The position numbers were made by a program, and so were the translations under genes. DNA of 64,000 bases from Lysobacteraceae bacterium CU05-9. Its GTDB lineage: Bacteria; Pseudomonadota; Gammaproteobacteria; Xanthomonadales; Xanthomonadaceae. The notes under the pieces were generated by a model, which made no database searches, was not told the origin of the DNA, and saw only the letters and a list, made by a program, of their open reading frames with translations. The stretch is from positions 62,001 to 126,000 of the forward strand of contig SWJS01000004.1 of NCBI GenBank assembly GCA_007556525.1. Direction: 5' to 3'. Below, in pieces: positions 1 to 64,000 of the stretch (position 1 is its first letter; each line of letters opens with the position of its first letter).

Positions 1-456
1 TTTAAATCGCTGCGGCCCAATCCGGCCCACCAATTCTGGGTGATCAAGCACGGTATCAAGGCCAGTGGCATGCCGGCATGGGGCCGCAGCATGGACGATG
101 AGTACATCTGGGGAATGGTCGCATTTCTGCAGCGTCTGCCGTCCCTGAGCGAAGCGGAATATGTTGCACTGGTGGAGAGCAGCGAGGGGCATTCCCACGG
201 TGGGGACGAGACCCACTCCCACCAATCCGATACCACATCCAAATCGGATCACGCCACGGGGGCGACCGCTGCCAATACCCACGTTCATGGGGATGGAAAA
301 ACGCATGTGCACGACGCCCCGGCGAAGGGTGCAACTGCGACACGCAAGCCGGATCGCCCAAGCGAGAACACAGCGACGCCAAAGAAGCAGGCGCCTGCAG
401 AGGCACCGGCACCTTTAAACCAACAGCCCCAGGGAGACCATCATGAAGGCCATTGA
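1..456 (+). CDS. Cytochrome c family protein, 3' part only, His-rich tail
   Basis: The gene runs off the left edge; the reading frame is open from base 1 to the TGA at 454-456, giving 151 residues. The first half (FW..KHGIKASGMPAWG, then W..VAFLQRLP and EY) matches the C-terminal helices of small class I c-type cytochromes, with a Met in SGMPAWG that could be the haem axial ligand. The CxxCH haem site would lie upstream, outside the window. From about residue 60 the protein turns into a His/Thr/Lys/Pro-rich tail with repeated HSH, HVH and HHEGH clusters, probably a periplasmic metal-binding extension. The next gene overlaps its end by 14 bp. It opens a run of copper-resistance genes, so a role in metal handling or periplasmic redox is inferred. 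Confidence 0.7.
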   Translation, partial: FKSLRPNPAHQFWVIKHGIKASGMPAWGRSMDDEYIWGMVAFLQRLPSLSEAEYVALVESSEGHSHGGDETHSHQSDTTSKSDHATGATAANTHVHGDGKTHVHDAPAKGATATRKPDRPSENTATPKKQAPAEAPAPLNQQPQGDHHEGH

Positions 457-937
457 AAGCTCAGGGGCGAAGCTATTCGCCATCCTTCTACTCGCCGGGT
501 CGGCGCAGGCTCACGAACCCGTCGCCACCAGAGCGGTCTCTCAGCAGGTCGAAGAAACGGCACGCCCGGCCATCCGCGTGGTCGATGCATTCTCGCAGGC
601 CATGCAAGCAGGTGATCTGAAAGCAGCCGCAAGCCACTTGGCTGCGGACGTCGTCATCCTGGAGAGCGGCGGCGTCGAGAAGTCACGCAGCGAATACCTG
701 GAACATCACGCAGCCGCCGATGCGGCATTTCTGCAAGATGCCCATGTTCAACCGCTGGCGCGCTATGCCACAGCCGCGGGTGACATCGCTTGGGTGGCCT
801 CGGAAAGCGAAGTGCACGTCAACAAGGACGGCAAAACTGCCGTCTTGCTCAGCACCGAAACCATGGTGCTCAAACGCGAGCAAGACGTGTGGCGCAGCGA
901 ACATATACACTGGTCTTCACGAACCAAGAAACAATGA
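443..937 (+). CDS. Exported SnoaL/DUF4440-like protein
   Basis: 164 residues. The N-terminus has a Sec signal peptide (KLFAILLLAGSAQA, likely cut before HEP). The mature part follows the NTF2-like/SnoaL pattern: an N-terminal helix (VVDAFSQAMQAGDLKAAASHLAADVVIL), then strands ending in W.....WSS. Such proteins bind small ligands or act as accessory domains; no catalytic residues can be assigned here. The start overlaps the cytochrome gene by 14 bp and the stop abuts the DUF411 gene, so it is co-transcribed with metal-resistance genes. A periplasmic accessory role in copper resistance is inferred from context only. Confidence 0.65.
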   Translation: MKAIESSGAKLFAILLLAGSAQAHEPVATRAVSQQVEETARPAIRVVDAFSQAMQAGDLKAAASHLAADVVILESGGVEKSRSEYLEHHAAADAAFLQDAHVQPLARYATAAGDIAWVASESEVHVNKDGKTAVLLSTETMVLKREQDVWRSEHIHWSSRTKKQ

Positions 938-948
938 GGAAGCACGTC

Positions 949-1509
949 ATGAGAATCAATTATCTTTTGGCATGGGGCGGCGCCTTGGCCGCGGCGCTTG
1001 GCTTGGCAGCCTGCAACGCGCCCGCCACGACGACAGCCGCCGTTGAACCAGCGATACCCGCCACGAACATTGCGGCGCCAACCGAGCTGACAACGAACCC
1101 TGCGCAACCCGCAGCCGTACAGTCAGCACTTCCGAAAATCCTCGTGCACAAGAGCCCCTCTTGCGGCTGTTGTAGCGCTTGGGTGGATCACCTGCGCCAC
1201 ACCGGATTCGAGGTACAGGTGGACGAAACAGACGAGCTCGAGCCGATCCGCAAGCGATTGGGTGTGCCCTACGCCAAGGGCTCTTGCCATACCGCAGAAG
1301 TGGGTGGGTACGTGGTCGAGGGGCATGTGCCGGCCGCCGACATCAAGCGCTTGCTGTTCGAAGGACCTAAGGCAAAGGGCTTAGTGCTGCCGGGCATGCC
1401 GATGGGTTCGCCTGGCATGGAAAGTCCGGATGGTCGGGTGGCGCCCTATACCGTCGAACTCATCGGAATGAATGGCACCACGACTGCCTACGCACAACAT
1501 GGCCAGTGA
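949..1509 (+). CDS. DUF411 metal-binding lipoprotein
   Basis: 186 residues. The ATG at 949 is chosen over an in-frame ATG at 934 because GAGGA at 936-940 lies 8 bp upstream. The N-terminus is a lipoprotein signal (ALGLAAC, lipobox Cys), so the protein is probably anchored in a membrane facing the periplasm. The C-terminal ~125 residues are a DUF411 domain: HKSPSCGCC metal-binding motif, then SCHTAEVGGYVVEGHVPA, PKAKGLVLPGMPMGSPGM and a final PY.V.L segment. DUF411 proteins are usually found in copper operons and are thought to bind Cu. Position directly before the CueR-like regulator and the copper ATPase fits. Confidence 0.85.
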   Translation: MRINYLLAWGGALAAALGLAACNAPATTTAAVEPAIPATNIAAPTELTTNPAQPAAVQSALPKILVHKSPSCGCCSAWVDHLRHTGFEVQVDETDELEPIRKRLGVPYAKGSCHTAEVGGYVVEGHVPAADIKRLLFEGPKAKGLVLPGMPMGSPGMESPDGRVAPYTVELIGMNGTTTAYAQHGQ

Positions 1510-1512
1510 GGC

Positions 1513-1540
1513 TTGACTCTGGACCACGGTACAGGGTGCA
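1513..1540 (+). promoter_or_regulatory. Putative MerR-family operator/promoter
   Basis: A -35-like TTGACT at 1513-1518 is followed by an imperfect dyad at 1516-1537 (ACTCTGGACC / GGTACAGGGT, 8 of 11 positions paired) that sits in a long spacer of about 19 bp. This is the arrangement used by MerR-family activators, which untwist an over-long spacer. The -10 is weak (GCAGAC near 1538). The site lies upstream of the regulator and ATPase genes, so autoregulated, metal-induced transcription of both is inferred. Confidence 0.5.
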
Positions 1541-1573
1541 GACTTGCATCATGTTCCTCGGGAGATTTGTTAA

Positions 1574-1972
1574 GTGAAGATCGGAGAATTGGCAAAGCGC
1601 GCCGACGTTTCCGTCGATACGGTCCGCTTCTATGAGCGGGAGGGCGTGATTCCGCCGCCGATGCGTCGTGAATCGGGCTATCGCGACTACAGCGAAGTGG
1701 ACGTCAATCGGCTTCAATTCGTGCGTCGCGCCAAGCGACTGGGGTTCACGTTGTCAGAAGTGCAGGATCTGCTCGGCCTGAGCGAGGACCCGACCGAAGA
1801 CATGGCAACGTTCAATCATCACGCGAACGCGAAGCTCCAGGACATCGATTCGCGGATCGCCGAGCTTCAGCGCGTCCGCTCAGCGCTGCAAACGTTAGTG
1901 CACAAGTGTCCCGGAAGCGGGCAATTGGCTGCGTGCCCGATCCTTGCGGCACTATCTGGAGACGATTCATGA
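1574..1972 (+). CDS. CueR-like MerR-family heavy-metal regulator
   Basis: 132 residues, GTG start with GGAGA about 10 bp upstream. The N-terminal winged helix-turn-helix is typical ([21 protein letters not shown], then GYRDY), followed by the long dimerisation helix and a C-terminal metal loop CPG..LAACPIL. In E. coli CueR the loop is C-x7-C; here the Cys pair is one residue further apart. At the position of CueR Ser77 (Cys in the divalent-metal sensors MerR and ZntR) this protein has Met (TEDMATF). A monovalent, copper-type sensor is the best guess. The stop overlaps the ATPase start as ATGA, so the pair is translationally coupled. Confidence 0.85.
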
Positions 1973-4551
1973 GCGACGATCACGGCAATGCCCAAGCCGG
2001 CGAAGGGGCGGTAATTAAAGACCCGGTGTGTGGCATGAACGTCGACAGCACGTCTGCCCACCACACGCAATACGCAGGCAGGACGATCCATTTCTGCTCA
2101 AGCGGTTGCCTGACGAAGTTCGAAGCGAAGCCCGAACATTACATCTCCAAAGACAATGCGCCGCAGCCGAAAAGTTGCTGTGGCCATCAAGCATCGGGCC
2201 CTGTTCCTGGCATTGTGACCGATCCCGTTTGCGGCATGCAGGTGGACCCCAACGCCACCGAGTTCCATGCAGATCACGCGTGCCAGACATTTCATTTCTG
2301 CTCCCAGCGTTGTCAGGACAAGTTTGTCGCTGACCCGAGTGCCTATCACGGCAAGAAGCCTGTCGATCAAACCATGGCTCCGGCCGCGCCGGGCACGATC
2401 TACACGTGTCCCATGCACCCTGAGGTTCGGCAGGAGGGACCCGGAACGTGTCCGATCTGCGGTATGGCTTTAGAACCGGAAATGCCGAGTCTTGAAGACG
2501 AGGACAACCCCGAGCTGCGGGATTTCAGCCATCGCTTCTGGTGGACGCTGCCGCTGACCCTGATCGTGCTCGTCCTTGCGATGTTCGGACACCGCTTCAG
2601 CGGGTTGTCGACCACTGCGCGGACATGGGTCGAACTCGTCCTGACCACGCCCGTCGTGCTGTGGGCCGGCTGGCCCTTCTTCGAGCGTTGTGTGCAGTCA
2701 ATCCGCAATCGCAGCCCCAACATGTGGACGCTGATCGGAATCGGTGTCGCCGCGGCCTTCGGCTATAGCGTGGTCGCCACGGTCGCGCCGGGCGTGTTCC
2801 CTGACTCTTTCCGTGAACACGGGCGCGTGGGCGTCTACTTTGAGGCTGCGGCCGTCATCATCTCCCTGACGCTACTCGGTCAATTGCTGGAGCTGCGTGC
2901 CCGATCGAAGACGTCCGCTGCCATCAAGGCACTCTTGGGCCTGACCCCGAAGACCGCACGACGCATCAAGGCCGATGGCGGCGAGGAGGACATCCCGCTC
3001 GAGCACGTGCATGTGGGCGACCACTTGCGCGTACGACCAGGTGAAAAGGTTCCGGTGGATGGCACCGTGATCGAAGGCCGATCGAGTGTTGACGAGTCCA
3101 TGCTCACCGGGGAGCCAATGCCCGTGTCGAAAAGCGTTGGCGACCGGCTGATCGGCGCCACACTCAACGGGACCGGCAGCTTGGTCATGCGTGCGGATCA
3201 GGTGGGCGCCGAGACGGTGTTGTCGCGAATCGTGCAACTCGTGGCGCAGGCACAACGTTCGCGTGCCCCCATGCAAAGGATGGCCGACAAGGTGGCCTAT
3301 TGGTTCGTGCTGGCCGTGGTCGCAGTGGCCATCGCCACGTTTTTCGCCTGGGGCTTGTTCGGCCCTGAACCCTCATGGACCTGGGCCGTGCTCAATGCGG
3401 TATCGGTGCTCATCATTGCTTGCCCCTGTGCCTTGGGTCTGGCCACCCCGATGTCGATCATGGTCGCCACCGGACGTGCGGCCCAGGCGGGTGTCCTTTT
3501 CCGGGACGCCGAGGCGATTGAGCAGTTCCGCACCCTCGACACGGTCGTGGTGGACAAGACGGGGACGCTCACCGAGGGACGTCCGGCGTTCAAGACCGTC
3601 CGCGGTGTCGCCGAGACTGCTGACGAGGAAGTGTTGCGTCTTGCCGCAAGCCTGGATCAGGGAAGCGAGCATCCGTTGGCCGAAGCCATTGTGACCGAGG
3701 CGAGAGCGCGTGAACTCAAGCTGTCGGCGGCACCGGACTTCGACTCGATTACAGGGTCAGGTGTCCAAGGCACCGTCGACGGTCGCAACCTGCTGCTGGG
3801 CAATCGCTCACTCATGGACAGAAACGGTGTATCCGTTGCCGAAGTCGCGGAAGACGCGGAGCGTTTGCGCGGCGAAGGTGCCAGCGTCATGTTCCTCGCC
3901 GCTGATGGGCACTTGATCGGGTTGTTGGCGGTCGCCGATCCCATCAAGCCTTCTGCTCGCCCCGCCGTTGCCGCGTTGCAGTCGCGTGGCATGCGCGTCG
4001 TGATGGCGACGGGCGATGGCGCTACCACGGCGCGAGCGGTGGCGCGTGAACTCGGCATTGCGGAGTTCCATGGCGAAGTGACGCCGGAGGACAAGGCGGT
4101 TCTGGTTCAGAAGCTCAAGTCCGAAGGGCACCGGGTCGCGATGGCCGGCGACGGGATCAACGACGCGCCCGCACTTGCGAGTGCAGACGTGGGCATCGCG
4201 ATGGGCACCGGTACCGACGTCGCCATGTCGAGTTCACAAGTCACCTTGGTGAAGGGCGACTTGCGCGGCATCCTGCGCGCCCGCGCATTGTCCGAGGCGA
4301 CGGTGCAGAACATGCGGCAGAACCTCTCCTTCGCATTCCTGTACAACGCCATCGGTGTGCCGATTGCTGCCGGCGTGTTGTACCCGTTCTTCGGGTTGCT
4401 GCTGAGCCCGATGATTGCCGCACTCGCCATGAGCCTGAGTTCTTTTTCGGTGGTTGCCAACGCACTCCGCCTTGCGCGCACGAATTTACCAGATGACGCC
4501 ACGTCCTTCCGACCCGGGACCAGCGCCTCCACCCCACGGGCCACTACTTGA
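1969..4551 (+). CDS. Copper-translocating P-type ATPase (P1B) with YHS and HMBD N-terminus
   Basis: 860 residues from the ATG at 1969, which overlaps the regulator stop. It pumps Cu+ out of the cytoplasm using ATP. The N-terminus has two YHS-type domains ([10 protein letters not shown] near residue 17; [10 protein letters not shown] near 84) and a heavy-metal-binding domain ([19 protein letters not shown], 145-170); no GMTCxxC HMA domain is present. Core motifs: TGEP actuator loop, CPC at 485-487 in the transport helix, phosphorylated Asp529 in [18 protein letters not shown] nucleotide-binding HP motif, and [10 protein letters not shown] hinge. The last helices carry YN and MSLSS, as in Cu+ pumps. 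Full length. The TGA is followed 11 bp later by the EF-hand gene. Confidence 0.93.
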
Positions 4552-4562
4552 GGATGAACCCC

Positions 4563-5039
4563 ATGAAGAGCAGCACGTACGTTTTACTCTTGGCCGCACT
4601 CCTGTTGAGCGCGCCCGCAGCATTGATGGCACAGACCACTCTCAAGCACGACGTCCCCCAAGGCCACGATGGCATGCAAATGCCAAACACGCCCAAAGAC
4701 AGGGCGAAGATGGCTAACACGATCTTCGACAAAATGGACGCGGACAGGAACAGTGTCATTAGCCGTGATGAATTTCTGGCCCATCACCGCGACATGGACC
4801 ATGGGGTGCACGGCATGCAGCATGCCAAAGGCGGAAGCGATCACGCCGAGATGGATCACAGCAAGATGGATCACGCTGCCCACCGCAGCGCCGTCGCCAC
4901 CTTTGCCCAGTTGGATTTCAACAAAGATGGAAAGCTTTCCAAAGCCGAGATGGCCAAGCATCCCATGGCAGGTCACTTCTCGATGATGGACGAGAACCAA
5001 GACGGTTTTCTGAGCACGACTGAGTTCGCCAGCCACTGA
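4563..5039 (+). CDS. Exported EF-hand protein, His/Met-rich
   Basis: 158 residues from the ATG at 4563; TGAGGA at 4549-4554 is the ribosome site, so the nearer ATG at 4554 is rejected. A Sec signal peptide (YVLLLAALLLSAPAALMAQ) leads to a periplasmic protein with EF-hand loops: DKMDADRNSVISRDEF, DFNKDGKLSKAEM and DENQDGFLSTTEF. Between the first two loops is a His/Met-rich stretch (HHRDMDHGVHGMQH, DHAEMDHSKMDHAAH) that looks like a copper-binding segment. Co-directional with the ATPase. A periplasmic metal-buffering role is inferred. After the stop, a short GC-rich hairpin (GGGCGGCCCGAAGGGTCGCCC with a T-run) near 5045-5072 may terminate part of the transcripts. Confidence 0.8.
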   Translation: MKSSTYVLLLAALLLSAPAALMAQTTLKHDVPQGHDGMQMPNTPKDRAKMANTIFDKMDADRNSVISRDEFLAHHRDMDHGVHGMQHAKGGSDHAEMDHSKMDHAAHRSAVATFAQLDFNKDGKLSKAEMAKHPMAGHFSMMDENQDGFLSTTEFASH

Positions 5040-5090
5040 GCCAGCCGGGCGGCCCGAAGGGTCGCCCTTTTACTAATTAGGAGCCCACCA

Positions 5091-5639
5091 ATGGAATCTC
5101 ACCAGAACCACGGCGCATCGCAGCGCGCTACGACAATGAATAGTGCAAAGCATGCGGGAACGCATCAAGCTACTAAACAGGAGTCAAATGGCCATAGCCA
5201 CTACGGCAAATTCCTGATGATGATCCTGCTGTCCTTCATCGCGATGTTTGTCTTCATGTACGCAATGGTGGACCGGATCGGGAACGTGGTTCCCAACGTC
5301 AACCAGGCTTACATGGCAGCGCTGATGACTGCGCCTATGTTGATTCTCGAGCTGCTGCTGATGGGGACCATGTACCCGGATAAGCGGAAGAACTTGCTGC
5401 TGCTAGGTGGCGGTGTCTTGTTGCTTTTCGGATCCTGGTTTGCAATCCGGGAGCAGTTTGCCGTACGTGACCAACAATTCCTGAAATCGATGATTCCCCA
5501 CCACGCAGGGGCCATCCTGATGTGCAATGAGGCGGATCTCACTCGGGCCGACGTAAAACAGCTGTGCGCCGAGATCGTCCGGGCGCAGGAACGGGAAATT
5601 GCCCAGATGCGCGAAATGCTTTCCAAGGGTGGCGGCTAA
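5091..5639 (+). CDS. Membrane-anchored DUF305 protein
   Basis: 182 residues, ATG at 5091 preceded by TAGGAG. The first ~35 residues are polar and His-rich (HQNHG, NGHSHYG). Three hydrophobic segments follow (about 40-60, 75-95 and 100-120), then a C-terminal DUF305-type helical domain: DQQFLKSMIPHHAGAILMC, then LTRADVKQLC and IVRAQEREIAQMREM. The HH and M residues are the conserved features of DUF305 (ferritin-like) and could bind metal. This membrane-domain plus DUF305 form is common near copper-resistance genes. It is the last intact gene of the metal cluster in this window. Confidence 0.8.
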   Translation: MESHQNHGASQRATTMNSAKHAGTHQATKQESNGHSHYGKFLMMILLSFIAMFVFMYAMVDRIGNVVPNVNQAYMAALMTAPMLILELLLMGTMYPDKRKNLLLLGGGVLLLFGSWFAIREQFAVRDQQFLKSMIPHHAGAILMCNEADLTRADVKQLCAEIVRAQEREIAQMREMLSKGGG

Positions 5640-5690
5640 GCAAATGCCGTCTGTGGTAGGACTTAACCTAAGTATTTCTTAGCTTATGCC

Positions 5691-6158
5691 ATGGATACCC
5701 GCACCCTGGAACAGCTTATGTAGCACGCGCGGCGGGACGCGAGCCGTGAGGGTGACTTTTTCAGGGCGTTGCTGGCTGCGAAGATCTACGCCCATGTTCC
5801 AGTCTCGGATGATCCCCCTAGGCTGCGCCTGATCATGTTCCGACATCCTGACGGCTTCATGGCAATACCCCTTTTCACGTCGCTTGAGCAGGCGCAAAGT
5901 GCTGCAGGCAATGCAGCCCCAGTCGTTAAGGCAAGTGGGCGTGAGCTACTTGAAGGCACGGCAGGGGCTACCGTCATGATCAACCCCAACAATCGCGGTG
6001 CGGTGCTTTACTCCGAGGAACTGGCCTCTCTGTTGGAAACTGGTGCCTCGGCGCACGTACAGCCCACTCGCGTGGGCGATGGAAGGGGCACGCATGGCTT
6101 CGCGCGACATGATGTGCCAGTCTGGTCATCGCGTCTGTCGTGGAAAACATTGAAGTAG
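5691..6158 (+). pseudogene. Decayed SseB-like gene with in-frame amber codon
   Basis: An ATG at 5691 opens a frame reading MDTRTLEQLM, then a TAG at 5721-5723, and continues in the same frame with HARRDASREGDFFRALLAAKIYAHVP and a stretch typical of SseB N-terminal domains (LIMFRHPDGFMAIPLFTSLEQAQ; MINPNNRGAVLYSEE). The residues on both sides of the amber codon belong together, so it is a nonsense mutation rather than a gene boundary. The 3' end (after about 6040) no longer resembles the family and stops at 6158. A TTG at 5769 could restart translation but has no clear ribosome site. I call it a remnant, probably from the island. Confidence 0.65.
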
Positions 6159-6392
6159 TGAGGCTCGTCCAGGCGGCCTACCGTGCGAGCACCCCACTGA
6201 CTTTGACGAGTATTTGGGTTTGGAGTCTGTCATGGGTTTGGACTCACTGCTAAACTAAAGAGCAAGTCCCGGGTCAGATCAAGTCCGGGAGATGTTTGAT
6301 GCGGCCGTTCATATTACGGTGCCCCAGATTTGTCCCAGCAAGACTCTGAGCAATTCTGGTGGAGTGCCAAAAGCCGGATAACAAAGCCATTT
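6159..6392. other. Gene-free junction between metal island and tRNA-Arg
   Basis: No credible gene. The sequence holds a 13-bp direct repeat with one mismatch (TGGGTTTGGAGTC at 6215-6227 and TGGGTTTGGACTC at 6233-6245) and a loose inverted repeat TCCCGG/CCGGGA at about 6267-6290. Close to the tRNA there is a weak promoter-like pair, TTCTGG then GATAAC with 17 bp between them. Island ends next to tRNA genes often show such short repeats, but no integrase gene and no copy of the tRNA 3' end was found in the window. Confidence 0.4.
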
Positions 6393-6469
<77 letters not shown>

Positions 6470-6494
6470 AATTTTTTCCGAACAATCCGCAGCT

Positions 6495-7771
6495 GTGATC
6501 ATCGATACCGAACTGCTCCGCCGCCACGACAAACCTGGCCCACGCTACACGTCGTATCCAACCGCACCGCAATTCGGACCGTCGTTCGGCGCAGAACAAT
6601 TGCGCACTGTCATCGCCCAAAGCAATGAAGGCGAAAACCCACGCAAGCTCTCGTTGTACGTGCACGTCCCGTACTGCAATAGCCCATGTTTTTACTGCGG
6701 GTGCAATTGCATTTCGGTGGAGGCACGCCGAATTTTTTGACGCCGCAACAACTTGCCGACGTCGTCGATGCATTGCGTGCACGATTCCATTTCAGCGATA
6801 GCGACGATCGCGATATTTCAATTGAACTTGATCCGCGCTTCGTCACGCCTGATAAGATTGGTGAGTTGGCGGCAATTGGGTTCAACCGCGCAAGCCTCGG
6901 CGTGCAGGATTTCGATCCAGCGGTGCAGGAAGCCGTCAACCGTATCCAATCTTTCGAAATGACGCGCGATGTTGTGGAAGCTTGCCGCAAACATGGCATG
7001 CAATCGGTCAACCTCGATTTGATCTACGGATTGCCGCTGCAAACGGTTGAGGGATTTTCGCGGACGTTGGAGCAGGTTTTGGAATTACGTCCGGACCGAC
7101 TCGCCGTTTACGGTTACGCGCACATGCCCGAACTCTTCCGCCCGCAGCGCCAACTCAATGCGTTTGATTTGCCGAAGCCGGAAGTGCGCATTGCATTGTT
7201 GCAAAAATCCATCGAACGCCTCACCGAAGCCGGCTATCAATACATCGGCATGGATCACTTTGCGTTGCCTGACGATCCTCTCGCGAAAGCGCAACGCGAT
7301 GGCACTTTGCATCGCAATTTCATGGGCTACACAACTCACGCGGAGAGCGACCTCGTGGGCTTTGGCGTGTCTTCGATCAGTCACATCGGTCCGAGCTTCT
7401 CCCAAAACCCACGCACCCTCCCCGAATACGAAGGCGCCATCGATGACGATCGCATGCCCGTCTGGCGCGGAATGCACTTGAACGACGACGACCTCCTGCG
7501 CGCGGACGTGATCCAGAAGCTGATGTGCATGGGCCGCATAGACAAACACGACATCGCCTCCCGCCACAAAATCGACTTCGACACGTATTTCGCCGAATCG
7601 CTCGCCAAGTTGGAGCCGCTGCGCGATGAAGGTCTCGTGGAATTGCAGCCAGACGCCGTGGTCGCCACCGAGAAAGGCCGTTTTCTGCTGCGCATCCTCG
7701 CAATGTGCTTCGACGCCTACCTGGGTGGCAAGGCTGGAGCAGAAACACCGCGTTTTTCCAAGGCCATCTGA
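6495..7771 (+). pseudogene. hemN: Oxygen-independent coproporphyrinogen III oxidase, disrupted by internal deletion
   Basis: GTG start at 6495 gives RRHDKPGPRYTSYPTAPQF and then LSLYVHVPYCNSPCFYCGCN, the CxxxCxxC radical-SAM cluster motif of HemN. Directly after CGCN the frame breaks and closes at a stop at 6738-6740. From 6704 the next frame resumes with QLHFGGGTPNFLTPQQL and continues to a normal C-terminus at 7771 (IELDPRF, YQYIGMDHFALP, GYTTHAESDLVGFG). Compared with E. coli HemN from memory, about 34 residues between CGCN and the GGGTP motif are missing, i.e. roughly 106 bp, with a CAAT microhomology at 6704-6707. Neither half should be active alone. A real deletion or an assembly error are both possible. 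Confidence 0.85.
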
Positions 7772-7820
7772 CCCCATTTGTTACAATAGTCAGTTAGAAG
7801 GAACATCGGCTGTTGCTGTT

Positions 7821-7890
7821 CCCATTTCCCATTTCCCTTCTCATTTTTCGCATCTCCCATTTCCCTTCTCATTTTTCCCATCTCCCATTT
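7821..7890. repeat. Ten-unit degenerate heptamer array (28-bp higher-order repeat)
   Basis: The region reads as ten consecutive 7-mers such as CCCATTT, CCCTTCT, CATTTTT and CGCATCT. Four of them form a 28-bp unit present twice (7830-7857 and 7858-7885) with a single mismatch. The + strand is almost pure pyrimidine. The array ends 22 bp before the aldehyde dehydrogenase ATG, so it is likely transcribed as its leader. The ribosome site itself (GACGGAG) is outside the array. Confidence 0.85.
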
Positions 7891-7912
7891 CTCACGATAG
7901 ACGGAGCACCAA

Positions 7913-9445
7913 ATGACGCACCCAGTTCTGACCGCACTCAACCTCACCGAAAACGAATCGGGCACCTACCTCGGACGCAACGAATGGTCGAAGGTGGTGG
8001 ATGCGGGTGTTTTGGAACCGATCAATCCGACGACGGGTGAAATGCTCGGCCGTGTTTACGCGAGCAGCCAAGCCGATTACGACACGATCATCGAACGTGC
8101 ACAGGAAGGCGCGAAAGCATGGCGCAAGATTCCGGCGCCACGTCGCGGTGAAGCGATCCGCATTTGCGCGAATGCCCTGCGTGATCACAAGGACGCATTG
8201 GGTTCGTTGGTAGCTTTGGAGATGGGCAAGTCAAAGCCGGAAGGTGATGGCGAAGTCCAGGAAATGATTGATATTGCGGATTTTGCCGTGGGTCTTTCGC
8301 GTCAGCTGTATGGCTACACGATGCATTCCGAGCGTCCGGGTCACCGCATGTATGAGCAGTGGCATCCACTGGGCATCGTTGGCGTGATCAGCGCGTTCAA
8401 CTTCCCGGTTGCGGTGTGGTCGTGGAACTCGTTCCTCGCTGCGGTGTGCGGCAACATCACTGTTTGGAAGCCTTCGCCGAAGACACCTTTGAGTGCCATT
8501 GCCTCGGTCAAAATCTGCAACGACGCCCTGCGCGAAGCTGGTTTCCCGGACATTTTCTACTTGTTCAATGATGCAGGCAGCGATCTCGCGCAAGCATTCG
8601 TTGACGACAAGCGCGTTGCATTGATCTCGTTTACAGGCTCGACCAAAATCGGTCGCATGGTCGGTGAACGCGTCGCACGTCGCATGGGGCGCTCGCTGCT
8701 TGAACTCGGTGGCAACAACGCGATCATCGTCGATCCGTCGGCTGACTTGAAGCTGGCGATTCCTGCCATCGTGTTCGGCGCAGTTGGTACAGCAGGTCAA
8801 CGTTGCACGACGACGCGCCGCTTGTTCGTGCATGATTCGATCTACGACGATGTGTTGGCGAATTTGGTCACGGCATACAAGCAAGTTGAGTCGAAGATCG
8901 GCGATCCAACCGACCCTGCAAACCTGATGGGTCCATTGAATTCGAAAGATGGCGTTGATGCATTCCTCGATTCGATCGAGAAGGCCAAGGCTGCGGGCGG
9001 CACTGTTGCAAGCGGTGGTTCGGCGATTGAAGGTAAGGGCAACTTCGTGCTGCCAACGATCATCACGGGACTGACGAATGATGCCGAAGTCGTGCAGATG
9101 GAGACGTTTGCGCCGATTTTGTACGTCATGAAATACAGCGAACTCGACGATGCAATTGATATGCAAAATGACGTGCCACAAGGTTTGTCATCTTCAATCT
9201 TTACGACGAATCTGCAAGCGGCTGAGAAGTTCCTGTCGGCATGGGGTTCGGACTGCGGTATCGCGAACGTCAACATCGGTACGTCCGGTGCGGAAATTGG
9301 TGGCGCATTCGGTGGCGAAAAGGAAACCGGCGGCGGTCGCGAATCCGGTTCGGACTCGTGGCGTGCTTACATGCGCCGTCAAACGAACACGATCAACTAC
9401 TCCGATGCATTGCCATTGGCACAGGGCATTAAGTTCGATCTGTAA
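7913..9445 (+). CDS. Aldehyde dehydrogenase, ALDH7 (aminoadipate-semialdehyde DH-like)
   Basis: 510 residues, full length, ATG with GGAG 8 bp upstream. NAD(P)-dependent oxidation of an aldehyde to the acid. The sequence follows the antiquitin/ALDH7 pattern: [23 protein letters not shown] in the cofactor-binding half, Glu264 in LELGGNN, catalytic Cys298 in [12 protein letters not shown], and the C-terminal [23 protein letters not shown] typical of this family. Bacterial members (AmaB) act on 2-aminoadipate 6-semialdehyde in lysine breakdown; that substrate is inferred. pyrD starts 3 bp after the stop, so it is likely co-transcribed with an unrelated pyrimidine/cell-wall group. Heptamer repeats occupy the leader. 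Confidence 0.9.
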
Positions 9446-9448
9446 TTC

Positions 9449-10459
9449 ATGTATGGGCTGATCCGTCCACTGCTATTTGGGCTTGATGCCGAGCGCTCGC
9501 ATGATCTCACTCTGCGGGCGCTGTGTATGGCGCCGTGGTTGGGATCGTTGTCATCGCGTGTGCCTTCATTGCCGACGACGTTGGCGGGTTTGTCGTTGCG
9601 TAATCCGGTTGGTCTGGCTGCTGGACTCGACAAGAATGGCATTGCGATTGATGCTTTTTTCAAAATGGGTTTCGGCTTTGTCGAGATCGGCACTGTCACG
9701 CCGCGTCCGCAGTTGGGTAATCCGCAACCGCGTTTGTTCCGTCTGAAGGAACACGAAGCGATCATCAATCGCTTTGGTTTTAATAACCTCGGTGTCGATG
9801 CGTTGTGCGCGAATGTCGATCGTGCGAAGCATCGTCTCGGTCCGCTCGGTATCAACATCGGCAAAAACAAAGACACCGACAACGATCACGCGATTGATGA
9901 TTATCGGTTTTGTCTGGAACGCGTCCACTCGCGTGCCGACTACATCACGGTCAACATTTCTTCGCCAAATACAGCAGGTTTGCGTGCGCTGCAGGAAGCG
10001 GCATCTTTGTATGCCCTGCTCGCTTCCTTGCGCGAGACGCAGTTGAAGTTGTCATCGTCGCGTCGCGTTCCGATGTTCGTCAAGATCGCACCTGACTTGA
10101 ATGAAGCCGACATTGAAGCGATTGCCAAGGTACTTGAGCAAGATGTCGTTGATGGTGTCATCGCTACGAACACAACCTTGGAACGTGCGACTGTTGCAGG
10201 TCACGTGCACGCCGATGAAGTCGGTGGCTTGTCGGGTGCGCCTTTGATTGCACGTGCGAATGAAATCGTTCGGGAGTTGCGCTCCGCATTAGGTGACGCG
10301 TTTCCAATCATTGGTGCCGGTGGCATTACATCCCTTGCCGATGCCGCCTCCAAAATCACCGCAGGCGCCAACGCCGTGCAGCTGTATAGTGGTTTGATCT
10401 ACCGCGGACCATCGTTAGTCCGTGACTCCGTCGCAGCGATCGCCAAGCTCAAACAATGA
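9449..10459 (+). CDS. pyrD: Dihydroorotate dehydrogenase (quinone), class 2
   Basis: 336 residues. Fourth step of pyrimidine synthesis: oxidises dihydroorotate to orotate with FMN, passing electrons to membrane quinone. The N-terminal amphipathic helix pair ([19 protein letters not shown]) marks class 2, membrane-associated enzymes. FMN/substrate motifs: [51 protein letters not shown] (with the class 2 catalytic Ser), IATNTT, GLSGAPL and GAGGI. The start lies 3 bp after the aldehyde dehydrogenase stop, and the TGA overlaps the murB ATG (ATGA). Confidence 0.96.
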
Positions 10460-11466
10460 CCGCACAAACGCATCACGAATTCGATTTGCGCTCTTCGAAT
10501 ACGATGGGCATCGCCGCCGTTGCACGTCCGCTGATTGAAGTGCTCGACGTTGCGGATTTGCCCAACGTATTCGATGTATTCAATGGCGTGAGGCCGTTGG
10601 TGTTGGGCAGTGGATCGAACATTGTTTTTGCGGCAGATCCTTCGATGCCTGTCTTACGTCTTCGCAATGAAGAACTGGTGTGGCGCGAAGATGGCGATGA
10701 CGTCTATGTGCAAGTTGGCGCTGGATTGAATTGGCACGCTTTCGTCATGGATACCGTTGCGCGCGGACTGTGGGGCATCGAAAACCTCGCCTACATCCCG
10801 GGCACCGTCGGCGCTTGCCCTATCCAAAACATCGGCGCATACGGCGTGGAAGTGAAAGACGCAGTACTTAACGTCACCGTGTTCGAAGTGGCCACTGGCA
10901 GCTTCCATACGTTGAGCAACGCGGATTGCGATTTCAGTTATCGCGAGTCGATGTTCAAGCGCGATCTCACGAAATACGTCATCACCAATGTCGAGTTCCG
11001 ACTGTCGAAACAGCCGAAGCCGCAATTGAGCTACGCGGGTCTCAGTGAAGTGTTGAATGACGATGGCACGCTGACGTCGAAGCAGGTTGCGGATGCGGTC
11101 ATCGCAATTCGCCAAAGCAAGTTACCGGATCCTGTGGTGTTGGGGAATGCGGGGAGTTTTTTCAAAAACCCCATCGTCCCTTTGCAAGTCGCCGAGGCAC
11201 TCGCAGCGCAGTACGAGAAAATGCCTGTATTTAAAGGCTCATCCGATGCGACGCGCAAACTCTCCGCTGCATGGTTGATTGATCAAGCGGGATGGAAAGG
11301 TCACCGCGAAGGTGACGCGGGCGTCTCGCCGGGTCATGCGTTGGTGCTCGTGAACTACGGCAATGCGACGGGCGCAGACATCATGAATCTCGCGCACAAG
11401 ATCACTGCCAGCGTGCATGACAAGTTCAACATCACGATTGAACCTGAGCCGCGAGTCGTCGGCTAA
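10456..11466 (+). CDS. murB: UDP-N-acetylenolpyruvoylglucosamine reductase
   Basis: 336 residues. Cytoplasmic FAD enzyme that reduces UDP-GlcNAc-enolpyruvate to UDP-MurNAc with NADPH in peptidoglycan precursor synthesis. The start [19 protein letters not shown] has the Leu-x-Asn-Thr signature. FAD motifs [25 protein letters not shown] and YRESMFK are present. The catalytic Ser is in [10 protein letters not shown] and the Glu in IEPEPRVVG, and the insert with [12 protein letters not shown] makes it a type I enzyme. It overlaps pyrD by 4 bp and abuts the EamA gene with no gap. Confidence 0.96.
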
Positions 11467-12378
11467 GTGAAAGGACCGCAAACTCAAACCGGTAAAGCTG
11501 CACTGTTGATGGTGCTGGCAACGGTGTCGTTTTCGATCATGACGATAGCCGTTCGCTATGCATCGATGTCGATGCCGACGTTTGAAGTGGCGTTTTGGCG
11601 GAATTTGGCTGGTTTCGCAGTATGCGTTCCGTTTGTACTGAAGAAGCACAACGGCATTCCACGCACCAACCAGCCCGGTAAATACCTGCTGCGATGCTCG
11701 ATTGGCATTGCATCGATGTATGCGATTTTCTGGTCGATTAGTCATCTGCCGTTATCGCAAGCGATTGCCATCACCTACTCTTCTGCGTTGTTTGCAACGG
11801 TTGCCGCTGCATTATTCCTTGGTGAAGTGGTGCGATTCCGACGTTGGAGCGCGGTTGTGGCGGGGTTTGTTGGCGTGTTGATTCTGGTGCGTCCGTTTTC
11901 GCATGCGTTTGATCCGGGCATACTCGTCGCCGTACTCGCAGCGATTTTCAGTGCGGCTGTCGCTGTGCAGTTGAAGCAGTTAACACGCGTGGATGATGCG
12001 TATACAGTCGTCTTTTATACGTATTTGTTCTGGGTGTTCCTGTCGTTTGGCCCTGCTTTAATTGGTTGGAAGTGGCCAACAGGAAACGCATGGTGGTGGA
12101 TCGTAGCACTGGGTTTGTTCGGTACCGGTGGTCAAATGTTGTGGACGAAAGCGATGGAATTGGGCGAAGTGTCCGCGCTCTCCCCCATTAGTTTTGTGCA
12201 ATTGCCATTAGTGACGTTGTACGGCTGGCTGTGGTTCAACGAAATCGTCGACATGTTCACAATTATCGGTGCAGCGATCATTCTCGGCGCGAATTTCTAC
12301 ATTGCACACCGTGAAACGCGTCTTGCGAAAGAGAAGCGGTCTTCCAAGCCAACCGCAACGCTCCCTAAAGACGCATAA
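11467..12378 (+). CDS. EamA/DMT-family transporter
   Basis: 303 residues, GTG start directly after the murB stop. About ten hydrophobic helices arranged as two EamA repeats: AALLMVLATVSFSIMTIAVRYAS opens repeat 1, and a second repeat begins near GILVAVLAAIFSAAVAVQLKQL. Conserved features include WRNLAGF in helix 2, AITYSSALFATVAAALFLGE, and SPISFVQLPLVTLYGWLWFNE. These inner-membrane proteins move small metabolites (amino acids, nucleosides, drugs); the substrate cannot be told from sequence. The C-terminal tail is basic and cytoplasmic. It is probably translated from the pyrD-murB message. Confidence 0.85.
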   Translation: MKGPQTQTGKAALLMVLATVSFSIMTIAVRYASMSMPTFEVAFWRNLAGFAVCVPFVLKKHNGIPRTNQPGKYLLRCSIGIASMYAIFWSISHLPLSQAIAITYSSALFATVAAALFLGEVVRFRRWSAVVAGFVGVLILVRPFSHAFDPGILVAVLAAIFSAAVAVQLKQLTRVDDAYTVVFYTYLFWVFLSFGPALIGWKWPTGNAWWWIVALGLFGTGGQMLWTKAMELGEVSALSPISFVQLPLVTLYGWLWFNEIVDMFTIIGAAIILGANFYIAHRETRLAKEKRSSKPTATLPKDA

Positions 12379-12468
12379 GCTTGCATACGTTGGCGTGTCT
12401 TTTGGCACGGGGCTGAAAGCGTTTCCAATGCTAAAATACCGCAACGAATTGTTCGCGAAGAAGTACTC

Positions 12469-13662
12469 ATGATGAAAAATCAACTGGCGCGTTCAACCGC
12501 GCTCGCAGTTGCCGTTGCTCTTACGATCTCATTGTCGGCATGCAAGAAGGAAGCTCCACAAGGTCCACCACAGATGCCACCGGCCGCTGTGACGTTCGTG
12601 ACCATGCAAGGTGGACCACAAGTCGTCACCACTGAGTTGCCAGGTCGTCTCGTTGCCTACCAAGTTTCCGATGTCCGTCCACAAGTGACGGGTATCATCC
12701 GTTCGCGTTTGTTTACGGAGGGTTCGTACGTGCGCGCAGGTCAACCGCTGTATCAAGTGGATGACTCGCAATACCGTGCTGACACTGCGACGGCGCAAGC
12801 CAATCTCGCACAAGCACAAGCTGCAGCCGCTGCTGCACGCACAACCGCTGCACGTAGCGCGCAGTTGGTGAAGATGGATGCGATCTCGAAGCAAGAGAAC
12901 GACATGGCACAAGCTGCATACAACCAAGCGATGGCTGCAGTGAATGCGAGCCAGGCGATTGTCAGCGGTTCGCGCGTCAACTTGAACCGTGCGCGTATCA
13001 CTGCACCAATCTCGGGTGTGATCGGCACGTCGAATGTCACGGCCGGTGCGCTGGTCACTGCAGGTCAAGGCAATGCATTGACGACGATCCAGCAACTCGA
13101 TCCGATCTATGTCGACGTCACGCAAAGCAGCGCAGACTATTTGCGCACGCGTAAGAACATTGCGAGCGGTGAAAGTTCTTCGGCAGCAAGCATCCCTGTC
13201 AAGATCATGTTGGAAGATGGCAGCGAATACGCACAAGCTGGCAAGATGACCACGTCGAGCACCATTGTTGATCCAACAACGGGCAGCTACACCACTCGTA
13301 TCGTGGTGCCAAATCCATCGAATTTGCTTTTGCCTGGAATGTACGTCAAAGCCATCGTCGGTTCTGCCGAACGCAGCGATGCGATTCTCGTCCCGCAAAT
13401 GGCAGTGGCGCGTGACCCGAAAGGTGGCACCAGCGTTTTCGTAATCGGTGCTGGCAACAAGGTCGAAGTCCGTCCAATCGTCGTCTCGGCTTCGGTCGGC
13501 GACAATTGGTTGGTAGAAAGCGGCCTCAAGTCCGGTGATCGCGTGATTATGGAAGGTCAGCAGAAGGTTCAGCCTGGCGCGACAGTCAATCCTAAGCCGT
13601 ACGTGCAGAAAGCACCGGTTCAACCTCGAGCAGGTACGACGCCAGCCGCGCCGACCGAATAA
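12469..13662 (+). CDS. RND efflux periplasmic adaptor lipoprotein (MexA/AcrA family)
   Basis: 397 residues. The lipoprotein signal ends at LSLSACKK (lipobox Cys), anchoring it to the inner membrane. It shows the adaptor order: beta-barrel strand, lipoyl half (GRLVAYQVSDVRPQVTGII, EGSYVRAGQPLYQVD), alpha hairpin rich in Ala/Gln (about 100-165), second lipoyl half (RARITAPISGVIGTSNVTAGALV), beta barrel, and membrane-proximal domain. A lone extended -10 (TGCTAAAAT ending at 12437) may be its promoter. First gene of a complete tripartite pump; the transporter follows 14 bp later. No regulator gene is adjacent, so control is unclear. Confidence 0.94.
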   Translation: MMKNQLARSTALAVAVALTISLSACKKEAPQGPPQMPPAAVTFVTMQGGPQVVTTELPGRLVAYQVSDVRPQVTGIIRSRLFTEGSYVRAGQPLYQVDDSQYRADTATAQANLAQAQAAAAAARTTAARSAQLVKMDAISKQENDMAQAAYNQAMAAVNASQAIVSGSRVNLNRARITAPISGVIGTSNVTAGALVTAGQGNALTTIQQLDPIYVDVTQSSADYLRTRKNIASGESSSAASIPVKIMLEDGSEYAQAGKMTTSSTIVDPTTGSYTTRIVVPNPSNLLLPGMYVKAIVGSAERSDAILVPQMAVARDPKGGTSVFVIGAGNKVEVRPIVVSASVGDNWLVESGLKSGDRVIMEGQQKVQPGATVNPKPYVQKAPVQPRAGTTPAAPTE

Positions 13663-13676
13663 GGGAGACATGTTGA

Positions 13677-16600
13677 ATGTCTAAGTTTTTCATTGAGCGG
13701 CCCATCTTCGCATGGGTCATCTCGCTCATCATCCTGCTCGCAGGAACGCTGGCGATGTTCCGCCTGCCGATCTCAATGTATCCGAACGTCGCTCCACCGA
13801 CAGTGAGCGTCGCTGCTGTATATCCGGGCGCATCGGCGAAAGTGGTCGAAGATTCGGTGGTGCAGATCATCGAGCAAAATCTCAAGGGCATCGATGGACT
13901 CCTCTACTTCAATGCCAACTCGTCGTCGGACGGCGCAGCCAGCCTGACGTTGACGTTTGAAACCGGAACGAACCCGGATACTGCGCAAGTCCAAGTACAG
14001 AATAAGTTGCAAGCGGTGATGCCGTTGCTTCCACAGGAAGTGCAGCGTCAAGGCATCCAAGTAACGAAATCAGGCGAGAGCTTCCTGATGGTTCTGGCGT
14101 TTTACTCGCAGGACGGTTCGATGGACCGGACGGACATTTCCGATTACCTCGCAACGTCGGTCGTCGATCAGTTGTCGCGTGTTCCAGGTGTGGCCGGCGT
14201 CCAGCTCTTCGGTGCTAAATACGCGATGCGCATTTGGCTGGATCCTGCGAAGCTCGATGCCTATCAAATCTCTCCCGGTGAAATTGCCGCTGCAGTCCGT
14301 GCACAGAACGCACAAGTTGCGCTGGGTCAATTGGGTGATACGCCTGCCGTGAAGGGGCAGCAGATTTTTGCGCCGATTACCGCTCAGGATCGCCTGCAAA
14401 CGCCGGAACAGTTCCGCAAGATCGTAGTTCGCTCAAACGTTGATGGTTCGACGTTGACTTTGGGTGAAATTGCCCGCGTTGAATTGGGTGCAGAGAGCGA
14501 CGGTTTCATTTCGCGCTACAACGGCAAGAATGCATCGGGCGTTGCGGTGACGCTGCAAACCGGGGCGAACGCATTGGATACTGCGGCCGGTGTCAATGAA
14601 GCCATTGCAAAGATGAAGCCGCACTTCCCAACAGGATTGGTCGAGGAAATCGCGTTTGATACAACGCCTTTCGTCAAGGTCTCAATTAAAAACGTTGTCA
14701 AAACGTTGATCGAAGCCATCATCCTCGTTTTCGTCGTGATGTTCCTGTTCATGCAGAACATCCGCGCAACGTTGATTCCAACGATTGCGATTCCGATCGT
14801 TTTGATGGGGACATTCGGCATCTTGTTGATGCTTGGATTCACCATCAACATGTTGACGATGTTCGCGATGGTTCTCGCGATTGGTTTGCTCGTCGACGAT
14901 GCCATCGTGGTCGTTGAAAACGTCGAGCGATTGATGACCGATGAAGGTTTGCATCCGTTGGAAGCCACCAAGAAATCGATGGGCCAGATCACCGGTGCTC
15001 TGATCGGTATCGGTATCGTTCTTTCTGCCGTGTTCGTTCCGATGGCCTTCATGGACGGTTCGACGGGTGTGATCTACCGTCAATTTTCGGCAACGATCGT
15101 CGCGGCGATGTTCCTGTCGGTTCTGATTGCAATCGTGTTGACCCCTGCCCTTTGTGCGAACATCCTGCAGCCAGTCAAGAAAGGCGAGCATCACGGACAC
15201 GGTAAGTTTTTTACTTGGTTCAATAATTCATTCGACAAAATGAATGCCAAGTACCAGCAAATCGTCGCGCGCATCCTGCGCTTCCCTGGTCGCTACCTCG
15301 CGATCTTCGCAGGATTGTGTGTTGCGATGGTACTGGTATTTACGCGCCTGCCGGGTTCTTACTTGCCGGATGAAGATCAGGGCATGTTGTTTGGATTGAT
15401 CTCCGCACCGCCAGGTGCAACGCAGGAACGTACGATGCATTCGATTGAGGAAGTTGAAAATTACTTCCTTGATAGCGAAAAAAATATCGTGCAATCCATG
15501 TTCTCGGTCCAAGGCTTCAGCTTCATGGGCGCCGGCCAGAATAACGGTATGGCGTTCGTCCGCTTGAAAGACTGGAAGGAACGTCCGGGCAAGGATGCGA
15601 CTGCACAAGCATTGGCGCAGCGCGCAACGATGACGTTGTTCGGCACGATGACGGATGCGCAAGCGTTCGTGATGGCGCCACCGGCAATGCCGGAACTGGG
15701 TACGTCGTCCGGCTTTGAGTTTTATCTCAAGGACAACGATGGTCAAGGTCACGCGAAGTTGCTGGAAGCACGGAATATGTTTTTGGGCATGGCAGCGCAG
15801 AACAAGCGTTTGACTGGCGTGCGTCCAAATGGCCTGGAAGATTCACCGACGTTGCGCGTTGACATTGATCAGCAGAAGGTCGGTGCACTTGGGCTAACGA
15901 TGGATCAAATTAACTCCACCTTGTCGATGGCTTGGGGCGGTACGTATCTGGATGACTTCATCGACCGTGGTCGCGTGAAGCGCGTTTTCATCCAAGCCGA
16001 TGCGCCGTTCCGCATGCAGCCTGAGAACTTCGATCAATGGAAGGTCAAGAACTCCATGGGTCAGATGGTTCCATTCTCGTCGTTTGCAACGACGCGGTGG
16101 GAGTTCGGTCCGCAGAAGCTGTCGCGCTTTAACGGCGTGGGCGCCATGAGCATTCAAGGTCAAGGTGCACCGGGTGTTTCTTCCGGTGATGCGATGGAAG
16201 AAGTTGAAGCGATGGTCGCCAAACTCCCACCGGGCTTCACTGTGGATTGGACAGGTCTCTCGTATCAGGAACGTCAGGCTGGTTCGCAAACGACGATGCT
16301 GTATGTTTTGTCGCTGCTGATGGTTTTCCTCTGCTTGGCCGCGTTGTATGAAAGCTGGGCGGTTCCAACGGCAGTCCTGTTGGTTGCACCACTGGGTATT
16401 CTGGGTGCGGCCTTGGCGAACACGTTGCTTGGCATGAGCCGTGACGTTTACTTCCAGGTGGCGATGCTCACGACGGTCGGCTTGACGTCGAAGAACGCGA
16501 TCCTGATCGTTGAATTTGCCAAAACCTACTACGAAGAAGGCATGGAACTCGTCGATGCGACATTGCATGCGATCCGCGACCGTCTGCGTCCTATCCTCAT

Positions 16601-16823
16601 GACCTCAATGGCGTTTGGTCTGGGCGTGTTGCCGTTGGCCATTGCATCGGGCGCTGGTTCGGGTGCACAACGTGCTATCGGTACCGGTGTTCTCGGCGGC
16701 ATGATCGCGGGTACGTTCCTGGGTATTTTCTTCGTCCCATTGTTCTTCGTTGTGATTGAACGTCTCATCAATAAATCGAAGAAAAAACCTGCTGAATCCG
16801 AAGGAGAACCATCCAATGGTTAA
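13677..16823 (+). CDS. RND multidrug efflux transporter (HAE1, MexB/AcrB family)
   Basis: 1048 residues, full length for AcrB-type proton-driven exporters of hydrophobic drugs. The N-terminus MSKFFIERPIFAWVISLIILLAG is classic. Helix 4 carries the proton-relay Asp pair in GLLVDDAIVVVENVER, and helix 10 has the Lys in GLTSKNAILIVEFAK. Large periplasmic loops follow helix 1 and helix 7 (PDEDQGMLFGLISAPPGATQERT). The start lies 14 bp after the adaptor stop with GGGAGA upstream, and the stop overlaps the outer-membrane gene by 8 bp. It should trimerise with the adaptor and the channel encoded next door. Substrates are not predictable. Confidence 0.96.
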   Translation: MSKFFIERPIFAWVISLIILLAGTLAMFRLPISMYPNVAPPTVSVAAVYPGASAKVVEDSVVQIIEQNLKGIDGLLYFNANSSSDGAASLTLTFETGTNPDTAQVQVQNKLQAVMPLLPQEVQRQGIQVTKSGESFLMVLAFYSQDGSMDRTDISDYLATSVVDQLSRVPGVAGVQLFGAKYAMRIWLDPAKLDAYQISPGEIAAAVRAQNAQVALGQLGDTPAVKGQQIFAPITAQDRLQTPEQFRKIVVRSNVDGSTLTLGEIARVELGAESDGFISRYNGKNASGVAVTLQTGANALDTAAGVNEAIAKMKPHFPTGLVEEIAFDTTPFVKVSIKNVVKTLIEAIILVFVVMFLFMQNIRATLIPTIAIPIVLMGTFGILLMLGFTINMLTMFAMVLAIGLLVDDAIVVVENVERLMTDEGLHPLEATKKSMGQITGALIGIGIVLSAVFVPMAFMDGSTGVIYRQFSATIVAAMFLSVLIAIVLTPALCANILQPVKKGEHHGHGKFFTWFNNSFDKMNAKYQQIVARILRFPGRYLAIFAGLCVAMVLVFTRLPGSYLPDEDQGMLFGLISAPPGATQERTMHSIEEVENYFLDSEKNIVQSMFSVQGFSFMGAGQNNGMAFVRLKDWKERPGKDATAQALAQRATMTLFGTMTDAQAFVMAPPAMPELGTSSGFEFYLKDNDGQGHAKLLEARNMFLGMAAQNKRLTGVRPNGLEDSPTLRVDIDQQKVGALGLTMDQINSTLSMAWGGTYLDDFIDRGRVKRVFIQADAPFRMQPENFDQWKVKNSMGQMVPFSSFATTRWEFGPQKLSRFNGVGAMSIQGQGAPGVSSGDAMEEVEAMVAKLPPGFTVDWTGLSYQERQAGSQTTMLYVLSLLMVFLCLAALYESWAVPTAVLLVAPLGILGAALANTLLGMSRDVYFQVAMLTTVGLTSKNAILIVEFAKTYYEEGMELVDATLHAIRDRLRPILMTSMAFGLGVLPLAIASGAGSGAQRAIGTGVLGGMIAGTFLGIFFVPLFFVVIERLINKSKKKPAESEGEPSNG

Positions 16824-18198
16824 GTCCTCACGTGTGTTGACCATTTCCGTACTTGCGCTCGCCTTGTCGGCTTGCGCGAGCATGGCACCGCCACGCACTG
16901 AATTACCACCGGCTGCTGTCGAAGCGATCATTCCCTCGTCCTTCCCTGCGGTACCGGGTGATAAAGCGGTCATTGGGGTGGCGGCTGAATTACCTTGGTC
17001 GTCGTACTATGCGGACCCTGCCCTGCGTTCGCTGATTGAACGTGCGTTGGCAAACAACCGCGACCTGCGCATGGCGGTGATCAACGTCGAACGTGCACGT
17101 GCGCAAGCGCGCATCGCTCGTTCGCCACTGCTCCCATCGGCTGGCGTCGGTGCTCAAGCGTCAGTCGGTAGCGGTACGGATACGTATCAATCCGGCGTCA
17201 ATGCTGCTTATGAAGTCGATCTGTTTGGCAAGTTGCGTAATCAGTCGGCGGCGGCTCAAAATGCCCTGCTCTCGGAGGAGCAGAATGCCAGAACCGTGCA
17301 ACAAGCCCTTGTTTCGCAGATTGCACAACTGTATCTGACTTCGTTGGCCGATCGCGCGCAAGCATCGTTGGCAGCGTCGACATTGAAGAACAATCAGGAA
17401 GTTTTGGACCTCGTCGATAAGCGCCACACCGTTGGCGTTGCGAATGGACTGGAGTTGGCGCAAGCACGTTCGCAAGTCGAAGCGGCCCGCACTGCTTTGG
17501 CGCAGTACCAAGGCCAAATTGAGCAAGACAAAAACTTGATGACGCTGCTCGTCGGTGAACCTGTGCCGGATTCGGTTTACGCACGTAAGTGGGATTCGAA
17601 TCTCGTCGTCGTTCCACCGTTGCCTGCAAATCTTCCGTCGGAAGTCTTGTTGCGCCGTCCGGACATCATGTCTGCTGAGTACTCGTTGCGTGCCGCCAAT
17701 GCGAATGTGGCGGCGGCACGTGCTGCGTTTTTCCCATCCATTGCATTGACCGGTTCGGCCGGACTTGGCGGCACATCGTTGAGCGATTTGGTGTCGGGCA
17801 AGTTCCTATGGAATTTCGTCCCGAAAATTACGTTGCCGATTTTCACCGGTGGCGCGTTGCAAGGTCAGCATGAAGTTGCGAAAGCCGAGCAAGATCTGGC
17901 GTTGGCAAACTACGAAAAAACCATCCAAGTCGGTTTCCGCGAAGTCGCTGATGGTTTGGCATTGCTGCGCACTCAACAAGATCAGTTGACCGCACAGACG
18001 AACCTCGTCCGCGCAGCAGCGCGTGCGAATGAACTTGTGCGTGTCCGCTACCGCTATGGTTACGATTCGTACTTGAACATGCTGGATTCGCAGCGCTCGC
18101 TGTATCAGGCGCAATCGGCGTTGATTAATGCTCAGCTCGCTGCCCAGCTAAATCGTGTGAAGCTTTATCAGTCGCTCGGTGGCGGCGCGTCGCAGTAG
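16816..18198 (+). CDS. Outer-membrane efflux channel lipoprotein (OprM/NodT family)
   Basis: 460 residues from the ATG at 16816, with AAGGAG 9 bp upstream inside the transporter gene. Lipobox LALSACAS. Two TolC-type repeats: SYYADPALRSLIERALANNRDLRMAVINVERARAQ near the start, and LPSEVLLRRPDIMSAEYSLRAANANVAAARAAFFPSIALTGS in the second half, with the expected coiled-coil segments between them. It forms the trimeric channel for the pump. It ends with TAG and is followed by hexamer repeats and a good terminator, closing the operon. Confidence 0.94.
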   Translation: MVKSSRVLTISVLALALSACASMAPPRTELPPAAVEAIIPSSFPAVPGDKAVIGVAAELPWSSYYADPALRSLIERALANNRDLRMAVINVERARAQARIARSPLLPSAGVGAQASVGSGTDTYQSGVNAAYEVDLFGKLRNQSAAAQNALLSEEQNARTVQQALVSQIAQLYLTSLADRAQASLAASTLKNNQEVLDLVDKRHTVGVANGLELAQARSQVEAARTALAQYQGQIEQDKNLMTLLVGEPVPDSVYARKWDSNLVVVPPLPANLPSEVLLRRPDIMSAEYSLRAANANVAAARAAFFPSIALTGSAGLGGTSLSDLVSGKFLWNFVPKITLPIFTGGALQGQHEVAKAEQDLALANYEKTIQVGFREVADGLALLRTQQDQLTAQTNLVRAAARANELVRVRYRYGYDSYLNMLDSQRSLYQAQSALINAQLAAQLNRVKLYQSLGGGASQ

Positions 18199-18223
18199 TT
18201 ATAGGTAGAGATAGACTATCTAG
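18196..18223 (+). repeat. Degenerate hexamer repeat starting at a stop codon
   Basis: Starting with the TAG stop of the efflux channel gene, the sequence runs as related 6-mers (TAGTTA TAGGTA GAGATA, then GACTAT). The +1 frame has TAG at hexamer spacing. A matching series starts at the ispG stop on the opposite strand (18340 down to about 18315) and at the yceD stop (55048 down to about 55021). Confidence 0.6.
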
Positions 18224-18231
18224 TGAAAGCC

Positions 18232-18262
18232 AAAGCCCGACTTCGTGTCGGGCTTTTCTTTT
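18232..18262 (+). terminator. Rho-independent terminator of the RND efflux operon
   Basis: GCCCGAC (18235-18241), loop TTCGT, GTCGGGC (18247-18253), flanked by AAA before and TTTTCTTTT after. Seven GC-rich pairs extended by A-T pairs. The A-run on the left makes it potentially bidirectional, which would also stop ispG transcripts arriving from the right. Confidence 0.9.
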
Positions 18263-18337
18263 GTCCGTGGCGTTTGCGAAGAACGCCTGCAACCATCCAG
18301 CCGCAGGCATTACTCAATCCTCTAACTCTAGCTCTAC

Positions 18338-19597
18338 CTACGGCGAGTAGTTCCTAGCGACGTAGCTGTCGATCAGGTCGATAAACTCATCCGCAATGTT
18401 CTCGCCCCGCAACGTCACCGTCTTCTGACCGTCCTCAAATACGGGTGCGGATGGTGCTTCGCCCGTGCCCGGCAACGAGATCCCGATGTTCGCATGACGC
18501 GACTCGCCTGGACCATTGACGATGCAGCCCATGACGGCGAGCGTGAGGTTCTCCGCGCCGGGATGTTTGATCTTCCAGACTGGCATCTGATCGCGCACGT
18601 GGTTCTGCACCTTCTGTGCAAGCTCCTGAAAAAATGTACTCGTCGTCCGTCCACACCCCGGGCAAGCCGTCACCATCGGCGTGAATGCGCGCAAGCCCAT
18701 CGTCTGCAACAACTCCTGCGCAACGATGACTTCGGCAGTGCGCGATTGACCGGGCTCAGGCGTTAACGAAATGCGGATCGTATCGCCGATGCCTTCTTGC
18801 AACAGCACCGCCAACGCGGCGCTCGATGCCACGATGCCCTTCGAGCCAATGCCCGCTTCCGTCAAGCCAAGATGCAACGCGAAATCCGAACGTTTCGCCA
18901 ACTCACGATAAACCGCGATCAATTCCTGCACGCCGGAAACTTTGGCGGAGAGGATGATTTTTTCCTTAGGCAATCCAATCTCAAACGCCTTGTATGCCGA
19001 GTCCAACGCCGAACGGATCAACGCTTCACGCAAGACTTCGCCTGCATCCTTAGGAACGGCGAGCAACGCATTCTCATCCATCAAATGCGTCGCGAGTGCT
19101 TGATCCAGCGAACCCCAATTGGCACCGATGCGCACAGGCTTGTCGTACTCGATCGCCTTCTCGATCATGGTGGCGAATTGAGTGTCTTTCTTTTTGCCAA
19201 AACCAACATTGCCCGGATTGATCCGGTACTTCGCCAACGCTTCCGCGCACGCCGGTTCTTCAGTGAGCAAGGTGTGCCCGTTGTAATGGAAGTCACCGAT
19301 GATTGGCACATCGATGTTCATCATGTCGAGACGGTCCTTGATGCGTGGCACCGCGGCCGCCGCTTCAATCGTGTTCACCGTGATGCGCACCAACTCCGAA
19401 CCTGCGCGCCACAATTGCGCGATCTGGTCGGCCGTTCCCTTGATGTCCGTCGTGTCCGTGTTCGTCATCGATTGCACGACGATCGGATTGCCGCCGCCGA
19501 CGATGACATTGCCAACTTTCACGCCGCCCGTGGGTTGACGGGCTTTCGGGCCAAATGCAGGAGGTTCCGGAAGTGGGATAATGGTGTTCTCAGTCAT
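18338..19597 (-). CDS. ispG: 4-hydroxy-3-methylbut-2-enyl diphosphate synthase
   Basis: 419 residues from the ATG at 19597; a longer open frame upstream runs into the xseA promoter region and is not used. It is the sixth step of the MEP isoprenoid pathway, converting MEcPP to HMBPP with a [4Fe-4S] cluster. Features: N-terminal TIM-barrel domain ([47 protein letters not shown]), then the C-terminal cluster domain with ACPGCGRT and [12 protein letters not shown] supplying the three Cys and a Glu. Divergent from xseA with only 43 bp between starts; convergent with the efflux operon. Confidence 0.96.
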
Positions 19598-19640
19598 GCG
19601 TTTTATTGTAACGCTGGACGCCTTCAGATATGAGACCTTC

Positions 19641-20933
19641 ATGAGTTTAGCCGCACGTCCCACTCCCGATGTGTTCACACCGTCGCAACTGAATGCTGCC
19701 GCAAAGGACTTGCTGGAAGGGGCTTTTGGCACGATTTGGGTCGAGGCGGAAATTTCATCATTCATGCGAGCGTCGTCGGGGCATCTGTATTTTTCGTTGA
19801 AAGATGAGCGTGCGCAGATCAAGTGCGCGATGTTCAAGTTCAAGGCATCGTCGTTGCGATTCGCACCCGCCAATGGCGTGAAAGTCCGCGCGCGTGGAAA
19901 GGTTTCGCTGTATGAGCCTCGCGGTGATTATCAAATGATCATCGAGGCGATGGAAGAAGCCGGTGAAGGTGATTTGCAGCGTGCGTTTGAGCTGTTGAAA
20001 GCCTCACTGGAAAAGGAAGGTCTCTTCGCCACCGACCGCAAAGTTTCATTGCCGAAAATGCCGTCACGCATTGCTGTCATCACTTCACCATCGGGCGCCG
20101 CAATTCGCGATGTGTTGAGCGTGCTGCGCCGTCGCTTTCCATTGACTGCCGTCGATGTCATTCCGGTGTTGGTACAAGGTGCGGGCTCGGTTGAGCAGAT
20201 CGTCCAGGCGTTGAAGGATGTCGATGCATCATCGCGTTATGACGTCGTGTTGCTCACGCGTGGAGGCGGTTCGTTGGAAGACTTATGGTCGTTCAACGAA
20301 GAGCCCGTCGTTCGCGCAGTCGCTGCGATGAACACACCGATTGTTGCGGCGATTGGTCATGAGACGGATTTTAGCTTGGCGGAGTTTGCCGCAGATTTGC
20401 GTGCACCAACGCCTTCCGCGGCTGCGGAGTTGTTGGTACCGGAGCGGCATGATTTGATCCGTCAGATCTCGGCGATTCGTTCGCGCATGAATGCGCAGTT
20501 CCGCCATGACTGGCAAGTGCGTGCGCAAGGACTGGATCGATTGTCGTTGCGGTTAAATGCGCAACATCCGCAGGCGCAGTTGAAGCAAATGGATGCGAAC
20601 TTCATTGCGTTGAAGGCACGCATGGAGCGCGTGATGGAACATCAGATGTCCGCGCGTGAGATGCAGTTGAGTGGTTTGGGTGTTGGGCGGATGGAACGTG
20701 TTTTGGCTTCGCAGATTGAGCGCAAGCAATTACGCTTGACCGGTTTGGCGCGCACATTGGCATCGGTGAATCCACTGCAGGTGCTTGAGCGTGGTTTCGC
20801 AGTGGTGCGTGATGAGCACAAGCATGTTGTGACATCAGCGTTGCAGGTGTCAGTCGGGGACGCAGTCCAGGTGCAACTGAAACAAGGCAATTTCGAGGCG
20901 GTTGTCGATCGTGTTGAACGGGAACAATCATGA
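19641..20933 (+). CDS. xseA: Exodeoxyribonuclease VII large subunit
   Basis: 430 residues from the ATG at 19641 ([18 protein letters not shown]); the in-frame codon at 19581 lies inside ispG and is rejected. Catalytic subunit of the single-strand-specific nuclease. The N-terminal OB fold ([44 protein letters not shown]) binds ssDNA. The catalytic domain contains [28 protein letters not shown] and [28 protein letters not shown], followed by a coiled-coil that binds the small subunit. No xseB is seen in this window. The TGA overlaps the next start (ATGA). Confidence 0.95.
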
Positions 20934-22351
20934 AAAATTATCCGATCTACATCGGCAACAAGCCGGTGATGACGAAACAGAAGCTCGACGTTTTCGATAA
21001 GTACACGACTGAGCGAGTTGCACGCGTGAGCTTGGCGTCGTCGCGTGAAGTTGAGAAAGCGATTGCATTAGCCGTTAGCGCGCGTGAGGCGATGGCGGCG
21101 ATGCCTGCGTATCAGCGAGCGGATATTCTGATGGCGTGTGTCGAGGCGTTTACCAAGCGTCGTGATGAACTTGCGGAATCGCTGTGCATTGAAGCGGGTA
21201 AGCCGATCAAGGATGCGCGCGTTGAAGCGGATCGATTGATCGATACGTTCCGCATTGCGGCAGGTGAAGCAACGCGCATCAATGGCGAACAAATCGAGAT
21301 GGCGGTGTCGCCGCGTGCCGTTGGATTGCGCGCGATGACGAAGCGAGTACCGTTGGGTGTTTTGAGTTTCATCACGCCATTCAACTTTCCATTGAATCTC
21401 GTTGCGCACAAAGTTGCACCGGCGATTGCCGCGGGTTGCCCTTTCATTCTCAAACCATCGGAAAGGACACCACTCGGCGCACTGATCATCGCCGACGTGT
21501 TGTCGAAGCTGGATTTGCCGAAGGGAGCGTTCAGTGTTTTGGCGTGTTCGATTGAAGACGCGCAGCCGTTGATTACGGATGACCGTATCGCGATGTTGAG
21601 CTTTACCGGTGGACAGGTTGGCTGGAAGTTGAAGTCGCAAGCGGGACATAAAGCGGTGACGTTGGAGCTCGGTGGCAATGCGGTTTGCATCGTGGATGAA
21701 GATCCCGGCGTGCCTTTGGATCATGTCGTTGATCGCTTGGCTTTCGGTGCGTATTACCAAAGCGGTCAAAGCTGCATCGCAGTGCAACGCATTCTCGTGC
21801 ATGACGCGATTTACGATTCGGTGAAGCGCAAGTTGAAGGCGAAGGTGAAAACCTTAAAGTCCGGCAACCCGCATTTTACGACGACGTTTGTCGGTCCGAT
21901 GATCGATGAGGACAATGCCATCCGCGTCGAAGAATGGGTGAATGAAGCGCGTAAGAAAGGCGCGAAAATCCTGGTTGGTGGTGAACGCAAGAAACAAATG
22001 TTGCCGGCGTATCTACTTGAAAACGTTCCCGATGATGCAAAGCTTGCGACGGAAGAAGTGTTTGGACCCGTTTGTTATCTCGAGCGCTACAGCGATTTCA
22101 AAGATGCGTTGAAGCGTGCGAATGACACGGCGTTTGGGTTGCAGGCGGGTGTTTTTACAGCGTCCATCAAGAATGCAATGAAGGCATGGGATGTCTTGGA
22201 AGTCGGTGGCGTCATTGTCGGTGACATTCCAAGTGTGCGTGTCGACAACATGCCATACGGCGGCGCGAAAGCATCGGGCATTGGATTGGAAGGCGTGAAG
22301 TATGCGATCAATGAAATGACGCGCCCTCGCCTGCTAATGATCAGGGACTGA
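20930..22351 (+). CDS. NAD(P)-dependent aldehyde dehydrogenase (lactaldehyde/glyceraldehyde-type)
   Basis: 473 residues, coupled to xseA by an ATGA overlap. Typical ALDH fold: FITPFNFPLNLVAHKVAPAIAAG, KPSERTPL, SFTGGQVGWKL, Glu in VTLELGGNA and catalytic Cys in YYQSGQSCIAVQR. The short nucleotide-binding region and the ending YGGAKASGIGLEGV..AINEMT resemble the lactaldehyde, phosphonoacetaldehyde and non-phosphorylating glyceraldehyde-3-phosphate dehydrogenase branch rather than the ALDH7 gene at 7.9 kb. The precise substrate is unknown. Confidence 0.85.
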   Translation: MKNYPIYIGNKPVMTKQKLDVFDKYTTERVARVSLASSREVEKAIALAVSAREAMAAMPAYQRADILMACVEAFTKRRDELAESLCIEAGKPIKDARVEADRLIDTFRIAAGEATRINGEQIEMAVSPRAVGLRAMTKRVPLGVLSFITPFNFPLNLVAHKVAPAIAAGCPFILKPSERTPLGALIIADVLSKLDLPKGAFSVLACSIEDAQPLITDDRIAMLSFTGGQVGWKLKSQAGHKAVTLELGGNAVCIVDEDPGVPLDHVVDRLAFGAYYQSGQSCIAVQRILVHDAIYDSVKRKLKAKVKTLKSGNPHFTTTFVGPMIDEDNAIRVEEWVNEARKKGAKILVGGERKKQMLPAYLLENVPDDAKLATEEVFGPVCYLERYSDFKDALKRANDTAFGLQAGVFTASIKNAMKAWDVLEVGGVIVGDIPSVRVDNMPYGGAKASGIGLEGVKYAINEMTRPRLLMIRD

Positions 22352-22352
22352 T

Positions 22353-22934
22353 TTGCAGACGCTGGTTCAACTCGAAACGTTCGAAGCGGAAATCAAGAAA
22401 AGCCGTTTCCTCGCATTGGCAGCTCCGGTCGATTCTCCTGAAGAAGCGCTGGCGTGGTTGAGCGAGCATCACCATGTGGACGCATCGCATCATTGTTGGG
22501 CGTATCGCATTGGGCAGCTGTATCGGTTCAATGATGACGGTGAACCGACGGGAAGCGCGGGGAAGCCGATTTTGGCGGCGATTGATGGGCAGGACTTGGA
22601 TCGCGTCGTTTGCGTGGTGATTCGCTGGTTTGGCGGGACCAAATTAGGGGTCGGTGGACTCGTCCGGGCATACGGCGGAACAGCGGCGCAGTGCTTGCGA
22701 AATGCGACGCACGCCCCCATCGTTATGATGACAACGCACCGTGTGCGCATCCCCTTTGATTCGACGGGAGCTGTGCATGCCCTGCTCGACCAAAATCACG
22801 CGACGAAGCTGTCCGAAAACTGGACGGAATCGGGACTCGAACTGGAGTTTGAGATTGCGGAGGGTGCGGTTGAATTCTTGCGCGATACACTTCGGGATGG
22901 CACCAGTGGTCGCATTTATTGGATGGACGAATGA
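22353..22934 (+). CDS. YigZ/IMPACT family protein
   Basis: 193 residues. The TTG at 22353 is taken as the start because it begins 1 bp after the aldehyde dehydrogenase stop and gives the usual family N-terminus (F..EIKKSRFLA). The UPF0029 signature is clear: HHCWAYRIG, FNDDGEPTGSAGKPIL, VVIRWFGGTKLGVGGLVRAYGG. A second ferredoxin-like domain follows. The bacterial protein is thought to bind nucleic acid or translation components, but its role is not settled. The stop overlaps the ABC exporter start. Confidence 0.9.
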   Translation: MQTLVQLETFEAEIKKSRFLALAAPVDSPEEALAWLSEHHHVDASHHCWAYRIGQLYRFNDDGEPTGSAGKPILAAIDGQDLDRVVCVVIRWFGGTKLGVGGLVRAYGGTAAQCLRNATHAPIVMMTTHRVRIPFDSTGAVHALLDQNHATKLSENWTESGLELEFEIAEGAVEFLRDTLRDGTSGRIYWMDE

Positions 22935-24688
22935 ACGAACCGAAACAACCGAAGTCTGCAGCATGGCGTCAACTGCAAGGTGCGTGGCCGCTGCTGAAGC
23001 GTCATAGCGGATTGTTGATTGGCTGGTTGGTTGCCCTGGCGGTTTCGAGTGGTGCGACGTTGACGTTCCCCGTCGCGATCCGTTACATGATCGACAACGG
23101 CTTCAATGCAACCGGTGGCGTCGGCATCAACACGGCGTTTGGTTTCATGATGTTGGTCTGCATCGTGCTGGCGTTGGCGACGGCTGTGCGATTTTTCTTC
23201 GTGTCGTTACTTGGCGAACGGGTCGTTGCAGATCTGCGCCAGGATTTGTATTCGCATTTGATCGGCATGGACTTGTCCTTCCATGATCGTCATCGCAGCG
23301 GTGATTTGATTTCGCGCTTGACCGCCGATGCGGAGTTACTGCGCAGCATGGTCGGTTCGACGATGTCGATTGCATTGCGTTCGACGGTGACGGTGCTTGG
23401 TAGTTTGATCTTGTTGTTCGTCACATCGCCTCGTTTGGCTACGATGGCGTTGATCGGGATTCCGCTGGCTGTGTTGCCGATTGTGTTCGGTGGTCGCAAG
23501 TTGTCTGCGATCAGCCGCAAGAGTCAGGATCGCATCGGAGATGCCAATGCCTTGGCTTCGGAAACGTTGTCCGGTGTGTCGACGGTGCAATCCAATGCCC
23601 GCGAAAATTACGAGCGCGGCCGCTATGGCGAGGCGATGGAGTCAGCAGTGACTACTGCCCGCAAACGCATTCGAACTCAGTCGTTGGTGACGGCGGTGGC
23701 GATGATGTTGATTTTTGGCTCGATTACGGGTGTTCTGTGGCTCGGCGCGACGGACGTCGTCGCAGGTCGCATGACGGCCGGTACGCTGGGTCAGTTTCTC
23801 ATGTACGCGATGATCGGCGGTGGTTCCGTTGGTGCGTTGGCGGAAGTTTGGAATGAAGTCCAGAAAGCCGGCGGTGGCATGAGCCGTATCAGCGAACTGC
23901 TCGACACCGACAATGCGATCGTCAATGAAACAGGCGAGACGTTGAATCCTGCGCAAGGCAACATTCGCTTCGAACATGTACGCTTCGAATATCCGAACCG
24001 TCCGGATGCACCTGCAATTACGGACTTTACCTTGCATGTGCAACCTGGTCAGCGCGTTGCGTTGGTCGGCCCATCCGGCGCCGGTAAGTCGACGGTGTTG
24101 AATTTGCTGTTGCGCTTCTATGATCCGTCGCAAGGTCACATCACTTTGGATGGCATCGACATCAAGGATTTGAAGCTCAGCAACCTGCGCGAAAACATCG
24201 CATTGGTCCCGCAATCGCCGACTCTGTTTGCAACCAGCGTTCTCGACAATATCCGCTACGGTCGATTAGATGCTTCTGATGAGGAAGTCATCGAAGCCGC
24301 ACGTGCTGCGAACGCGTTGGAGTTCATTGAGAAGTTGCCGGAAGGTTTCAAAACCGAACTCGGTGAGCGTGGTGCGCGCTTGTCCGGTGGTCAGCAGCAG
24401 CGGATTGCGATTGCCCGTGCACTGTTGAAGAATGCGCCGATTTTGTTGTTGGATGAAGCGACGTCTGCGTTGGACGCTCAGAGTGAGCATCAAGTGCAAG
24501 CGGCATTGGAAACGTTGATGCAAGGTAGGACTTCGTTGGTCATCGCTCACCGACTCGCAACCGTACGGCAAGCCGACCGCATCATCGTGATGGAGAACGG
24601 CGCGATCGAATCTGAAGGCACGCACGAGTCGTTGCTAGCCGAGCAAGGCTTGTATGCCGAGCTCGCCAAGCTTCAATTCATTGACTGA
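22931..24688 (+). CDS. ABC exporter half-transporter (MsbA/lipid-multidrug type)
   Basis: 585 residues from the ATG at 22931, which overlaps the yigZ stop (ATGA). The first ~320 residues are the six-helix exporter domain (GLLIGWLVALAVSSGATLTFPVAIRYMIDNGF; coupling helix DRIGDANALASETLSGVSTVQSNARE). The C-terminal ATPase has Walker A GPSGAGKST, Q-loop VPQSPTLF, signature LSGGQQQR, Walker B ILLLDEATSALD and H-switch AHR. It should dimerise in the inner membrane and export a lipid or hydrophobic compound. No linked lpxK, so it is unlikely to be the main MsbA. Confidence 0.92.
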   Translation: MNEPKQPKSAAWRQLQGAWPLLKRHSGLLIGWLVALAVSSGATLTFPVAIRYMIDNGFNATGGVGINTAFGFMMLVCIVLALATAVRFFFVSLLGERVVADLRQDLYSHLIGMDLSFHDRHRSGDLISRLTADAELLRSMVGSTMSIALRSTVTVLGSLILLFVTSPRLATMALIGIPLAVLPIVFGGRKLSAISRKSQDRIGDANALASETLSGVSTVQSNARENYERGRYGEAMESAVTTARKRIRTQSLVTAVAMMLIFGSITGVLWLGATDVVAGRMTAGTLGQFLMYAMIGGGSVGALAEVWNEVQKAGGGMSRISELLDTDNAIVNETGETLNPAQGNIRFEHVRFEYPNRPDAPAITDFTLHVQPGQRVALVGPSGAGKSTVLNLLLRFYDPSQGHITLDGIDIKDLKLSNLRENIALVPQSPTLFATSVLDNIRYGRLDASDEEVIEAARAANALEFIEKLPEGFKTELGERGARLSGGQQQRIAIARALLKNAPILLLDEATSALDAQSEHQVQAALETLMQGRTSLVIAHRLATVRQADRIIVMENGAIESEGTHESLLAEQGLYAELAKLQFID

Positions 24689-24693
24689 CGCGG

Positions 24694-25452
24694 TTACATC
24701 ACCAAACGGTGCAACAGCTTGCCGACATTCGCGGTGGTCGATTGAACGACCGCAACGATCTCTTCCATCGTGATGATTTCGTCTTCGACGGGGCCTGCAC
24801 CAGCCGCCCAGTTCGCAACGATCGCCAAGCACGCGTATTCAAGCCCTAATTCACGCGCAATCGCCGCCTCAGGCATTCCTGTCATTCCGACCAGGTCGCA
24901 CCCGTCGCGCTTCATACGCGCGATTTCTGCGCGCGTTTCCAGGCGAGGACCCTGCGTCGCACCGTAAACACCACCATCCACAATCGGCACGCCCGTTTCA
25001 CCTGCAGCCGTCAACACCGCCGAACGGAGCGCGCCATCATACGGCTCACCAAAATCCACGTGAATCACTTCACTTCCCGGCTCTTCGCTGATCGTCGAAA
25101 TACGACCCCAGGTGTAATCAATCAGATCGTTCGGACAACCGAGCACGCCGGGACCGAAACGCTCGGTAATGCCACCCACGGTATTCAACGCCAAAACACG
25201 CTTCGCACCCACCGCTTGCAACGCAGCGAGATTCGCACGGTAATTGATCATGTGCGGAGGAACAGAGTGACCTTCGCCGTGGCGTGCCATGAACGCAATC
25301 CGCGGACCGCCCTCACCCAGCCGACCAATGCGAACTGCGCCCGATGGATCGCCATAAGGCGTCACCGGCAACTCCGTCGTCACATCCGTCAAATCACCCA
25401 AGCTGTAAATGCCCGTGCCGCCGATGACGGCCAATACGATTTCATCACTCAT
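24694..25452 (-). CDS. S-methyl-5'-thioinosine phosphorylase (MTAP/PNP family)
   Basis: 252 residues from the ATG at 25452, which overlaps the hpt stop (ATGA). Cytoplasmic phosphorolysis of a thio-nucleoside to free base and 5-methylthioribose-1-phosphate in methionine/polyamine salvage. Motifs: VIGGTGIYSL phosphate loop, ARHGEGHSVPPHMINYRAN, GVYGATQGPRLETRAEI, GMTGMPEAAIARELGLEYACLAIVANWAAG. In adenosine-specific MTAPs an Asp follows the ANxAAG-region pattern; its absence and the hpt-nagZ neighbourhood resemble the Pseudomonas enzyme acting on methylthioinosine. The released hypoxanthine would be recycled by the next gene product. Confidence 0.85.
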   Translation of the reverse strand: MSDEIVLAVIGGTGIYSLGDLTDVTTELPVTPYGDPSGAVRIGRLGEGGPRIAFMARHGEGHSVPPHMINYRANLAALQAVGAKRVLALNTVGGITERFGPGVLGCPNDLIDYTWGRISTISEEPGSEVIHVDFGEPYDGALRSAVLTAAGETGVPIVDGGVYGATQGPRLETRAEIARMKRDGCDLVGMTGMPEAAIARELGLEYACLAIVANWAAGAGPVEDEIITMEEIVAVVQSTTANVGKLLHRLVM

Positions 25453-26009
25453 AGTTTCAACGCCCAAATGTCCGGCAAGTTACGGCCTTGCTCGTAATAA
25501 TCCATGCCAAAACCAAACACATACCGATCCGGCACTTCTACTGCGACATAGTCTGCGGTCAAGCCAGGAATCGCACGGTCGTGTTGCTTCACCGACAGCG
25601 CGGCAATCCGAACATCCTTCGCACCTTGCTCCAGACACCAATCCCGAATCGCCGCCAACGTCAGACCTTCATCGAGAATGTCATCGGTCAACAACACGCG
25701 ACGACCTTCGAGTTTCGATGTTGGCTTGGCTTTCCATACCAACTCATGACCACGCGTATCACCCTGATAACGCGTCGCGTGCGCGTAATCGAATTTCACG
25801 TCGAGACCTTCATCGCCAATCGCCATCGACAGGAACGCCGCAAACGGCAACCCACCATGCAATACGGTCATCATCACCGGCACGTCATCGCCATAGTCGC
25901 TTGCGATCTCTCGTGCAATGCGCGAGATACCATCATGGATGGTGTCACGGTCGACGACGATTTCAGAATTCGCCAAAGCTTCCTTGATCGGATGTTCGTT
26001 ACTGCTCAT
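25449..26009 (-). CDS. hpt: Hypoxanthine-guanine phosphoribosyltransferase
   Basis: 186 residues. Transfers phosphoribosyl from PRPP to hypoxanthine or guanine to give IMP or GMP. Type I PRTase features: VLHGGLPFAAFL, DYAHATRYQGDTRG flexible loop, PRPP-binding LLTDDILDEGLTL, and hood region VEVPDRYVFGFGMDY..QGRNLPDIWAL. It overlaps nagZ upstream and the phosphorylase downstream by 4 bp each, forming a tight unit. Its pairing with the phosphorylase suggests joint purine salvage from methylthio-nucleosides. Confidence 0.93.
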   Translation of the reverse strand: MSSNEHPIKEALANSEIVVDRDTIHDGISRIAREIASDYGDDVPVMMTVLHGGLPFAAFLSMAIGDEGLDVKFDYAHATRYQGDTRGHELVWKAKPTSKLEGRRVLLTDDILDEGLTLAAIRDWCLEQGAKDVRIAALSVKQHDRAIPGLTADYVAVEVPDRYVFGFGMDYYEQGRNLPDIWALKL

Positions 26010-26983
26010 GCGAGAGCCTCCACATTACGGCGGGTTTGCACGTAGCGATCCGAACCGCTCAACGCTTCCCAGGATTCCTGGCCGTCCTTGATCAAGGATG
26101 CCAAAACATTTTTTTGCATTTCACGACCTTGCATCGCCTCGAGTGATTCTTCCACCAACTCAGGATGGCACACGAGCACCACATCGCAGCCCGCATCCAG
26201 ATGCGCATGGATCCGCGAACCGACACCACCAACGGAGTTCGCCGCGGCCATGCCGATATCATCCGAGAAAATCACGCCCTTAAATCCAAGCTCACCACGC
26301 AAGATTTCTTGAATCCAAACCTTGCTGTAGCCAGCCGGATCTTCCGACACCTGCGGATAAATCACGTGCGCCATCATCACAGCGTCCGCACCTTCATTGA
26401 TCGCGGCAACGAACGGCACCAAGTCCAACTCACGGATCTCCGTCAGCGAGCGCGGATCAATCGCGGTATCAAAGTGCGTATCCGCAAGCACGGAACCATG
26501 TCCCGGGAAGTGCTTAATCGTCGCACCCATGCCCGCATCATGGAGCCCTGCAATGTACGACACGCCATAACGCGCAACCGTTTCAGGATGCGGCGAAAAC
26601 GCACGGTTCCCAATCGCCAAGTTCCCGCGACCCAAATCCAACACCGGTGCGAAACTCAAGTCCATTCCGAGAGCGCGAATCTCCGATGCCATCAACCATG
26701 CATGTTCACGCGCACTGTCGAGATCATCGCGCGAGGCGAACACTTCCAACGGCGGCAATGCACTGAAGCCTTCGCGGAAACGTTGCACGCGACCACCTTC
26801 CTGATCAACGCAAATCAATTGCGGGTTGCGTGCAGCTTCTCGAATCGAACGCGTCAACGCAATGACCTGATCCCGCGAAGCGAAATTGCGCGCGAACAAA
26901 ATCACGCCACCACACGCCTCGTGCTGCAACCATTCGCGTTCGTTGTCTGCCAGCTCAGTGCCGGCGATGCCGATAATCAGCAT
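26006..26983 (-). CDS. nagZ: Beta-N-acetylglucosaminidase (GH3)
   Basis: 325 residues. Cytoplasmic enzyme of cell-wall recycling that removes GlcNAc from anhydro-muropeptides, so it can influence beta-lactamase induction where AmpR exists. GH3 motifs: GVILFARNF, CVDQEGGRVQRF, FAPVLDLGRGN, KHFPGHGSVLADTHFD (contains the catalytic loop Asp/His pair) and nucleophile Asp in VIFSDDIGMAAA. No signal peptide, as expected. It is 3 bp downstream of the CYTH gene and overlaps hpt by 4 bp. Confidence 0.95.
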   Translation of the reverse strand: MLIIGIAGTELADNEREWLQHEACGGVILFARNFASRDQVIALTRSIREAARNPQLICVDQEGGRVQRFREGFSALPPLEVFASRDDLDSAREHAWLMASEIRALGMDLSFAPVLDLGRGNLAIGNRAFSPHPETVARYGVSYIAGLHDAGMGATIKHFPGHGSVLADTHFDTAIDPRSLTEIRELDLVPFVAAINEGADAVMMAHVIYPQVSEDPAGYSKVWIQEILRGELGFKGVIFSDDIGMAAANSVGGVGSRIHAHLDAGCDVVLVCHPELVEESLEAMQGREMQKNVLASLIKDGQESWEALSGSDRYVQTRRNVEALA

Positions 26984-26986
26984 GAA

Positions 26987-27496
26987 TTACAGTTCCTTCT
27001 CTGCAGCCGACCAATCCTTGTAGGGATAGTCCGCCAAGCTGAAATTGTAAAAACGAATCTCATCCGTCACTTCCCTGCCCGCCCAGGACGGCATCTCGAC
27101 GACATGGTCAGCGGACGGCAACTCAATCTCCGCGACGATCAATCCCGCGTTATCACCGGCGAACTCATCGACTTCCCATTTCAGACCGTTACCAGCAGGA
27201 ATGATGTGACGGGTTTTTTCGATCAAACCACCGACCGCAAGCGAGAGCAACGCATGCGCGTCTGCAACGGGAATGTCGTATTCAAATTCCTGACGCTCAA
27301 CGCCGCGCTCACCGGACTTGATGTTCAACTTGGCCACGTCGCCCTCAATGCGCGCGCGGATCGAAGTTTTCATCGCGCCGGATTCAACCGCCTGCAAATC
27401 ATTCAAATAACCTTGCGCCATGACGATCGATTCACTCACGGCAGAGCGCCACGAATCATCCACAACCAGATACTTGCGTTCGATTTCGGTGGCCAT
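26987..27496 (-). CDS. CYTH-domain triphosphatase
   Basis: 169 residues. The N-terminus MATEIERKYLV has the ExExK signature of CYTH proteins (triphosphate tunnel enzymes). Further tunnel residues fall in SIRARIEG, KLNIKSG.ERQEFEYDIP, KTRHIIPAGNGLKWEVDEF and LIVAEIELPS. Small bacterial members are mostly inorganic triphosphatases or have unknown roles, while a few are class IV adenylate cyclases; the substrate is not decided here. The start overlaps the rlmD stop by one base (TAATG). Confidence 0.85.
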   Translation of the reverse strand: MATEIERKYLVVDDSWRSAVSESIVMAQGYLNDLQAVESGAMKTSIRARIEGDVAKLNIKSGERGVERQEFEYDIPVADAHALLSLAVGGLIEKTRHIIPAGNGLKWEVDEFAGDNAGLIVAEIELPSADHVVEMPSWAGREVTDEIRFYNFSLADYPYKDWSAAEKEL

Positions 27497-28812
27497 TATT
27501 TTTTCTCAAACATCGCAATGGATTCAACGTGACCGGTATGCGGGAACATGTCCATGACGCCGGCAGACTTCAAAACCCAACCCCGCTCATTCACGAGATA
27601 ACCCGCATCACGCGCCAACGACGCCGGATGACAGCTGACATAAACGATGCGATCAAACTGATCGAGGTTCAATTGCGTCAAGCAAAAATCAGCACCCGAC
27701 CGTGGCGGATCCAGCAACAACTTATTGAAGCGTTCCTTCATCCACGGATGATGCGACATGTCCGAAGCCAAATCCGCTACATGGAACTGCGCATTCGGCA
27801 AATTATTACGCGCCGCATTATCGCGACCACCTTGCACCAACACCGCGTCACCTTCAACGCCAACCACTTCGCGCACGCGGCGCGCCAACGGCAAGGTGAA
27901 ATTACCGAGACCACAGAACAAATCGAGCACGCGATCTTCCGGCTGCACGTCGAGCATTGCCAACGCCTTGTCGATCATCTCTTGGTTCAAGCGCGCGTTG
28001 ACCTGGATGAAGTCCAATGGCTTGAATGTCAACGAAACATCGTAAGCCGGCAGATCGAAACTCAAATCAGTCTCGGCTGGGTACAACGCATTCACCGAGG
28101 TCGGACCTGCAGGCTGCAAAAACACGGCAACGCCACGTTCCTTCGCAAACGAAGTCCAAGCATCACGATCCGCAACCGACAACGGATTCAAATGACGCAC
28201 CGTCAACGCAATCGCACGATCACCCGCACAAAATTCCACCTGCGGAACATCACGTCGACCTTCGAGTGAATCAATCAAAGTTTTCAGCGGTTGAATCAAA
28301 TCCGAGATCGCCGGCAGCACCGTGTAACAAACATCGATGTCCGCCACGAAACGTGGATCAACTTCGCGGAAGCCGACTAACGTCTTGTCCTTTTTCTCAA
28401 CACGACGCACGGAGAAACGGCCCTTGCGACGATAACCCCAACTCTGCGCAGTCAACGGCGCCAAACGTTCCAAAGGCTCAACGTGACCGATGCGGGTCAG
28501 GTTATCGAACAAGACATTTTGCTTAGCCAAAATCTGCTGGGACTCTTCCAGATGCTGCAACGTACAACCGGAGCAGACACCGAAATGCGGACAACGTGGC
28601 TCGACACGATGCTCCGACGCTTCCAACACCTCAACGCAACGCGCCTCGTCGAAGTTACGGTTACGTCCCGTTTGCGACGCCATCACGACTTCACCGGGCA
28701 ACGCACCCGACACAAATACCGCCTTGCCATCTTCGCGACGTGCAACACCCTTGCCGTCGTGAGTCATTCCCGTGATTTCTGCCCGAAACGGCGTTTGATC
28801 AATGCGTGCCAA
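27496..28812 (-). CDS. rlmD: 23S rRNA (uracil-1939-C5)-methyltransferase
   Basis: 438 residues; TTG start at 28812 taken from the open frame. SAM-dependent m5U methylation of 23S rRNA. N-terminal TRAM domain (about 10-65: EITGMTHDGKGVARREDGKAVFV), then [4Fe-4S] Cys set in CPHFGVCSGCTLQHL, Rossmann methyltransferase with DLFCGLGNFTLPLA and DPPRSG, and the catalytic Cys in IVYVSCHPASLARD. Length and motif order are normal for RlmD. A 31-bp gap separates it from recO, and it is one base into the CYTH gene downstream. Confidence 0.94.
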   Translation of the reverse strand: MARIDQTPFRAEITGMTHDGKGVARREDGKAVFVSGALPGEVVMASQTGRNRNFDEARCVEVLEASEHRVEPRCPHFGVCSGCTLQHLEESQQILAKQNVLFDNLTRIGHVEPLERLAPLTAQSWGYRRKGRFSVRRVEKKDKTLVGFREVDPRFVADIDVCYTVLPAISDLIQPLKTLIDSLEGRRDVPQVEFCAGDRAIALTVRHLNPLSVADRDAWTSFAKERGVAVFLQPAGPTSVNALYPAETDLSFDLPAYDVSLTFKPLDFIQVNARLNQEMIDKALAMLDVQPEDRVLDLFCGLGNFTLPLARRVREVVGVEGDAVLVQGGRDNAARNNLPNAQFHVADLASDMSHHPWMKERFNKLLLDPPRSGADFCLTQLNLDQFDRIVYVSCHPASLARDAGYLVNERGWVLKSAGVMDMFPHTGHVESIAMFEKK

Positions 28813-28843
28813 AACCCATAAAACCTTGCAAATTCAATGGCTT

Positions 28844-29590
28844 CTATTGTCGCACAGCCGCACGCGCCCGACTGACCGCCATCACACGCATCATGTCCCA
28901 CGACTTCAGCCCACGCGCACCCAAATGATGCTGTAACAAAACACGCATCGGCACCCGCAAACTCGTCAAATCGTCCAACGATGGCATCTGATCCGAGGCT
29001 AACGCCAGCAACGCACGTCCCGAAGGCGTAAACGCACGCTCGGACGCATCGCGCTCACTCAACACTTTCACTGGCCCCTGCTCTGCATCAACGAGATACC
29101 GCGCCGCCGGATCCAACTCCACGCCATCACGATCCAAATGCCAAGAGAATCCAACACCGACGGCATCGAGCAAGTCACGCTCGAAACGCCGCAAGGTCCA
29201 GGCTAGATTTTCGGAAGGATCGGCAATGCGCGAACGCGTCTGCGAATACGCAAGAAACAAATCGCCCTGCGCATCACCACGCGGCGCCAACCGCATCGTA
29301 AGTTCATTCAAATAAAACCCACACAACAACGCATCACCACTCAACCGTGGCGCGATGTCGACCGCCTCGGCTTGAATCAACCGCGCCATCTCACCGCGCT
29401 GATCGAGATCCACACGCAGGAATTGCAGGGGCTGCAACGCCGCTTTCAAGACCTGTTTTTTGGGACCGGTTACGCCACGCGCAACAACGCCAACACGACC
29501 ATGATTGGCCGTCAGCATTTCCACCAATAAGCTACTTTCCCGCCAAGGCCGCGCATGCAAAACGAACGCGGGCTCATCGGTGATTTTCAT
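28844..29590 (-). CDS. recO: DNA repair protein RecO
   Basis: 248 residues. Acts with RecF and RecR to load RecA on SSB-coated DNA. The N-terminal OB fold is visible (EPAFVLHARPWRESSLLVEMLTANHGRVGVVARGV, then LQPLQFLRVDLD), followed by the helical domain with CGFYLNELTMRLAPRGD and LRRFERDLLDAVGVGF. The zinc-binding Cys set found in some RecO proteins is missing, as is usual in gammaproteobacteria. It overlaps the era stop by one base; era-recO is a conserved pair. Confidence 0.93.
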   Translation of the reverse strand: MKITDEPAFVLHARPWRESSLLVEMLTANHGRVGVVARGVTGPKKQVLKAALQPLQFLRVDLDQRGEMARLIQAEAVDIAPRLSGDALLCGFYLNELTMRLAPRGDAQGDLFLAYSQTRSRIADPSENLAWTLRRFERDLLDAVGVGFSWHLDRDGVELDPAARYLVDAEQGPVKVLSERDASERAFTPSGRALLALASDQMPSLDDLTSLRVPMRVLLQHHLGARGLKSWDMMRVMAVSRARAAVRQ

Positions 29591-30498
29591 CAGTCGTGAT
29601 AACCGAAGGCGCGCAACGCACGCTCATCGCCGGACCAACCTTCACGCACACGAACGAACGTTTGCAGGAAAACTTTCGAATCAAACAGGCGTTCCATCTG
29701 CAATCGAGCAGCGGTACCGATTTCTTTCAGGCGCTCGCCGTTCTTGCCAATGACGATGCCCTTCTGACCTTGGCGTTCCACCCAGATCACTGCACCGATG
29801 CGCAATAACGCACCATCGACTTCGAACGACTCAATTTCAACCGTCGTTGCGTAAGGAATTTCATCACCGAGTTGACGCATCAATTGCTCGCGCACCATTT
29901 CACCGGCAAGGAAGCGTTGCGATTTGTCGGTAATTTCGTCTTCCGGGAACAAGGCTTCCTGCTGAGGCAACAAGGCCAAAACATCCTTGACCAAGCCGTC
30001 CAAACCGTTTTTCTTCAACGCCGAAATCAATTCAACCGAAACGAACTCGCGGCCCGAAGTCACTTCCGCCACGAACGGCAGCAACGCGTCCTTATCCGTG
30101 ATGCGATCAACTTGATTGATCACCAACACGATCGGGAGATTCTGCGAGCGCAATGCTTGATACGCGAACTCATCGGCATCTTCCCACTGACCCGCACGTA
30201 TCACGAGCATCGCCGCGTCGACGCCTTCCAGCGCACCACGTGCAGCCTTATTCATCCACTTATGCATCGCGGATGCGTTTGCAGTGCCCTGGTTCTGGTG
30301 CAGGCCCGGCGTATCCACCAACACAATCTGCCCTTCATCAAACGTCGCGATACCGAGCAAGCGATGTCGCGTGGTTTGTGGGCGTGGGGAGACGATGGAA
30401 ATTTTGGCACCCACCAACGCATTGGTCAGAGTGGACTTGCCGACATTCGGACGGCCGATGACGGCGACATAGCCAGCGTGAAAATTTGGATTGGTCAT
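29590..30498 (-). CDS. era: GTPase Era
   Basis: 302 residues. Essential GTPase binding the 3' end of 16S rRNA during 30S maturation. GTPase motifs: G1 [10 protein letters not shown]2/G3 region TTRHRLLGI and DTPGLH, G4 NQVD, G5 SALK. The C-terminal KH domain ([42 protein letters not shown]) binds rRNA. It is 7 bp downstream of rnc and overlaps recO, so it is part of the lepA-lepB-rnc-era-recO unit. Confidence 0.97.
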
Positions 30499-30505
30499 AG
30501 TTTGA

Positions 30506-31171
30506 TTATAGGCGTTCGAGCAGACGCGTCAGCGCCAGATCTGCGGCAACTTGTTCGGCGCCACGGCGGGACGTCCCATCGCCACGCGTTTCGATGTTGA
30601 ATTGCGGAATGCGGCATACCACGTGAAAAACCCGCGCATGATCCTCACCCGACTCGCGTTCCATTTCGTACAGCGGCAACTCGAAGCCACGGCCTTGCAG
30701 TAGTTCTTGCAGACGAGTTTTGGCGTCTTTCTGGATCTTACGCGGTGGTGGCAAAACCGCCAGCAGCGGCTCCCAATAATGCAGGATGAACGCACGCGCC
30801 GTCGCGAAATCACTGTCGAGATAAACCGCACCGATGATCGCTTCCATCGCATCGGCAAGGATCGACGCTCGGCGATGACCGCCCGCTTTCATCTCGCCGG
30901 AGCCTAACGTCAAAGATGCGCCGAGCGACAAACCCAGCGCAACTTCCGCCAACGCGGACTCGCGAACCAACTCGGCTCGTGCGCGCGTCAATGAACCTTC
31001 GTCAGCTTGCGGAAAGCGCTCAAACAACTCCATTGCGATGACGCAACCGAGAATGCCGTCGCCGAGAAACTCCAATCGCTCGTTGTGCGGCGTACCGGCA
31101 CTGCGGTGACGCAGCGCCTGCTCAAGCAACGCAGGATCAGCAAACGAATGCGTGAGCTTCAGGTCAGCCAC
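30506..31171 (-). CDS. rnc: Ribonuclease III
   Basis: 221 residues, GTG start at 31171, 6 bp after the lepB stop. Cuts double-stranded RNA, including rRNA precursors. RNase III signature [21 protein letters not shown] with the catalytic Glu/Asp set (second set in [16 protein letters not shown]). A double-stranded RNA-binding domain covers about 150-221 ([21 protein letters not shown]...[18 protein letters not shown]). Full length. Confidence 0.97.
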
Positions 31172-31177
31172 AAAGAA

Positions 31178-31972
31178 TTACGGAATGTCCTTGAAGAAAC
31201 GGCTGCTGTTCAAGCCGCCATCCCAATTGAATAAAATACGCATCGCTTTGCCGCGCAATTGAGATTCAGGCAGGAAATCACCCTTCCAGTAACGCGTATC
31301 TTCCGAGTTGTCGCGGTCGTCGCCCATCACGAAGTAATGACCCGCCGGCACAACCCACTCACCGTTGCCACCATCGGGACCGCCAGGTGCCTGAGGGTTT
31401 TCGAGGATGTTGTAGGTCTTACCTGCGTAAGTTTCCTGGATTTCATCCCAGCCATCGACTGGCATACCCGAACCAAACGCCTTGTATGGACCGATCGGCG
31501 TATGCGCAACGAGTTCACCGTTCACCCAAAGCTTCGTGTCTTCGTACTTGATGCGATCACCCGGCAAACCAATGACGCGCTTGATCCAATCTTCGTTTGG
31601 ACGGTTCGGCGGACGGAACACCGCAACATCACCACGCTCAGGCTCCGACACCGGAATCACTTTCGTGTTCGTAATCGGCAAGCGGATACCGTATTTGAAT
31701 TTATTGACGAAAATGAAATCGCCCGTCAGCAACGTCGGCATCATCGAATTCGATGGGATTTTGAAGGGCTCAACGATGAAACTGCGCACGCACAGAATCA
31801 CCAGCAGAACCGGGAAAAACGCCTTCGCATAATCCACATACCAAGGCTCGTCCGATTCACCGGTGATCTCGTTGAAACCTTCGCGCTTCTTCGCCCAGAA
31901 CAACTTGTCCAGCAACCAAATGACAAACGTCAATGCGGTGACGGCAACGAGAACTTTTTCAAACCAAATCAT
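31178..31972 (-). CDS. lepB: Signal peptidase I
   Basis: 264 residues. Inner-membrane serine protease that removes Sec and Tat signal peptides. Two N-terminal membrane segments (about 5-22 and 52-68), then the periplasmic catalytic domain with Ser76 in PSNSMMPTLL and general-base Lys131 in DWIKRVIGLPGD; GDDRDNSEDTRYW is the conserved box E. Its ribosome site (AAGGAAG) is contributed by the last unit of a heptamer series that begins at the lepA stop. Confidence 0.96.
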   Translation of the reverse strand: MIWFEKVLVAVTALTFVIWLLDKLFWAKKREGFNEITGESDEPWYVDYAKAFFPVLLVILCVRSFIVEPFKIPSNSMMPTLLTGDFIFVNKFKYGIRLPITNTKVIPVSEPERGDVAVFRPPNRPNEDWIKRVIGLPGDRIKYEDTKLWVNGELVAHTPIGPYKAFGSGMPVDGWDEIQETYAGKTYNILENPQAPGGPDGGNGEWVVPAGHYFVMGDDRDNSEDTRYWKGDFLPESQLRGKAMRILFNWDGGLNSSRFFKDIP

Positions 31973-31979
31973 GATGCTT

Positions 31980-32006
31980 CCTTCAGCCCTAAAGCCTTAA
32001 GCCTTA
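31980..32006 (-). repeat. Heptamer repeat filling the lepA-lepB gap
   Basis: Read on the minus strand from the lepA stop, the gap consists of 7-mers: TAAGGCT TAAGGCT, then TTAGGGC and TGAAGGA. The first unit begins with the stop codon itself and the last contains the lepB ribosome-binding sequence, so the repeat spans the full intercistronic junction. Confidence 0.75.
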
Positions 32007-33812
32007 TTTGTTGTCCATGTTCAAAACAGCGAGGAACGCTTCCTGCGGGATCTCAACACGACCCACTTGCTTCATGCGCTTCTTGCCTTCTTTCTGCTTC
32101 TCAAGCAACTTCTTCTTACGCGTGATGTCGCCGCCGTAGCACTTCGCGAGAACGTTCTTACGCAACGCCTTCACCGTCGTACGTGCAATCACCTGCGCAC
32201 CCACCGCTGCTTGAATCGCAACGTCAAACATCTGACGTGGAATCAAATCCTTCATGCGCTCACACAGATCACGACCACGGCGATCCGCTTGCGAACGGTG
32301 AACGATGATGGACAGTGCATCGACCTTCTCGCCGTTGATCAGGATATCAACACGCACGAATGGACCCGCGTCAAAACGCACAAAGTGATAATCCAGCGAC
32401 GCATAACCACGCGACACCGACTTCAACTTATCGAAGAAATCCAACACCACTTCCGCCATCGGCAACTCATAAGTGATCTGCACTTGCGAGCCCATGTACG
32501 TGATGGATTGCTGGACGCCGCGCTTCTCTTCGCACAACTTGATGACCGAACCAATGTAATCCGGTGGCGTCAAAATATTCGCACGAATGATCGGCTCACG
32601 GATTTCTTCAACTTGATTGACCGCTGGCAACTTCGCCGGATTATCCATCGGGATAATTTCGCCGTCGGTCTTCAGCACTTCGTAAATAACCGTTGGTGCC
32701 GTCGAAATCAGGTTGAGGTTGTACTCACGCTCCAAACGCTCCTGCACGATTTCCATGTGCAGCATGCCAAGGAAGCCGCAACGGAATCCAAAGCCCATCG
32801 CTTCCGACGACTCCGGTTCAAAGCGCAACGCCGCATCATTCAAACGCAGCTTATCCAACGCTTCACGCAAATCCGGATAATCATCCGCATCGACTGGGAA
32901 CAAACCTGCGAAAACCCGCGGCTGCATCTCCTGGAATCCTGGCAACGCTTCGTCTGCCGGATCATTCGCCAACGTCAACGTATCGCCAACCGGCGCACCG
33001 TGCACGTCCTTGATCGATGCAGTAATCCAACCGACTTCGCCCGGATGCAACGCGCCCGTGACTTTACGCTTCGGCGTAAACACACCGACGCCATCGACTT
33101 GGTGCGTACGGCCCGTCGACATCACTTTCAACTTGTCACCCGACTTGATCGTGCCTTGCATGATGCGCACGAGCGAGACAACACCGAGGTAGTTATCGAA
33201 CCAAGAATCGATGATCAGCGCCTGCAACTTATCGGAGCCACGATCGACCGGTGGTGGAATGCGATGCACGATCGCTTCGAGGACGTCTTCGACGTTGAGA
33301 CCGGTCTTGGCCGAGATTGGCACCGCATCCGATGCATCAATGCCGATGACCGATTCAATTTCTTCTTTCGCGCGATCAATGTCGGCAGTTGGCAAATCGA
33401 TCTTGTTCAAAATCGGCACCACTTCCAAACCTTGCTCAACCGCCGTGTAGCAGTTCGCAACGGATTGCGCTTCCACACCTTGCGCCGCATCAACCACCAG
33501 CAACGCACCTTCGCACGCTGCCAACGAACGCGAGACTTCGTACGAGAAGTCGACGTGTCCCGGCGTATCAATGAAGTTCAAAAAATACGTCTGCCCATTC
33601 TTCGCCGTATAAGGCAACGAAACGGACTGGGCCTTGATCGTAATGCCGCGTTCGCGCTCAATCGGATTGGAGTCGAGGACTTGCGATTCCATCTCACGCT
33701 CCTGCAGTCCACCGCAAATTTGAATGATGCGGTCCGCCAAGGTGGATTTACCGTGGTCGACGTGGGCGATGATGGAAAAATTTCGAATCTGCTGCATGCG
33801 ATAACGCGCCAT
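32004..33812 (-). CDS. lepA: Elongation factor 4
   Basis: 602 residues with the ATG at 33812; an alternative ATG five codons in (33797, [12 protein letters not shown]) matches the usual LepA start better and neither has a clear ribosome site. Ribosome-bound GTPase that can back-translocate. GTPase motifs: [38 protein letters not shown]. Then domains II, III and V, and the LepA-specific C-terminal domain ([27 protein letters not shown]). Co-directional with degP upstream and lepB downstream. Confidence 0.96.
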
Positions 33813-33839
33813 TTCGGCGCTGAGGGCCGATTGATGTGG

Positions 33840-33872
33840 GAAACGGACAATTATCGCATAATTGCCCGTTTC
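33840..33872 (-). promoter_or_regulatory. Long hairpin upstream of lepA
   Basis: GAAACGG (33840-33846), mismatch, CAATTA, loop TCGCA, TAATTG, mismatch, CCGTTTC (33866-33872): 13 pairs interrupted by a single A/C mismatch. No T-run follows on either strand, so it is not a standard terminator. It sits in the 110-bp gap between degP and lepA and would be in the lepA leader if transcription reads through. Confidence 0.6.
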
Positions 33873-33922
33873 ACCCTATTACAACGGAGGTTCGCGGACC
33901 CGCAAACCCCCGAAAGTCATGC

Positions 33923-35443
33923 TTATTCGAGGGTAATGGCGACGTAATTGCCACCACCACGTCCGGATTGCACGCGGACCATGACGCTGTCGCCTTTCTT
34001 ATACTTCGCCAGCGCCTTGTTCAGTTGGTCGCTGGACGCCACATTATCGCGTCCAATCGCGAGAATCACGTCACCCGACGACAGACCCGCATCCGCAGCC
34101 GCCTGACCCACAACGCGCGAAATCCCCACGCCCTGACCGCTCGGCAAACCCAAACGCGAGCGAACCGCCGCAGGAATGTCCTGCGTCACGACACCGAGCT
34201 TGTTGGCAGCCGCGGCAGGCGCAGCCGAAGGACCAGACGACCCATCACGGAAATCACGCGAGGAAGCATCAGACGAGGCGGCCGCCAAAGCCCCCAACGT
34301 TGCAGCGACCTTACGCGACTGGCCATCACGGATGACGGTGAGGTCGACTTTTTCGCCGGGACGCATACCACCGATGATCGATGGCAACTGCGCCGAGTCC
34401 GTCACCGCAACACCATTGACCGCAGTGATCACATCCAACGGTAGCAAGCCGGCTTTCGCACCAGCACTGCCCGGTTCGACATCAGCAACCAACGCACCGG
34501 TGCGCGACGGCAACTTCAACGCGCGAACTTGTTCTTCACTCAACGCCTGCACACGCACACCGAGTTGACCGCGCTCAACGCGACCGGTGGAACGCAATTG
34601 CTCAGCGGCATTCATCGCGACGTCGATGGGAATCGCGAAGCTCACGCCCATGTAGCCACCACTGTTCGAAAAAATCTGCGAGTTAATCCCAATGACCTGC
34701 CCCGATGTATTCAACAACGGACCACCGGAATTACCGCGATTGATCGCGACGTCAGTTTGAATGAAAGGAACGTATTGGTTTTCGGCGAATTGCGTATTGC
34801 GCCCCACCGCAGACACGATGCCCGCAGTCACCGATTGCTCAAGGCCAAATGGAGAACCGATTGCGACAACCCACTGACCTTGCTTCACCGTCGACGAATC
34901 CGCTAACTTCAGGTACGGCAAATTAGATCCTTCGACTTTCAGCAACGCCACGTCAGAACGGCTATCCGCACCGACAACCTTCGCAGTCATTTCACGACGG
35001 TCGGCGAGACGGATGGTGATTTTGGAAGCGTTACGCACGACGTGCGCATTCGTCAGCAGATAACCATCCTGCGAAATCAGGAAGCCGGTACCCACCGAAA
35101 CACCTTGCGTTGAAGGCGCGCGATCACGATTTTGCGGACCGATGATCATTCCCGGAGGCATTTGATCGCCAAAAAACCGACGGAAAATTTCCGGCATCTG
35201 GTCCATGTCAGCACCTTGCGCAGACGCACCACGCGATGCACTGATCTCGGCGTTGACACTCACAACACCCGGCGAGACTTGCTGCACCAAGCGCGTGAAA
35301 TCAGGAAGACCGGTCACCAACGGTGCATCGACTTGCTTCGATGGCGATGCAATCGGCTGCGAAGGTTGAGCACTGCAAGCAACAGGAAAAAGCGCGGCTA
35401 ACGCCAAGACCAAACTGGTCGAACGGATTTTCTTTTGGTTCAC
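33923..35443 (-). CDS. degP: Periplasmic serine protease/chaperone, DegP/MucD type
   Basis: 506 residues. N-terminal signal peptide (TSLVLALAALFPVACSA; a lipoprotein cut is possible but the lipobox is poor). Trypsin-like domain with catalytic His134 (TNAHVV), Asp164 (DSRSDVALLKV) and Ser239 (NRGNSGGPL). Two PDZ domains follow at about 265-370 and 415-500. It degrades misfolded envelope proteins. The gene is 36 bp downstream of the anti-sigma factor gene, as in rpoE-rseA-mucD clusters, so sigma-E control from 37.1 kb is likely. Confidence 0.94.
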   Translation of the reverse strand: MNQKKIRSTSLVLALAALFPVACSAQPSQPIASPSKQVDAPLVTGLPDFTRLVQQVSPGVVSVNAEISASRGASAQGADMDQMPEIFRRFFGDQMPPGMIIGPQNRDRAPSTQGVSVGTGFLISQDGYLLTNAHVVRNASKITIRLADRREMTAKVVGADSRSDVALLKVEGSNLPYLKLADSSTVKQGQWVVAIGSPFGLEQSVTAGIVSAVGRNTQFAENQYVPFIQTDVAINRGNSGGPLLNTSGQVIGINSQIFSNSGGYMGVSFAIPIDVAMNAAEQLRSTGRVERGQLGVRVQALSEEQVRALKLPSRTGALVADVEPGSAGAKAGLLPLDVITAVNGVAVTDSAQLPSIIGGMRPGEKVDLTVIRDGQSRKVAATLGALAAASSDASSRDFRDGSSGPSAAPAAAANKLGVVTQDIPAAVRSRLGLPSGQGVGISRVVGQAAADAGLSSGDVILAIGRDNVASSDQLNKALAKYKKGDSVMVRVQSGRGGGNYVAITLE

Positions 35444-35479
35444 AAGCTAACCTTTCAAATCAAAAAACGAAAAAGGAAT

Positions 35480-36406
35480 TTATTCGCCCCGTGGCATTCC
35501 CAGGGACATCTTCGCAGGCCAAGTCGACGACGAGTTCGCATTCGGTGCAAATGGGTCGCTTGCCGTAGCACCGGCCGGCATATTCGAGAAGCTCGCATTC
35601 ATTGAACGGCTGTTGCCGGTCGTACGCGACTTCGGCCACGCGCGATTCGGCGAACCGGAAAGCACTCGGTTATTCGTGGTGTTACCCAATCCAAACGGAT
35701 CATTCGTCGATGCCACAACGTTCGGCTTGACGTGCGTAAACGTCGAAGAAATACGCGGCGGCAATGACTGTACCGTCGTTGGTGTCGACGCAACGGTATT
35801 CGCCTGACGGATTTGCTCAACCGTCCGCGGTGTTGCGGGACGCGCAGGAGCCGGCGTTGTCACAGGCACAGGACGCGCTGGCGTTGCCACAGCAATGCGC
35901 GTATTCACGGCACGTGGTGCAGGCGGTTTCGCATGCTTATGGAAAATATCGGAAGTCGGTGTCGCCGCATTCTGCATCGTCAACGACGTCAGCAATTCAT
36001 TGTTCCAGGACGAACCCAGATTCAACAACACAACCGCAGCCGCCAACAACGTCACCGACGCCGCAATCGACGTCGGCTTCAATGCACGTGCCTTCAACAC
36101 CTGCAAACGCGAACGTTGAGCAACATCCGCACGCTCACGCGCCACGGCAATTTCTGACGCGGACGGTGCATGCACTTGCGCACGCTCCTGATCAATCGCA
36201 ACACGCACACGGTCCAGGAAACCACCGGGAGCAAACGCCGTATTCTCACGCGACGCGGCTTCACGCAACGCATCACCGATGTCGGTCCAGCGCGAAACTT
36301 GCGCCTGCAAGTCTTCGTCATGCGTCAAACGCTTGGAGACAAAACGACCTTCATCACCTTGCAACTCGCCATCCATCCACGCACTGAGAGTTTCACTCAT
36401 CGTCAT
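35480..36406 (-). CDS. rseA: Anti-sigma-E factor, RseA-like
   Basis: 308 residues, start at 36406 with AAAGGAG 7 bp upstream. The N-terminal cytoplasmic sigma-binding domain matches RseA (MSETLSAWMDGELQGDE, then DALRE). One membrane segment lies at about 112-131 (TSIAASVTLLAAAVVLLNLG). The periplasmic part is long, Pro/Thr/Ala-rich and of low complexity, with no visible RseB-binding domain. It should hold RpoE inactive until regulated proteolysis. Coupled to rpoE by an ATGA overlap. No rseB is present in the window. Confidence 0.85.
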   Translation of the reverse strand: MTMSETLSAWMDGELQGDEGRFVSKRLTHDEDLQAQVSRWTDIGDALREAASRENTAFAPGGFLDRVRVAIDQERAQVHAPSASEIAVARERADVAQRSRLQVLKARALKPTSIAASVTLLAAAVVLLNLGSSWNNELLTSLTMQNAATPTSDIFHKHAKPPAPRAVNTRIAVATPARPVPVTTPAPARPATPRTVEQIRQANTVASTPTTVQSLPPRISSTFTHVKPNVVASTNDPFGLGNTTNNRVLSGSPNRAWPKSRTTGNSRSMNASFSNMPAGATASDPFAPNANSSSTWPAKMSLGMPRGE

Positions 36407-37053
36407 GAGCGATCTCCTTTCGTACTGTTGGCTTTGCTAGTTTGTTTCGGCATATGATTCTGCAACTTCTGGTCAATCGCGTCCCGAGCTCTGAAGATTC
36501 TTGAACGCACCGTCCCAATCGGCGTGTCCATCTGTTCGGCAATCTGTTCGTACGTCAGTCCGTCGATCTCACGCAACGTCAATGCGATACGCAGATCATC
36601 CGGCAACGCATTCATCGCTGCCTGCAACACCTGCAGCAATTCCTGACGAAGCAGTTCCTGTTCCGGTGAAGCGTTACTCTGTAGACCTTCGTGATTGCCA
36701 TAAAGTTCCGCATCCGACAATTCGATGTCATCTTGCGGCGGACGACGCTTGCGCGCATCGATATGATTCAACGCAGTGTTCACGGCAACGCGATGGATCC
36801 ACGACGAAAATTGCGATTCACCACGGAAGCCCGGCAGCGCTCTGTAAACACGGACAAAAACATCCTGCGCCACATCCTGACACTCGCTCCAATCACCGAT
36901 GTAGCGGCCAACGACTGCAATCACACGATGCTGATACTTGCGCACCAGTCCATCAAACGCCATCGCATCACCGCCCTGCGCGGCACGCACGGCTTGCAAG
37001 TCTTCATCAAGACCTGCTGGTGCAATGACTTCCTGGTCGTCCCTTGGGTTCAT
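36403..37053 (-). CDS. rpoE: RNA polymerase sigma-E factor (ECF)
   Basis: 216 residues from the ATG at 37053; a longer frame upstream crosses the promoter and is rejected, although a GTG (VSDESP) six codons earlier is possible. Region 2 has DLVRKYQHRVIAVVGRYIGDWSECQDVAQDVFVRVYRALPGFRGESQFSSWIHRVAVNTALN. Region 4 has LPDDLRIALTLREIDGLTYEQIAEQMDTPIGTVRSRIFRARDAI. It directs the envelope-stress regulon. The promoter in front of it matches its own consensus, so it is probably autoregulated. It overlaps rseA by 4 bp. Confidence 0.95.
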   Translation of the reverse strand: MNPRDDQEVIAPAGLDEDLQAVRAAQGGDAMAFDGLVRKYQHRVIAVVGRYIGDWSECQDVAQDVFVRVYRALPGFRGESQFSSWIHRVAVNTALNHIDARKRRPPQDDIELSDAELYGNHEGLQSNASPEQELLRQELLQVLQAAMNALPDDLRIALTLREIDGLTYEQIAEQMDTPIGTVRSRIFRARDAIDQKLQNHMPKQTSKANSTKGDRS

Positions 37054-37096
37054 TGGTGACTCGTCGCTCACGTGAAATTGACTGCTCTTAAGACAT

Positions 37097-37124
37097 TTTG
37101 ACCAAAACTTACGCAAAAAGTTCC
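37097..37124 (-). promoter_or_regulatory. Sigma-E promoter of the rpoE operon
   Basis: On the minus strand GGAACTT (37124-37118), exactly 16 bp, then TCAAA (37101-37097). This matches the known RpoE consensus GGAACTT-N16-TCAAA at every position. Transcription would start near 37091, about 40 bp before the rpoE ATG. It implies positive autoregulation of rpoE-rseA and probably degP. Confidence 0.92.
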
Positions 37125-37204
37125 ATACCCCATCGCACTGACGTTGCGGTATCCTAAAACTCATGGCGTAAGCCACATTCTTCACCTTACCCGAGAAACC
37201 TTAA

Positions 37205-39280
37205 ATGGAAGCTGGCTCAATGAAAAATGATCTCCTCGCAGGCCTGAATTTGCAGCATTGGCGCGTCGAAATGCGGGAAGACGGGGTGTTGGTGGTGATT
37301 TTTGACCGTGCAGACACATCGGTTAACGCGTTCTCGCAGGACACTCTGATCGAGCTGAATTCGATCCTTGAGCGCATCGAGAACGAGCCGCCGAAGGGCG
37401 TCGTCATCGCGTCCGGCAAGACCAAGGGCTTCATCGCCGGTGCGGACATCAAGGAGTTCCAGGATTTTGATCGCAAGGGCACGATCGCAGATGCAATCGC
37501 ACGTGGCCAAAATGTATTCGAACGCCTCCACAACCTCCCTATTCCAACCGTCGCGGCAATCAATGGTTTTGCGATGGGCGGCGGCACCGAAATCGCTTTG
37601 GCTTGTACGTATCGCGTTGCGTCTTCGGATCCATCGACGCGCATCGGTTTGCCGGAAGTCAATCTCGGCATCTATCCGGGCTGGGGCGGCAGCGTCCGGT
37701 TGCCTCGTTTGATCGGCGCACCCGCCGCGATGGATTTGATGTTGACCGGCCGATCGGTTTCCGCCTCGTCCGCGCGCGCGATGGGTCTCGTTGATAAGGT
37801 CACCGAGCCTGCGAATTTGATCGACGTCGCGGCGAAGTTGGCGTTGACCGGTTACACGCGTCCGTTGAAGCAGCGTGCATTGGCATGGGCAACGAACACC
37901 ATCGCCGCGCGTAAGGCCTTGCAAGGGACGTTGATTTCTCAAGTCGCACGTAAAGCCAAAAAAGACCACTACCCCGCCCCATACCAATTGATCAACACGT
38001 GGGTCAACACCGGTGGTTCGATGGCGAATCTGTTGAAGGCGGAGCAACGTTCGGTTGTGAAGTTGTCCGGCACGCCCACGGCGCGGAATTTGATTCGGGT
38101 GTATTTTTTGTCGGAAGATTTGAAGGCGCAAGGCAGCGGTCCGTCCGACATCAAGCGCGTGCACGTGGTTGGCGCTGGCGTCATGGGTGGCGACATTGCG
38201 GCGTGGGCTGCATTTAAAGGCTTCGACGTCACGTTGAATGATCGCGATGCACCGGCATTGGAAAAAGCGCAAGCACGTGCGCAGGAACTGTTCGCGAAAA
38301 AAGTTAAAGACGATGCGAAGCGTCCTGAAGTTGCGGCGCGTTTGGTCTCGGACATTTCCGGTGATGGTGTTGAGACGTGTGATCTGTTGATTGAAGCAAT
38401 CGTGGAGCGTCCGGATGCAAAGCGTTCGTTGTATGCGGCGGTTGAGCCGCGTATGAAGCCCTCGGCGATTTTGACAACGAACACATCTTCGATTCCATTG
38501 GCGGAATTGCGCGAAGGGTTGGCGCGTCCTGCATCGTTTGCTGGTTTGCATTACTTCAATCCGGTGGCGTTGATGCCGTTGGTTGAGATCGTTCGCGATG
38601 ATGCGGTCTCTGCTGAAACGCAGCAGCGCTTGGCGGCGTTCTGCAAGGCGATTGATAAGTTGCCGGTGCCGGTAAAGGGCACGCCGGGGTTTTTGGTGAA
38701 TCGTGTGTTGTTCCCTTACATGCTGGAAGCTGCGACCGCATACGCGGAAGGCATTCCTGCACCGGTGATCGACAAAGCCGCGAAAGATTTCGGCATGCCG
38801 ATGGGTCCGATCGAATTGATCGACACCGTTGGTTTGGATGTGGCGTCCGGCGTCGGCGCAGAGTTGGCACCGTTCCTGGGTCTGCCGATTCCTGCCGCTT
38901 TGGCAACGCCTCCTGCTGAGGGTGCGCGCGGCAAAAAAGACGGCCGCGGCCTCTACGAATGGAAGGACGGTAAGGTCGTGAAGCCCGAAGTGCCGTCGGG
39001 TTACGAGGCGCCTGCGGATTTGCAGGATCGGTTGATTTTGCCGTTGCTCAATGAAGCCGTCGCATGTCTGCATGATGGCGTGGTGTCTTCCGCGGACCTG
39101 CTCGACGCGGGCGTGATCTTCGGCACGGGCTTCGCACCGTTCACCGGCGGTCCAATCAACTACATCCGTCAGACGGACGCCGACGTGCTGGTCTCTCGTT
39201 TGCGTGCGTTGGAAGCCGCCCACGGCCCACGCTTTGCGTTGCGCCCGGGTTGGGACTCAGCTGCACTGCGTGCCAGCTAA
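37205..39280 (+). CDS. Multifunctional enoyl-CoA hydratase/3-hydroxyacyl-CoA dehydrogenase (FadB/FadJ family)
   Basis: 691 residues (ATG at 37205; an ATG at 37220 is possible). Beta-oxidation enzyme. The N-terminal crotonase domain has the oxyanion-hole motifs SGKTKGFIAGADIKEF and AINGFAMGGGTEIALACTYR, and the Glu pair in GLPEVNLGIYPGWGGS. The NAD-binding domain starts at VHVVGAGVMGGDIAAWAAFKG, with TNTSSIPL and LHYFNPVALMPLVEIV (catalytic His), followed by the two C-terminal dehydrogenase domains. No thiolase gene is adjacent. It stands alone, divergent from rpoE, and its stop starts a heptamer repeat. Confidence 0.92.
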   Translation: MEAGSMKNDLLAGLNLQHWRVEMREDGVLVVIFDRADTSVNAFSQDTLIELNSILERIENEPPKGVVIASGKTKGFIAGADIKEFQDFDRKGTIADAIARGQNVFERLHNLPIPTVAAINGFAMGGGTEIALACTYRVASSDPSTRIGLPEVNLGIYPGWGGSVRLPRLIGAPAAMDLMLTGRSVSASSARAMGLVDKVTEPANLIDVAAKLALTGYTRPLKQRALAWATNTIAARKALQGTLISQVARKAKKDHYPAPYQLINTWVNTGGSMANLLKAEQRSVVKLSGTPTARNLIRVYFLSEDLKAQGSGPSDIKRVHVVGAGVMGGDIAAWAAFKGFDVTLNDRDAPALEKAQARAQELFAKKVKDDAKRPEVAARLVSDISGDGVETCDLLIEAIVERPDAKRSLYAAVEPRMKPSAILTTNTSSIPLAELREGLARPASFAGLHYFNPVALMPLVEIVRDDAVSAETQQRLAAFCKAIDKLPVPVKGTPGFLVNRVLFPYMLEAATAYAEGIPAPVIDKAAKDFGMPMGPIELIDTVGLDVASGVGAELAPFLGLPIPAALATPPAEGARGKKDGRGLYEWKDGKVVKPEVPSGYEAPADLQDRLILPLLNEAVACLHDGVVSSADLLDAGVIFGTGFAPFTGGPINYIRQTDADVLVSRLRALEAAHGPRFALRPGWDSAALRAS

Positions 39281-39303
39281 ACCTGAAATCAAAAATCAAA
39301 AAT
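39278..39303 (+). repeat. Heptamer repeat at a stop codon
   Basis: Starting at the TAA of the beta-oxidation gene the sequence runs TAAACCT GAAATCA, then two AAAATC-type units. It closely resembles the series at 50495 (minus strand), which starts at the TAA of an M16 peptidase gene. Confidence 0.7.
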
Positions 39304-39343
39304 CGGGGCTTCGGCTCTGATTTCGTATGCGGGAATTTTGCAC

Positions 39344-39383
39344 TGTCACGATTGTGGCAATCTGATCTGCCACAGTTGTGACA
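39344..39383. repeat. Dyad pair D (ACA-NN-TGT family)
   Basis: Two 16-bp dyads, TGTCACGATTGTGGCA (39344-39359) and TGCCACAGTTGTGACA (39368-39383), with centres 24 bp apart. The two copies are also near-complementary to each other, so the whole 40 bp can fold as one hairpin. They sit between the convergent 3' ends of the beta-oxidation gene and holB, and belong to the family in the arrays at 50.27, 53.47 and 58.25 kb. Confidence 0.75.
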
Positions 39384-39388
39384 GGCGG

Positions 39389-40330
39389 TTAAGCGACAAG
39401 TTTGCGCGACACCGATTGCCACTGCAGCAGCAGTTCGTGCAGCATCAAATCCTTGCGCAACGTCGTGGTCAGGAAGCCGCGCGTCTGATTCACTTTGTCG
39501 AACCACTCGCCCAGCGCCAAAGCGGCAGATGGGTGTGCGGATGCCGTCGTCAACGCGTGGTCGGCAGCGAATTCAAGAATCATCGGGAGTTCTTCGTGAT
39601 CGACCCACGTATCGGAGACTTCGCGCAATGTGGCGCGGCCGGCAGCGATCGCATCGAGCTGCGAAAGAACGGATGCACGTAACGGCAAAACATCACCGTC
39701 AGCGATCCATGCCATCGCGAGACCGGGATTGCCGCGTGCGGCGCGCAGGGCTTCCTGCGCGGTGGTGGCGTCGATGCCCTGCGACATCAACCACGACAGC
39801 GACTCACCCAATGGTGGGATGCGGACTTCGAGGCGTTGGCAGCGGCTTTTGATGGTTGCGGAGATGCGGCCGATTTGGGAAGCGACGAGGAAGAGGAAGC
39901 GATTTTCCATCGGCTCCTCGAGCGTCTTCAACAACGTATTCGATGCGGCGAAGTTCATCGAGTCGGCAGGATGGATCATCGCGAAAACGGGACCGCCGAG
40001 TTGCGAACTCAGTTGCAGCTTGCCGCTGAGTTTTCGCAGTTGATCGATCGTGATTTCAGTGCGGAGTTTGCCGTCATCGCGTTCTTCGAACGTGATCTCA
40101 TGCCAATCCGGATGCGAGCCTGCGGCGAGTAATGAGCAGGACTTGCACGTGCCGCAGGCTTCGACTGCGCCGTGAGCGTTGGTGCACAACAGGCGGCGGC
40201 CGAGCGCGCGGGCGAGATCCAACTTGCCGAGCGAGGGTGGACCGACGACGAGCTGCGCGTGACCGAGTTGCTTGCGTTCGAATAAGTCGATGGCGCGGGT
40301 GAAATGGGGTTTTTGCCAGGGGGTTAGCAT
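39389..40330 (-). CDS. holB: DNA polymerase III delta-prime subunit
   Basis: 313 residues. Clamp-loader subunit. AAA+-like domain with a degenerate P-loop (VVGPPSLGKLDLARAL), a zinc-binding Cys set (LLCTNAHGAVEACGTCKSCSLL), a Walker B-region segment MIHPADSMNFAASNTLLKTLEEP and sensor SRC (KSRCQRLEV). It overlaps the tmk stop by one base; tmk-holB is a conserved pair. Last gene of the fab-pabB-mltG-tmk-holB series. Confidence 0.94.
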   Translation of the reverse strand: MLTPWQKPHFTRAIDLFERKQLGHAQLVVGPPSLGKLDLARALGRRLLCTNAHGAVEACGTCKSCSLLAAGSHPDWHEITFEERDDGKLRTEITIDQLRKLSGKLQLSSQLGGPVFAMIHPADSMNFAASNTLLKTLEEPMENRFLFLVASQIGRISATIKSRCQRLEVRIPPLGESLSWLMSQGIDATTAQEALRAARGNPGLAMAWIADGDVLPLRASVLSQLDAIAAGRATLREVSDTWVDHEELPMILEFAADHALTTASAHPSAALALGEWFDKVNQTRGFLTTTLRKDLMLHELLLQWQSVSRKLVA

Positions 40331-40974
40331 TATTCGCTCAAATGATCCTTGGCGTAATCGAGAATGATCTCGCGAACTTGCGCGGCGACGGAGGCTTCGT
40401 CCTGATTGGCGTCGATGATGCGAATGCGATTGGGTTCGGCAGCGGCGCGAGCGAGATAACCTTCGCGGACCGTCTCAAAGAAAGACAAATCTTCCTGCTC
40501 AATGCGATCAAGTTGACCGCGCTTGGAGACGCGGCTCATGCCGGTTTCGACGGAGACGTCGAGCAACAAAGTGAGGCCGGGTTGCACGCCGACGAATTCT
40601 TCGTTCAATACGTTGAGCTTGTGCATGTCGAGACCACGCGCGTGACCTTGATACGCAAAGCTTGCATCGGCGAAACGATCGCTCACCACCCAGGCACCGT
40701 GTTTGAGGGAAGGCAGAATTAGTTTTTGGACGTGTTGAACACGCGAAGCGAACATCAGCAAAACTTCGACATCACTCACCGGCGCTTCGTCGTGATCGTC
40801 GAGCAACAGTGCGCGGATTTCTTCGGCGAGTGGAGTGCCGCCCGGTTCGCGCGTTTGCACGACGGATTCACCGAGCTCGCGCAACGTGTTCGTGATCAAA
40901 CTGATGACCGTGGATTTGCCGGCACCCTCCCCGCCTTCGAGCGAGATGAAGCGTGGCAATGATTGCAACGTCAT
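40330..40974 (-). CDS. tmk: Thymidylate kinase
   Basis: 214 residues. Phosphorylates dTMP to dTDP. P-loop EGGEGAGKST, substrate motif REPGGTPLAEEIRALLL, DR motif in WVVSDRFADASFAYQGHARG and LTLLLDVSVETGMSRV. Full length. Starts inside the mltG stop (ATGA overlap) and runs into holB (TAATG). Confidence 0.96.
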   Translation of the reverse strand: MTLQSLPRFISLEGGEGAGKSTVISLITNTLRELGESVVQTREPGGTPLAEEIRALLLDDHDEAPVSDVEVLLMFASRVQHVQKLILPSLKHGAWVVSDRFADASFAYQGHARGLDMHKLNVLNEEFVGVQPGLTLLLDVSVETGMSRVSKRGQLDRIEQEDLSFFETVREGYLARAAAEPNRIRIIDANQDEASVAAQVREIILDYAKDHLSE

Positions 40975-42017
40975 TGCGATTTCTCCGCAGCCTTGGCGGC
41001 GTTGCGCGCGTTGGCCTCACGTTGCGTCACGATGTATTTGGCGACGTTGGCTTGGTGTTCGGCGTATGTTTTGGCGAAGTAATGCTTGCCGCTGCCGTCA
41101 CCGATGGCGACGAAATAAACGTTCTCGGTCGAGTCGGGTTTCGCGACGGCATCGAGTGCCGCCTTGCCCGGCATTGCGATTGGTGTGGGTGGCAAACCGG
41201 CGCGTGTGTACGTGTTGTACGGACCGTCGGCGGTCAAGTCGGACTTGCGGATGTTGCCTTGGTACGCGTCGCCCATGCCGTAGATGATGGTCGGATCGGT
41301 TTGCAGAAGCATGCCGGTTTTGAGGCGTCCGAGAAACAGTCCTGCGATCTCCGGACGTTCTTCCGGAGTGCCGGTTTCTTTTTCGACGATGGATGCGAGC
41401 GTGAGCATTTCGTCTTTGGATTTCAGATTCACGTCAGTGGACTTCGCAGCCCACGCGGCGTCGAGTGCTTTGGTCATCGCACCGTAAGCGTGCTTCATGA
41501 CATCGAGATCGCTGTCACCGCGATGGAACACGTACGTGTCCGGCAGGAAGCGGCCTTCCGGATGCACGCCAGCAGCACCGAGTTTCGTCATGATCGCGGC
41601 GTCATCGAGGCTGGCGGTTTCTTGCTTAAGAACTTTGTTGGCGGCGAGGACGCGGCGGAAGTCCTTGAAGGTTTTGCCTTCGACCAATGTGATCTTGTGG
41701 ACGACGACTTTGCCATCGCGCATGTTGATCAACAATTGACGCGGCGTGATGCCTTTCGGCAAATCGTATTCACCGACTTTGAGATTGCCGGCAGCGCCGG
41801 TCGTCATGCCGAGCAAACGCCATTGCAACGAATTGCCGATGAGTTGCTTGTTCGCGTCGAGGTTCGCAGTGACGGTGCTGATGCCACCGCCCTTTTCCAA
41901 AACCACCGATTGATCCGGACCCGTATTCGGCAATGCGCGATTCGCGAATCCAAACCACATCCACGCGCACAGGACGAGCACGAGGGCGACGGCGATGAGG
42001 ATAATTTTCTTTAGCAT
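40971..42017 (-). CDS. mltG: Endolytic peptidoglycan transglycosylase MltG
   Basis: 348 residues. Single N-terminal membrane anchor (KKIILIAVALVLVLCAWMWFG), then LysM-like and YceG domains in the periplasm. The catalytic Glu lies in LTLASIVEKETGTPEERPEIAGLFLGRL, and the conserved LQTDPTIIYG, YNTYTRAGLPPTPIAMPG and YFVAIGDGSGKHYFAKTYAEH follow. It cuts nascent glycan strands and sets their length. Overlaps tmk; 43 bp downstream of pabB. Confidence 0.95.
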   Translation of the reverse strand: MLKKIILIAVALVLVLCAWMWFGFANRALPNTGPDQSVVLEKGGGISTVTANLDANKQLIGNSLQWRLLGMTTGAAGNLKVGEYDLPKGITPRQLLINMRDGKVVVHKITLVEGKTFKDFRRVLAANKVLKQETASLDDAAIMTKLGAAGVHPEGRFLPDTYVFHRGDSDLDVMKHAYGAMTKALDAAWAAKSTDVNLKSKDEMLTLASIVEKETGTPEERPEIAGLFLGRLKTGMLLQTDPTIIYGMGDAYQGNIRKSDLTADGPYNTYTRAGLPPTPIAMPGKAALDAVAKPDSTENVYFVAIGDGSGKHYFAKTYAEHQANVAKYIVTQREANARNAAKAAEKSQ

Positions 42018-42060
42018 CTTGGATTCACTGCTTCAAACGTCAAAATTGATTATAGCGATT

Positions 42061-43386
42061 TCACTCTGCGGCAATCGCGCGCAGCATGCCCTTCGCCTTG
42101 GCGCGGGTTTCTTCGAGTTCCTTATCGGGCTGCGAGTCGAGCACAATGCCTGCACCGGCGCGGAATCTCGCGGTGTTGCCTTCCACTTCAGCGCTGCGGA
42201 TCAAAATATTCGTATCCATCTGCAAGCCGTTGGATTTGCTGATCCAGCCCATTGAGCCGGTATACGCACCACGACCTTGCGGCTCGAGCTCTGCAATGAT
42301 TTGCATGCAACGAACTTTGGGGCACCCTGTGATCGTGCCACCCGGAAATGTGGATTTCAAAACCTGCCCCGGCGTAATCTCTTCACGCAACACGCCACGC
42401 ACATTGCTCACGATGTGATGCACGTGACGATACGATTCGACGACCATCAACTCGTTTACTTCAACGCTACCAGGCGTGCAAATACGTCCAAGGTCATTGC
42501 GCTCAAGGTCAATCAACATCACATGTTCTGCGCGTTCTTTGGTGTGTTGCGTGAGCTCTTCAATCACCTGCGCATCGTCCGCCGTGTTGATGCGTGGACG
42601 CGTGCCTGCAATCGGACGTGTCGTCACGTTGCGACCACTCACTCCAACGAGTCTTTCCGGTGATGCGCTCACAATCCTTGCGTGCGGCGTATGAAACAAA
42701 CCTGCAAACGGCGCGGGATTTCTTTCACGCAATCGTTGGAACAATGCGGCCGGTTTGACGTCCTCATCAAACGTCGCCGTCCATCCGCGCGAGAGATTCG
42801 CCTGAAATACATCACCTGCACGCAAGTATTCGAGAACACGCACAACGGCATCGGTGAATTGCGAAGGCTCTTCCTCAACGACATCCGACAACGCAGGCAA
42901 CATTGCACCATGTGCGGACACACACGCAATATCCGCCAACACGGAATCCCTCAAATCGGAGAAGAATGGATCGCCGAGCAGGAATGTTTTGGCTGTAACA
43001 CGATCCCGCGCCAGCACCAACGGCGTCCGCACGATACAGGAACGCGGCAACGAACCGACCGCAAGTGGTAACGCCAAAATCGGCTCCACCTGTTGCGCCA
43101 TCTCATACGACAGGAACAAACCGTAGCCACCAACAAACGGCGGCAATCCGGCATCAATGACGACGTCCGGCAACGCCGCGTACAGCGAATCGATCAGCCC
43201 GAAGACATTGTCACTATCAACATGCACCTCGCCCGACGACACGAGCAAGTAATCGTAGCGGCCAATGTTCCCGTTAAACGCCGACGACTCAAACAGCACC
43301 GGATAGCGCGACGGATTCGCGTGATGCAAATCCAAAAAATCCAGCGACTCATCCAGCGGGATTGCAAACCCGCGTACCGAACTCAC
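42061..43386 (-). CDS. pabB: Aminodeoxychorismate synthase component I
   Basis: 441 residues, GTG start at 43386, only 3 bp after the fabF stop. Chorismate-binding enzyme of folate synthesis. The C-terminal domain has the family motifs: GDVFQANLSR, PFAGLFHTPHARIVSASPERLV, TRPIAGTRPR, HVMLIDLERNDLGRICTPGSVEV, STFPGGTITGCPKVRCMQIIAELEP.GRGAYTGS. The PIAGT pattern is typical of PabB/TrpE; linkage to fabF and mltG favours PabB. The partner glutaminase (pabA) is not in the window. Confidence 0.9.
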   Translation of the reverse strand: MSSVRGFAIPLDESLDFLDLHHANPSRYPVLFESSAFNGNIGRYDYLLVSSGEVHVDSDNVFGLIDSLYAALPDVVIDAGLPPFVGGYGLFLSYEMAQQVEPILALPLAVGSLPRSCIVRTPLVLARDRVTAKTFLLGDPFFSDLRDSVLADIACVSAHGAMLPALSDVVEEEPSQFTDAVVRVLEYLRAGDVFQANLSRGWTATFDEDVKPAALFQRLRERNPAPFAGLFHTPHARIVSASPERLVGVSGRNVTTRPIAGTRPRINTADDAQVIEELTQHTKERAEHVMLIDLERNDLGRICTPGSVEVNELMVVESYRHVHHIVSNVRGVLREEITPGQVLKSTFPGGTITGCPKVRCMQIIAELEPQGRGAYTGSMGWISKSNGLQMDTNILIRSAEVEGNTARFRAGAGIVLDSQPDKELEETRAKAKGMLRAIAAE

Positions 43387-43389
43387 GGC

Positions 43390-44628
43390 TTAAATGCGCT
43401 TGAAAATCAGCGTGCCGTTCGTACCACCGAAACCAAAGCCATTCGACACGACCACATCCACCGGCGTCTCACGCGCAGTCAATGGCACGTAATCGAGATC
43501 GCAACCTTCCGATGGATTGTGCAAGTTGATCGTCGGCGGAATGATGTCCGTTTCCAAAGCCTTAATCGACAAAATCGCTTCCAACCCACCCGCTGCACCG
43601 AGCAAGTGACCGGTCATGGACTTGGTGGAGGAGACCATCATTTTGTAAGCATGATCGCCAAACGCGCGCTTGATCGCCAACGTTTCTGCCAAGTCACCTA
43701 ACGGCGTCGACGTGCCGTGCGCATTCAAATATTGCACATCTTCTGCATTCAAACCGGCATCCTTCAACGCAGCCGCCATGCAACGCGCAGGACCTTCACC
43801 GTTCTCCGATGGCGCCGTCATGTGATACGCATCCGAGGACGCACCGAAGCCCACGAGTTCGCAATAAATTCGCGCACCGCGTGCCTTCGCACTTTCGTAT
43901 TCTTCGAGAATCAAAATGCCCGAACCATCGCCAAGCACGAAGCCATCGCGACCTTCATCCCAAGGACGGGACGCGCCTTCAGGATCATCATTGCGCGTCG
44001 ACATCGCCTTCATCGCACAGAACCCGCCCATCGACGTTGGCGACGAACCGCGCTCGGCACCGCCGGCAATCATGACGTCCGCATCACCGTGCTGGATCAT
44101 GCGCATCGCCATGCCGATCGAATGGTTCGATGTCGCGCATGCAGAAACTGCCGAGAAATTAGGGCCTTTCGCGCCCGTGATCAACGACACCTGACCCGGC
44201 AGCATGTTTATGATCGTGGATGGAACATAAAACGGCGAGATCTTGCGCGCGCCGCCTTCATGGAATTTGATTGAAGTTTCTTCGATGCCGACGATACCGC
44301 CGATACCCGAACCGATGATCGCACCAACGCGCTCGGCATTCGAATCATCAATGGTCAAACCGGCATCTTCCAACGCCATCAAGGATGCAGCGACACCGTA
44401 ATGGATGAACTCATCCATCTTGCGCGCGTCCTTCGGATTGATCCACTTGGTCGGATCGAAGTCCTTGATCTCACCCGCGATCTTCGTGGTGAAACCTTCG
44501 GTGTCAAAATGCGTCACCGGTCCAATGCCCGAACGGCCATGGATGATTCCGTCCCAAGTCGAGGCAACGTCGTTCCCCAATGGCGACACGGCTCCAAGTC
44601 CGGTAACGACAACGCGGCGTGCTGACAT
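43390..44628 (-). CDS. fabF: 3-oxoacyl-ACP synthase II
   Basis: 412 residues. Condensing enzyme that elongates acyl-ACP with malonyl-ACP. Catalytic Cys in FSAVSACATSNHSIGMAM, His residues in LNAHGTSTPLGD and STKSMTGHLLGAAGGLEAI, and the C-terminal NGFGFGGTNGTLIF. Full length. It follows acpP after 100 bp, a conserved order, and pabB starts 3 bp after it. Confidence 0.96.
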   Translation of the reverse strand: MSARRVVVTGLGAVSPLGNDVASTWDGIIHGRSGIGPVTHFDTEGFTTKIAGEIKDFDPTKWINPKDARKMDEFIHYGVAASLMALEDAGLTIDDSNAERVGAIIGSGIGGIVGIEETSIKFHEGGARKISPFYVPSTIINMLPGQVSLITGAKGPNFSAVSACATSNHSIGMAMRMIQHGDADVMIAGGAERGSSPTSMGGFCAMKAMSTRNDDPEGASRPWDEGRDGFVLGDGSGILILEEYESAKARGARIYCELVGFGASSDAYHMTAPSENGEGPARCMAAALKDAGLNAEDVQYLNAHGTSTPLGDLAETLAIKRAFGDHAYKMMVSSTKSMTGHLLGAAGGLEAILSIKALETDIIPPTINLHNPSEGCDLDYVPLTARETPVDVVVSNGFGFGGTNGTLIFKRI

Positions 44629-44728
44629 AAATTTCTCCGATCCGATCTACTTTCTAAGTTTAATAGTTTTGGCCCAAAACAACCGAAGCCGCATAAGCGG
44701 CCCCGGCGTAGGAAACATTCAAAGTCAA

Positions 44729-44968
44729 TTAGACCTTGACGTGTGCCTTGATGTAATCAATCGCGCCTTGGACCGACGTGATCTTCTCCGCTTCTTCGTC
44801 TGGGATTTCGCATTCGAATTCTTCTTCCAGCGCCATCACGAGTTCAACGGTGTCCAGCGAGTCTGCGCCGAGGTCATCAACGAACGAAGCCGTTGCCGTC
44901 ACTTCTTCTTCCTTGACACCCAGTTGGTCGACCACAATCTTCTTGACGCGTTCTTCGATGCTGCTCAT
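44729..44968 (-). CDS. acpP: Acyl carrier protein
   Basis: 79 residues from the ATG at 44968, preceded by a strong GGAGGAGAG; the longer open frame to 45037 is not used. Small acidic protein whose Ser in [21 protein letters not shown] carries 4'-phosphopantetheine. The sequence is very close to the general AcpP pattern ([17 protein letters not shown]). About 126 bp upstream and 100 bp downstream without genes suggest separate control, as is common for this abundant protein. Confidence 0.97.
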
Positions 44969-45094
44969 AAAATTTTCTCTCCTCCCGGAATGGGATATTT
45001 CAGCGTTTAGTTTAGAGGAATCCCAAAAGTTCGCCACCCTTTTGAAATTTCATTTTAAATCATGGATTCAAAATGTGAAAAGGTTACAAATTCG

Positions 45095-45835
45095 TTATGG
45101 CATGTACATGCCGCCATTGACATGCAACGTCTCGCCCGTGATGTAAGACGCACTTGGTCCCGCCAAAAACGCGACCGCATTCGCAATATCCTGCGCTTCG
45201 CCCAACCGTCCCAACGCAATGTTGGCCGCCATCGCTTCGCGTTCCGCTTCCGGCAAATCCTTCGTCATGTCCGTCGCAATGAAGCCCGGCGCCACAACGT
45301 TCACCGTAATTCCGCGCGAACCAATTTCCTTCGCGAGTGACTTCGAGAACGCAATGATGCCCGCCTTCGCCGCCGCATAATTCGCTTGACCGGCATTGCC
45401 CGTCACACCAATCACCGACGCGATGTTGATGATGCGACCCTTGCGCGCCTTCATCATGTTGCGCATCACGGCCTTGCTTGAGCGATACACGCTCGTCAAA
45501 TTCGTATCCAGAATCGCCTGCCAATCTTCATCCTTCATGCGCATCAACAAGTTGTCGCGCGTAATGCCCGCGTTGTTCACGAGGATGCTGATCGCGCCGA
45601 CTTCCTTGCCAATGTCTTCAATGAGCTGGACGAAAGCATCTCCATTCGACACATCAATCACACGACCTTGGCCGCCGGTGGTCTTCAAACGTTCTGTAAT
45701 TGCGTCAGCGCCTGACTGCGATGTCGCCGTGCCAATCACGGTTGCGCCCTGCTCTGCCAAAGTATCGGCAATTGCAGCACCAATGCCGCGACTTGCGCCG
45801 GTCACGAGTGCGATTTCACCTTGCAATGGTTTCAT
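45095..45835 (-). CDS. fabG: 3-oxoacyl-ACP reductase
   Basis: 246 residues. NADPH-dependent reduction of beta-ketoacyl-ACP. Short-chain dehydrogenase motifs: VTGASRGIGAAIADTLA, NNAGITRDNLLMRMKDEDW, catalytic Ser in INIASVIGVTGN, Tyr and Lys in QANYAAAKAGIIAFSK, and the C-terminal FLAGPSASYITGETLHVNGGMYM. The ATG overlaps the fabD stop. Confidence 0.97.
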   Translation of the reverse strand: MKPLQGEIALVTGASRGIGAAIADTLAEQGATVIGTATSQSGADAITERLKTTGGQGRVIDVSNGDAFVQLIEDIGKEVGAISILVNNAGITRDNLLMRMKDEDWQAILDTNLTSVYRSSKAVMRNMMKARKGRIINIASVIGVTGNAGQANYAAAKAGIIAFSKSLAKEIGSRGITVNVVAPGFIATDMTKDLPEAEREAMAANIALGRLGEAQDIANAVAFLAGPSASYITGETLHVNGGMYMP

Positions 45836-46797
45836 GCCTTCAACTCCGTCAATGCATTCGTCATGTCTGCGCTGGTGCCCAACGGTTTCGCTTCAAGCTC
45901 CTTATCGATGCGCTTAATCAAACCGCTTAGAACCTTTCCAGGCCCACATTCAACGATGGTGCTGATGCCGTCGGCTTTCAAGGCTTGCACGCATTGCGTC
46001 CACAAAACCGGCATAAACAACTGCCTCACCAGCGCATCCTGAATTTCTTCGACGGTGTGATGAACTTGCGCATCGACATTTTGGATCACTGGAATATTCG
46101 GCGCTTGCCAAGCAACGTTCTTGAATTCTTCGCGCAACTTCTCCGCTGCGTCGCGCATCAACGGCGTATGGCTTGGAACGCTCACTGCGAGTGGCATCAC
46201 TTTACGAACGCCACGTTCATCGAGCAACTTCACCGCGCGATCGACGGCCGCTTGATGACCACCGATCACGATTTGACCTGGTGAGTTGAAGTTGGCGGGA
46301 ACGACTTTTTCCGAGTCTGTACTTGCATCGGTGCACGCCTGTGCAACGACATCATCTTCAGCACCGAGCACCGCAGCCATGCCACCGGTTCCTGCAGGCG
46401 CCGCATCTTGCATCAATTGACCACGAGTGCGAACGAGCTTCGCCGCATCTTTCAACGTCAATGCACCGGCGGCAACCAACGCGGAATATTCACCGAGCGA
46501 ATGACCCGATAATGCCTTCGGCGTTGCGCCACCCTGCTCCTGCCAAACGCGATACAACGCGACGGAAGCCGCGAGCAACGCAGGCTGCGTAAATTCGGTC
46601 TGATTCAATTGTTCGACGGGACCGTCCTTACTCAACGTCCACAGGTCCACGCCAGCGCCCTCGGAGGCTTCGGCAAACGTTTGCTCGATCACCGGATATT
46701 CGGCTGCGAGATCCTGCAGCATGCCCAGCGACTGCGACCCTTGGCCGGGAAACACCAGCGCGAGCTGGATTGGAGAATCAGTTTGGGTTTCGCTCAC
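45832..46797 (-). CDS. fabD: Malonyl-CoA:ACP transacylase
   Basis: 321 residues, GTG start at 46797 with AAAAGG about 7 bp upstream. Loads malonyl groups onto ACP. Motifs: FPGQGSQSLGML, catalytic Ser in LSGHSLGEYSALVAAGAL, and the His in VPSHTPLM. In most relatives fabH lies directly upstream; here the pnt genes are upstream (85-bp gap) and fabH is 7 kb away. Confidence 0.96.
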   Translation of the reverse strand: MSETQTDSPIQLALVFPGQGSQSLGMLQDLAAEYPVIEQTFAEASEGAGVDLWTLSKDGPVEQLNQTEFTQPALLAASVALYRVWQEQGGATPKALSGHSLGEYSALVAAGALTLKDAAKLVRTRGQLMQDAAPAGTGGMAAVLGAEDDVVAQACTDASTDSEKVVPANFNSPGQIVIGGHQAAVDRAVKLLDERGVRKVMPLAVSVPSHTPLMRDAAEKLREEFKNVAWQAPNIPVIQNVDAQVHHTVEEIQDALVRQLFMPVLWTQCVQALKADGISTIVECGPGKVLSGLIKRIDKELEAKPLGTSADMTNALTELKA

Positions 46798-46881
46798 GCG
46801 GTACCTTTTTTCCGTTCAAAAAACACAATCCTCAATTTTAGTCCGCCTGACTCAAAACTGTCTGTACGACTGGGTATGGCA

Positions 46882-48279
46882 TCAATGCACTCCACCACCA
46901 TACAAACCCTTCAGGCCCGTGATGAGTTGATTCGCGGCGTCTTGGCCATCGGCGTAGAGCATGCGCGTGTTGTCCTGATAGAACAATGCATTTTCGATGC
47001 CGGCGAAACCGGTGCCCTTGCCGCGCTTGATCACGATCACTTGCTTCGCGTCGGCGACATCGAGAATGGGCATGCCGTAGATGGGGGAAGTTTTGTCAGT
47101 TTTGGCGACGGGGTTCACGACGTCGTTCGCGCCGATGACGATCGCGACATCGCACTTCGGAAACTCCGGATTCACGTCATCCATGTCGGCGATGAGATCG
47201 TAAGGCACGCCGGCTTCGGCGAGCAAAACATTCATGTGACCGGGCATTCGACCGGCGACGGGGTGGATGGCGAATTTGACGTTTTTGTCATTCTTGATCA
47301 GCATCTGCGACAGTTCCCAAATCTTGTGCTGCGCCTGCGCGACCGCCATGCCGTAACCGGGAACAATGATGACGTTATCAGCCAGATACAAAAGCGACGC
47401 CGCATCCTCACCATCAATCGGTTTCAGCGAGCCACTGATTTCCTGCGAGCCCGCTCCGCCACCGCCGAAGTTCGAGAACAACACACTGCCAATCGAACGG
47501 TTCATCGCCTTCGCCATCAAGCGCGTCAGCAACGTGCCCGCAGCGCCAACCATCATGCCGGCGATGATGAGCAGATAGTTGTTTTGGGCAAAACCTTCAA
47601 ACGCCACCGCCAATCCCGTGAACGCGTTGTACAGCGAGATCACCACGGGCATGTCCGCGCCGCCAATTGGCAACGTCATCAAAATGCCGAGCAACAACGC
47701 CAGCGCAAAAAACCCGATGATCCACGGCACTTGCAACGTGTGGAACGCCATGACGCCCGCAGCGATCGTGATCAATGCAATCGCGGCGTTGAACCACTGC
47801 TGGCCGGTGAATGCAAAACGTTTGTCCATGCGCCCATCGAGCTTCGCCCACGCGATGATCGAACCCGTCAGCGACACCGAACCAATCAACGCGCCCAGTG
47901 CCGCGAGAATCAAAGAGAGTTGCGTGTGTTCAACTTTGCCCGTCGATGCGTTGAGCAATTCAACGGCGCCGATCGCAGCTGCGGAGCCACCACCCATGCC
48001 GTTGAACAACGCGACCATTTGCGGCATGTCGGTCATTGCAACCTTTCGGCCCCACATCCAATTCACGCCGACACCGATGATGATGGCGACGATGATCAAC
48101 GCGATGTTTTGGAGTCCTGGTAATAGGAACGTTGCGACGACGGCGAGCACCATGCCGATGCCGGCCCATTGAATGCCGCTACGCGCCGTCTTCGGCGATG
48201 CCATGCGCTTGAGTCCAAGCAAGAATAAAATTGCCGCAATAAACCAGGCCGATTGAACAATGATCATCTGAATATTCAT
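46882..48279 (-). CDS. pntB: NAD(P) transhydrogenase beta subunit
   Basis: 465 residues. Membrane domain plus NADP(H)-binding domain III of the proton-pumping transhydrogenase. About eight hydrophobic helices occupy the first ~280 residues. The C-terminal domain has the NADP site VIIVPGYGMAVAQAQ, FAIHPVAGRMPGHMNVLLAEA, VIGANDVVNPVAK and GTGFAGIENALFY. It is the last gene of a four-gene operon and overlaps the small membrane-protein gene by 4 bp. Confidence 0.95.
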   Translation of the reverse strand: MNIQMIIVQSAWFIAAILFLLGLKRMASPKTARSGIQWAGIGMVLAVVATFLLPGLQNIALIIVAIIIGVGVNWMWGRKVAMTDMPQMVALFNGMGGGSAAAIGAVELLNASTGKVEHTQLSLILAALGALIGSVSLTGSIIAWAKLDGRMDKRFAFTGQQWFNAAIALITIAAGVMAFHTLQVPWIIGFFALALLLGILMTLPIGGADMPVVISLYNAFTGLAVAFEGFAQNNYLLIIAGMMVGAAGTLLTRLMAKAMNRSIGSVLFSNFGGGGAGSQEISGSLKPIDGEDAASLLYLADNVIIVPGYGMAVAQAQHKIWELSQMLIKNDKNVKFAIHPVAGRMPGHMNVLLAEAGVPYDLIADMDDVNPEFPKCDVAIVIGANDVVNPVAKTDKTSPIYGMPILDVADAKQVIVIKRGKGTGFAGIENALFYQDNTRMLYADGQDAANQLITGLKGLYGGGVH

Positions 48280-48734
48280 GACGGGGCGACCTCGGCCTGC
48301 GCGGCTTGACGATCGGTGCGGAAGTTTTCGCGCATTTCGATGGCGGTTTTGAGAAGTCCGATCATGCCTAGTCCCAACGCGACCATTCCCAGTGACAGTT
48401 GATTCAATGCGGTATCTGTTGCGCGGAACGCCCCGTACAGACCGAGGATAATTGGCACAAATGCCTCAATTGCGAAAAGGACCAACATCCACTTCCCTTT
48501 AGTCGGACTCTCCCAAATGCGACGGGACAATTTGTTCTGTGTCTTGGTTGGGTCCTGTAACGACGATAGCCCAATGCCGATCCCCGCGAAAAGCAGCGTG
48601 TAATTAAGCGCGTCCAGAATCGCGGAACGTCCTTGCGAGCCGACCAGCAGGCATTGAAGCGCGTAGTAAAGCGCCACCGCCATGAACGGATATTGCAGAT
48701 AACTCAGATACTGAAAAAATTGCCGACTAGTCAT
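48276..48734 (-). CDS. Unknown four-helix membrane protein inside the pnt operon
   Basis: 152 residues from the ATG at 48734 (overlaps the upstream pnt stop by 8 bp) and coupled to pntB by ATGA. Four hydrophobic segments at roughly 12-32, 40-58, 77-97 and 105-127, a polar loop SLQDPTKTQNKLSRRIWESPTKGKW in the middle, and a charged C-terminal tail. I do not recognise the family. The tight overlaps on both sides imply co-translation with the transhydrogenase, so an accessory or assembly role is conceivable, but nothing in the sequence proves it. Confidence 0.75.
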   Translation of the reverse strand: MTSRQFFQYLSYLQYPFMAVALYYALQCLLVGSQGRSAILDALNYTLLFAGIGIGLSSLQDPTKTQNKLSRRIWESPTKGKWMLVLFAIEAFVPIILGLYGAFRATDTALNQLSLGMVALGLGMIGLLKTAIEMRENFRTDRQAAQAEVAPS

Positions 48735-49026
48735 TCGACACCTTTTTCTCCGATGGTTTGAACATTTCGAGCATGCGTTCGGTGACAACGTAACCGCCGG
48801 CTGCGTTGCCCGCTCCGAGCACGACTGCGACGAAGCCGATGATGCGTTCGAGGTTCGTGTCCGCGTGACCGAGCACGTAGATCGCGCCGATCAGCACGAT
48901 GCCGTGAATGAAGTTCGATCCGGACATCAATGGCGTGTGCAAAATCACCGGCACCCGCGAAATGATTTCGTTGCCGGTGAATGCGGCGAGCATGAAAATG
49001 TAAAGCACCAAAATAAACTCAATCAT
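48727..49026 (-). CDS. pntAB: NAD(P) transhydrogenase alpha subunit, membrane part
   Basis: 99 residues with three to four helices: IEFILVLYIFMLAAFTGNEIISRVPVILHTPLMSGSNFIHGIVLIG is the signature of the small membrane segment found fused to PntA in E. coli and separate in many other bacteria. It starts within the pntAA stop (ATGA). Part of the proton channel. Confidence 0.93.
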   Translation of the reverse strand: MIEFILVLYIFMLAAFTGNEIISRVPVILHTPLMSGSNFIHGIVLIGAIYVLGHADTNLERIIGFVAVVLGAGNAAGGYVVTERMLEMFKPSEKKVSND

Positions 49027-50159
49027 TGCGATGCTCCCTCAATGCGTTCGCGTGTCGGTTCGTGGAGAATTTTGCCGTCGTGAGTGACGCAAGTTTTCGC
49101 GATCAACTCGTCCTCCCAATCCAACGTCAGCGCTCCATCGTTGAGGCTGAGTTCGAGGAAGTTGTATAGATTTTTGGAGTACATTTCGCTCGCATGAATC
49201 GGCGTCGAAGCCGCGAGATTCACTGGACCCATGATCGTCACGCCGTTGTCCGTCACCACGGTCTCGCCGGCTCGAGTCAACTCGCAATTACCACCCGTTT
49301 CCGCGGCAATATCAACAATCACTGAGCCCGCCTTCATGCCACCGACCATGTCCGCCGTAATGATCACCGGCGCTTTGCGCCCAGGCACCGCAGCCGTCGT
49401 CACGATGACATCCACGCCCTTGATGTGTTCCGCCAAAGCTTGTTGCTGTTGCGCGCGTTCTTCCGCAGTCAACTCACGCGCATAACCGCCGGTGCCCGCC
49501 GCGCTCACACCGAGCTCAACATATTTCGCACCGAGCGATTGAATCTGTTCCTTGGTCTCGGGTCTGACGTCAAAACCTTCAACCTGCCCGCCTAACCTGC
49601 GCGCCGTTGCAATCGCCTGCAAACCCGCGACACCGGCACCAACGATCAACACCTTCGACGGACGAATCGTCCCCGCCGCAGTGGTCAACATCGGGAAAAA
49701 CTTCGGACTCGCCTCCGCCGCAATCAGCACCGCCTTGTACCCGGCGACACTCGCCTGCGAAGACAGCACATCCATCGATTGCGCACGAGTCGTCCGCGGC
49801 AGCAACTCCATCGCAAACGAAGTAATGTTGCGATCCCTCAGCGCACGGATCCGTTCGTCATCCAAATGCGGTTGCAAAAACCCAACCGTCACACTCCCCG
49901 GCTTCAACTGCCGAATCTCATCCATCGACGGGGGTTGCACCGTCAGCAGCACATCCGACGACGCCAGCGCCACTCCCGCCGACTCCGCAAACTCCGCGTT
50001 CGCATATGCTTGATCGGGAAAACTCGCCGCCGCCCCCGCACCATGCTCGAGCAACATGGAGGCACCGCGGGCCTGGAGCTTTTTCGCCACATCCGGCGTC
50101 AGCGCAACGCGCTTCTCACCCGGCACCGTCTCACGCAACACACTTACCGTAATTGCCAT
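49023..50159 (-). CDS. pntAA: NAD(P) transhydrogenase alpha subunit, NAD-binding part
   Basis: 378 residues from the ATG at 50159 (MAITVSVLRETVPGEKRVALTPD). Soluble domain I: VLIVGAGVAGLQAIATARRLGGQVEGFDVRPE is the NAD site, VDVIVTTAAVPGRKAPVIIT and GSVIVDIAAETGGNCELT follow, and it lacks the membrane segment found in E. coli PntA. First gene of the pnt operon; its upstream gap holds dyad array A. Confidence 0.94.
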   Translation of the reverse strand: MAITVSVLRETVPGEKRVALTPDVAKKLQARGASMLLEHGAGAAASFPDQAYANAEFAESAGVALASSDVLLTVQPPSMDEIRQLKPGSVTVGFLQPHLDDERIRALRDRNITSFAMELLPRTTRAQSMDVLSSQASVAGYKAVLIAAEASPKFFPMLTTAAGTIRPSKVLIVGAGVAGLQAIATARRLGGQVEGFDVRPETKEQIQSLGAKYVELGVSAAGTGGYARELTAEERAQQQQALAEHIKGVDVIVTTAAVPGRKAPVIITADMVGGMKAGSVIVDIAAETGGNCELTRAGETVVTDNGVTIMGPVNLAASTPIHASEMYSKNLYNFLELSLNDGALTLDWEDELIAKTCVTHDGKILHEPTRERIEGASQ

Positions 50160-50267
50160 GCACAACCCGTCAGCTTTAGGACTACCTCAATCCTAACTGA
50201 AACGGGGCTCGCGGCGGAACCCATGTGTTTGTGGCGACGCCGCGACCGCTGCGCTCAATTCTTCCGA

Positions 50268-50380
50268 TTTTACATTTGTGACAAAACGATGCGTTTTTCA
50301 CCGTTTCGGTGCCATTTCGGTGGCGATTTGGTGGCGTTTCGCAACCAAACTGCATCAGATTGACACGATTGTGTCACCAC
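50268..50380. repeat. Composite intergenic block A with two ACA-NN-TGT dyads
   Basis: A dyad core ACATTTGT (50272-50279) followed by ACAAAACG, the hairpin CACCGTTTCGGTG, GTTTCGCAACCAAACTGCAT, and the dyad TGACACGATTGTGTCA (50361-50376), centres 93 bp apart. The same order of elements recurs at 53467-53567 and 58247-58357 with few changes, so this is a dispersed repeat of about 110 bp. Confidence 0.8.
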
Positions 50381-50437
50381 CAAAAAAAAACGCAGCGCCT
50401 TCACCCCATCGATCGACATCCGCCATGAGGCAATCAC

Positions 50438-50467
50438 AAAAAAATGAAGGGCCCCAATCGGAGCCCC
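50438..50467 (-). terminator. Rho-independent terminator after the M16 operon
   Basis: Minus strand: GGGCTCC, loop GATT, GGGGCCC (seven pairs with one G-U), then TTCATTTTTTTG. It lies 26 bp beyond the M16 stop codon. Confidence 0.8.
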
Positions 50468-50469
50468 GC

Positions 50470-50497
50470 ATTTCAGATTTCAGATTTCAGATTTACT
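50470..50497 (-). repeat. Heptamer repeat ATTTCAG at a stop codon
   Basis: Three perfect ATTTCAG units plus ATTTACT on the + strand. On the minus strand this is TAAATCT followed by GAAATCT units, beginning with the TAA of the M16 gene (50495-50493). Confidence 0.85.
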
Positions 50498-51905
50498 TCG
50501 TAACGAAGTCACCGAACTCTTTAAGTTGAGGACCGACCGCCTTGGAATCACCGACGACGATGATGGACATTTTGGAAGGGTCCCAATACTTGCGCGCCAT
50601 CGCCTGCACTTGATCGGCGGTTACGGCACGGATTTTTGGCACATAATCCCCGAACGCTTCGGACGTTTGACCACGCAGCCAGTAATTCGCCAACGAACTC
50701 GCGACCGCCGACTGCATTTGATTCGTGATCAAGTAACCGCCCGCGACGTAACGCTTCGTGTCGGTCAACTCGGTCGCCGGCACCGGCTCATTCGCAAGAC
50801 GATTGAATTCGTTGAAAAACTCCTTTACCGACGCGCCCGTCACCTCATTGCGAACTTGTGCACCGGCTTGCACGCGACCGCCATGACGGAACGCACCCAA
50901 CGCCGCACTTGCACCGTATGTGTAACCTTTGTCTTCGCGCAAATTCTGATTCACGCGACTCGAGAAGCCGCCACCCAACACCGTCGATGCCAACTGCATC
51001 GGAATGAAATCCGCACTCGTCGCCGCAATCGATGGATAGCCCATCAAAATCGCGGACTGCACACTGCCATCACGTTGCAAAATCGATTTGGTAATTGGCA
51101 TGCTTGACGGCGAATCCGGCACGGAAACTGCTGGACCACCTGCATTTTTCCAATCGCCGAAGTGTTTCTGCGCCAACGCAAATCCCTGCTCCGGCGTCAC
51201 ACGACCGGTGATCACCAACAAGCCATGATCCGGACGGAAACGACGTGCATACTCCGATTGCAACGCTGCACGGGTTACCGCATTGATCGATGCTTCGGTC
51301 GGCATTGAACGCGCATAAGGATGATCACCGAAGGTCGCGGCGAGCAACGCACGCGATGCGCGCGAGTTCGGTTGCGCTTCACTGACCTTCAACGCTTGCA
51401 ACGCATTCGCCTTTGCGAGTTTCACTTCGTCTTCCGGGAACGATGGCGCGCGTGCGACTTCCGCCATCAATGCGGCAATCGCATCGCTGTTCGAAGCCAA
51501 CGCATTCGCATACAACGTGATGCCATCATTGCCGGCGCCGGCGCCAACACTGCCACCGAGAGCTTGCGCAGCCTCCGCGATACCTTTCGAATCACGCTTC
51601 GTTGTGCCCTCGGTCAACATGCCCGCAAGCACCGTTGCAAACCCATTCGCACCCACTCCGTCCGCCGCGAACCCGGCGTCCTTCAATGCCAAAGACATGT
51701 CGACACGTGGAATGCCATTGCGTGGCAAAACCCAGACTTCCAGGCCGTTGGGCAAGGTTTTTTTCGCAATATTAAGTTGTGGCATTGCTTCGTCAGCGCC
51801 GTAGGCCGGCAAATCTTTCGGCAATGCAGCTTGCGGTCCCGCAAATGCAGCACCCGCGAACGACAACGTCAATGCAACGGAAACTGCTTGAGTCAAAATC
51901 TTCAT
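50493..51905 (-). CDS. M16 family metallopeptidase-like protein, non-catalytic partner
   Basis: 470 residues from the ATG at 51905, which has GTGAGG 9 bp upstream and gives a clean signal peptide (LTQAVSVALTLSFAGAAFA). Two M16 domains. The zinc motif HxxEH is replaced (GANGFATVLAGMLTEGT), so it should not bind zinc. The C-terminal R/Y element that completes the active site in trans is present (SRVNQNLREDKGYTYGA). Together with the active subunit encoded just upstream it probably forms a periplasmic heterodimer like the pitrilysin/PqqFG-type pairs. Substrate unknown. Confidence 0.9.
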   Translation of the reverse strand: MKILTQAVSVALTLSFAGAAFAGPQAALPKDLPAYGADEAMPQLNIAKKTLPNGLEVWVLPRNGIPRVDMSLALKDAGFAADGVGANGFATVLAGMLTEGTTKRDSKGIAEAAQALGGSVGAGAGNDGITLYANALASNSDAIAALMAEVARAPSFPEDEVKLAKANALQALKVSEAQPNSRASRALLAATFGDHPYARSMPTEASINAVTRAALQSEYARRFRPDHGLLVITGRVTPEQGFALAQKHFGDWKNAGGPAVSVPDSPSSMPITKSILQRDGSVQSAILMGYPSIAATSADFIPMQLASTVLGGGFSSRVNQNLREDKGYTYGASAALGAFRHGGRVQAGAQVRNEVTGASVKEFFNEFNRLANEPVPATELTDTKRYVAGGYLITNQMQSAVASSLANYWLRGQTSEAFGDYVPKIRAVTADQVQAMARKYWDPSKMSIIVVGDSKAVGPQLKEFGDFVTK

Positions 51906-51916
51906 CGTCTTCATCC

Positions 51917-53308
51917 TCACTTTTTCGCAGGCGCAGCTGGTGCGGCGGCAGATGCATCCGGTACGCGATCAATGATCGTGCGGTTCGGTGCAGTCAAATA
52001 CTTGCGGGCAACACGTTGCACATCCGCAGACGTCACCTCTTCAATCCAACCGGGAATTTGATTCACGACATTGGCATCACCCCATAGCGTTTGCAATTTC
52101 GCCAACGTGTCCGCGCGATCGAGAATGTTTTCGTTACCGTTGTTCCAGGATGCGAGCATGGCAGTTTTGACACGTTTCAATTCCGCTGCCGAAACGCCTT
52201 CCTTCGCAATGCGTGCAACTTCTTCGTCAACCGACTTGATCACGCCATCCGCATTCGAGCCCGGCTTATAGATCGCAAACAACGTAAACAACGTCGGACC
52301 GTCATAAGTCCACGGATCTGTGAGACCGTACAAAGACTCTATATTCAGGACGTTTTGGCGACCTTTCACCATGCCTTGATACAGTCGCGATGCATCGCCA
52401 CCCGCGAGCACTTCACCGAGCACCGCAAACGGCGCTTGATCCTTGCTGCCACGATCCGGAATCTTCCACGCCATCGCCAACGCAGGCGCCTTCGCCAAAG
52501 CATCCTTCTGGACGATGCGCTTCTCCTTCGTGTTCAAGCCTTCCGTGAAGTCACCCGGCTTCGGTGTCGGACGCGCAGGAATACTGCCAAAATACTTCTC
52601 CGCCAACGCAAACCCTTCGCTCGCGGTCACGTTACCCGCAATTGCGATGACCGCATTGTTCGGTCCATAAAATTGTCTGTGGAATTCCTTGACGTCATCC
52701 AGCGAGGCATTTTCGAGATCTTCAAAACTGCCGTAACCATCGTGGTTGTTTTCCCATTTCTGGAACGCTTGCTGGCCGATGTCGATCCACATGAAGCCGC
52801 CGTAAGGTTGATTCTTCACGTTAACGCGGATCTCTTCCTTCACGACGTCCTGTTGGTTCTTGAGCGTGCTCGGATTGAAATCCAGTTCACGCATGCGATC
52901 GGCTTCCAGCCACAAAATCGGCTCCAACGCAGACCTCGGCGCCACTTCAATGTAGTTCGTGAAGTCCGGTCGCGTCGAGCCATTGTTGCGTCCACCACCA
53001 CCGGTAATCACGCGATCAAAAACCCCTTCCGGCGCATTCTTCGATCCTTCAAACATCAGGTGTTCGAACAAGTGCGCGAATCCGGTGCGGTTTTTCGGCT
53101 CGAGCCGCATCCCGACGTGGTACACGACACTCACGCCAACCGTCGGCGTCGACTTGTCTTCGGAGACAACGACCGTCAATCCGTTGCTGAGTTTCTTGGT
53201 AGCCACCGGGATTTTCCAGGTATCCGCCGCCATCGCAGCACCCGCCGCCGTCATCATCACCGCCGCGGCCATCAAGCCGAGCGCCGTGCGTCGAAGTCCA
53301 GATTTCAT
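51917..53308 (-). CDS. M16 family zinc metallopeptidase, catalytic subunit
   Basis: 463 residues from the ATG at 53308 (GAGG 5 bp upstream), chosen because MKSGLRRTALGLMAAAVMMTAAGAAMA is a good signal peptide. The zinc-binding inverted motif HLFEH lies at 79-83 (GFAHLFEHLMFEGSKNAPEG), with a following Glu region EADRMRE. Periplasmic peptidase that likely degrades small peptides. Its stop is 11 bp before the start of the partner gene, so the two are co-expressed. Array B lies upstream of it. Confidence 0.92.
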   Translation of the reverse strand: MKSGLRRTALGLMAAAVMMTAAGAAMAADTWKIPVATKKLSNGLTVVVSEDKSTPTVGVSVVYHVGMRLEPKNRTGFAHLFEHLMFEGSKNAPEGVFDRVITGGGGRNNGSTRPDFTNYIEVAPRSALEPILWLEADRMRELDFNPSTLKNQQDVVKEEIRVNVKNQPYGGFMWIDIGQQAFQKWENNHDGYGSFEDLENASLDDVKEFHRQFYGPNNAVIAIAGNVTASEGFALAEKYFGSIPARPTPKPGDFTEGLNTKEKRIVQKDALAKAPALAMAWKIPDRGSKDQAPFAVLGEVLAGGDASRLYQGMVKGRQNVLNIESLYGLTDPWTYDGPTLFTLFAIYKPGSNADGVIKSVDEEVARIAKEGVSAAELKRVKTAMLASWNNGNENILDRADTLAKLQTLWGDANVVNQIPGWIEEVTSADVQRVARKYLTAPNRTIIDRVPDASAAAPAAPAKK

Positions 53309-53466
53309 ACTCGCCTCATACGTTTCCGTGGACATTCAGCATACTGCCACTGTACGGCTCCAGCAGCGTGCCAATAGTCACGGCATCTTTTGCGGCGCGC
53401 TACATCGTTCGCCTCTATTCGCCTTGTTACGTTTGCGGCGCGGCGCGTTGTTCGACTTTATTCGCC

Positions 53467-53723
53467 TGTTACGTTTGTAACAAAACGATGCATTTTTCAC
53501 CGTTTTGGTGTCATTTCGGTGGCGTTTCGCAACCAAACTGCATCAGATTGACACAATTGTGTCACCACGCGCCGTGTGTTTCATTCGAGGGCGGACACAA
53601 ATGTAGCCATTGGACACACTTGTGGCCACGCGCACAGAAACATTTGTTGCTGACAGAAACATTTGTGACGGCATAGACGATCACGCCGCGCCGGGATGGC
53701 TTCCGGCGGTTACAAATGTGTCC
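53467..53723. repeat. Dyad array B (seven ACA-NN-TGT dyads)
   Basis: Dyads at 53467-53482 (TGTTACGTTTGTAACA), 53549-53564 (TGACACAATTGTGTCA, perfect), 53593-53608, 53612-53627 (GGACACACTTGTGGCC), 53635-53652 (CAGAAACATTTGTTGCTG), 53654-53671 and 53708-53723. The first two bracket the same ~100-bp composite seen in A and C. Centres of copies three to six are spaced 19, 24 and 19 bp. The array ends 15 bp before the fabH terminator. Confidence 0.85.
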
Positions 53724-53737
53724 GCACGCGCGCGCAC

Positions 53738-53762
53738 AAAAAAGGCGCCGCATGGGCGCCTC
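53738..53762 (-). terminator. Rho-independent terminator after fabH
   Basis: Minus strand: GGCGCC, loop CATGC, GGCGCC, then TTTTTTG. It lies 7 bp beyond the fabH stop and closes the yceD-rpmF-fabH transcript. Confidence 0.9.
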
Positions 53763-53768
53763 AAGAAA

Positions 53769-54761
53769 TCAGTAGCGTAGTAACGCGGAGCCCCACGTGA
53801 AACCGCCGCCGAACGCCTCGAGCAGCAAGAGCTGACCGCGAGCGACGCGACCCGAGCGGACCGCTTCGTCCAGCGCCAGAGGCACCGAACCGGACGACGT
53901 GTTGCCGTGCTTGTCGACGGTCACGACGACGTGATCCATCGGCATGTGCAGACGCTTCGCCGTCGCTTCAATGATGCGCAAGTTGGCTTGATGCGGAATC
54001 AGCCAATCGATTTCCGAACGGTCGATGCCGTTGGCTTCCAACGCTTCCTCGACGACCGAGTCCAGCGCCTTGACTGCGTGTTTGAAGACTTCGTTGCCAG
54101 CCATTTTGACAACGACACCCGCACGGTCTTCACCAGGCAAAAAGCCCTTCGACACACCGACCGGGTTATGCAACAGATCGCCCTTCGAGCCATCCGCGTG
54201 CATATGCGTCGACAAAATACCCGTCTCTGAGTCCGCCTTCAGCACCACCGCGCCTGCGCCGTCGCCGAAGAGAACCGCAGTCGTGCGATCCGTCCAGTCG
54301 AGCATGCGGGTCAGGGTTTCCGCCCCGATGACCAACGCGTTGCGCACCGAACCCGAGCGGATGAACTTGTCCGCGACGGTCAGTGCGTAGATGAAGCCGG
54401 AGCAAGCCGCGTTCACGTCGAAAGCCGGACACCCTGCGACGCCCAGCTTCGATTGAACGATCGTTGCGGTTGAAGGGAAAATCACATCCGGTGTCGTCGT
54501 GCCCACGATAATCAATTCGATTTCGTCGGCGGACATGCCCGCAGCATCCAAAGCGCGCTTGGCGGCTTCGAGTGCGAGATCAGAGGTGCACTCCCCTTCG
54601 GCGGCAACGTGACGTTGACGGATGCCCGTTCGCGCAGCGATCCACTCGTCACTGGTGTCGATGGTCTTCGCGAGATCATCGTTCGTGACAATGCGTTCCG
54701 GCAGATAGCTGCCGGTGCCTGCGATTCGCGCAAAAATCGGTGCGCCCGTCATCGGTTGCAT
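53769..54761 (-). CDS. fabH: 3-oxoacyl-ACP synthase III
   Basis: 330 residues. Starts fatty-acid synthesis by condensing acetyl-CoA with malonyl-ACP. Catalytic Cys in [14 protein letters not shown], His in [14 protein letters not shown], Asn in [18 protein letters not shown]. It is 6 bp downstream of rpmF, so plsX, which lies between them in E. coli, is absent. Followed by a terminator instead of fabD. Confidence 0.96.
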
Positions 54762-54767
54762 TCCGAA

Positions 54768-54962
54768 TTACTCGGAGTCGACAACCTTGGTCTTAACGTC
54801 AATCACTTTCTTGCCGCGGTAAAAACCGTCAGCCGTCACGTGATGGCGGATATGCGTTTCACCCGTGGTTGGGTCGGTTGCCAATTGCTTCGCCGACAAC
54901 GAGTCGTGTGCGCGACGCATGCCACGCTTCGAAGGGGTAACGCGGGACTTTTGAACAGCCAT
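54768..54962 (-). CDS. rpmF: 50S ribosomal protein L32
   Basis: 64 residues: [20 protein letters not shown], then [24 protein letters not shown]. Small basic large-subunit protein. The Cys pairs of zinc-binding L32 forms are absent, as usual in gammaproteobacteria. A heptamer repeat ends right at its ATG. Confidence 0.97.
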
Positions 54963-54967
54963 CTCTC

Positions 54968-55002
54968 TAAAACCTCAAATCTAAAATCTAAAATCAAAAA
55001 CG
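54968..55002 (-). repeat. Heptamer repeat in the rpmF leader
   Basis: Five 7-mers on the + strand (TAAAACC, TCAAATC, TAAAATC twice, AAAAACG). The array lies in the 83-bp yceD-rpmF gap and finishes 6 bp before the rpmF start, so it overlaps the ribosome-binding area. Confidence 0.8.
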
Positions 55003-55045
55003 TGACCCGCAAATTACGAATCACCCAATACTCACTTGTCTAACT

Positions 55046-55573
55046 CTAACTCGTACTACCCTTGAGTTTGCTCAAGGCCGCAAAGGGTGAAGCGGCAGCA
55101 ACTTCGTCGTCCGAAGCACCCCACTCCTGCTCCATCGCTTCCGTCCCTGGCGCAACGGGCACCAGCGGAACAGCCATGATCAACTCGTCTTCCACCAAAT
55201 CCATCGGTCGAATTTTGCCATCCTTTGGAACCAAAATCGGCTCATAACCCGGTGGCAATGCCGCTTCATCCGCCTCGTCCGTGATCAGACCCAGCGTTTG
55301 CTCGATGGACACTTCATGTTCGAAACGCTGCAACGACCGCTGGCAAACCAGTGGCAATGCGGCTTGAACAGAAATCTGCACCGACGGCACTTGCAATTCA
55401 TCCGTCCCGAATTCCACGCGATACGTCACGTTCCCTTCGGTATCGGTCAAAAGATCCGCCAGCCTCTTCAGCGAAGCCAGGGGCGCTTGACCCTCGAATT
55501 GGCGTCGACCCGAAACCAGTTTCCAGACGTCAAACGCGTCGAAATCAGCAGAAACGGCCTTGGAGTCAGACAT
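55046..55573 (-). CDS. yceD: YceD/DUF177 protein (23S rRNA accumulation protein)
   Basis: 175 residues from the ATG at 55573 (MSDSKAVSADFDA); the frame continues upstream to 55612 but crosses the promoter -10. Features: GRRQFEGQAPLASLKRLADLL at the N-terminus and the conserved LPLVCQRSLQRFEHEV strand; the tail is acidic with DLVEDELIMAVPLVP. Family members are encoded next to rpmF and needed for normal 23S rRNA levels in several bacteria. The stop begins a hexamer repeat like those at the ispG and efflux-channel stops. Confidence 0.9.
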   Translation of the reverse strand: MSDSKAVSADFDAFDVWKLVSGRRQFEGQAPLASLKRLADLLTDTEGNVTYRVEFGTDELQVPSVQISVQAALPLVCQRSLQRFEHEVSIEQTLGLITDEADEAALPPGYEPILVPKDGKIRPMDLVEDELIMAVPLVPVAPGTEAMEQEWGASDDEVAAASPFAALSKLKGSTS

Positions 55574-55582
55574 AAGAGCGAA

Positions 55583-55612
55583 ATTATACGGGGTTTTGGA
55601 GGATTTTGTCAA
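55583..55612 (-). promoter_or_regulatory. Consensus sigma-70 promoter of yceD-rpmF-fabH
   Basis: Minus strand TTGACA (55612-55607), 18 bp, TATAAT (55588-55583): both hexamers match the consensus exactly. The expected start point (about 55574-55577) falls 1-4 bp before the yceD ATG at 55573-55571, which leaves almost no leader. Confidence 0.9.
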
Positions 55613-55635
55613 AGCAAATCAGGGGTTTAGACTGA

Positions 55636-57504
55636 TTAACGGACTTCGATTGGAATCTCGGACCAATCCTCGATACTGCCGTCCTCGCCGACCATGCGCA
55701 GACCCAGCCATTGCGTGCCCTTCGCGGTAGATGCCGGGACCGTTAATTCACCTGAAAAACCAACGTTCGGCTGATTCGGATCATTGGAGATTGGCCACGC
55801 CGTCTTCGACGAGAGGTTGTTTGAACCATAGGTCAATGAGCCGACACTGCGGCCATTGAGCAATGTTTCCATACCCTTCAGCCCTACGCCGTCCTTGATG
55901 GCCCAGCCCGTAATTTTCAGGGGTTCGCCGGCTTTGACCGATGCGCCTGAAACCGGCGTATCAATCCAAGCCATCACCGGTGTTGTGCAGGCTGCGCCGG
56001 CAACCGGCGCCTTGGTCAAACGGAACAGCAGGAACCGTTGCGCACCGTGATCGATGTTTACGACCGTTGGTGCAGGAAGTGGGCCAACCATTTTGCAAAC
56101 TGCGTGATAGCGATCCACCAAATGTTTAAGTTGCACGTCGGTTGCACCAATCACCAACAGATATGGTTGCTCCTCTGTCGCTTTGGAGTGCGTCGTCAGC
56201 AAATTCCAGATCGCGAGTTGCGGTGCGCGACCATGGCGACGGTTCAAATCGTGATCAAGCACCTCGATGTTCGGGTTAGACAACGCAAAACCGAGTTCGG
56301 AACCAATTTTGAAATTGTCGGCAAGAATCTTCGTATTCGGCGGCATTTGCGCGAGCTCAGCCTCAACCTTCTCTGCCAGCGGCTCCCAACCTGCAAAGTT
56401 ACTGGCATACAGCTTCGAGCCGGCTGCCTGTTCGCGGACCGACGGAATCGATACCGCGACATAGTATGCGAGCAGCGCAAGCACGCCAAGTGACGAAGTC
56501 ACCCAAATCAGTTTGCGCAACCACGGCTTCATGATCTCCAGCGCACTTGGCAAAAGCGGCAACAACGCGACGTAACCCGGCAACGGCCAGTGGAAGCTCA
56601 CGCGTTCGGTATCGGTAAAAAACCCCAACACAAAGAAGCCCAAAACAACGAGGCCACCTAGGAGTGCGAAGTAGCGTTTTTGGACGGAATCGTCCTTGCG
56701 GAAACGCCACGCCAACCAAATGAATGTCGCGAACAGCAACGGTGTGACGAACGCCGCTTGAATGGCGACGAAGCTGATGCCATCAAAATGAAACGCCCAC
56801 GGATGGCGGTCGACCAACTGGAATCGCAGACCCGCATCGGCGTGATCCACGTTCCACCAAATCAGCGGAATCCACGCAGCCGCACCCATCGCAATCGCCA
56901 CGATGACCCGCATGTCCTTCAACGCGCGACGTCCTTCGGGAATCATCAATAATGCAATGAACCCAAAAACAATCACCGCCGCAAACCTGTAGTGGCTCAA
57001 CGCACCAATCGACAACCCGAGCGCCAATTCAATGACGGTCGCTTCGTCGACGTTTCGTAGCAACTTCGAGCCCGCATCGATACAGAGCAACGTGGCGAGC
57101 GCCATCAGCACGTCCGGCAGCGCCATGATGCCGAGCGTTCCCGCGAGTGGCAGCAGCAGCGTAAACGTCGCGGCGATGTAGGATTCCTTGATCCCGATTT
57201 CGCGTCTCGTAATCCGCATTACGAGGAACGGCAGCATCGCGGAAATGATCAGGAATGGCAGGCGCATCGAGATGGCGTTATTGCCACCGAGCGCAACGCC
57301 GATGCGGTTGAGCCACGCGGTCAATCCGGGCAGGTCGGAATACGCGAGTGCCAGGTGCTGCCCTTCCTGCCAGTAGAAAACCTCATCCACAAACGGAGGC
57401 AATCGTGAGGCGACAAAAAGCTTCAGGACCATCACGACTGCAAACACGATGTAGAACATCTGGCGGGCGCGATCGGTCGCGTACGTATGGGCGGCCGAAT
57501 TCAT
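55636..57504 (-). CDS. GT39-type glycosyltransferase with extra C-terminal domain
   Basis: 622 residues. The N-terminal half is a polytopic membrane protein of the PMT/ArnT superfamily: first loop PPFVDEVFYWQEGQHLALAYSDLPGLTAW has the acidic residues expected of lipid-phosphate-sugar transferases, and many helices follow. About 385-505 is a soluble periplasmic domain. The last ~100 residues (TPVMAWIDTPVSGASVKAGEPLKITGWAIKDGVGLKGMETLLNG...EDWSEIPIEVR) look like a beta-sandwich, Ig-like module not usual in ArnT. Probably modifies a cell-envelope glycan or lipid. Monocistronic. Confidence 0.8.
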   Translation of the reverse strand: MNSAAHTYATDRARQMFYIVFAVVMVLKLFVASRLPPFVDEVFYWQEGQHLALAYSDLPGLTAWLNRIGVALGGNNAISMRLPFLIISAMLPFLVMRITRREIGIKESYIAATFTLLLPLAGTLGIMALPDVLMALATLLCIDAGSKLLRNVDEATVIELALGLSIGALSHYRFAAVIVFGFIALLMIPEGRRALKDMRVIVAIAMGAAAWIPLIWWNVDHADAGLRFQLVDRHPWAFHFDGISFVAIQAAFVTPLLFATFIWLAWRFRKDDSVQKRYFALLGGLVVLGFFVLGFFTDTERVSFHWPLPGYVALLPLLPSALEIMKPWLRKLIWVTSSLGVLALLAYYVAVSIPSVREQAAGSKLYASNFAGWEPLAEKVEAELAQMPPNTKILADNFKIGSELGFALSNPNIEVLDHDLNRRHGRAPQLAIWNLLTTHSKATEEQPYLLVIGATDVQLKHLVDRYHAVCKMVGPLPAPTVVNIDHGAQRFLLFRLTKAPVAGAACTTPVMAWIDTPVSGASVKAGEPLKITGWAIKDGVGLKGMETLLNGRSVGSLTYGSNNLSSKTAWPISNDPNQPNVGFSGELTVPASTAKGTQWLGLRMVGEDGSIEDWSEIPIEVR

Positions 57505-57650
57505 GGAGCTATGTTACCTGAACGCCCGTGACTGCGTTGTTGCGGTTGTCGTGCTTTTTGGGGTTTTGTTCGATTCTCGTTAATGTGACACAGTCCAAAC
57601 TATCGTTAACGGCCAATTCATAGGCTGGTTTTTTCCTCGGGAGAGAAATC

Positions 57651-58172
57651 ATGAAACTCAAACTAGCTTTGGCCGCGTCCGCTCTACTCGCTCTGAGTGC
57701 GTGTGCGACGATGCCGCCTGAACCACTGCGCGGTGAATTTTCGCGCATTTCACCTAATGACGCGCAGGCTCGTGACTACACGGGTTCGACCACGATCTGG
57801 GGCGGTGTGATCGCTCGCACCACTCCAATGCAGGGCCAAACCTGCTTCGAAGTCGTCTCGACGCCATTGGATTCGCAAATGCGTCCTCGCGAGCTGCGTG
57901 ACGAAACCGCCGGCCGCTTCATGGCCTGCCGCGCCGGCTTCTACGATCCAGCAGTTTTCGCAATGAACCGTGAAGTCACGTTCCGAGGCCGCATCAACGG
58001 TTACTCGGAACAAAAAATCGGCGACTACACCTACCGCTACCCAAAAATGGACGCCGACACGATCTATCTGTGGGGCAAGCGCGTTGCACGTGATCCGTAC
58101 CCATACGGTTACGGTATGTACGGCTCACGCGGTTGGGGCTGGGGCATGGGTTGGGGCTGGCCGTACTGGTAA
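57651..58172 (+). CDS. Slp-family outer-membrane lipoprotein
   Basis: 173 residues. Ribosome site GGGAGAG, lipobox LLALSACATMP. The middle follows the Slp/YeaY pattern: GEFSRISPNDAQARDYTGSTTIWGGVIARTTP, TCFEVVSTPLDSQMRPR, GRFMACRAGFYDPAVFAMNREVTFRGRINGYSEQKIGDYTYRYPKMDADTIYLW. The C-terminus is a Gly/Trp/Tyr-rich tail (GYGMYGSRGWGWGMGWGW). Such proteins are often starvation- or stress-induced; here only the family is clear. Ends at a terminator followed at once by dyad array C. Confidence 0.88.
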   Translation: MKLKLALAASALLALSACATMPPEPLRGEFSRISPNDAQARDYTGSTTIWGGVIARTTPMQGQTCFEVVSTPLDSQMRPRELRDETAGRFMACRAGFYDPAVFAMNREVTFRGRINGYSEQKIGDYTYRYPKMDADTIYLWGKRVARDPYPYGYGMYGSRGWGWGMGWGWPYW

Positions 58173-58205
58173 TCGTCGCGTCGCGCCTTTTGCCGCTTCT
58201 CGAAA

Positions 58206-58241
58206 CGCCGGGCACTCGCTGCTCGGCGATTTTGTTTTTCT
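58206..58241 (+). terminator. Rho-independent terminator after the Slp-type gene
   Basis: CGCCGGGC (58206-58213), loop ACTCGCT, GCTCGGCG (58221-58228), eight pairs with one G-U, then ATTTTGTTTTTC. Confidence 0.85.
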
Positions 58242-58246
58242 TGGGG

Positions 58247-58502
58247 TGACACAATTGTGACAAAACGCGTCACTTTTCCCCGTTTTGGTGGCGTTTCGGA
58301 ACCATTTCGCAACCAAAGTGCATCACTTTGCATCCGATTGACACAATTGTGTCAGCGCGCGCAGAGGCATCTCCACCGCTGTCCACAATTGTGGGGAATG
58401 ACTACATTTGTGGACCATCGTGCGGAAACATTTGTAACCACCGGAAACAAATGTTTCCGCGCACACAGAAACATTTGTTGCTGACAGAAAGAATTGTTTC
58501 TG
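58247..58502. repeat. Dyad array C (eight ACA-NN-TGT dyads, 43-bp period)
   Basis: Dyads at 58247-58262, 58339-58354 (TGACACAATTGTGTCA, perfect), 58381-58396, 58400-58415, 58424-58439, 58442-58459 (CGGAAACAAATGTTTCCG), 58466-58483 (CAGAAACATTTGTTGCTG, identical to a copy in array B) and 58485-58502 (CAGAAAGAATTGTTTCTG). Centres of copies three to eight are spaced 19, 24, 19, 24, 19 bp. The array fills the gap between two convergent genes, starting 6 bp past a terminator and ending 12 bp before the next stop codon. No gene lies in it. Confidence 0.88.
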
Positions 58503-58513
58503 CAGTGTGGAAA

Positions 58514-58693
58514 TTACTTCTTGTCGCGCTTCTTGTTTTCTTCAGCAAATGCCTGGAATTTACGGAGAATCTCATTCTCCTGACGCAGGCGGTCGCGTGC
58601 CTTAAGCAGCAGCGGCAGATCCGCATCGGTTAGTTCGTCGTCGGGGATTTCGCCGGCGAGGATTTTCTCGAAGCGACTACGTTCCTTGGGCAT
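58514..58693 (-). CDS. Small charged protein, 59 residues, unknown
   Basis: ATG at 58693, TAA at 58516-58514, starting 4 bp after the HIT gene stop. The sequence is highly charged and probably helical: MPKERSRFEKILAGEIPDDE, then LTDADLPLLLKARDRLRQEN and a Lys-rich tail. A region near 28-45 could form a short coiled coil. The spacing and coding-like composition support a real gene co-transcribed with HIT and recR. I do not recognise the family. Confidence 0.7.
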   Translation of the reverse strand: MPKERSRFEKILAGEIPDDELTDADLPLLLKARDRLRQENEILRKFQAFAEENKKRDKK

Positions 58694-58697
58694 GAGG

Positions 58698-59036
58698 TTA
58701 CGCGCCGAAGGTGCCGAGGGGGGCGCCGCCGAGAAGGTGGAGATGCATTTGGTAGACGGTTTGGCCGCCGTGATCGTTGCAGTTCATGACGACGCGGTAA
58801 CCGTCGGAGGCGATGCCGATTTTGCGGGCGTAGTCGGCGGCGGTGAGCATGAGTTCACCCATGATTTGGGCGTCGTCGGGAGTGGCGGCGTCTAAGGTGG
58901 GGAGAGTGGTTTTGGGGACGAAGAGAATGTGGACGGGCGCGAGAGGTGCGATGTCCTTGAACGCGATGATGCGGTCGTTTTCGAAAACGATGTCGGCGGG
59001 GATTTCGCGGGAGATGATTTTGTGAAAAATCGTCAT
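58698..59036 (-). CDS. HIT-family hydrolase (HinT-like)
   Basis: 112 residues from the ATG at 59036, overlapping the recR stop (ATGA). Histidine-triad nucleotide-binding protein: TIFHKIISREIPADIVFENDRIIAFKDIAPLAPVHILFVPK and the triad near the C-terminus, QMHLHLLGG, with DHGGQTVY before it. Likely a purine-nucleoside phosphoramidase such as HinT. A longer open frame upstream overlaps recR and is rejected. Confidence 0.93.
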   Translation of the reverse strand: MTIFHKIISREIPADIVFENDRIIAFKDIAPLAPVHILFVPKTTLPTLDAATPDDAQIMGELMLTAADYARKIGIASDGYRVVMNCNDHGGQTVYQMHLHLLGGAPLGTFGA

Positions 59037-59638
59037 GATTCCTCCGTTAGTTCTGAGCGGGTGCCGAACGCGTGCGAGAGTGTGCCGCGGTCGATGTATT
59101 CGAGTTCGCCGCCGAGTGGGACGCCGTATGCCAGGCGCGTGGCTTTGATGCCGATTTCGCGGGCGATGCTGGCGAGGTAGTGTGCGGTCGCCTCGCCTTC
59201 GATGGTGGGGTTCGTCGCGATGATGACTTCGACGACTTCGTCGGAGCGCATGCGGTCTTGCAACTTGTCGATGCCGAGTTCGCCGGGACCGATGCCGTCG
59301 AGTGGCGAGAGCTTCCCGTGCAACACAAAATACTTCCCGCGATAGCCGGTGGCGGCTTCGATGGCGAGTCGGTCCGATGGCGTTTCGACGACGCACAGAG
59401 AGTGAGAGTCGCGAGAGGCGGAGGAGCAGATCGAGCAGACTTCGGTTTCGGAGAAGTCACGGCATTGCGTGCAGTAGTCGATTTCCTTGACGGCGCGCGC
59501 GAGAGAGTCGGCAAGTCGTTGCCCGCCATCGCGCTCACGTGCGAGCACGTGATACGCCATGCGTTGCGCGGACTTCGGACCAACGCCCGGCAGCACGCGC
59601 AATGCATCGATGAGTTGTTCGAGTAGCGGCGAACTCAC
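59033..59638 (-). CDS. recR: Recombination protein RecR
   Basis: 201 residues, GTG start at 59638. Part of RecFOR; forms a ring on DNA. Helix-hairpin-helix LPGVGPKSAQRMAYHVL, zinc finger CTQCRDFSETEVCSIC, Toprim domain with VVETPSDRLAIEAATGYRGKYFVLHGKLSPLDGIGP. It follows ybaB-type and dnaX genes, a highly conserved order. Confidence 0.96.
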   Translation of the reverse strand: MSSPLLEQLIDALRVLPGVGPKSAQRMAYHVLARERDGGQRLADSLARAVKEIDYCTQCRDFSETEVCSICSSASRDSHSLCVVETPSDRLAIEAATGYRGKYFVLHGKLSPLDGIGPGELGIDKLQDRMRSDEVVEVIIATNPTIEGEATAHYLASIAREIGIKATRLAYGVPLGGELEYIDRGTLSHAFGTRSELTEES

Positions 59639-59651
59639 GACGAGACTGAAA

Positions 59652-59966
59652 TTAGAAGCCCATGCCCGGTGGCAACTTCATCCCGGCGGTGGCGGCAGAC
59701 ATTTTGGCTTCGGATTCTGCGTTCGCTTTCGTGACCGCGTCGTTGAATGCGGCGGCGATCAAGTCTTCTGCCATTTCCGGATCGGCCAAAACTGACGGAT
59801 CAATCCGCACCTTCAGACATTCCATGCGGCCGGTGACCGTCACGTTGACCATGCCCGCGCCGGCGGTGCCGGTGACTTCGATTTTGGCAAGTTCTTCCTG
59901 AGCTTTCTTGACATTTTCCTGCATGCGTTGAGCTTGCTGCATGAGTTGTGCGATGTTTCCGCGCAT
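59652..59966 (-). CDS. YbaB/EbfC family nucleoid-associated protein
   Basis: 104 residues: [29 protein letters not shown], then [25 protein letters not shown] and a Met-rich end ([16 protein letters not shown]). Small dimeric DNA-binding protein, typically between dnaX and recR as here. Confidence 0.95.
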
Positions 59967-59991
59967 TGATTTTCTCCGGTTACAAAACTAA

Positions 59992-61629
59992 TTAATGGGG
60001 CTTGATCGATCCCGGCACAACGCGCGTGTCGGGTTCGTTGAGTAATTGCTTCACGCTTGGGTCATCGAGAAAATCCTGTTCGGCTTTCTGTTGACGTGCG
60101 ATCGCTTGCTTCTCGTCCTGCGATGCGACGCTGTTGATTTCGGCGACTTCGTCCTGCTGGGTCACGATGATTTGATAGCCGTGATAGCCCATCGCCTTGA
60201 GGCCGTTGAGGAGTGCGGCTTCGCTTTTCGCGTCGTGCAAAAGTGCGTTCACTTTCTCGAGTTCGAAGTGGAGTGCGAGGTTCGCGCGCTTCACCCAGTG
60301 CAGCATTTCGGCGAAGTGTCGTGTCGCGCCGTTGGCGGGCATGATTTTGACAACTTTCGCCCAGTCGGCGGCGGACTCCAGTGGCGCCAGTTCGACGGGT
60401 GGTTCTTCGGCGGCTGTCGCGACGGGCGGTGTTGGTGGTGTTGGTGCGGCAGGTGCCGGTGCCGCGACGGGCGCTGCAACTGGCGTCGGAGTTGGCGCGG
60501 GCAGCGTGGTCGATTGCGCAGCCGGCTTCTCCACCGACGTTGCACTCGGTGTGCCTGGCTTGAACGCCAACATCCGCAACATCACCATCTCAAAACCGGC
60601 ACGCGGCGAAGGCGCAAACCCGATATCGCGACGACCATTCAATGCCATCTGATACCAAAGTTGCACGAGCTCCGGACGCACACGCGCGGCGATGTCTTGC
60701 ACATCGAGACCATCGACATTCGCGTTTGCATTCGGCACGAGTTGCGCGAGTTGCACTTGATGGAACGCTTCGTTCAATGCATCGAGCACTTGCGGCCAAT
60801 CCGGCGAAAACTCCGCCAACTCCTGCACTTCCTGCATCAAAGCCGCGCCATCGTTATGGCTCAACGCTTGAATCAATTGCGCAACGCGCGTGCGATCAAC
60901 GGTGCCCAACATCTGCTCGACCTGCTCCGTCGACAAATTGGATCCACTAAATGCAATCGCCTGATCGAGCAAACTCAAACCATCACGCATCGAACCATCG
61001 GCAGCCTTCGCAATGAGTTGGATGGCGCGAGGGTCGGCGTCGATTTTTTCCTCGCCCAAAATAAACTCAATCTGCCCCGCAATCTGTTCTTCGTCGAGAC
61101 GCATCAAATTGAATTGCAAGCAGCGTGACAAAACGGTGACCAGCAACTTCTCGGGGTCGGTGGTCGCCAGCAAAAACTTCACATGCGGTGGCGGTTCCTC
61201 GAGCGTCTTCAGCAGCGCATTGAACGCCGGCTTCGAAAGCATGTGCACTTCGTCGATCAGGTAGACCTTGTACTTGCCGCGGCTCGGGACGTACTGCGCG
61301 CTCTCGATCATGTCGCGCACATCATCCACACCCGTATTCGACGCAGCATCGATTTCAATCAGGTCAAAATATCTTCCCGCATCAATGTCCACGCATGTCG
61401 AACACACACCACATGGCTCGGAGCTCGTGCCTTGTTCGCAATTGAGTGACTTCGCAAAAATCCGCGCAATCGTGGTCTTCCCCACTCCGCGCGTCCCGGT
61501 GAACAGGTAGGCGTGGTGCACTCGGCCAGTTTCCAGGGCATTGGTCAGCGCCTTCACCACGTGGGTCTGACCGACCAGTTCGGCAAACTTCTTCGGGCGC
61601 CATTTGCGCGCCAAAACCAAATACGACAT
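59992..61629 (-). CDS. dnaX: DNA polymerase III subunit gamma/tau
   Basis: 545 residues from the ATG at 61629 (MSYLVLARKWRPKKFAELVGQ); the open frame upstream crosses the tRNA-Ser gene on the opposite strand and is not coding. AAA+ clamp loader: Walker A TGTRGVGKTT, zinc Cys set CEQGTSSEPCGVCSTCVDI, Walker B YLIDEVHMLS, sensor SRC. Domain III ends near 370. A Pro/Ala/Thr linker (about 385-435) leads to the tau-specific C-terminal part. I saw no clear slippery site for gamma production, but did not search exhaustively. Confidence 0.96.
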   Translation of the reverse strand: MSYLVLARKWRPKKFAELVGQTHVVKALTNALETGRVHHAYLFTGTRGVGKTTIARIFAKSLNCEQGTSSEPCGVCSTCVDIDAGRYFDLIEIDAASNTGVDDVRDMIESAQYVPSRGKYKVYLIDEVHMLSKPAFNALLKTLEEPPPHVKFLLATTDPEKLLVTVLSRCLQFNLMRLDEEQIAGQIEFILGEEKIDADPRAIQLIAKAADGSMRDGLSLLDQAIAFSGSNLSTEQVEQMLGTVDRTRVAQLIQALSHNDGAALMQEVQELAEFSPDWPQVLDALNEAFHQVQLAQLVPNANANVDGLDVQDIAARVRPELVQLWYQMALNGRRDIGFAPSPRAGFEMVMLRMLAFKPGTPSATSVEKPAAQSTTLPAPTPTPVAAPVAAPAPAAPTPPTPPVATAAEEPPVELAPLESAADWAKVVKIMPANGATRHFAEMLHWVKRANLALHFELEKVNALLHDAKSEAALLNGLKAMGYHGYQIIVTQQDEVAEINSVASQDEKQAIARQQKAEQDFLDDPSVKQLLNEPDTRVVPGSIKPH

Positions 61630-61693
61630 GCAACCTGCTGTGTTTTTGCGTGAATTCCCATTTTGACAGAATTCCCCTCTCTGCATAAGCGCA

Positions 61694-61722
61694 TTGCCCG
61701 CCAGCCCCGCGTCCTGTAAACT
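61694..61722 (+). promoter_or_regulatory. Promoter of tRNA-Ser
   Basis: TTGCCC (61694-61699), 17 bp, TAAACT (61717-61722), with a TG directly before the -10. Transcription would begin near 61729, about 34 bp before the tRNA. Confidence 0.6.
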
Positions 61723-61762
61723 ATTGCGTTCGCCGGTTTCCTTGCGTTTCCGCCGAAAATCC

Positions 61763-61855
61763 GGAGAGGTGTCCGAGTGGTTGAAGGAGCACGCCTGGAA
61801 AGTGTGTAAGCGTCTAAACCGCGCTTCGGGGGTTCGAATCCCCCTCTCTCCGCCA
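61763..61855 (+). tRNA. tRNA-Ser(GGA)
   Basis: 93 nt with encoded CCA (61853-61855). Acceptor GGAGAGG pairs with TCTCTCC. Anticodon stem CACGC/GTGTG with loop CTGGAAA gives GGA. A long variable arm (TAAGCGTCTAAACCGCGCTT region) confirms a class II serine tRNA. Its own promoter and terminator flank it. Confidence 0.95.
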
Positions 61856-61860
61856 AATGC

Positions 61861-61890
61861 AAAGCCCCGCCTAACAGGCGGGGCTTTTTT
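61861..61890 (+). terminator. Rho-independent terminator of tRNA-Ser
   Basis: AAAGCCCCGCC, loop TAACA, GGCGGGGC, then TTTTTT. Eight perfect GC-rich pairs; it begins 6 bp after the tRNA. Confidence 0.95.
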
Positions 61891-61936
61891 GCATTTGGCA
61901 GAGATGGATTCGCAAACCTCCCGACGGGGGTTCGAC

Positions 61937-62009
61937 GTCCGCACATGGACGTGCGGACGGGACAACCGCAGGTTGCCGCGCAGCGGTGCGGCACCACGGA
62001 CGTGCCGCA
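61937..62009. repeat. Dense cluster of short hairpins (REP-like)
   Basis: In 73 bp: GTCCGCAC/GTGCGGAC with loop ATGGAC (61937-61958), CAACC/GGTTG with loop GCA (61963-61975), CCG/CGG near 61976-61986, and TGCGGCAC/GTGCCGCA with loop CACGGAC (61987-62009). The two 8-bp stems share similar loops. This resembles extragenic palindromic (REP) clusters. No transposase gene is nearby. Confidence 0.65.
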
Positions 62010-62049
62010 TCCAATCTCCCTCGACGCACGGATTTCTTTTTTCTCACCT

Positions 62050-62097
62050 TTTCAAAGGTTGAACATCTGTCCATGGACACAAGTTCAACCTTTGAAA
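62050..62097. repeat. 48-bp nested palindrome
   Basis: Arms TTTCAAAGGTTGAAC (62050-62064) and GTTCAACCTTTGAAA (62083-62097) are perfectly complementary over 15 bp and enclose a second perfect palindrome TGTCCATGGACA (62068-62079). It begins 7 bp beyond the HEPN gene stop and could act as its terminator or as a recombination site. The right half recurs at 63213-63237. Confidence 0.85.
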
Positions 62098-62103
62098 CCG
62101 CAG

Positions 62104-62544
62104 TCAAATCAGATTGCGCCGATTAACTGCAAGCCATGCTCGCGTTTTTTCCAACAATGCGTTTGCCTGTTCAACACACGCAATCAATGTTGCCTCAGAC
62201 ACCATGTCGCCCTCGTAATCAACGACGTTGCGCTGGCGTCGAAGTGCATCCAACACGATGATATCGTCCTGCGAAATTTGCATCGTTAGGTGTAGACATT
62301 GGATTGCCGTTTGATGATGGCCAGGCTGACTCGTTGCGGTGCGAAAGCCATTCGCCCACAAGCCCACCATCGCGCACTGCATGATGCATTTGTAAGCCAT
62401 GTCAAAACGATTATCCGCGCTGATCTCTTCATGACGCGCGTCCTGCAAATTGCGCTCTGCCGCATCAAGCAACTTCAAGATGGAAACGCGGTCAGCCTCA
62501 TGTGCCTGCAGACGTTTTATTGCCAGTAAGTTTTCTAACGTCAT
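62104..62544 (-). CDS. HEPN-like protein, toxin candidate
   Basis: 146 residues, all-helical in appearance. The start MTLENLLAIKRLQAHEADRVSILKLLDAAERNLQDARH is typical of HEPN proteins paired with nucleotidyltransferases. A helix CIMQCAMVGLWANGFR sits in the middle, and the motif DALRRQRNVVDYEGD is at the usual place of the HEPN R-x4-6-H active site, although the final His is replaced by Asp, so RNase activity is uncertain. The start lies 47 bp inside the MNT gene, implying coupled translation. Either a toxin (RNase) of an HEPN-MNT pair or a substrate-binding partner. Confidence 0.7.
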   Translation of the reverse strand: MTLENLLAIKRLQAHEADRVSILKLLDAAERNLQDARHEEISADNRFDMAYKCIMQCAMVGLWANGFRTATSQPGHHQTAIQCLHLTMQISQDDIIVLDALRRQRNVVDYEGDMVSEATLIACVEQANALLEKTRAWLAVNRRNLI

Positions 62545-63121
62545 CGATCGACCCCTTCACGAAAATTTTCGGAGAAGCCAGGACCTCACTGATGAAGCGA
62601 TCGTTTTTGGCGAGTTTGCGTTTCAGTTCCGCTCGCGAGTAGATCACCGGATTCACCTCCCGATTCAACGTAGCATGCAGCGGATGCAGCGCGCGCACCA
62701 AACCGACGAAGTCCACGCTTCCGACGACGAACAGGTCGATATCACTGACAGACGTGTGTGTTCCTTTTGCAATCGAACCAAAAACCCACGCCACATCAAT
62801 CCCCGCTTCCATTTCGTTCAACACTTTGCGGATCTCTGCAGCGACTCCGTGTGTTTTGCGAAACATCGAAGCCAGATCCTCGAACAAAATGTGTTGAGTC
62901 TTTGCCGAGTATCGGACTTGATTGCCGACGACTTCGCTCTTCAGAATTTCGGCTTCTTCGAGTTTCGCCAGCTCTCGATTGAGCGTGCCGGGATTGACGT
63001 CCGTGATACGAGAGAGCTCGCGGACGTGGAAGGTTTTCTCGGGGTCCAGCAACAAAACCGCCAACACCCGTTGCCGGGCGCCGGCGAAGATCAAATCCAT
63101 GAGGTTGATAGTGTTGCTCAT
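62498..63121 (-). CDS. Nucleotidyltransferase (MNT) with N-terminal winged-helix domain
   Basis: 207 residues. About 1-75 is a winged helix-turn-helix (ARQRVLAVLLLDPEKTFHVRELSRITDVNPGTLNRELAKLEEAEIL). About 105-205 is a minimal nucleotidyltransferase with the signature WVFGSIAKGTHTSVSDIDLFVVG (GS..., then D-x-D). In related systems the MNT protein AMPylates the HEPN toxin and silences it; the DNA-binding domain suggests it also controls its own promoter. Two near-identical 17-bp inverted repeats sit at its start codon. It is first in the pair and overlaps the HEPN gene. Confidence 0.85.
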   Translation of the reverse strand: MSNTINLMDLIFAGARQRVLAVLLLDPEKTFHVRELSRITDVNPGTLNRELAKLEEAEILKSEVVGNQVRYSAKTQHILFEDLASMFRKTHGVAAEIRKVLNEMEAGIDVAWVFGSIAKGTHTSVSDIDLFVVGSVDFVGLVRALHPLHATLNREVNPVIYSRAELKRKLAKNDRFISEVLASPKIFVKGSIDDVRKLTGNKTSAGT

Positions 63122-63150
63122 TTAGCAACGATTGTTGCATATTTAGCAAC
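63113..63150 (-). promoter_or_regulatory. Tandem operators in front of the MNT/HEPN pair
   Basis: Two inverted repeats GTTGC-N7-GCAAC: GTTGCTCATTTAGCAAC (63113-63129) and GTTGCATATTTAGCAAC (63134-63150). They differ at two bases, centres are 21 bp apart (two helical turns), and the first covers the start codon of the MNT gene. Autorepression by the winged-helix MNT protein is inferred. Confidence 0.75.
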
Positions 63151-63212
63151 GGATTTCAATTGCCGCTATCCACACAGAAAATCAATGCTGCAAAAAGTTG
63201 AACTTGCATCAT

Positions 63213-63237
63213 TGGACACAAGTTCAGCCTTTGAAAC
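63213..63237. repeat. Second copy of the 25-bp flanking repeat
   Basis: 24 of 25 bases match 62074-62098 (TGGACACAAGTTCA, then CCTTTGAAAC with one A/G change before it). The two copies bracket the MNT/HEPN pair. Locally, TGAACTTG and CAAGTTCA on the minus strand form an 8-bp stem followed by a short T-run, so it may also terminate the dioxygenase gene that ends 7 bp away. Confidence 0.75.
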
Positions 63238-63243
63238 TCCGCT

Positions 63244-64000
63244 TTATGCGGCTTCCCAAACGAACGAATCCATCGACAAAATTCCGTCCGTCATTCCACC
63301 TTCAACCAACCGCGCGACATCGTCGGACGAAGACGCACCCAACGCCACCAACAACGGCAAGTAGTGTTCTTCGGTTGGGTGGGCCCGCGCTCCATAACGC
63401 GACCGCGTCCGGTAATTCAAGAGCGAATCGACGTCACGCGACATCACCGCATCGTTCGCCCACTCCGCAAAATCCTGCGCATATTCGGGATCCGAAATAT
63501 GCTGACGGAACTCGTACAAGTTGTGCGTCAACGAACCGGAGCCGACAATCATCACGCCTTGATCGCGCAACGGTGCCAACGCTTCGCCGAGCGCCAATGC
63601 ATCGGCCGCGCTCAACGTCATCGGCATCGACAACTGCAAAACCGGCAACTCCGACGACGGCAACATGTGCATCAACGGAACCCACGCCCCGTGGTCGATA
63701 CCGCGGTCCGCATCCAAAGACACATCGAAACCTTGCGAGCGCAACAACTCAACGACGTCGGCTGCGAGTGATGGGGAACCTTTTGGCGAGTATTGCAATT
63801 GATACAACTCCGCCGGAAACCCGACAAAATCATGGATCGTTTCCAACTGTTCCGCTGCCGTCACTTTGAAGCCACGCGTTTGCCAATGTGGCGAGACGAC
63901 GAGGATGGCGCGGACGTTTTGTAACGAATCACCGAGCGCGCGCAAGTTTGGACCGAGCAAGCCAGGTGTTACCGCGAACATCGGTGAGCCGTGCGATACG
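63244..64000 (-). CDS. Class III extradiol dioxygenase, DODA/YgiD type (5' end outside window)
   Basis: The frame is open to the right edge: before the ATG at 63981 it reads VSHGSP, the conserved N-terminal metal-ligand motif of this family, so the true start lies beyond 64000. Further family features: ILVVSPHWQTRG, IHDFVGFPAELYQLQY, RGIDHGAWVPLMHM (metal/acid-base His), and VGSGSLTHNLYEF. Enzymes of this group cleave catechol rings such as DOPA and use a divalent metal; the native substrate of the bacterial forms is mostly unknown. At least 251 residues are present, near full length. Confidence 0.88.
   Translation of the reverse strand, partial: VSHGSPMFAVTPGLLGPNLRALGDSLQNVRAILVVSPHWQTRGFKVTAAEQLETIHDFVGFPAELYQLQYSPKGSPSLAADVVELLRSQGFDVSLDADRGIDHGAWVPLMHMLPSSELPVLQLSMPMTLSAADALALGEALAPLRDQGVMIVGSGSLTHNLYEFRQHISDPEYAQDFAEWANDAVMSRDVDSLLNYRTRSRYGARAHPTEEHYLPLLVALGASSSDDVARLVEGGMTDGILSMDSFVWEAA

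Follow-up and report, generated by a model that had tools for sequence, protein, structure and literature searches.

Dispersed palindromic cassettes in Lysobacteraceae bacterium CU05-9 and their probable role as targets of an IS3-family-like element

IS1397 and ISKpn1 are reported to insert into the palindromic units of Escherichia and Klebsiella, and the accessible part of that report places the specificity in the transposase (PMC1525189). Together with ISPsy8, they are IS3-family elements with palindromes as targets, and the sources, so far as accessible, leave the target choice of the transposase open. BIME-2 elements are reported as gyrase sites, and the gyrase motif of E. coli has a GC period of 10.75 bp according to the available text of PMC6379681.

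A preliminary description of the array considered here knew of no described element like it. However, dispersed palindromic units targeted by IS3-family elements have been described, as the accessible part of PMC1525189 states. For the cassette family itself, no earlier description was found in the literature by title or abstract.

Organization of the array and its cassettes

The window is the whole stretch of 64,000 nucleotides that was analysed. Within it, the intergenic gap 58173-58513 separates two convergent genes and holds, in order, a terminator-like site, an A-type element (58247-58354) and the array of cassettes B6, B1 and B3. Genes were called with a simple codon-usage script. The features are as follows, strand being given for the genes and the terminator-like site.

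57651-58172, plus strand: upstream gene, a 173-aa ORF for which codon usage points to a later start at 57711; its start is presumably lipoprotein-like, a label given by eye with no database
58206-58228, plus strand: terminator-like site that follows the upstream gene and is not part of the array; 9-bp stem, then a T tract
58247-58354: A-type element, end dyads TGACACAATTGTGACA and TGACACAATTGTGTCA with centres 92 bp apart
58380-58417: cassette B6, 38 bp, dyads 58385-58392 and 58404-58411, 19 bp apart
58422-58460: cassette B1, 39 bp, dyads 58428-58435 and 58447-58454, 19 bp apart
58466-58502: cassette B3, 37 bp, dyad 58471-58478 and degenerate dyad 58490-58497 (AGAATTGT)
58514-58693, minus strand: downstream convergent gene, a 59-aa ORF (codon-usage gene call), 11 bp from the array

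The coordinates first described were confirmed, with octamers at 58385, 58404, 58428, 58447, 58471 and 58490 and centre spacings of 19, 24, 19, 24 and 19 bp. The preliminary description read all six as ACA-NN-TGT cores, which holds for five; the sixth is AGA-AT-TGT and is missing from strict lists. It also found no conservation outside the cores, and here it was wrong, as the 19-bp pairs are cassettes with inverted-repeat arms that recur elsewhere in the genome. The inverted arms of B6 (58381-58392/58404-58415) match at 92% and those of B3 (58466-58483/58485-58502) at 83%, and the outer arms of B1 (58422-58435/58447-58460) are perfect over 14 bp (100%). A second copy of B6 lies at 91802-91839 of contig C12, with 97% identity over 38 bp and unrelated flanks. 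Similarly, B3 forms doublets with B1 or B2 at 24 bp, with differing linkers, in the window (53597/53640) and at loci L058, L060 and L089. The window contains a further array of the same kind.

53591-53674: second 19/24/19 array, cassettes B2 and B3; second dyad ACACTTGT, with one mismatch

The 19-bp step is the distance from arm to arm within one cassette of 37-39 bp, and the 24-bp step is a cassette junction with a variable linker. The 19/24 alternation arises because an arm-to-arm step within a cassette is followed by a step from cassette to cassette. The alternation had been called strict, but 24 bp is a preferred inter-dyad distance and not a strict one: it occurs, with differing linkers, in 7 of 16 neighbouring units separated by at most 75 bp, this array contributing two of these cases, and the remaining nine show 22, 32, 36, 41, 43 (three), 59 and 69 bp. 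The statement that the array is not a simple tandem duplication was borne out. Intrinsic terminators are absent from the array: only two sites qualify in 58100-58600, and they overlap at 58206-58229, upstream of it. In Rfam, the region 57500-59100 has two matches with E up to 1, both under the gathering score.

ACAWWTGT occurs 14 times in the window against 4.1 expected, a number that none of 100 shuffles reaches; ACANNTGT alone is not in excess there (21 against 14.8 expected, with nine shuffles reaching 21). A genome scan for the spacing, as proposed initially, came out far over chance, with 46 places for ACAWWTGT-N2..30-ACAWWTGT and none for the reversed pattern. The centres of these 46 pairs are 19 bp apart in 34 cases, 24 bp in six and 18 bp in three, the last only in period-9 arrays; 22, 32 and 36 bp occur once each, and 20 bp never. 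Furthermore, TGTNACAWWTGTNACA with at most one mismatch has 71 sites in the genome against none in the control, and a sequence-only profile of 46 units, for which 150 of 696 candidates were scored, has at least 121 matches at E ≤ 0.1 when both strands are counted. The merged count is at least 51 places in at least 42 loci, typed from the profile, TGTNACAWWTGTNACA and homology matches; both figures are lower bounds that do not include every unit split by the insertion sequence (IS) described below. The family has the properties of dispersed intergenic palindromic repeats, with 46 pairs, 38 of 46 clusters between two predicted genes, and sharp edges.

Two 16-bp near-palindromes make up each cassette, with exactly 19 bp between their centres. 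In the commonest types they are arranged as GGHHACAWWTGTDDCC - 3 bp - GGHHACAWWTGTDDCC; subtypes differ from this at some bases, and among 46 a single C stands at a D position of the layout. The aligned set comprises 46 units, after 5 of 51 pairs were dropped as A-type or other (L050:1643, L062:2720, L080:2135, L086:2357 and L058:4611); 16 of the 46 are B1 and, under a strict rule, six are D. Since the octamers served to pick the units, the conservation of ACA/TGT among them is partly selection.

The aligned units support two local dyads better than a single long hairpin. The former pair 80.4% of cells and the latter 77.5%, and the covariation is 0.274 against 0.204 (0.126 and 0.127 when shuffled), with subfamilies inflating both values. 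The hairpin potential noted in the preliminary description is real: every pair can fold, and 58378-58506 folds as RNA with z = -7.8, none of 200 shuffles being as stable. On its own, the third cassette folds weakly (z = -2.0, a stability reached by 9 of 200 shuffles).

An insertion sequence at the cassette axis

Fourteen of the 26 readable contig ends stop about 120 bp into one and the same IS, seven into its left end (IRL) and seven into its right end (IRR); the two ends of C6 and of C7 consist of N. IS ends were sought in the window, in loci L044-L063 and from L076 onward, and all 14 found are contig ends. The flank is a half unit in 13 of the 14, ten of the D type and three of the B1 type. 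In all 13 half-unit flanks, the IS starts exactly 7 nt past the octamer (at most one mismatch), which is the two-fold axis of the unit. Allowing for a 3-bp duplication, this places the IS in the middle of the 11-nt spacer. The final three bases of the IRL flanks are gat (twice), atc (twice), ttc, ggt and agt, and those of the IRR flanks are atc (twice), gat (twice), gaa, acc and aag. A complementary 3-bp duplication can be paired for six of the seven left and right ends, the pairing of gat with atc being ambiguous. Once joined, the empty sites are 39-bp units with 19-bp spacing, and one B1 unit split by the IS was rebuilt from the flanks at the end of C1 and the end of C5. The exception is the start of C5, which does not lie in a unit; its partner by elimination, the start of C10 (a B1 half), shares no duplication with it.

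With about 60 unit axes in 2.35 Mb, the chance that a random insertion lands on one of them is 2.6e-5, and the position of the IS at unit axes is therefore not due to chance. The IS prefers D, which provides 10 of 13 flanks and 6 of 46 aligned units; this array holds no D. Among the 14 ends found, none lies within this array, an A element or a period-9 array. Insertion at a fixed position with target duplication is seen for the D and B1 types and not for B6 or B3.

IS3-family elements carry OrfA and OrfB with a DDE integrase core, have TG...CA ends and produce a short target duplication. The IS has TG...CA ends and a 3-bp duplication, and its ends encode an apparent OrfA start (MKSKSKPNQKSNAGRYSAE) and OrfB end (HYYNHWRRHSANGLQSPHKFEQSAKLNKAV). 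The C-terminal 30 aa of OrfB match rve_2 and rve_3 at E values of 0.05 and 0.08, below the cut-off. Among the eight plasmid matches listed, two are annotated as IS3 family transposase and the others are without annotation. Judged by these 30 residues and the inverted repeats, the element appears IS3-family-like.

The target duplications also suggest contig joins, namely of the C12 start with the C14 start and of the C1 end with the C5 end. Alternative joins are suggested between the C8 or C2 end and the C15 start or C3 end, and between the C2 start or C15 end and the C10 or C12 end.

Sister elements, genomic location and lineage range

Besides the A-type element next to the array, the window contains two others.

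53467-53564: second A-type element, end dyads 82 bp apart
50268-50376: third A-type element, end dyads 93 bp apart

The interior of the element at 58247-58354 consists of GC/AT modules of about one helical turn. Its A/T signal peaks at 10.8 bp, a strength reached by 1.5% of shuffles in the band 10-11.2 bp and by 20 of 100 over all periods. Fourteen A elements were picked by eye, the other candidates being B or period-9 combinations, and the related dyads at their ends are 60, 71, 72 (two), 82 (six), 83 (two), 92 and 93 bp apart, in steps of about 10.5 bp, with GC/AT modules of roughly one helical turn inside the elements. Together with 9 and 19 bp, these distances fit 9 + 10.5k (R = 0.94, p = 0.0008 for six merged values); the intra-element distances entering this fit were selected by us, and other distances occur. 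In this fit, k = 0 would correspond to the period-9 arrays, k = 1 to the B and D cassettes, and k = 5-8 to the A elements. Pooled, the 14 A elements have an A/T period peak at 10.9 bp that none of 100 shuffles matches, a sum inflated by shared ancestry; singly, 4 of 14 pass 5% in the 10-11.2 band. Slippage of modules of 10-11 bp may account for the quantised lengths. A helical A/T period is absent from this array (72 of 100 shuffles as strong) and from nine B arrays pooled (60 of 100). The protein filament on one DNA face that had been suggested is not supported, given this absence and the steps themselves, as 19 and 24 bp correspond to 1.8 and 2.3 turns.

All types could in principle form one helically quantised layout of identical dyads 9 + 10.5k bp apart, read genome-wide by a lineage-specific dimeric protein as a chromosome-organising or supercoiling element, with the IS3-type transposase parasitising k = 1. 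We regard this as doubtful.

Two side observations concern these repeats. One predicted coding ORF on the minus strand (L050:2626-3057) contains a period-9 octamer array, at position 476396-476421 of contig C8 (G000; L050:2897-2922); the residues encoded by the array are TIVTNVTNVT, within a linker rich in proline. A small HTH gene, which we take to be NadS/HigA-like, stands between two A-like direct repeats at L076:1377-1443 and 2041-2112. A transposon-like reading of this A-like pair (C8:375426/376093) was rejected, as no transposase was seen between its members.

The 46 octamer clusters in the stretches read comprise 17 in convergent, 14 in co-directional and 7 in divergent gaps, 5 in predicted genes and 3 without a neighbour. 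Convergent gaps are favoured, with 17 of 38 clusters against 8 of 59 control gaps (Fisher p = 0.0009); this comparison leaves out eight of the 46 clusters, namely the five in predicted genes (some of them lone octamers) and the three without both neighbours. The control gaps, of at least 40 bp, come from 16 stretches of 10 kb picked regardless of elements. The loci are unevenly distributed across contigs (p = 0.009), the dnaA contig having 8 against 2.8 expected. Around the dif-like site, no locus lies within 160 kb against 5.7 expected, a radius picked after seeing the data, and two lie within 210 kb against 7.5 expected. The ori-proximal gradient hinted at by the dnaA contig and the dif gap was rejected, since markers near elements occur at all distances from the origin. 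For this mapping, 22 protein pieces were placed on two single-contig relatives and 20 besides dnaA were used; one piece (C9), weakly placed in one genome only, was dropped. Contig C14, near the origin in both relatives, has no intact place listed; at its start it carries a D half, the unit there being interrupted by the IS.

Conservation of the array in close relatives, which the preliminary description had made a condition, was not found: none of 29 relatives matches the array region at E ≤ 0.001. A repeat family confined to one lineage would give just this result. Among 296 further genomes of the family, the pair pattern has one match in each of seven, which is the control level, the reversed control matching nine genomes 11 times in all; the genomes searched include no second one of the genus. 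A phage, plasmid or viral origin was rejected. At E ≤ 0.01, 58220-58520 matches neither plasmids nor phages. The exact 19/24 triple is absent from viral contigs and occurs in one stretch among genome contigs, in a search that may leave out the own genome. That stretch, L043:7570-7620 of the actinobacterium Boudabousia marimammalium, has an octamer triple at 24 and 19 bp within a hairpin; we read it as a lone hairpin, with three octamers in the 8 kb read.

Interpretation and comparison with known systems

Quite probably, the array represents three members of a palindromic cassette family that is dispersed in the genome and specific to the lineage, and the pair axis of these cassettes is the specific target of an IS3-family-like element that the genome itself carries, the central 3 bp being entered and duplicated. 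The cassettes, their sharp-edged dispersal, their spacing of exactly 19 bp and the position of IS ends on D and B1 axes are read from the DNA sequence. The transposase itself would read the paired dyads, and B6 and B3 may also be targets. Arrays would form when cassettes land side by side or are copied as doublets, which would give the spacing of 24. On this reading, the 19-base spacing is the mark of a target site and not of a new kind of machine.

An unlikely competitor, though the strongest, holds that the elements are chromosomal wrapping or binding sites, like BIME-2 for gyrase, that those in convergent gaps absorb positive supercoils, and that the IS merely exploits them. A gyrase wrapping site would be recognized by GC phasing of about 10.75 bp across 130 bp, together with cleavage by gyrase in vivo. 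The pooled A-element peak at 10.9 bp, near the 10.75 bp of the E. coli gyrase motif (PMC6379681, accessible part), would agree with this, as would the fit of the A end-dyad distances to 9 + 10.5k, the preference for convergent gaps and the empty 160 kb around the dif-like site. However, the B arrays, this one included, are without a helical period, and only 4 of 14 A elements pass singly, with shared ancestry inflating the pooled signal. Moreover, the distances are author-selected, their quantisation may be module slippage, the ori-ter gradient is absent and the radius is post hoc. We give a still smaller chance to the cassettes being RNA hairpins at transcript 3' ends, acting in stability or attenuation as ascribed to REP. 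The strong folding of the array, its location 11 bp past the stop of the convergent gene and the occurrence of cassettes at gene ends speak for hairpins, but pairing is not maintained at the two middle bases of the arms (fully complementary in 9 of 42 units against 13.9 expected), no T tract follows the array hairpins, and 7 of 38 clusters lie between divergent genes. In addition, a loop would tolerate shifts in spacing, yet 20 is unseen and 18 is confined to period-9 arrays.

Paired dyads are usual for BlaI/CopY-type repressors. Operators of a dimeric regulator with an ACA-NN-TGT core would match the array in that core, as in the CopY family (TACANNTGTA; PMC7253601, accessible part), but we consider them very improbable. 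The genome has no Penicillinase_R (PF03965) match at E ≤ 0.001, and copies are spread over at least 42 loci, where they often lie at the 3' ends of genes. Chromosome sites of the Noc/ParB kind are the least credible reading: the 16-bp palindromes are spread across the chromosome and absent near dif, and TGTTACAAATGTAACA, as we take it, resembles parS, but the single ParB_N match lies beside parA- and rsmG-like genes and no second ParB is present for a second specificity.

On the favoured reading, that of cassettes as IS targets, the genome offers an IS/target pair legible from sequence alone, the axis of the 19-bp dyad pair being cut base-exact in 13 of 14 ends. The half-sites, the spacing rule and natural variants are all given here. 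Moreover, the sister dyads spaced by whole turns make it possible to ask whether proteins bind such repeats as layouts or whether the repeats are merely carried.

The comparison with known repeats is as follows. GTAG/CGTC REPs and BIMEs, for example GTAGGAGCGCGCTCGCGCGCGA of Xanthomonas campestris, are likewise palindromes of 20-40 bp, mostly intergenic, with a preference for convergent or unidirectional gaps and, in X. campestris, regularly spaced clusters, as far as the accessible parts of PMC3733652 and PMC2817692 describe them. In contrast, the family here has no tag above chance and no RAYT, and its units consist of two halves that are dyads in their own right. In 46 units, at up to 16 nt from the octamers, GTAG occurs once, CTAC twice, CGTC three times and GACG twice, against random expectations of 1.7, 1.2, 7.9 and 8.7. 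RAYT (Y1_Tnp, PF01797) has no candidate in this genome, whereas 12 have a match in the set of 20 genomes searched, to which this genome belongs. Membership in the GTAG/CGTC REPs and a RAYT-driven REP were both rejected, with no tag and no Y1_Tnp candidate; a RAYT may have been lost in the past. REPINs, the RAYT-tied paired REPs of PMC3116915 (accessible part), similarly have two palindromes at a set distance per unit, whereas the cassettes here are without RAYT and 37-39 bp in all. The gyrase motif of BIME-2 resembles the pooled A elements in period (PMC6379681, in the text available), whereas the array here is without phasing.

The closest likeness is to PU/REP with IS1397 and ISKpn1, which, in the accessible part of PMC1525189, are short dispersed extragenic palindromes entered by IS3-family elements. 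The repeat sequence here is unrelated to theirs. The dyad pair 19 bp apart, the entry at its axis and the 3-bp duplication characterize the present system, although, going by that part of the source, the position and duplication of IS1397 may not differ. Collectively, by analogy, the cassettes would work like the palindromic units that host IS1397 and ISKpn1.
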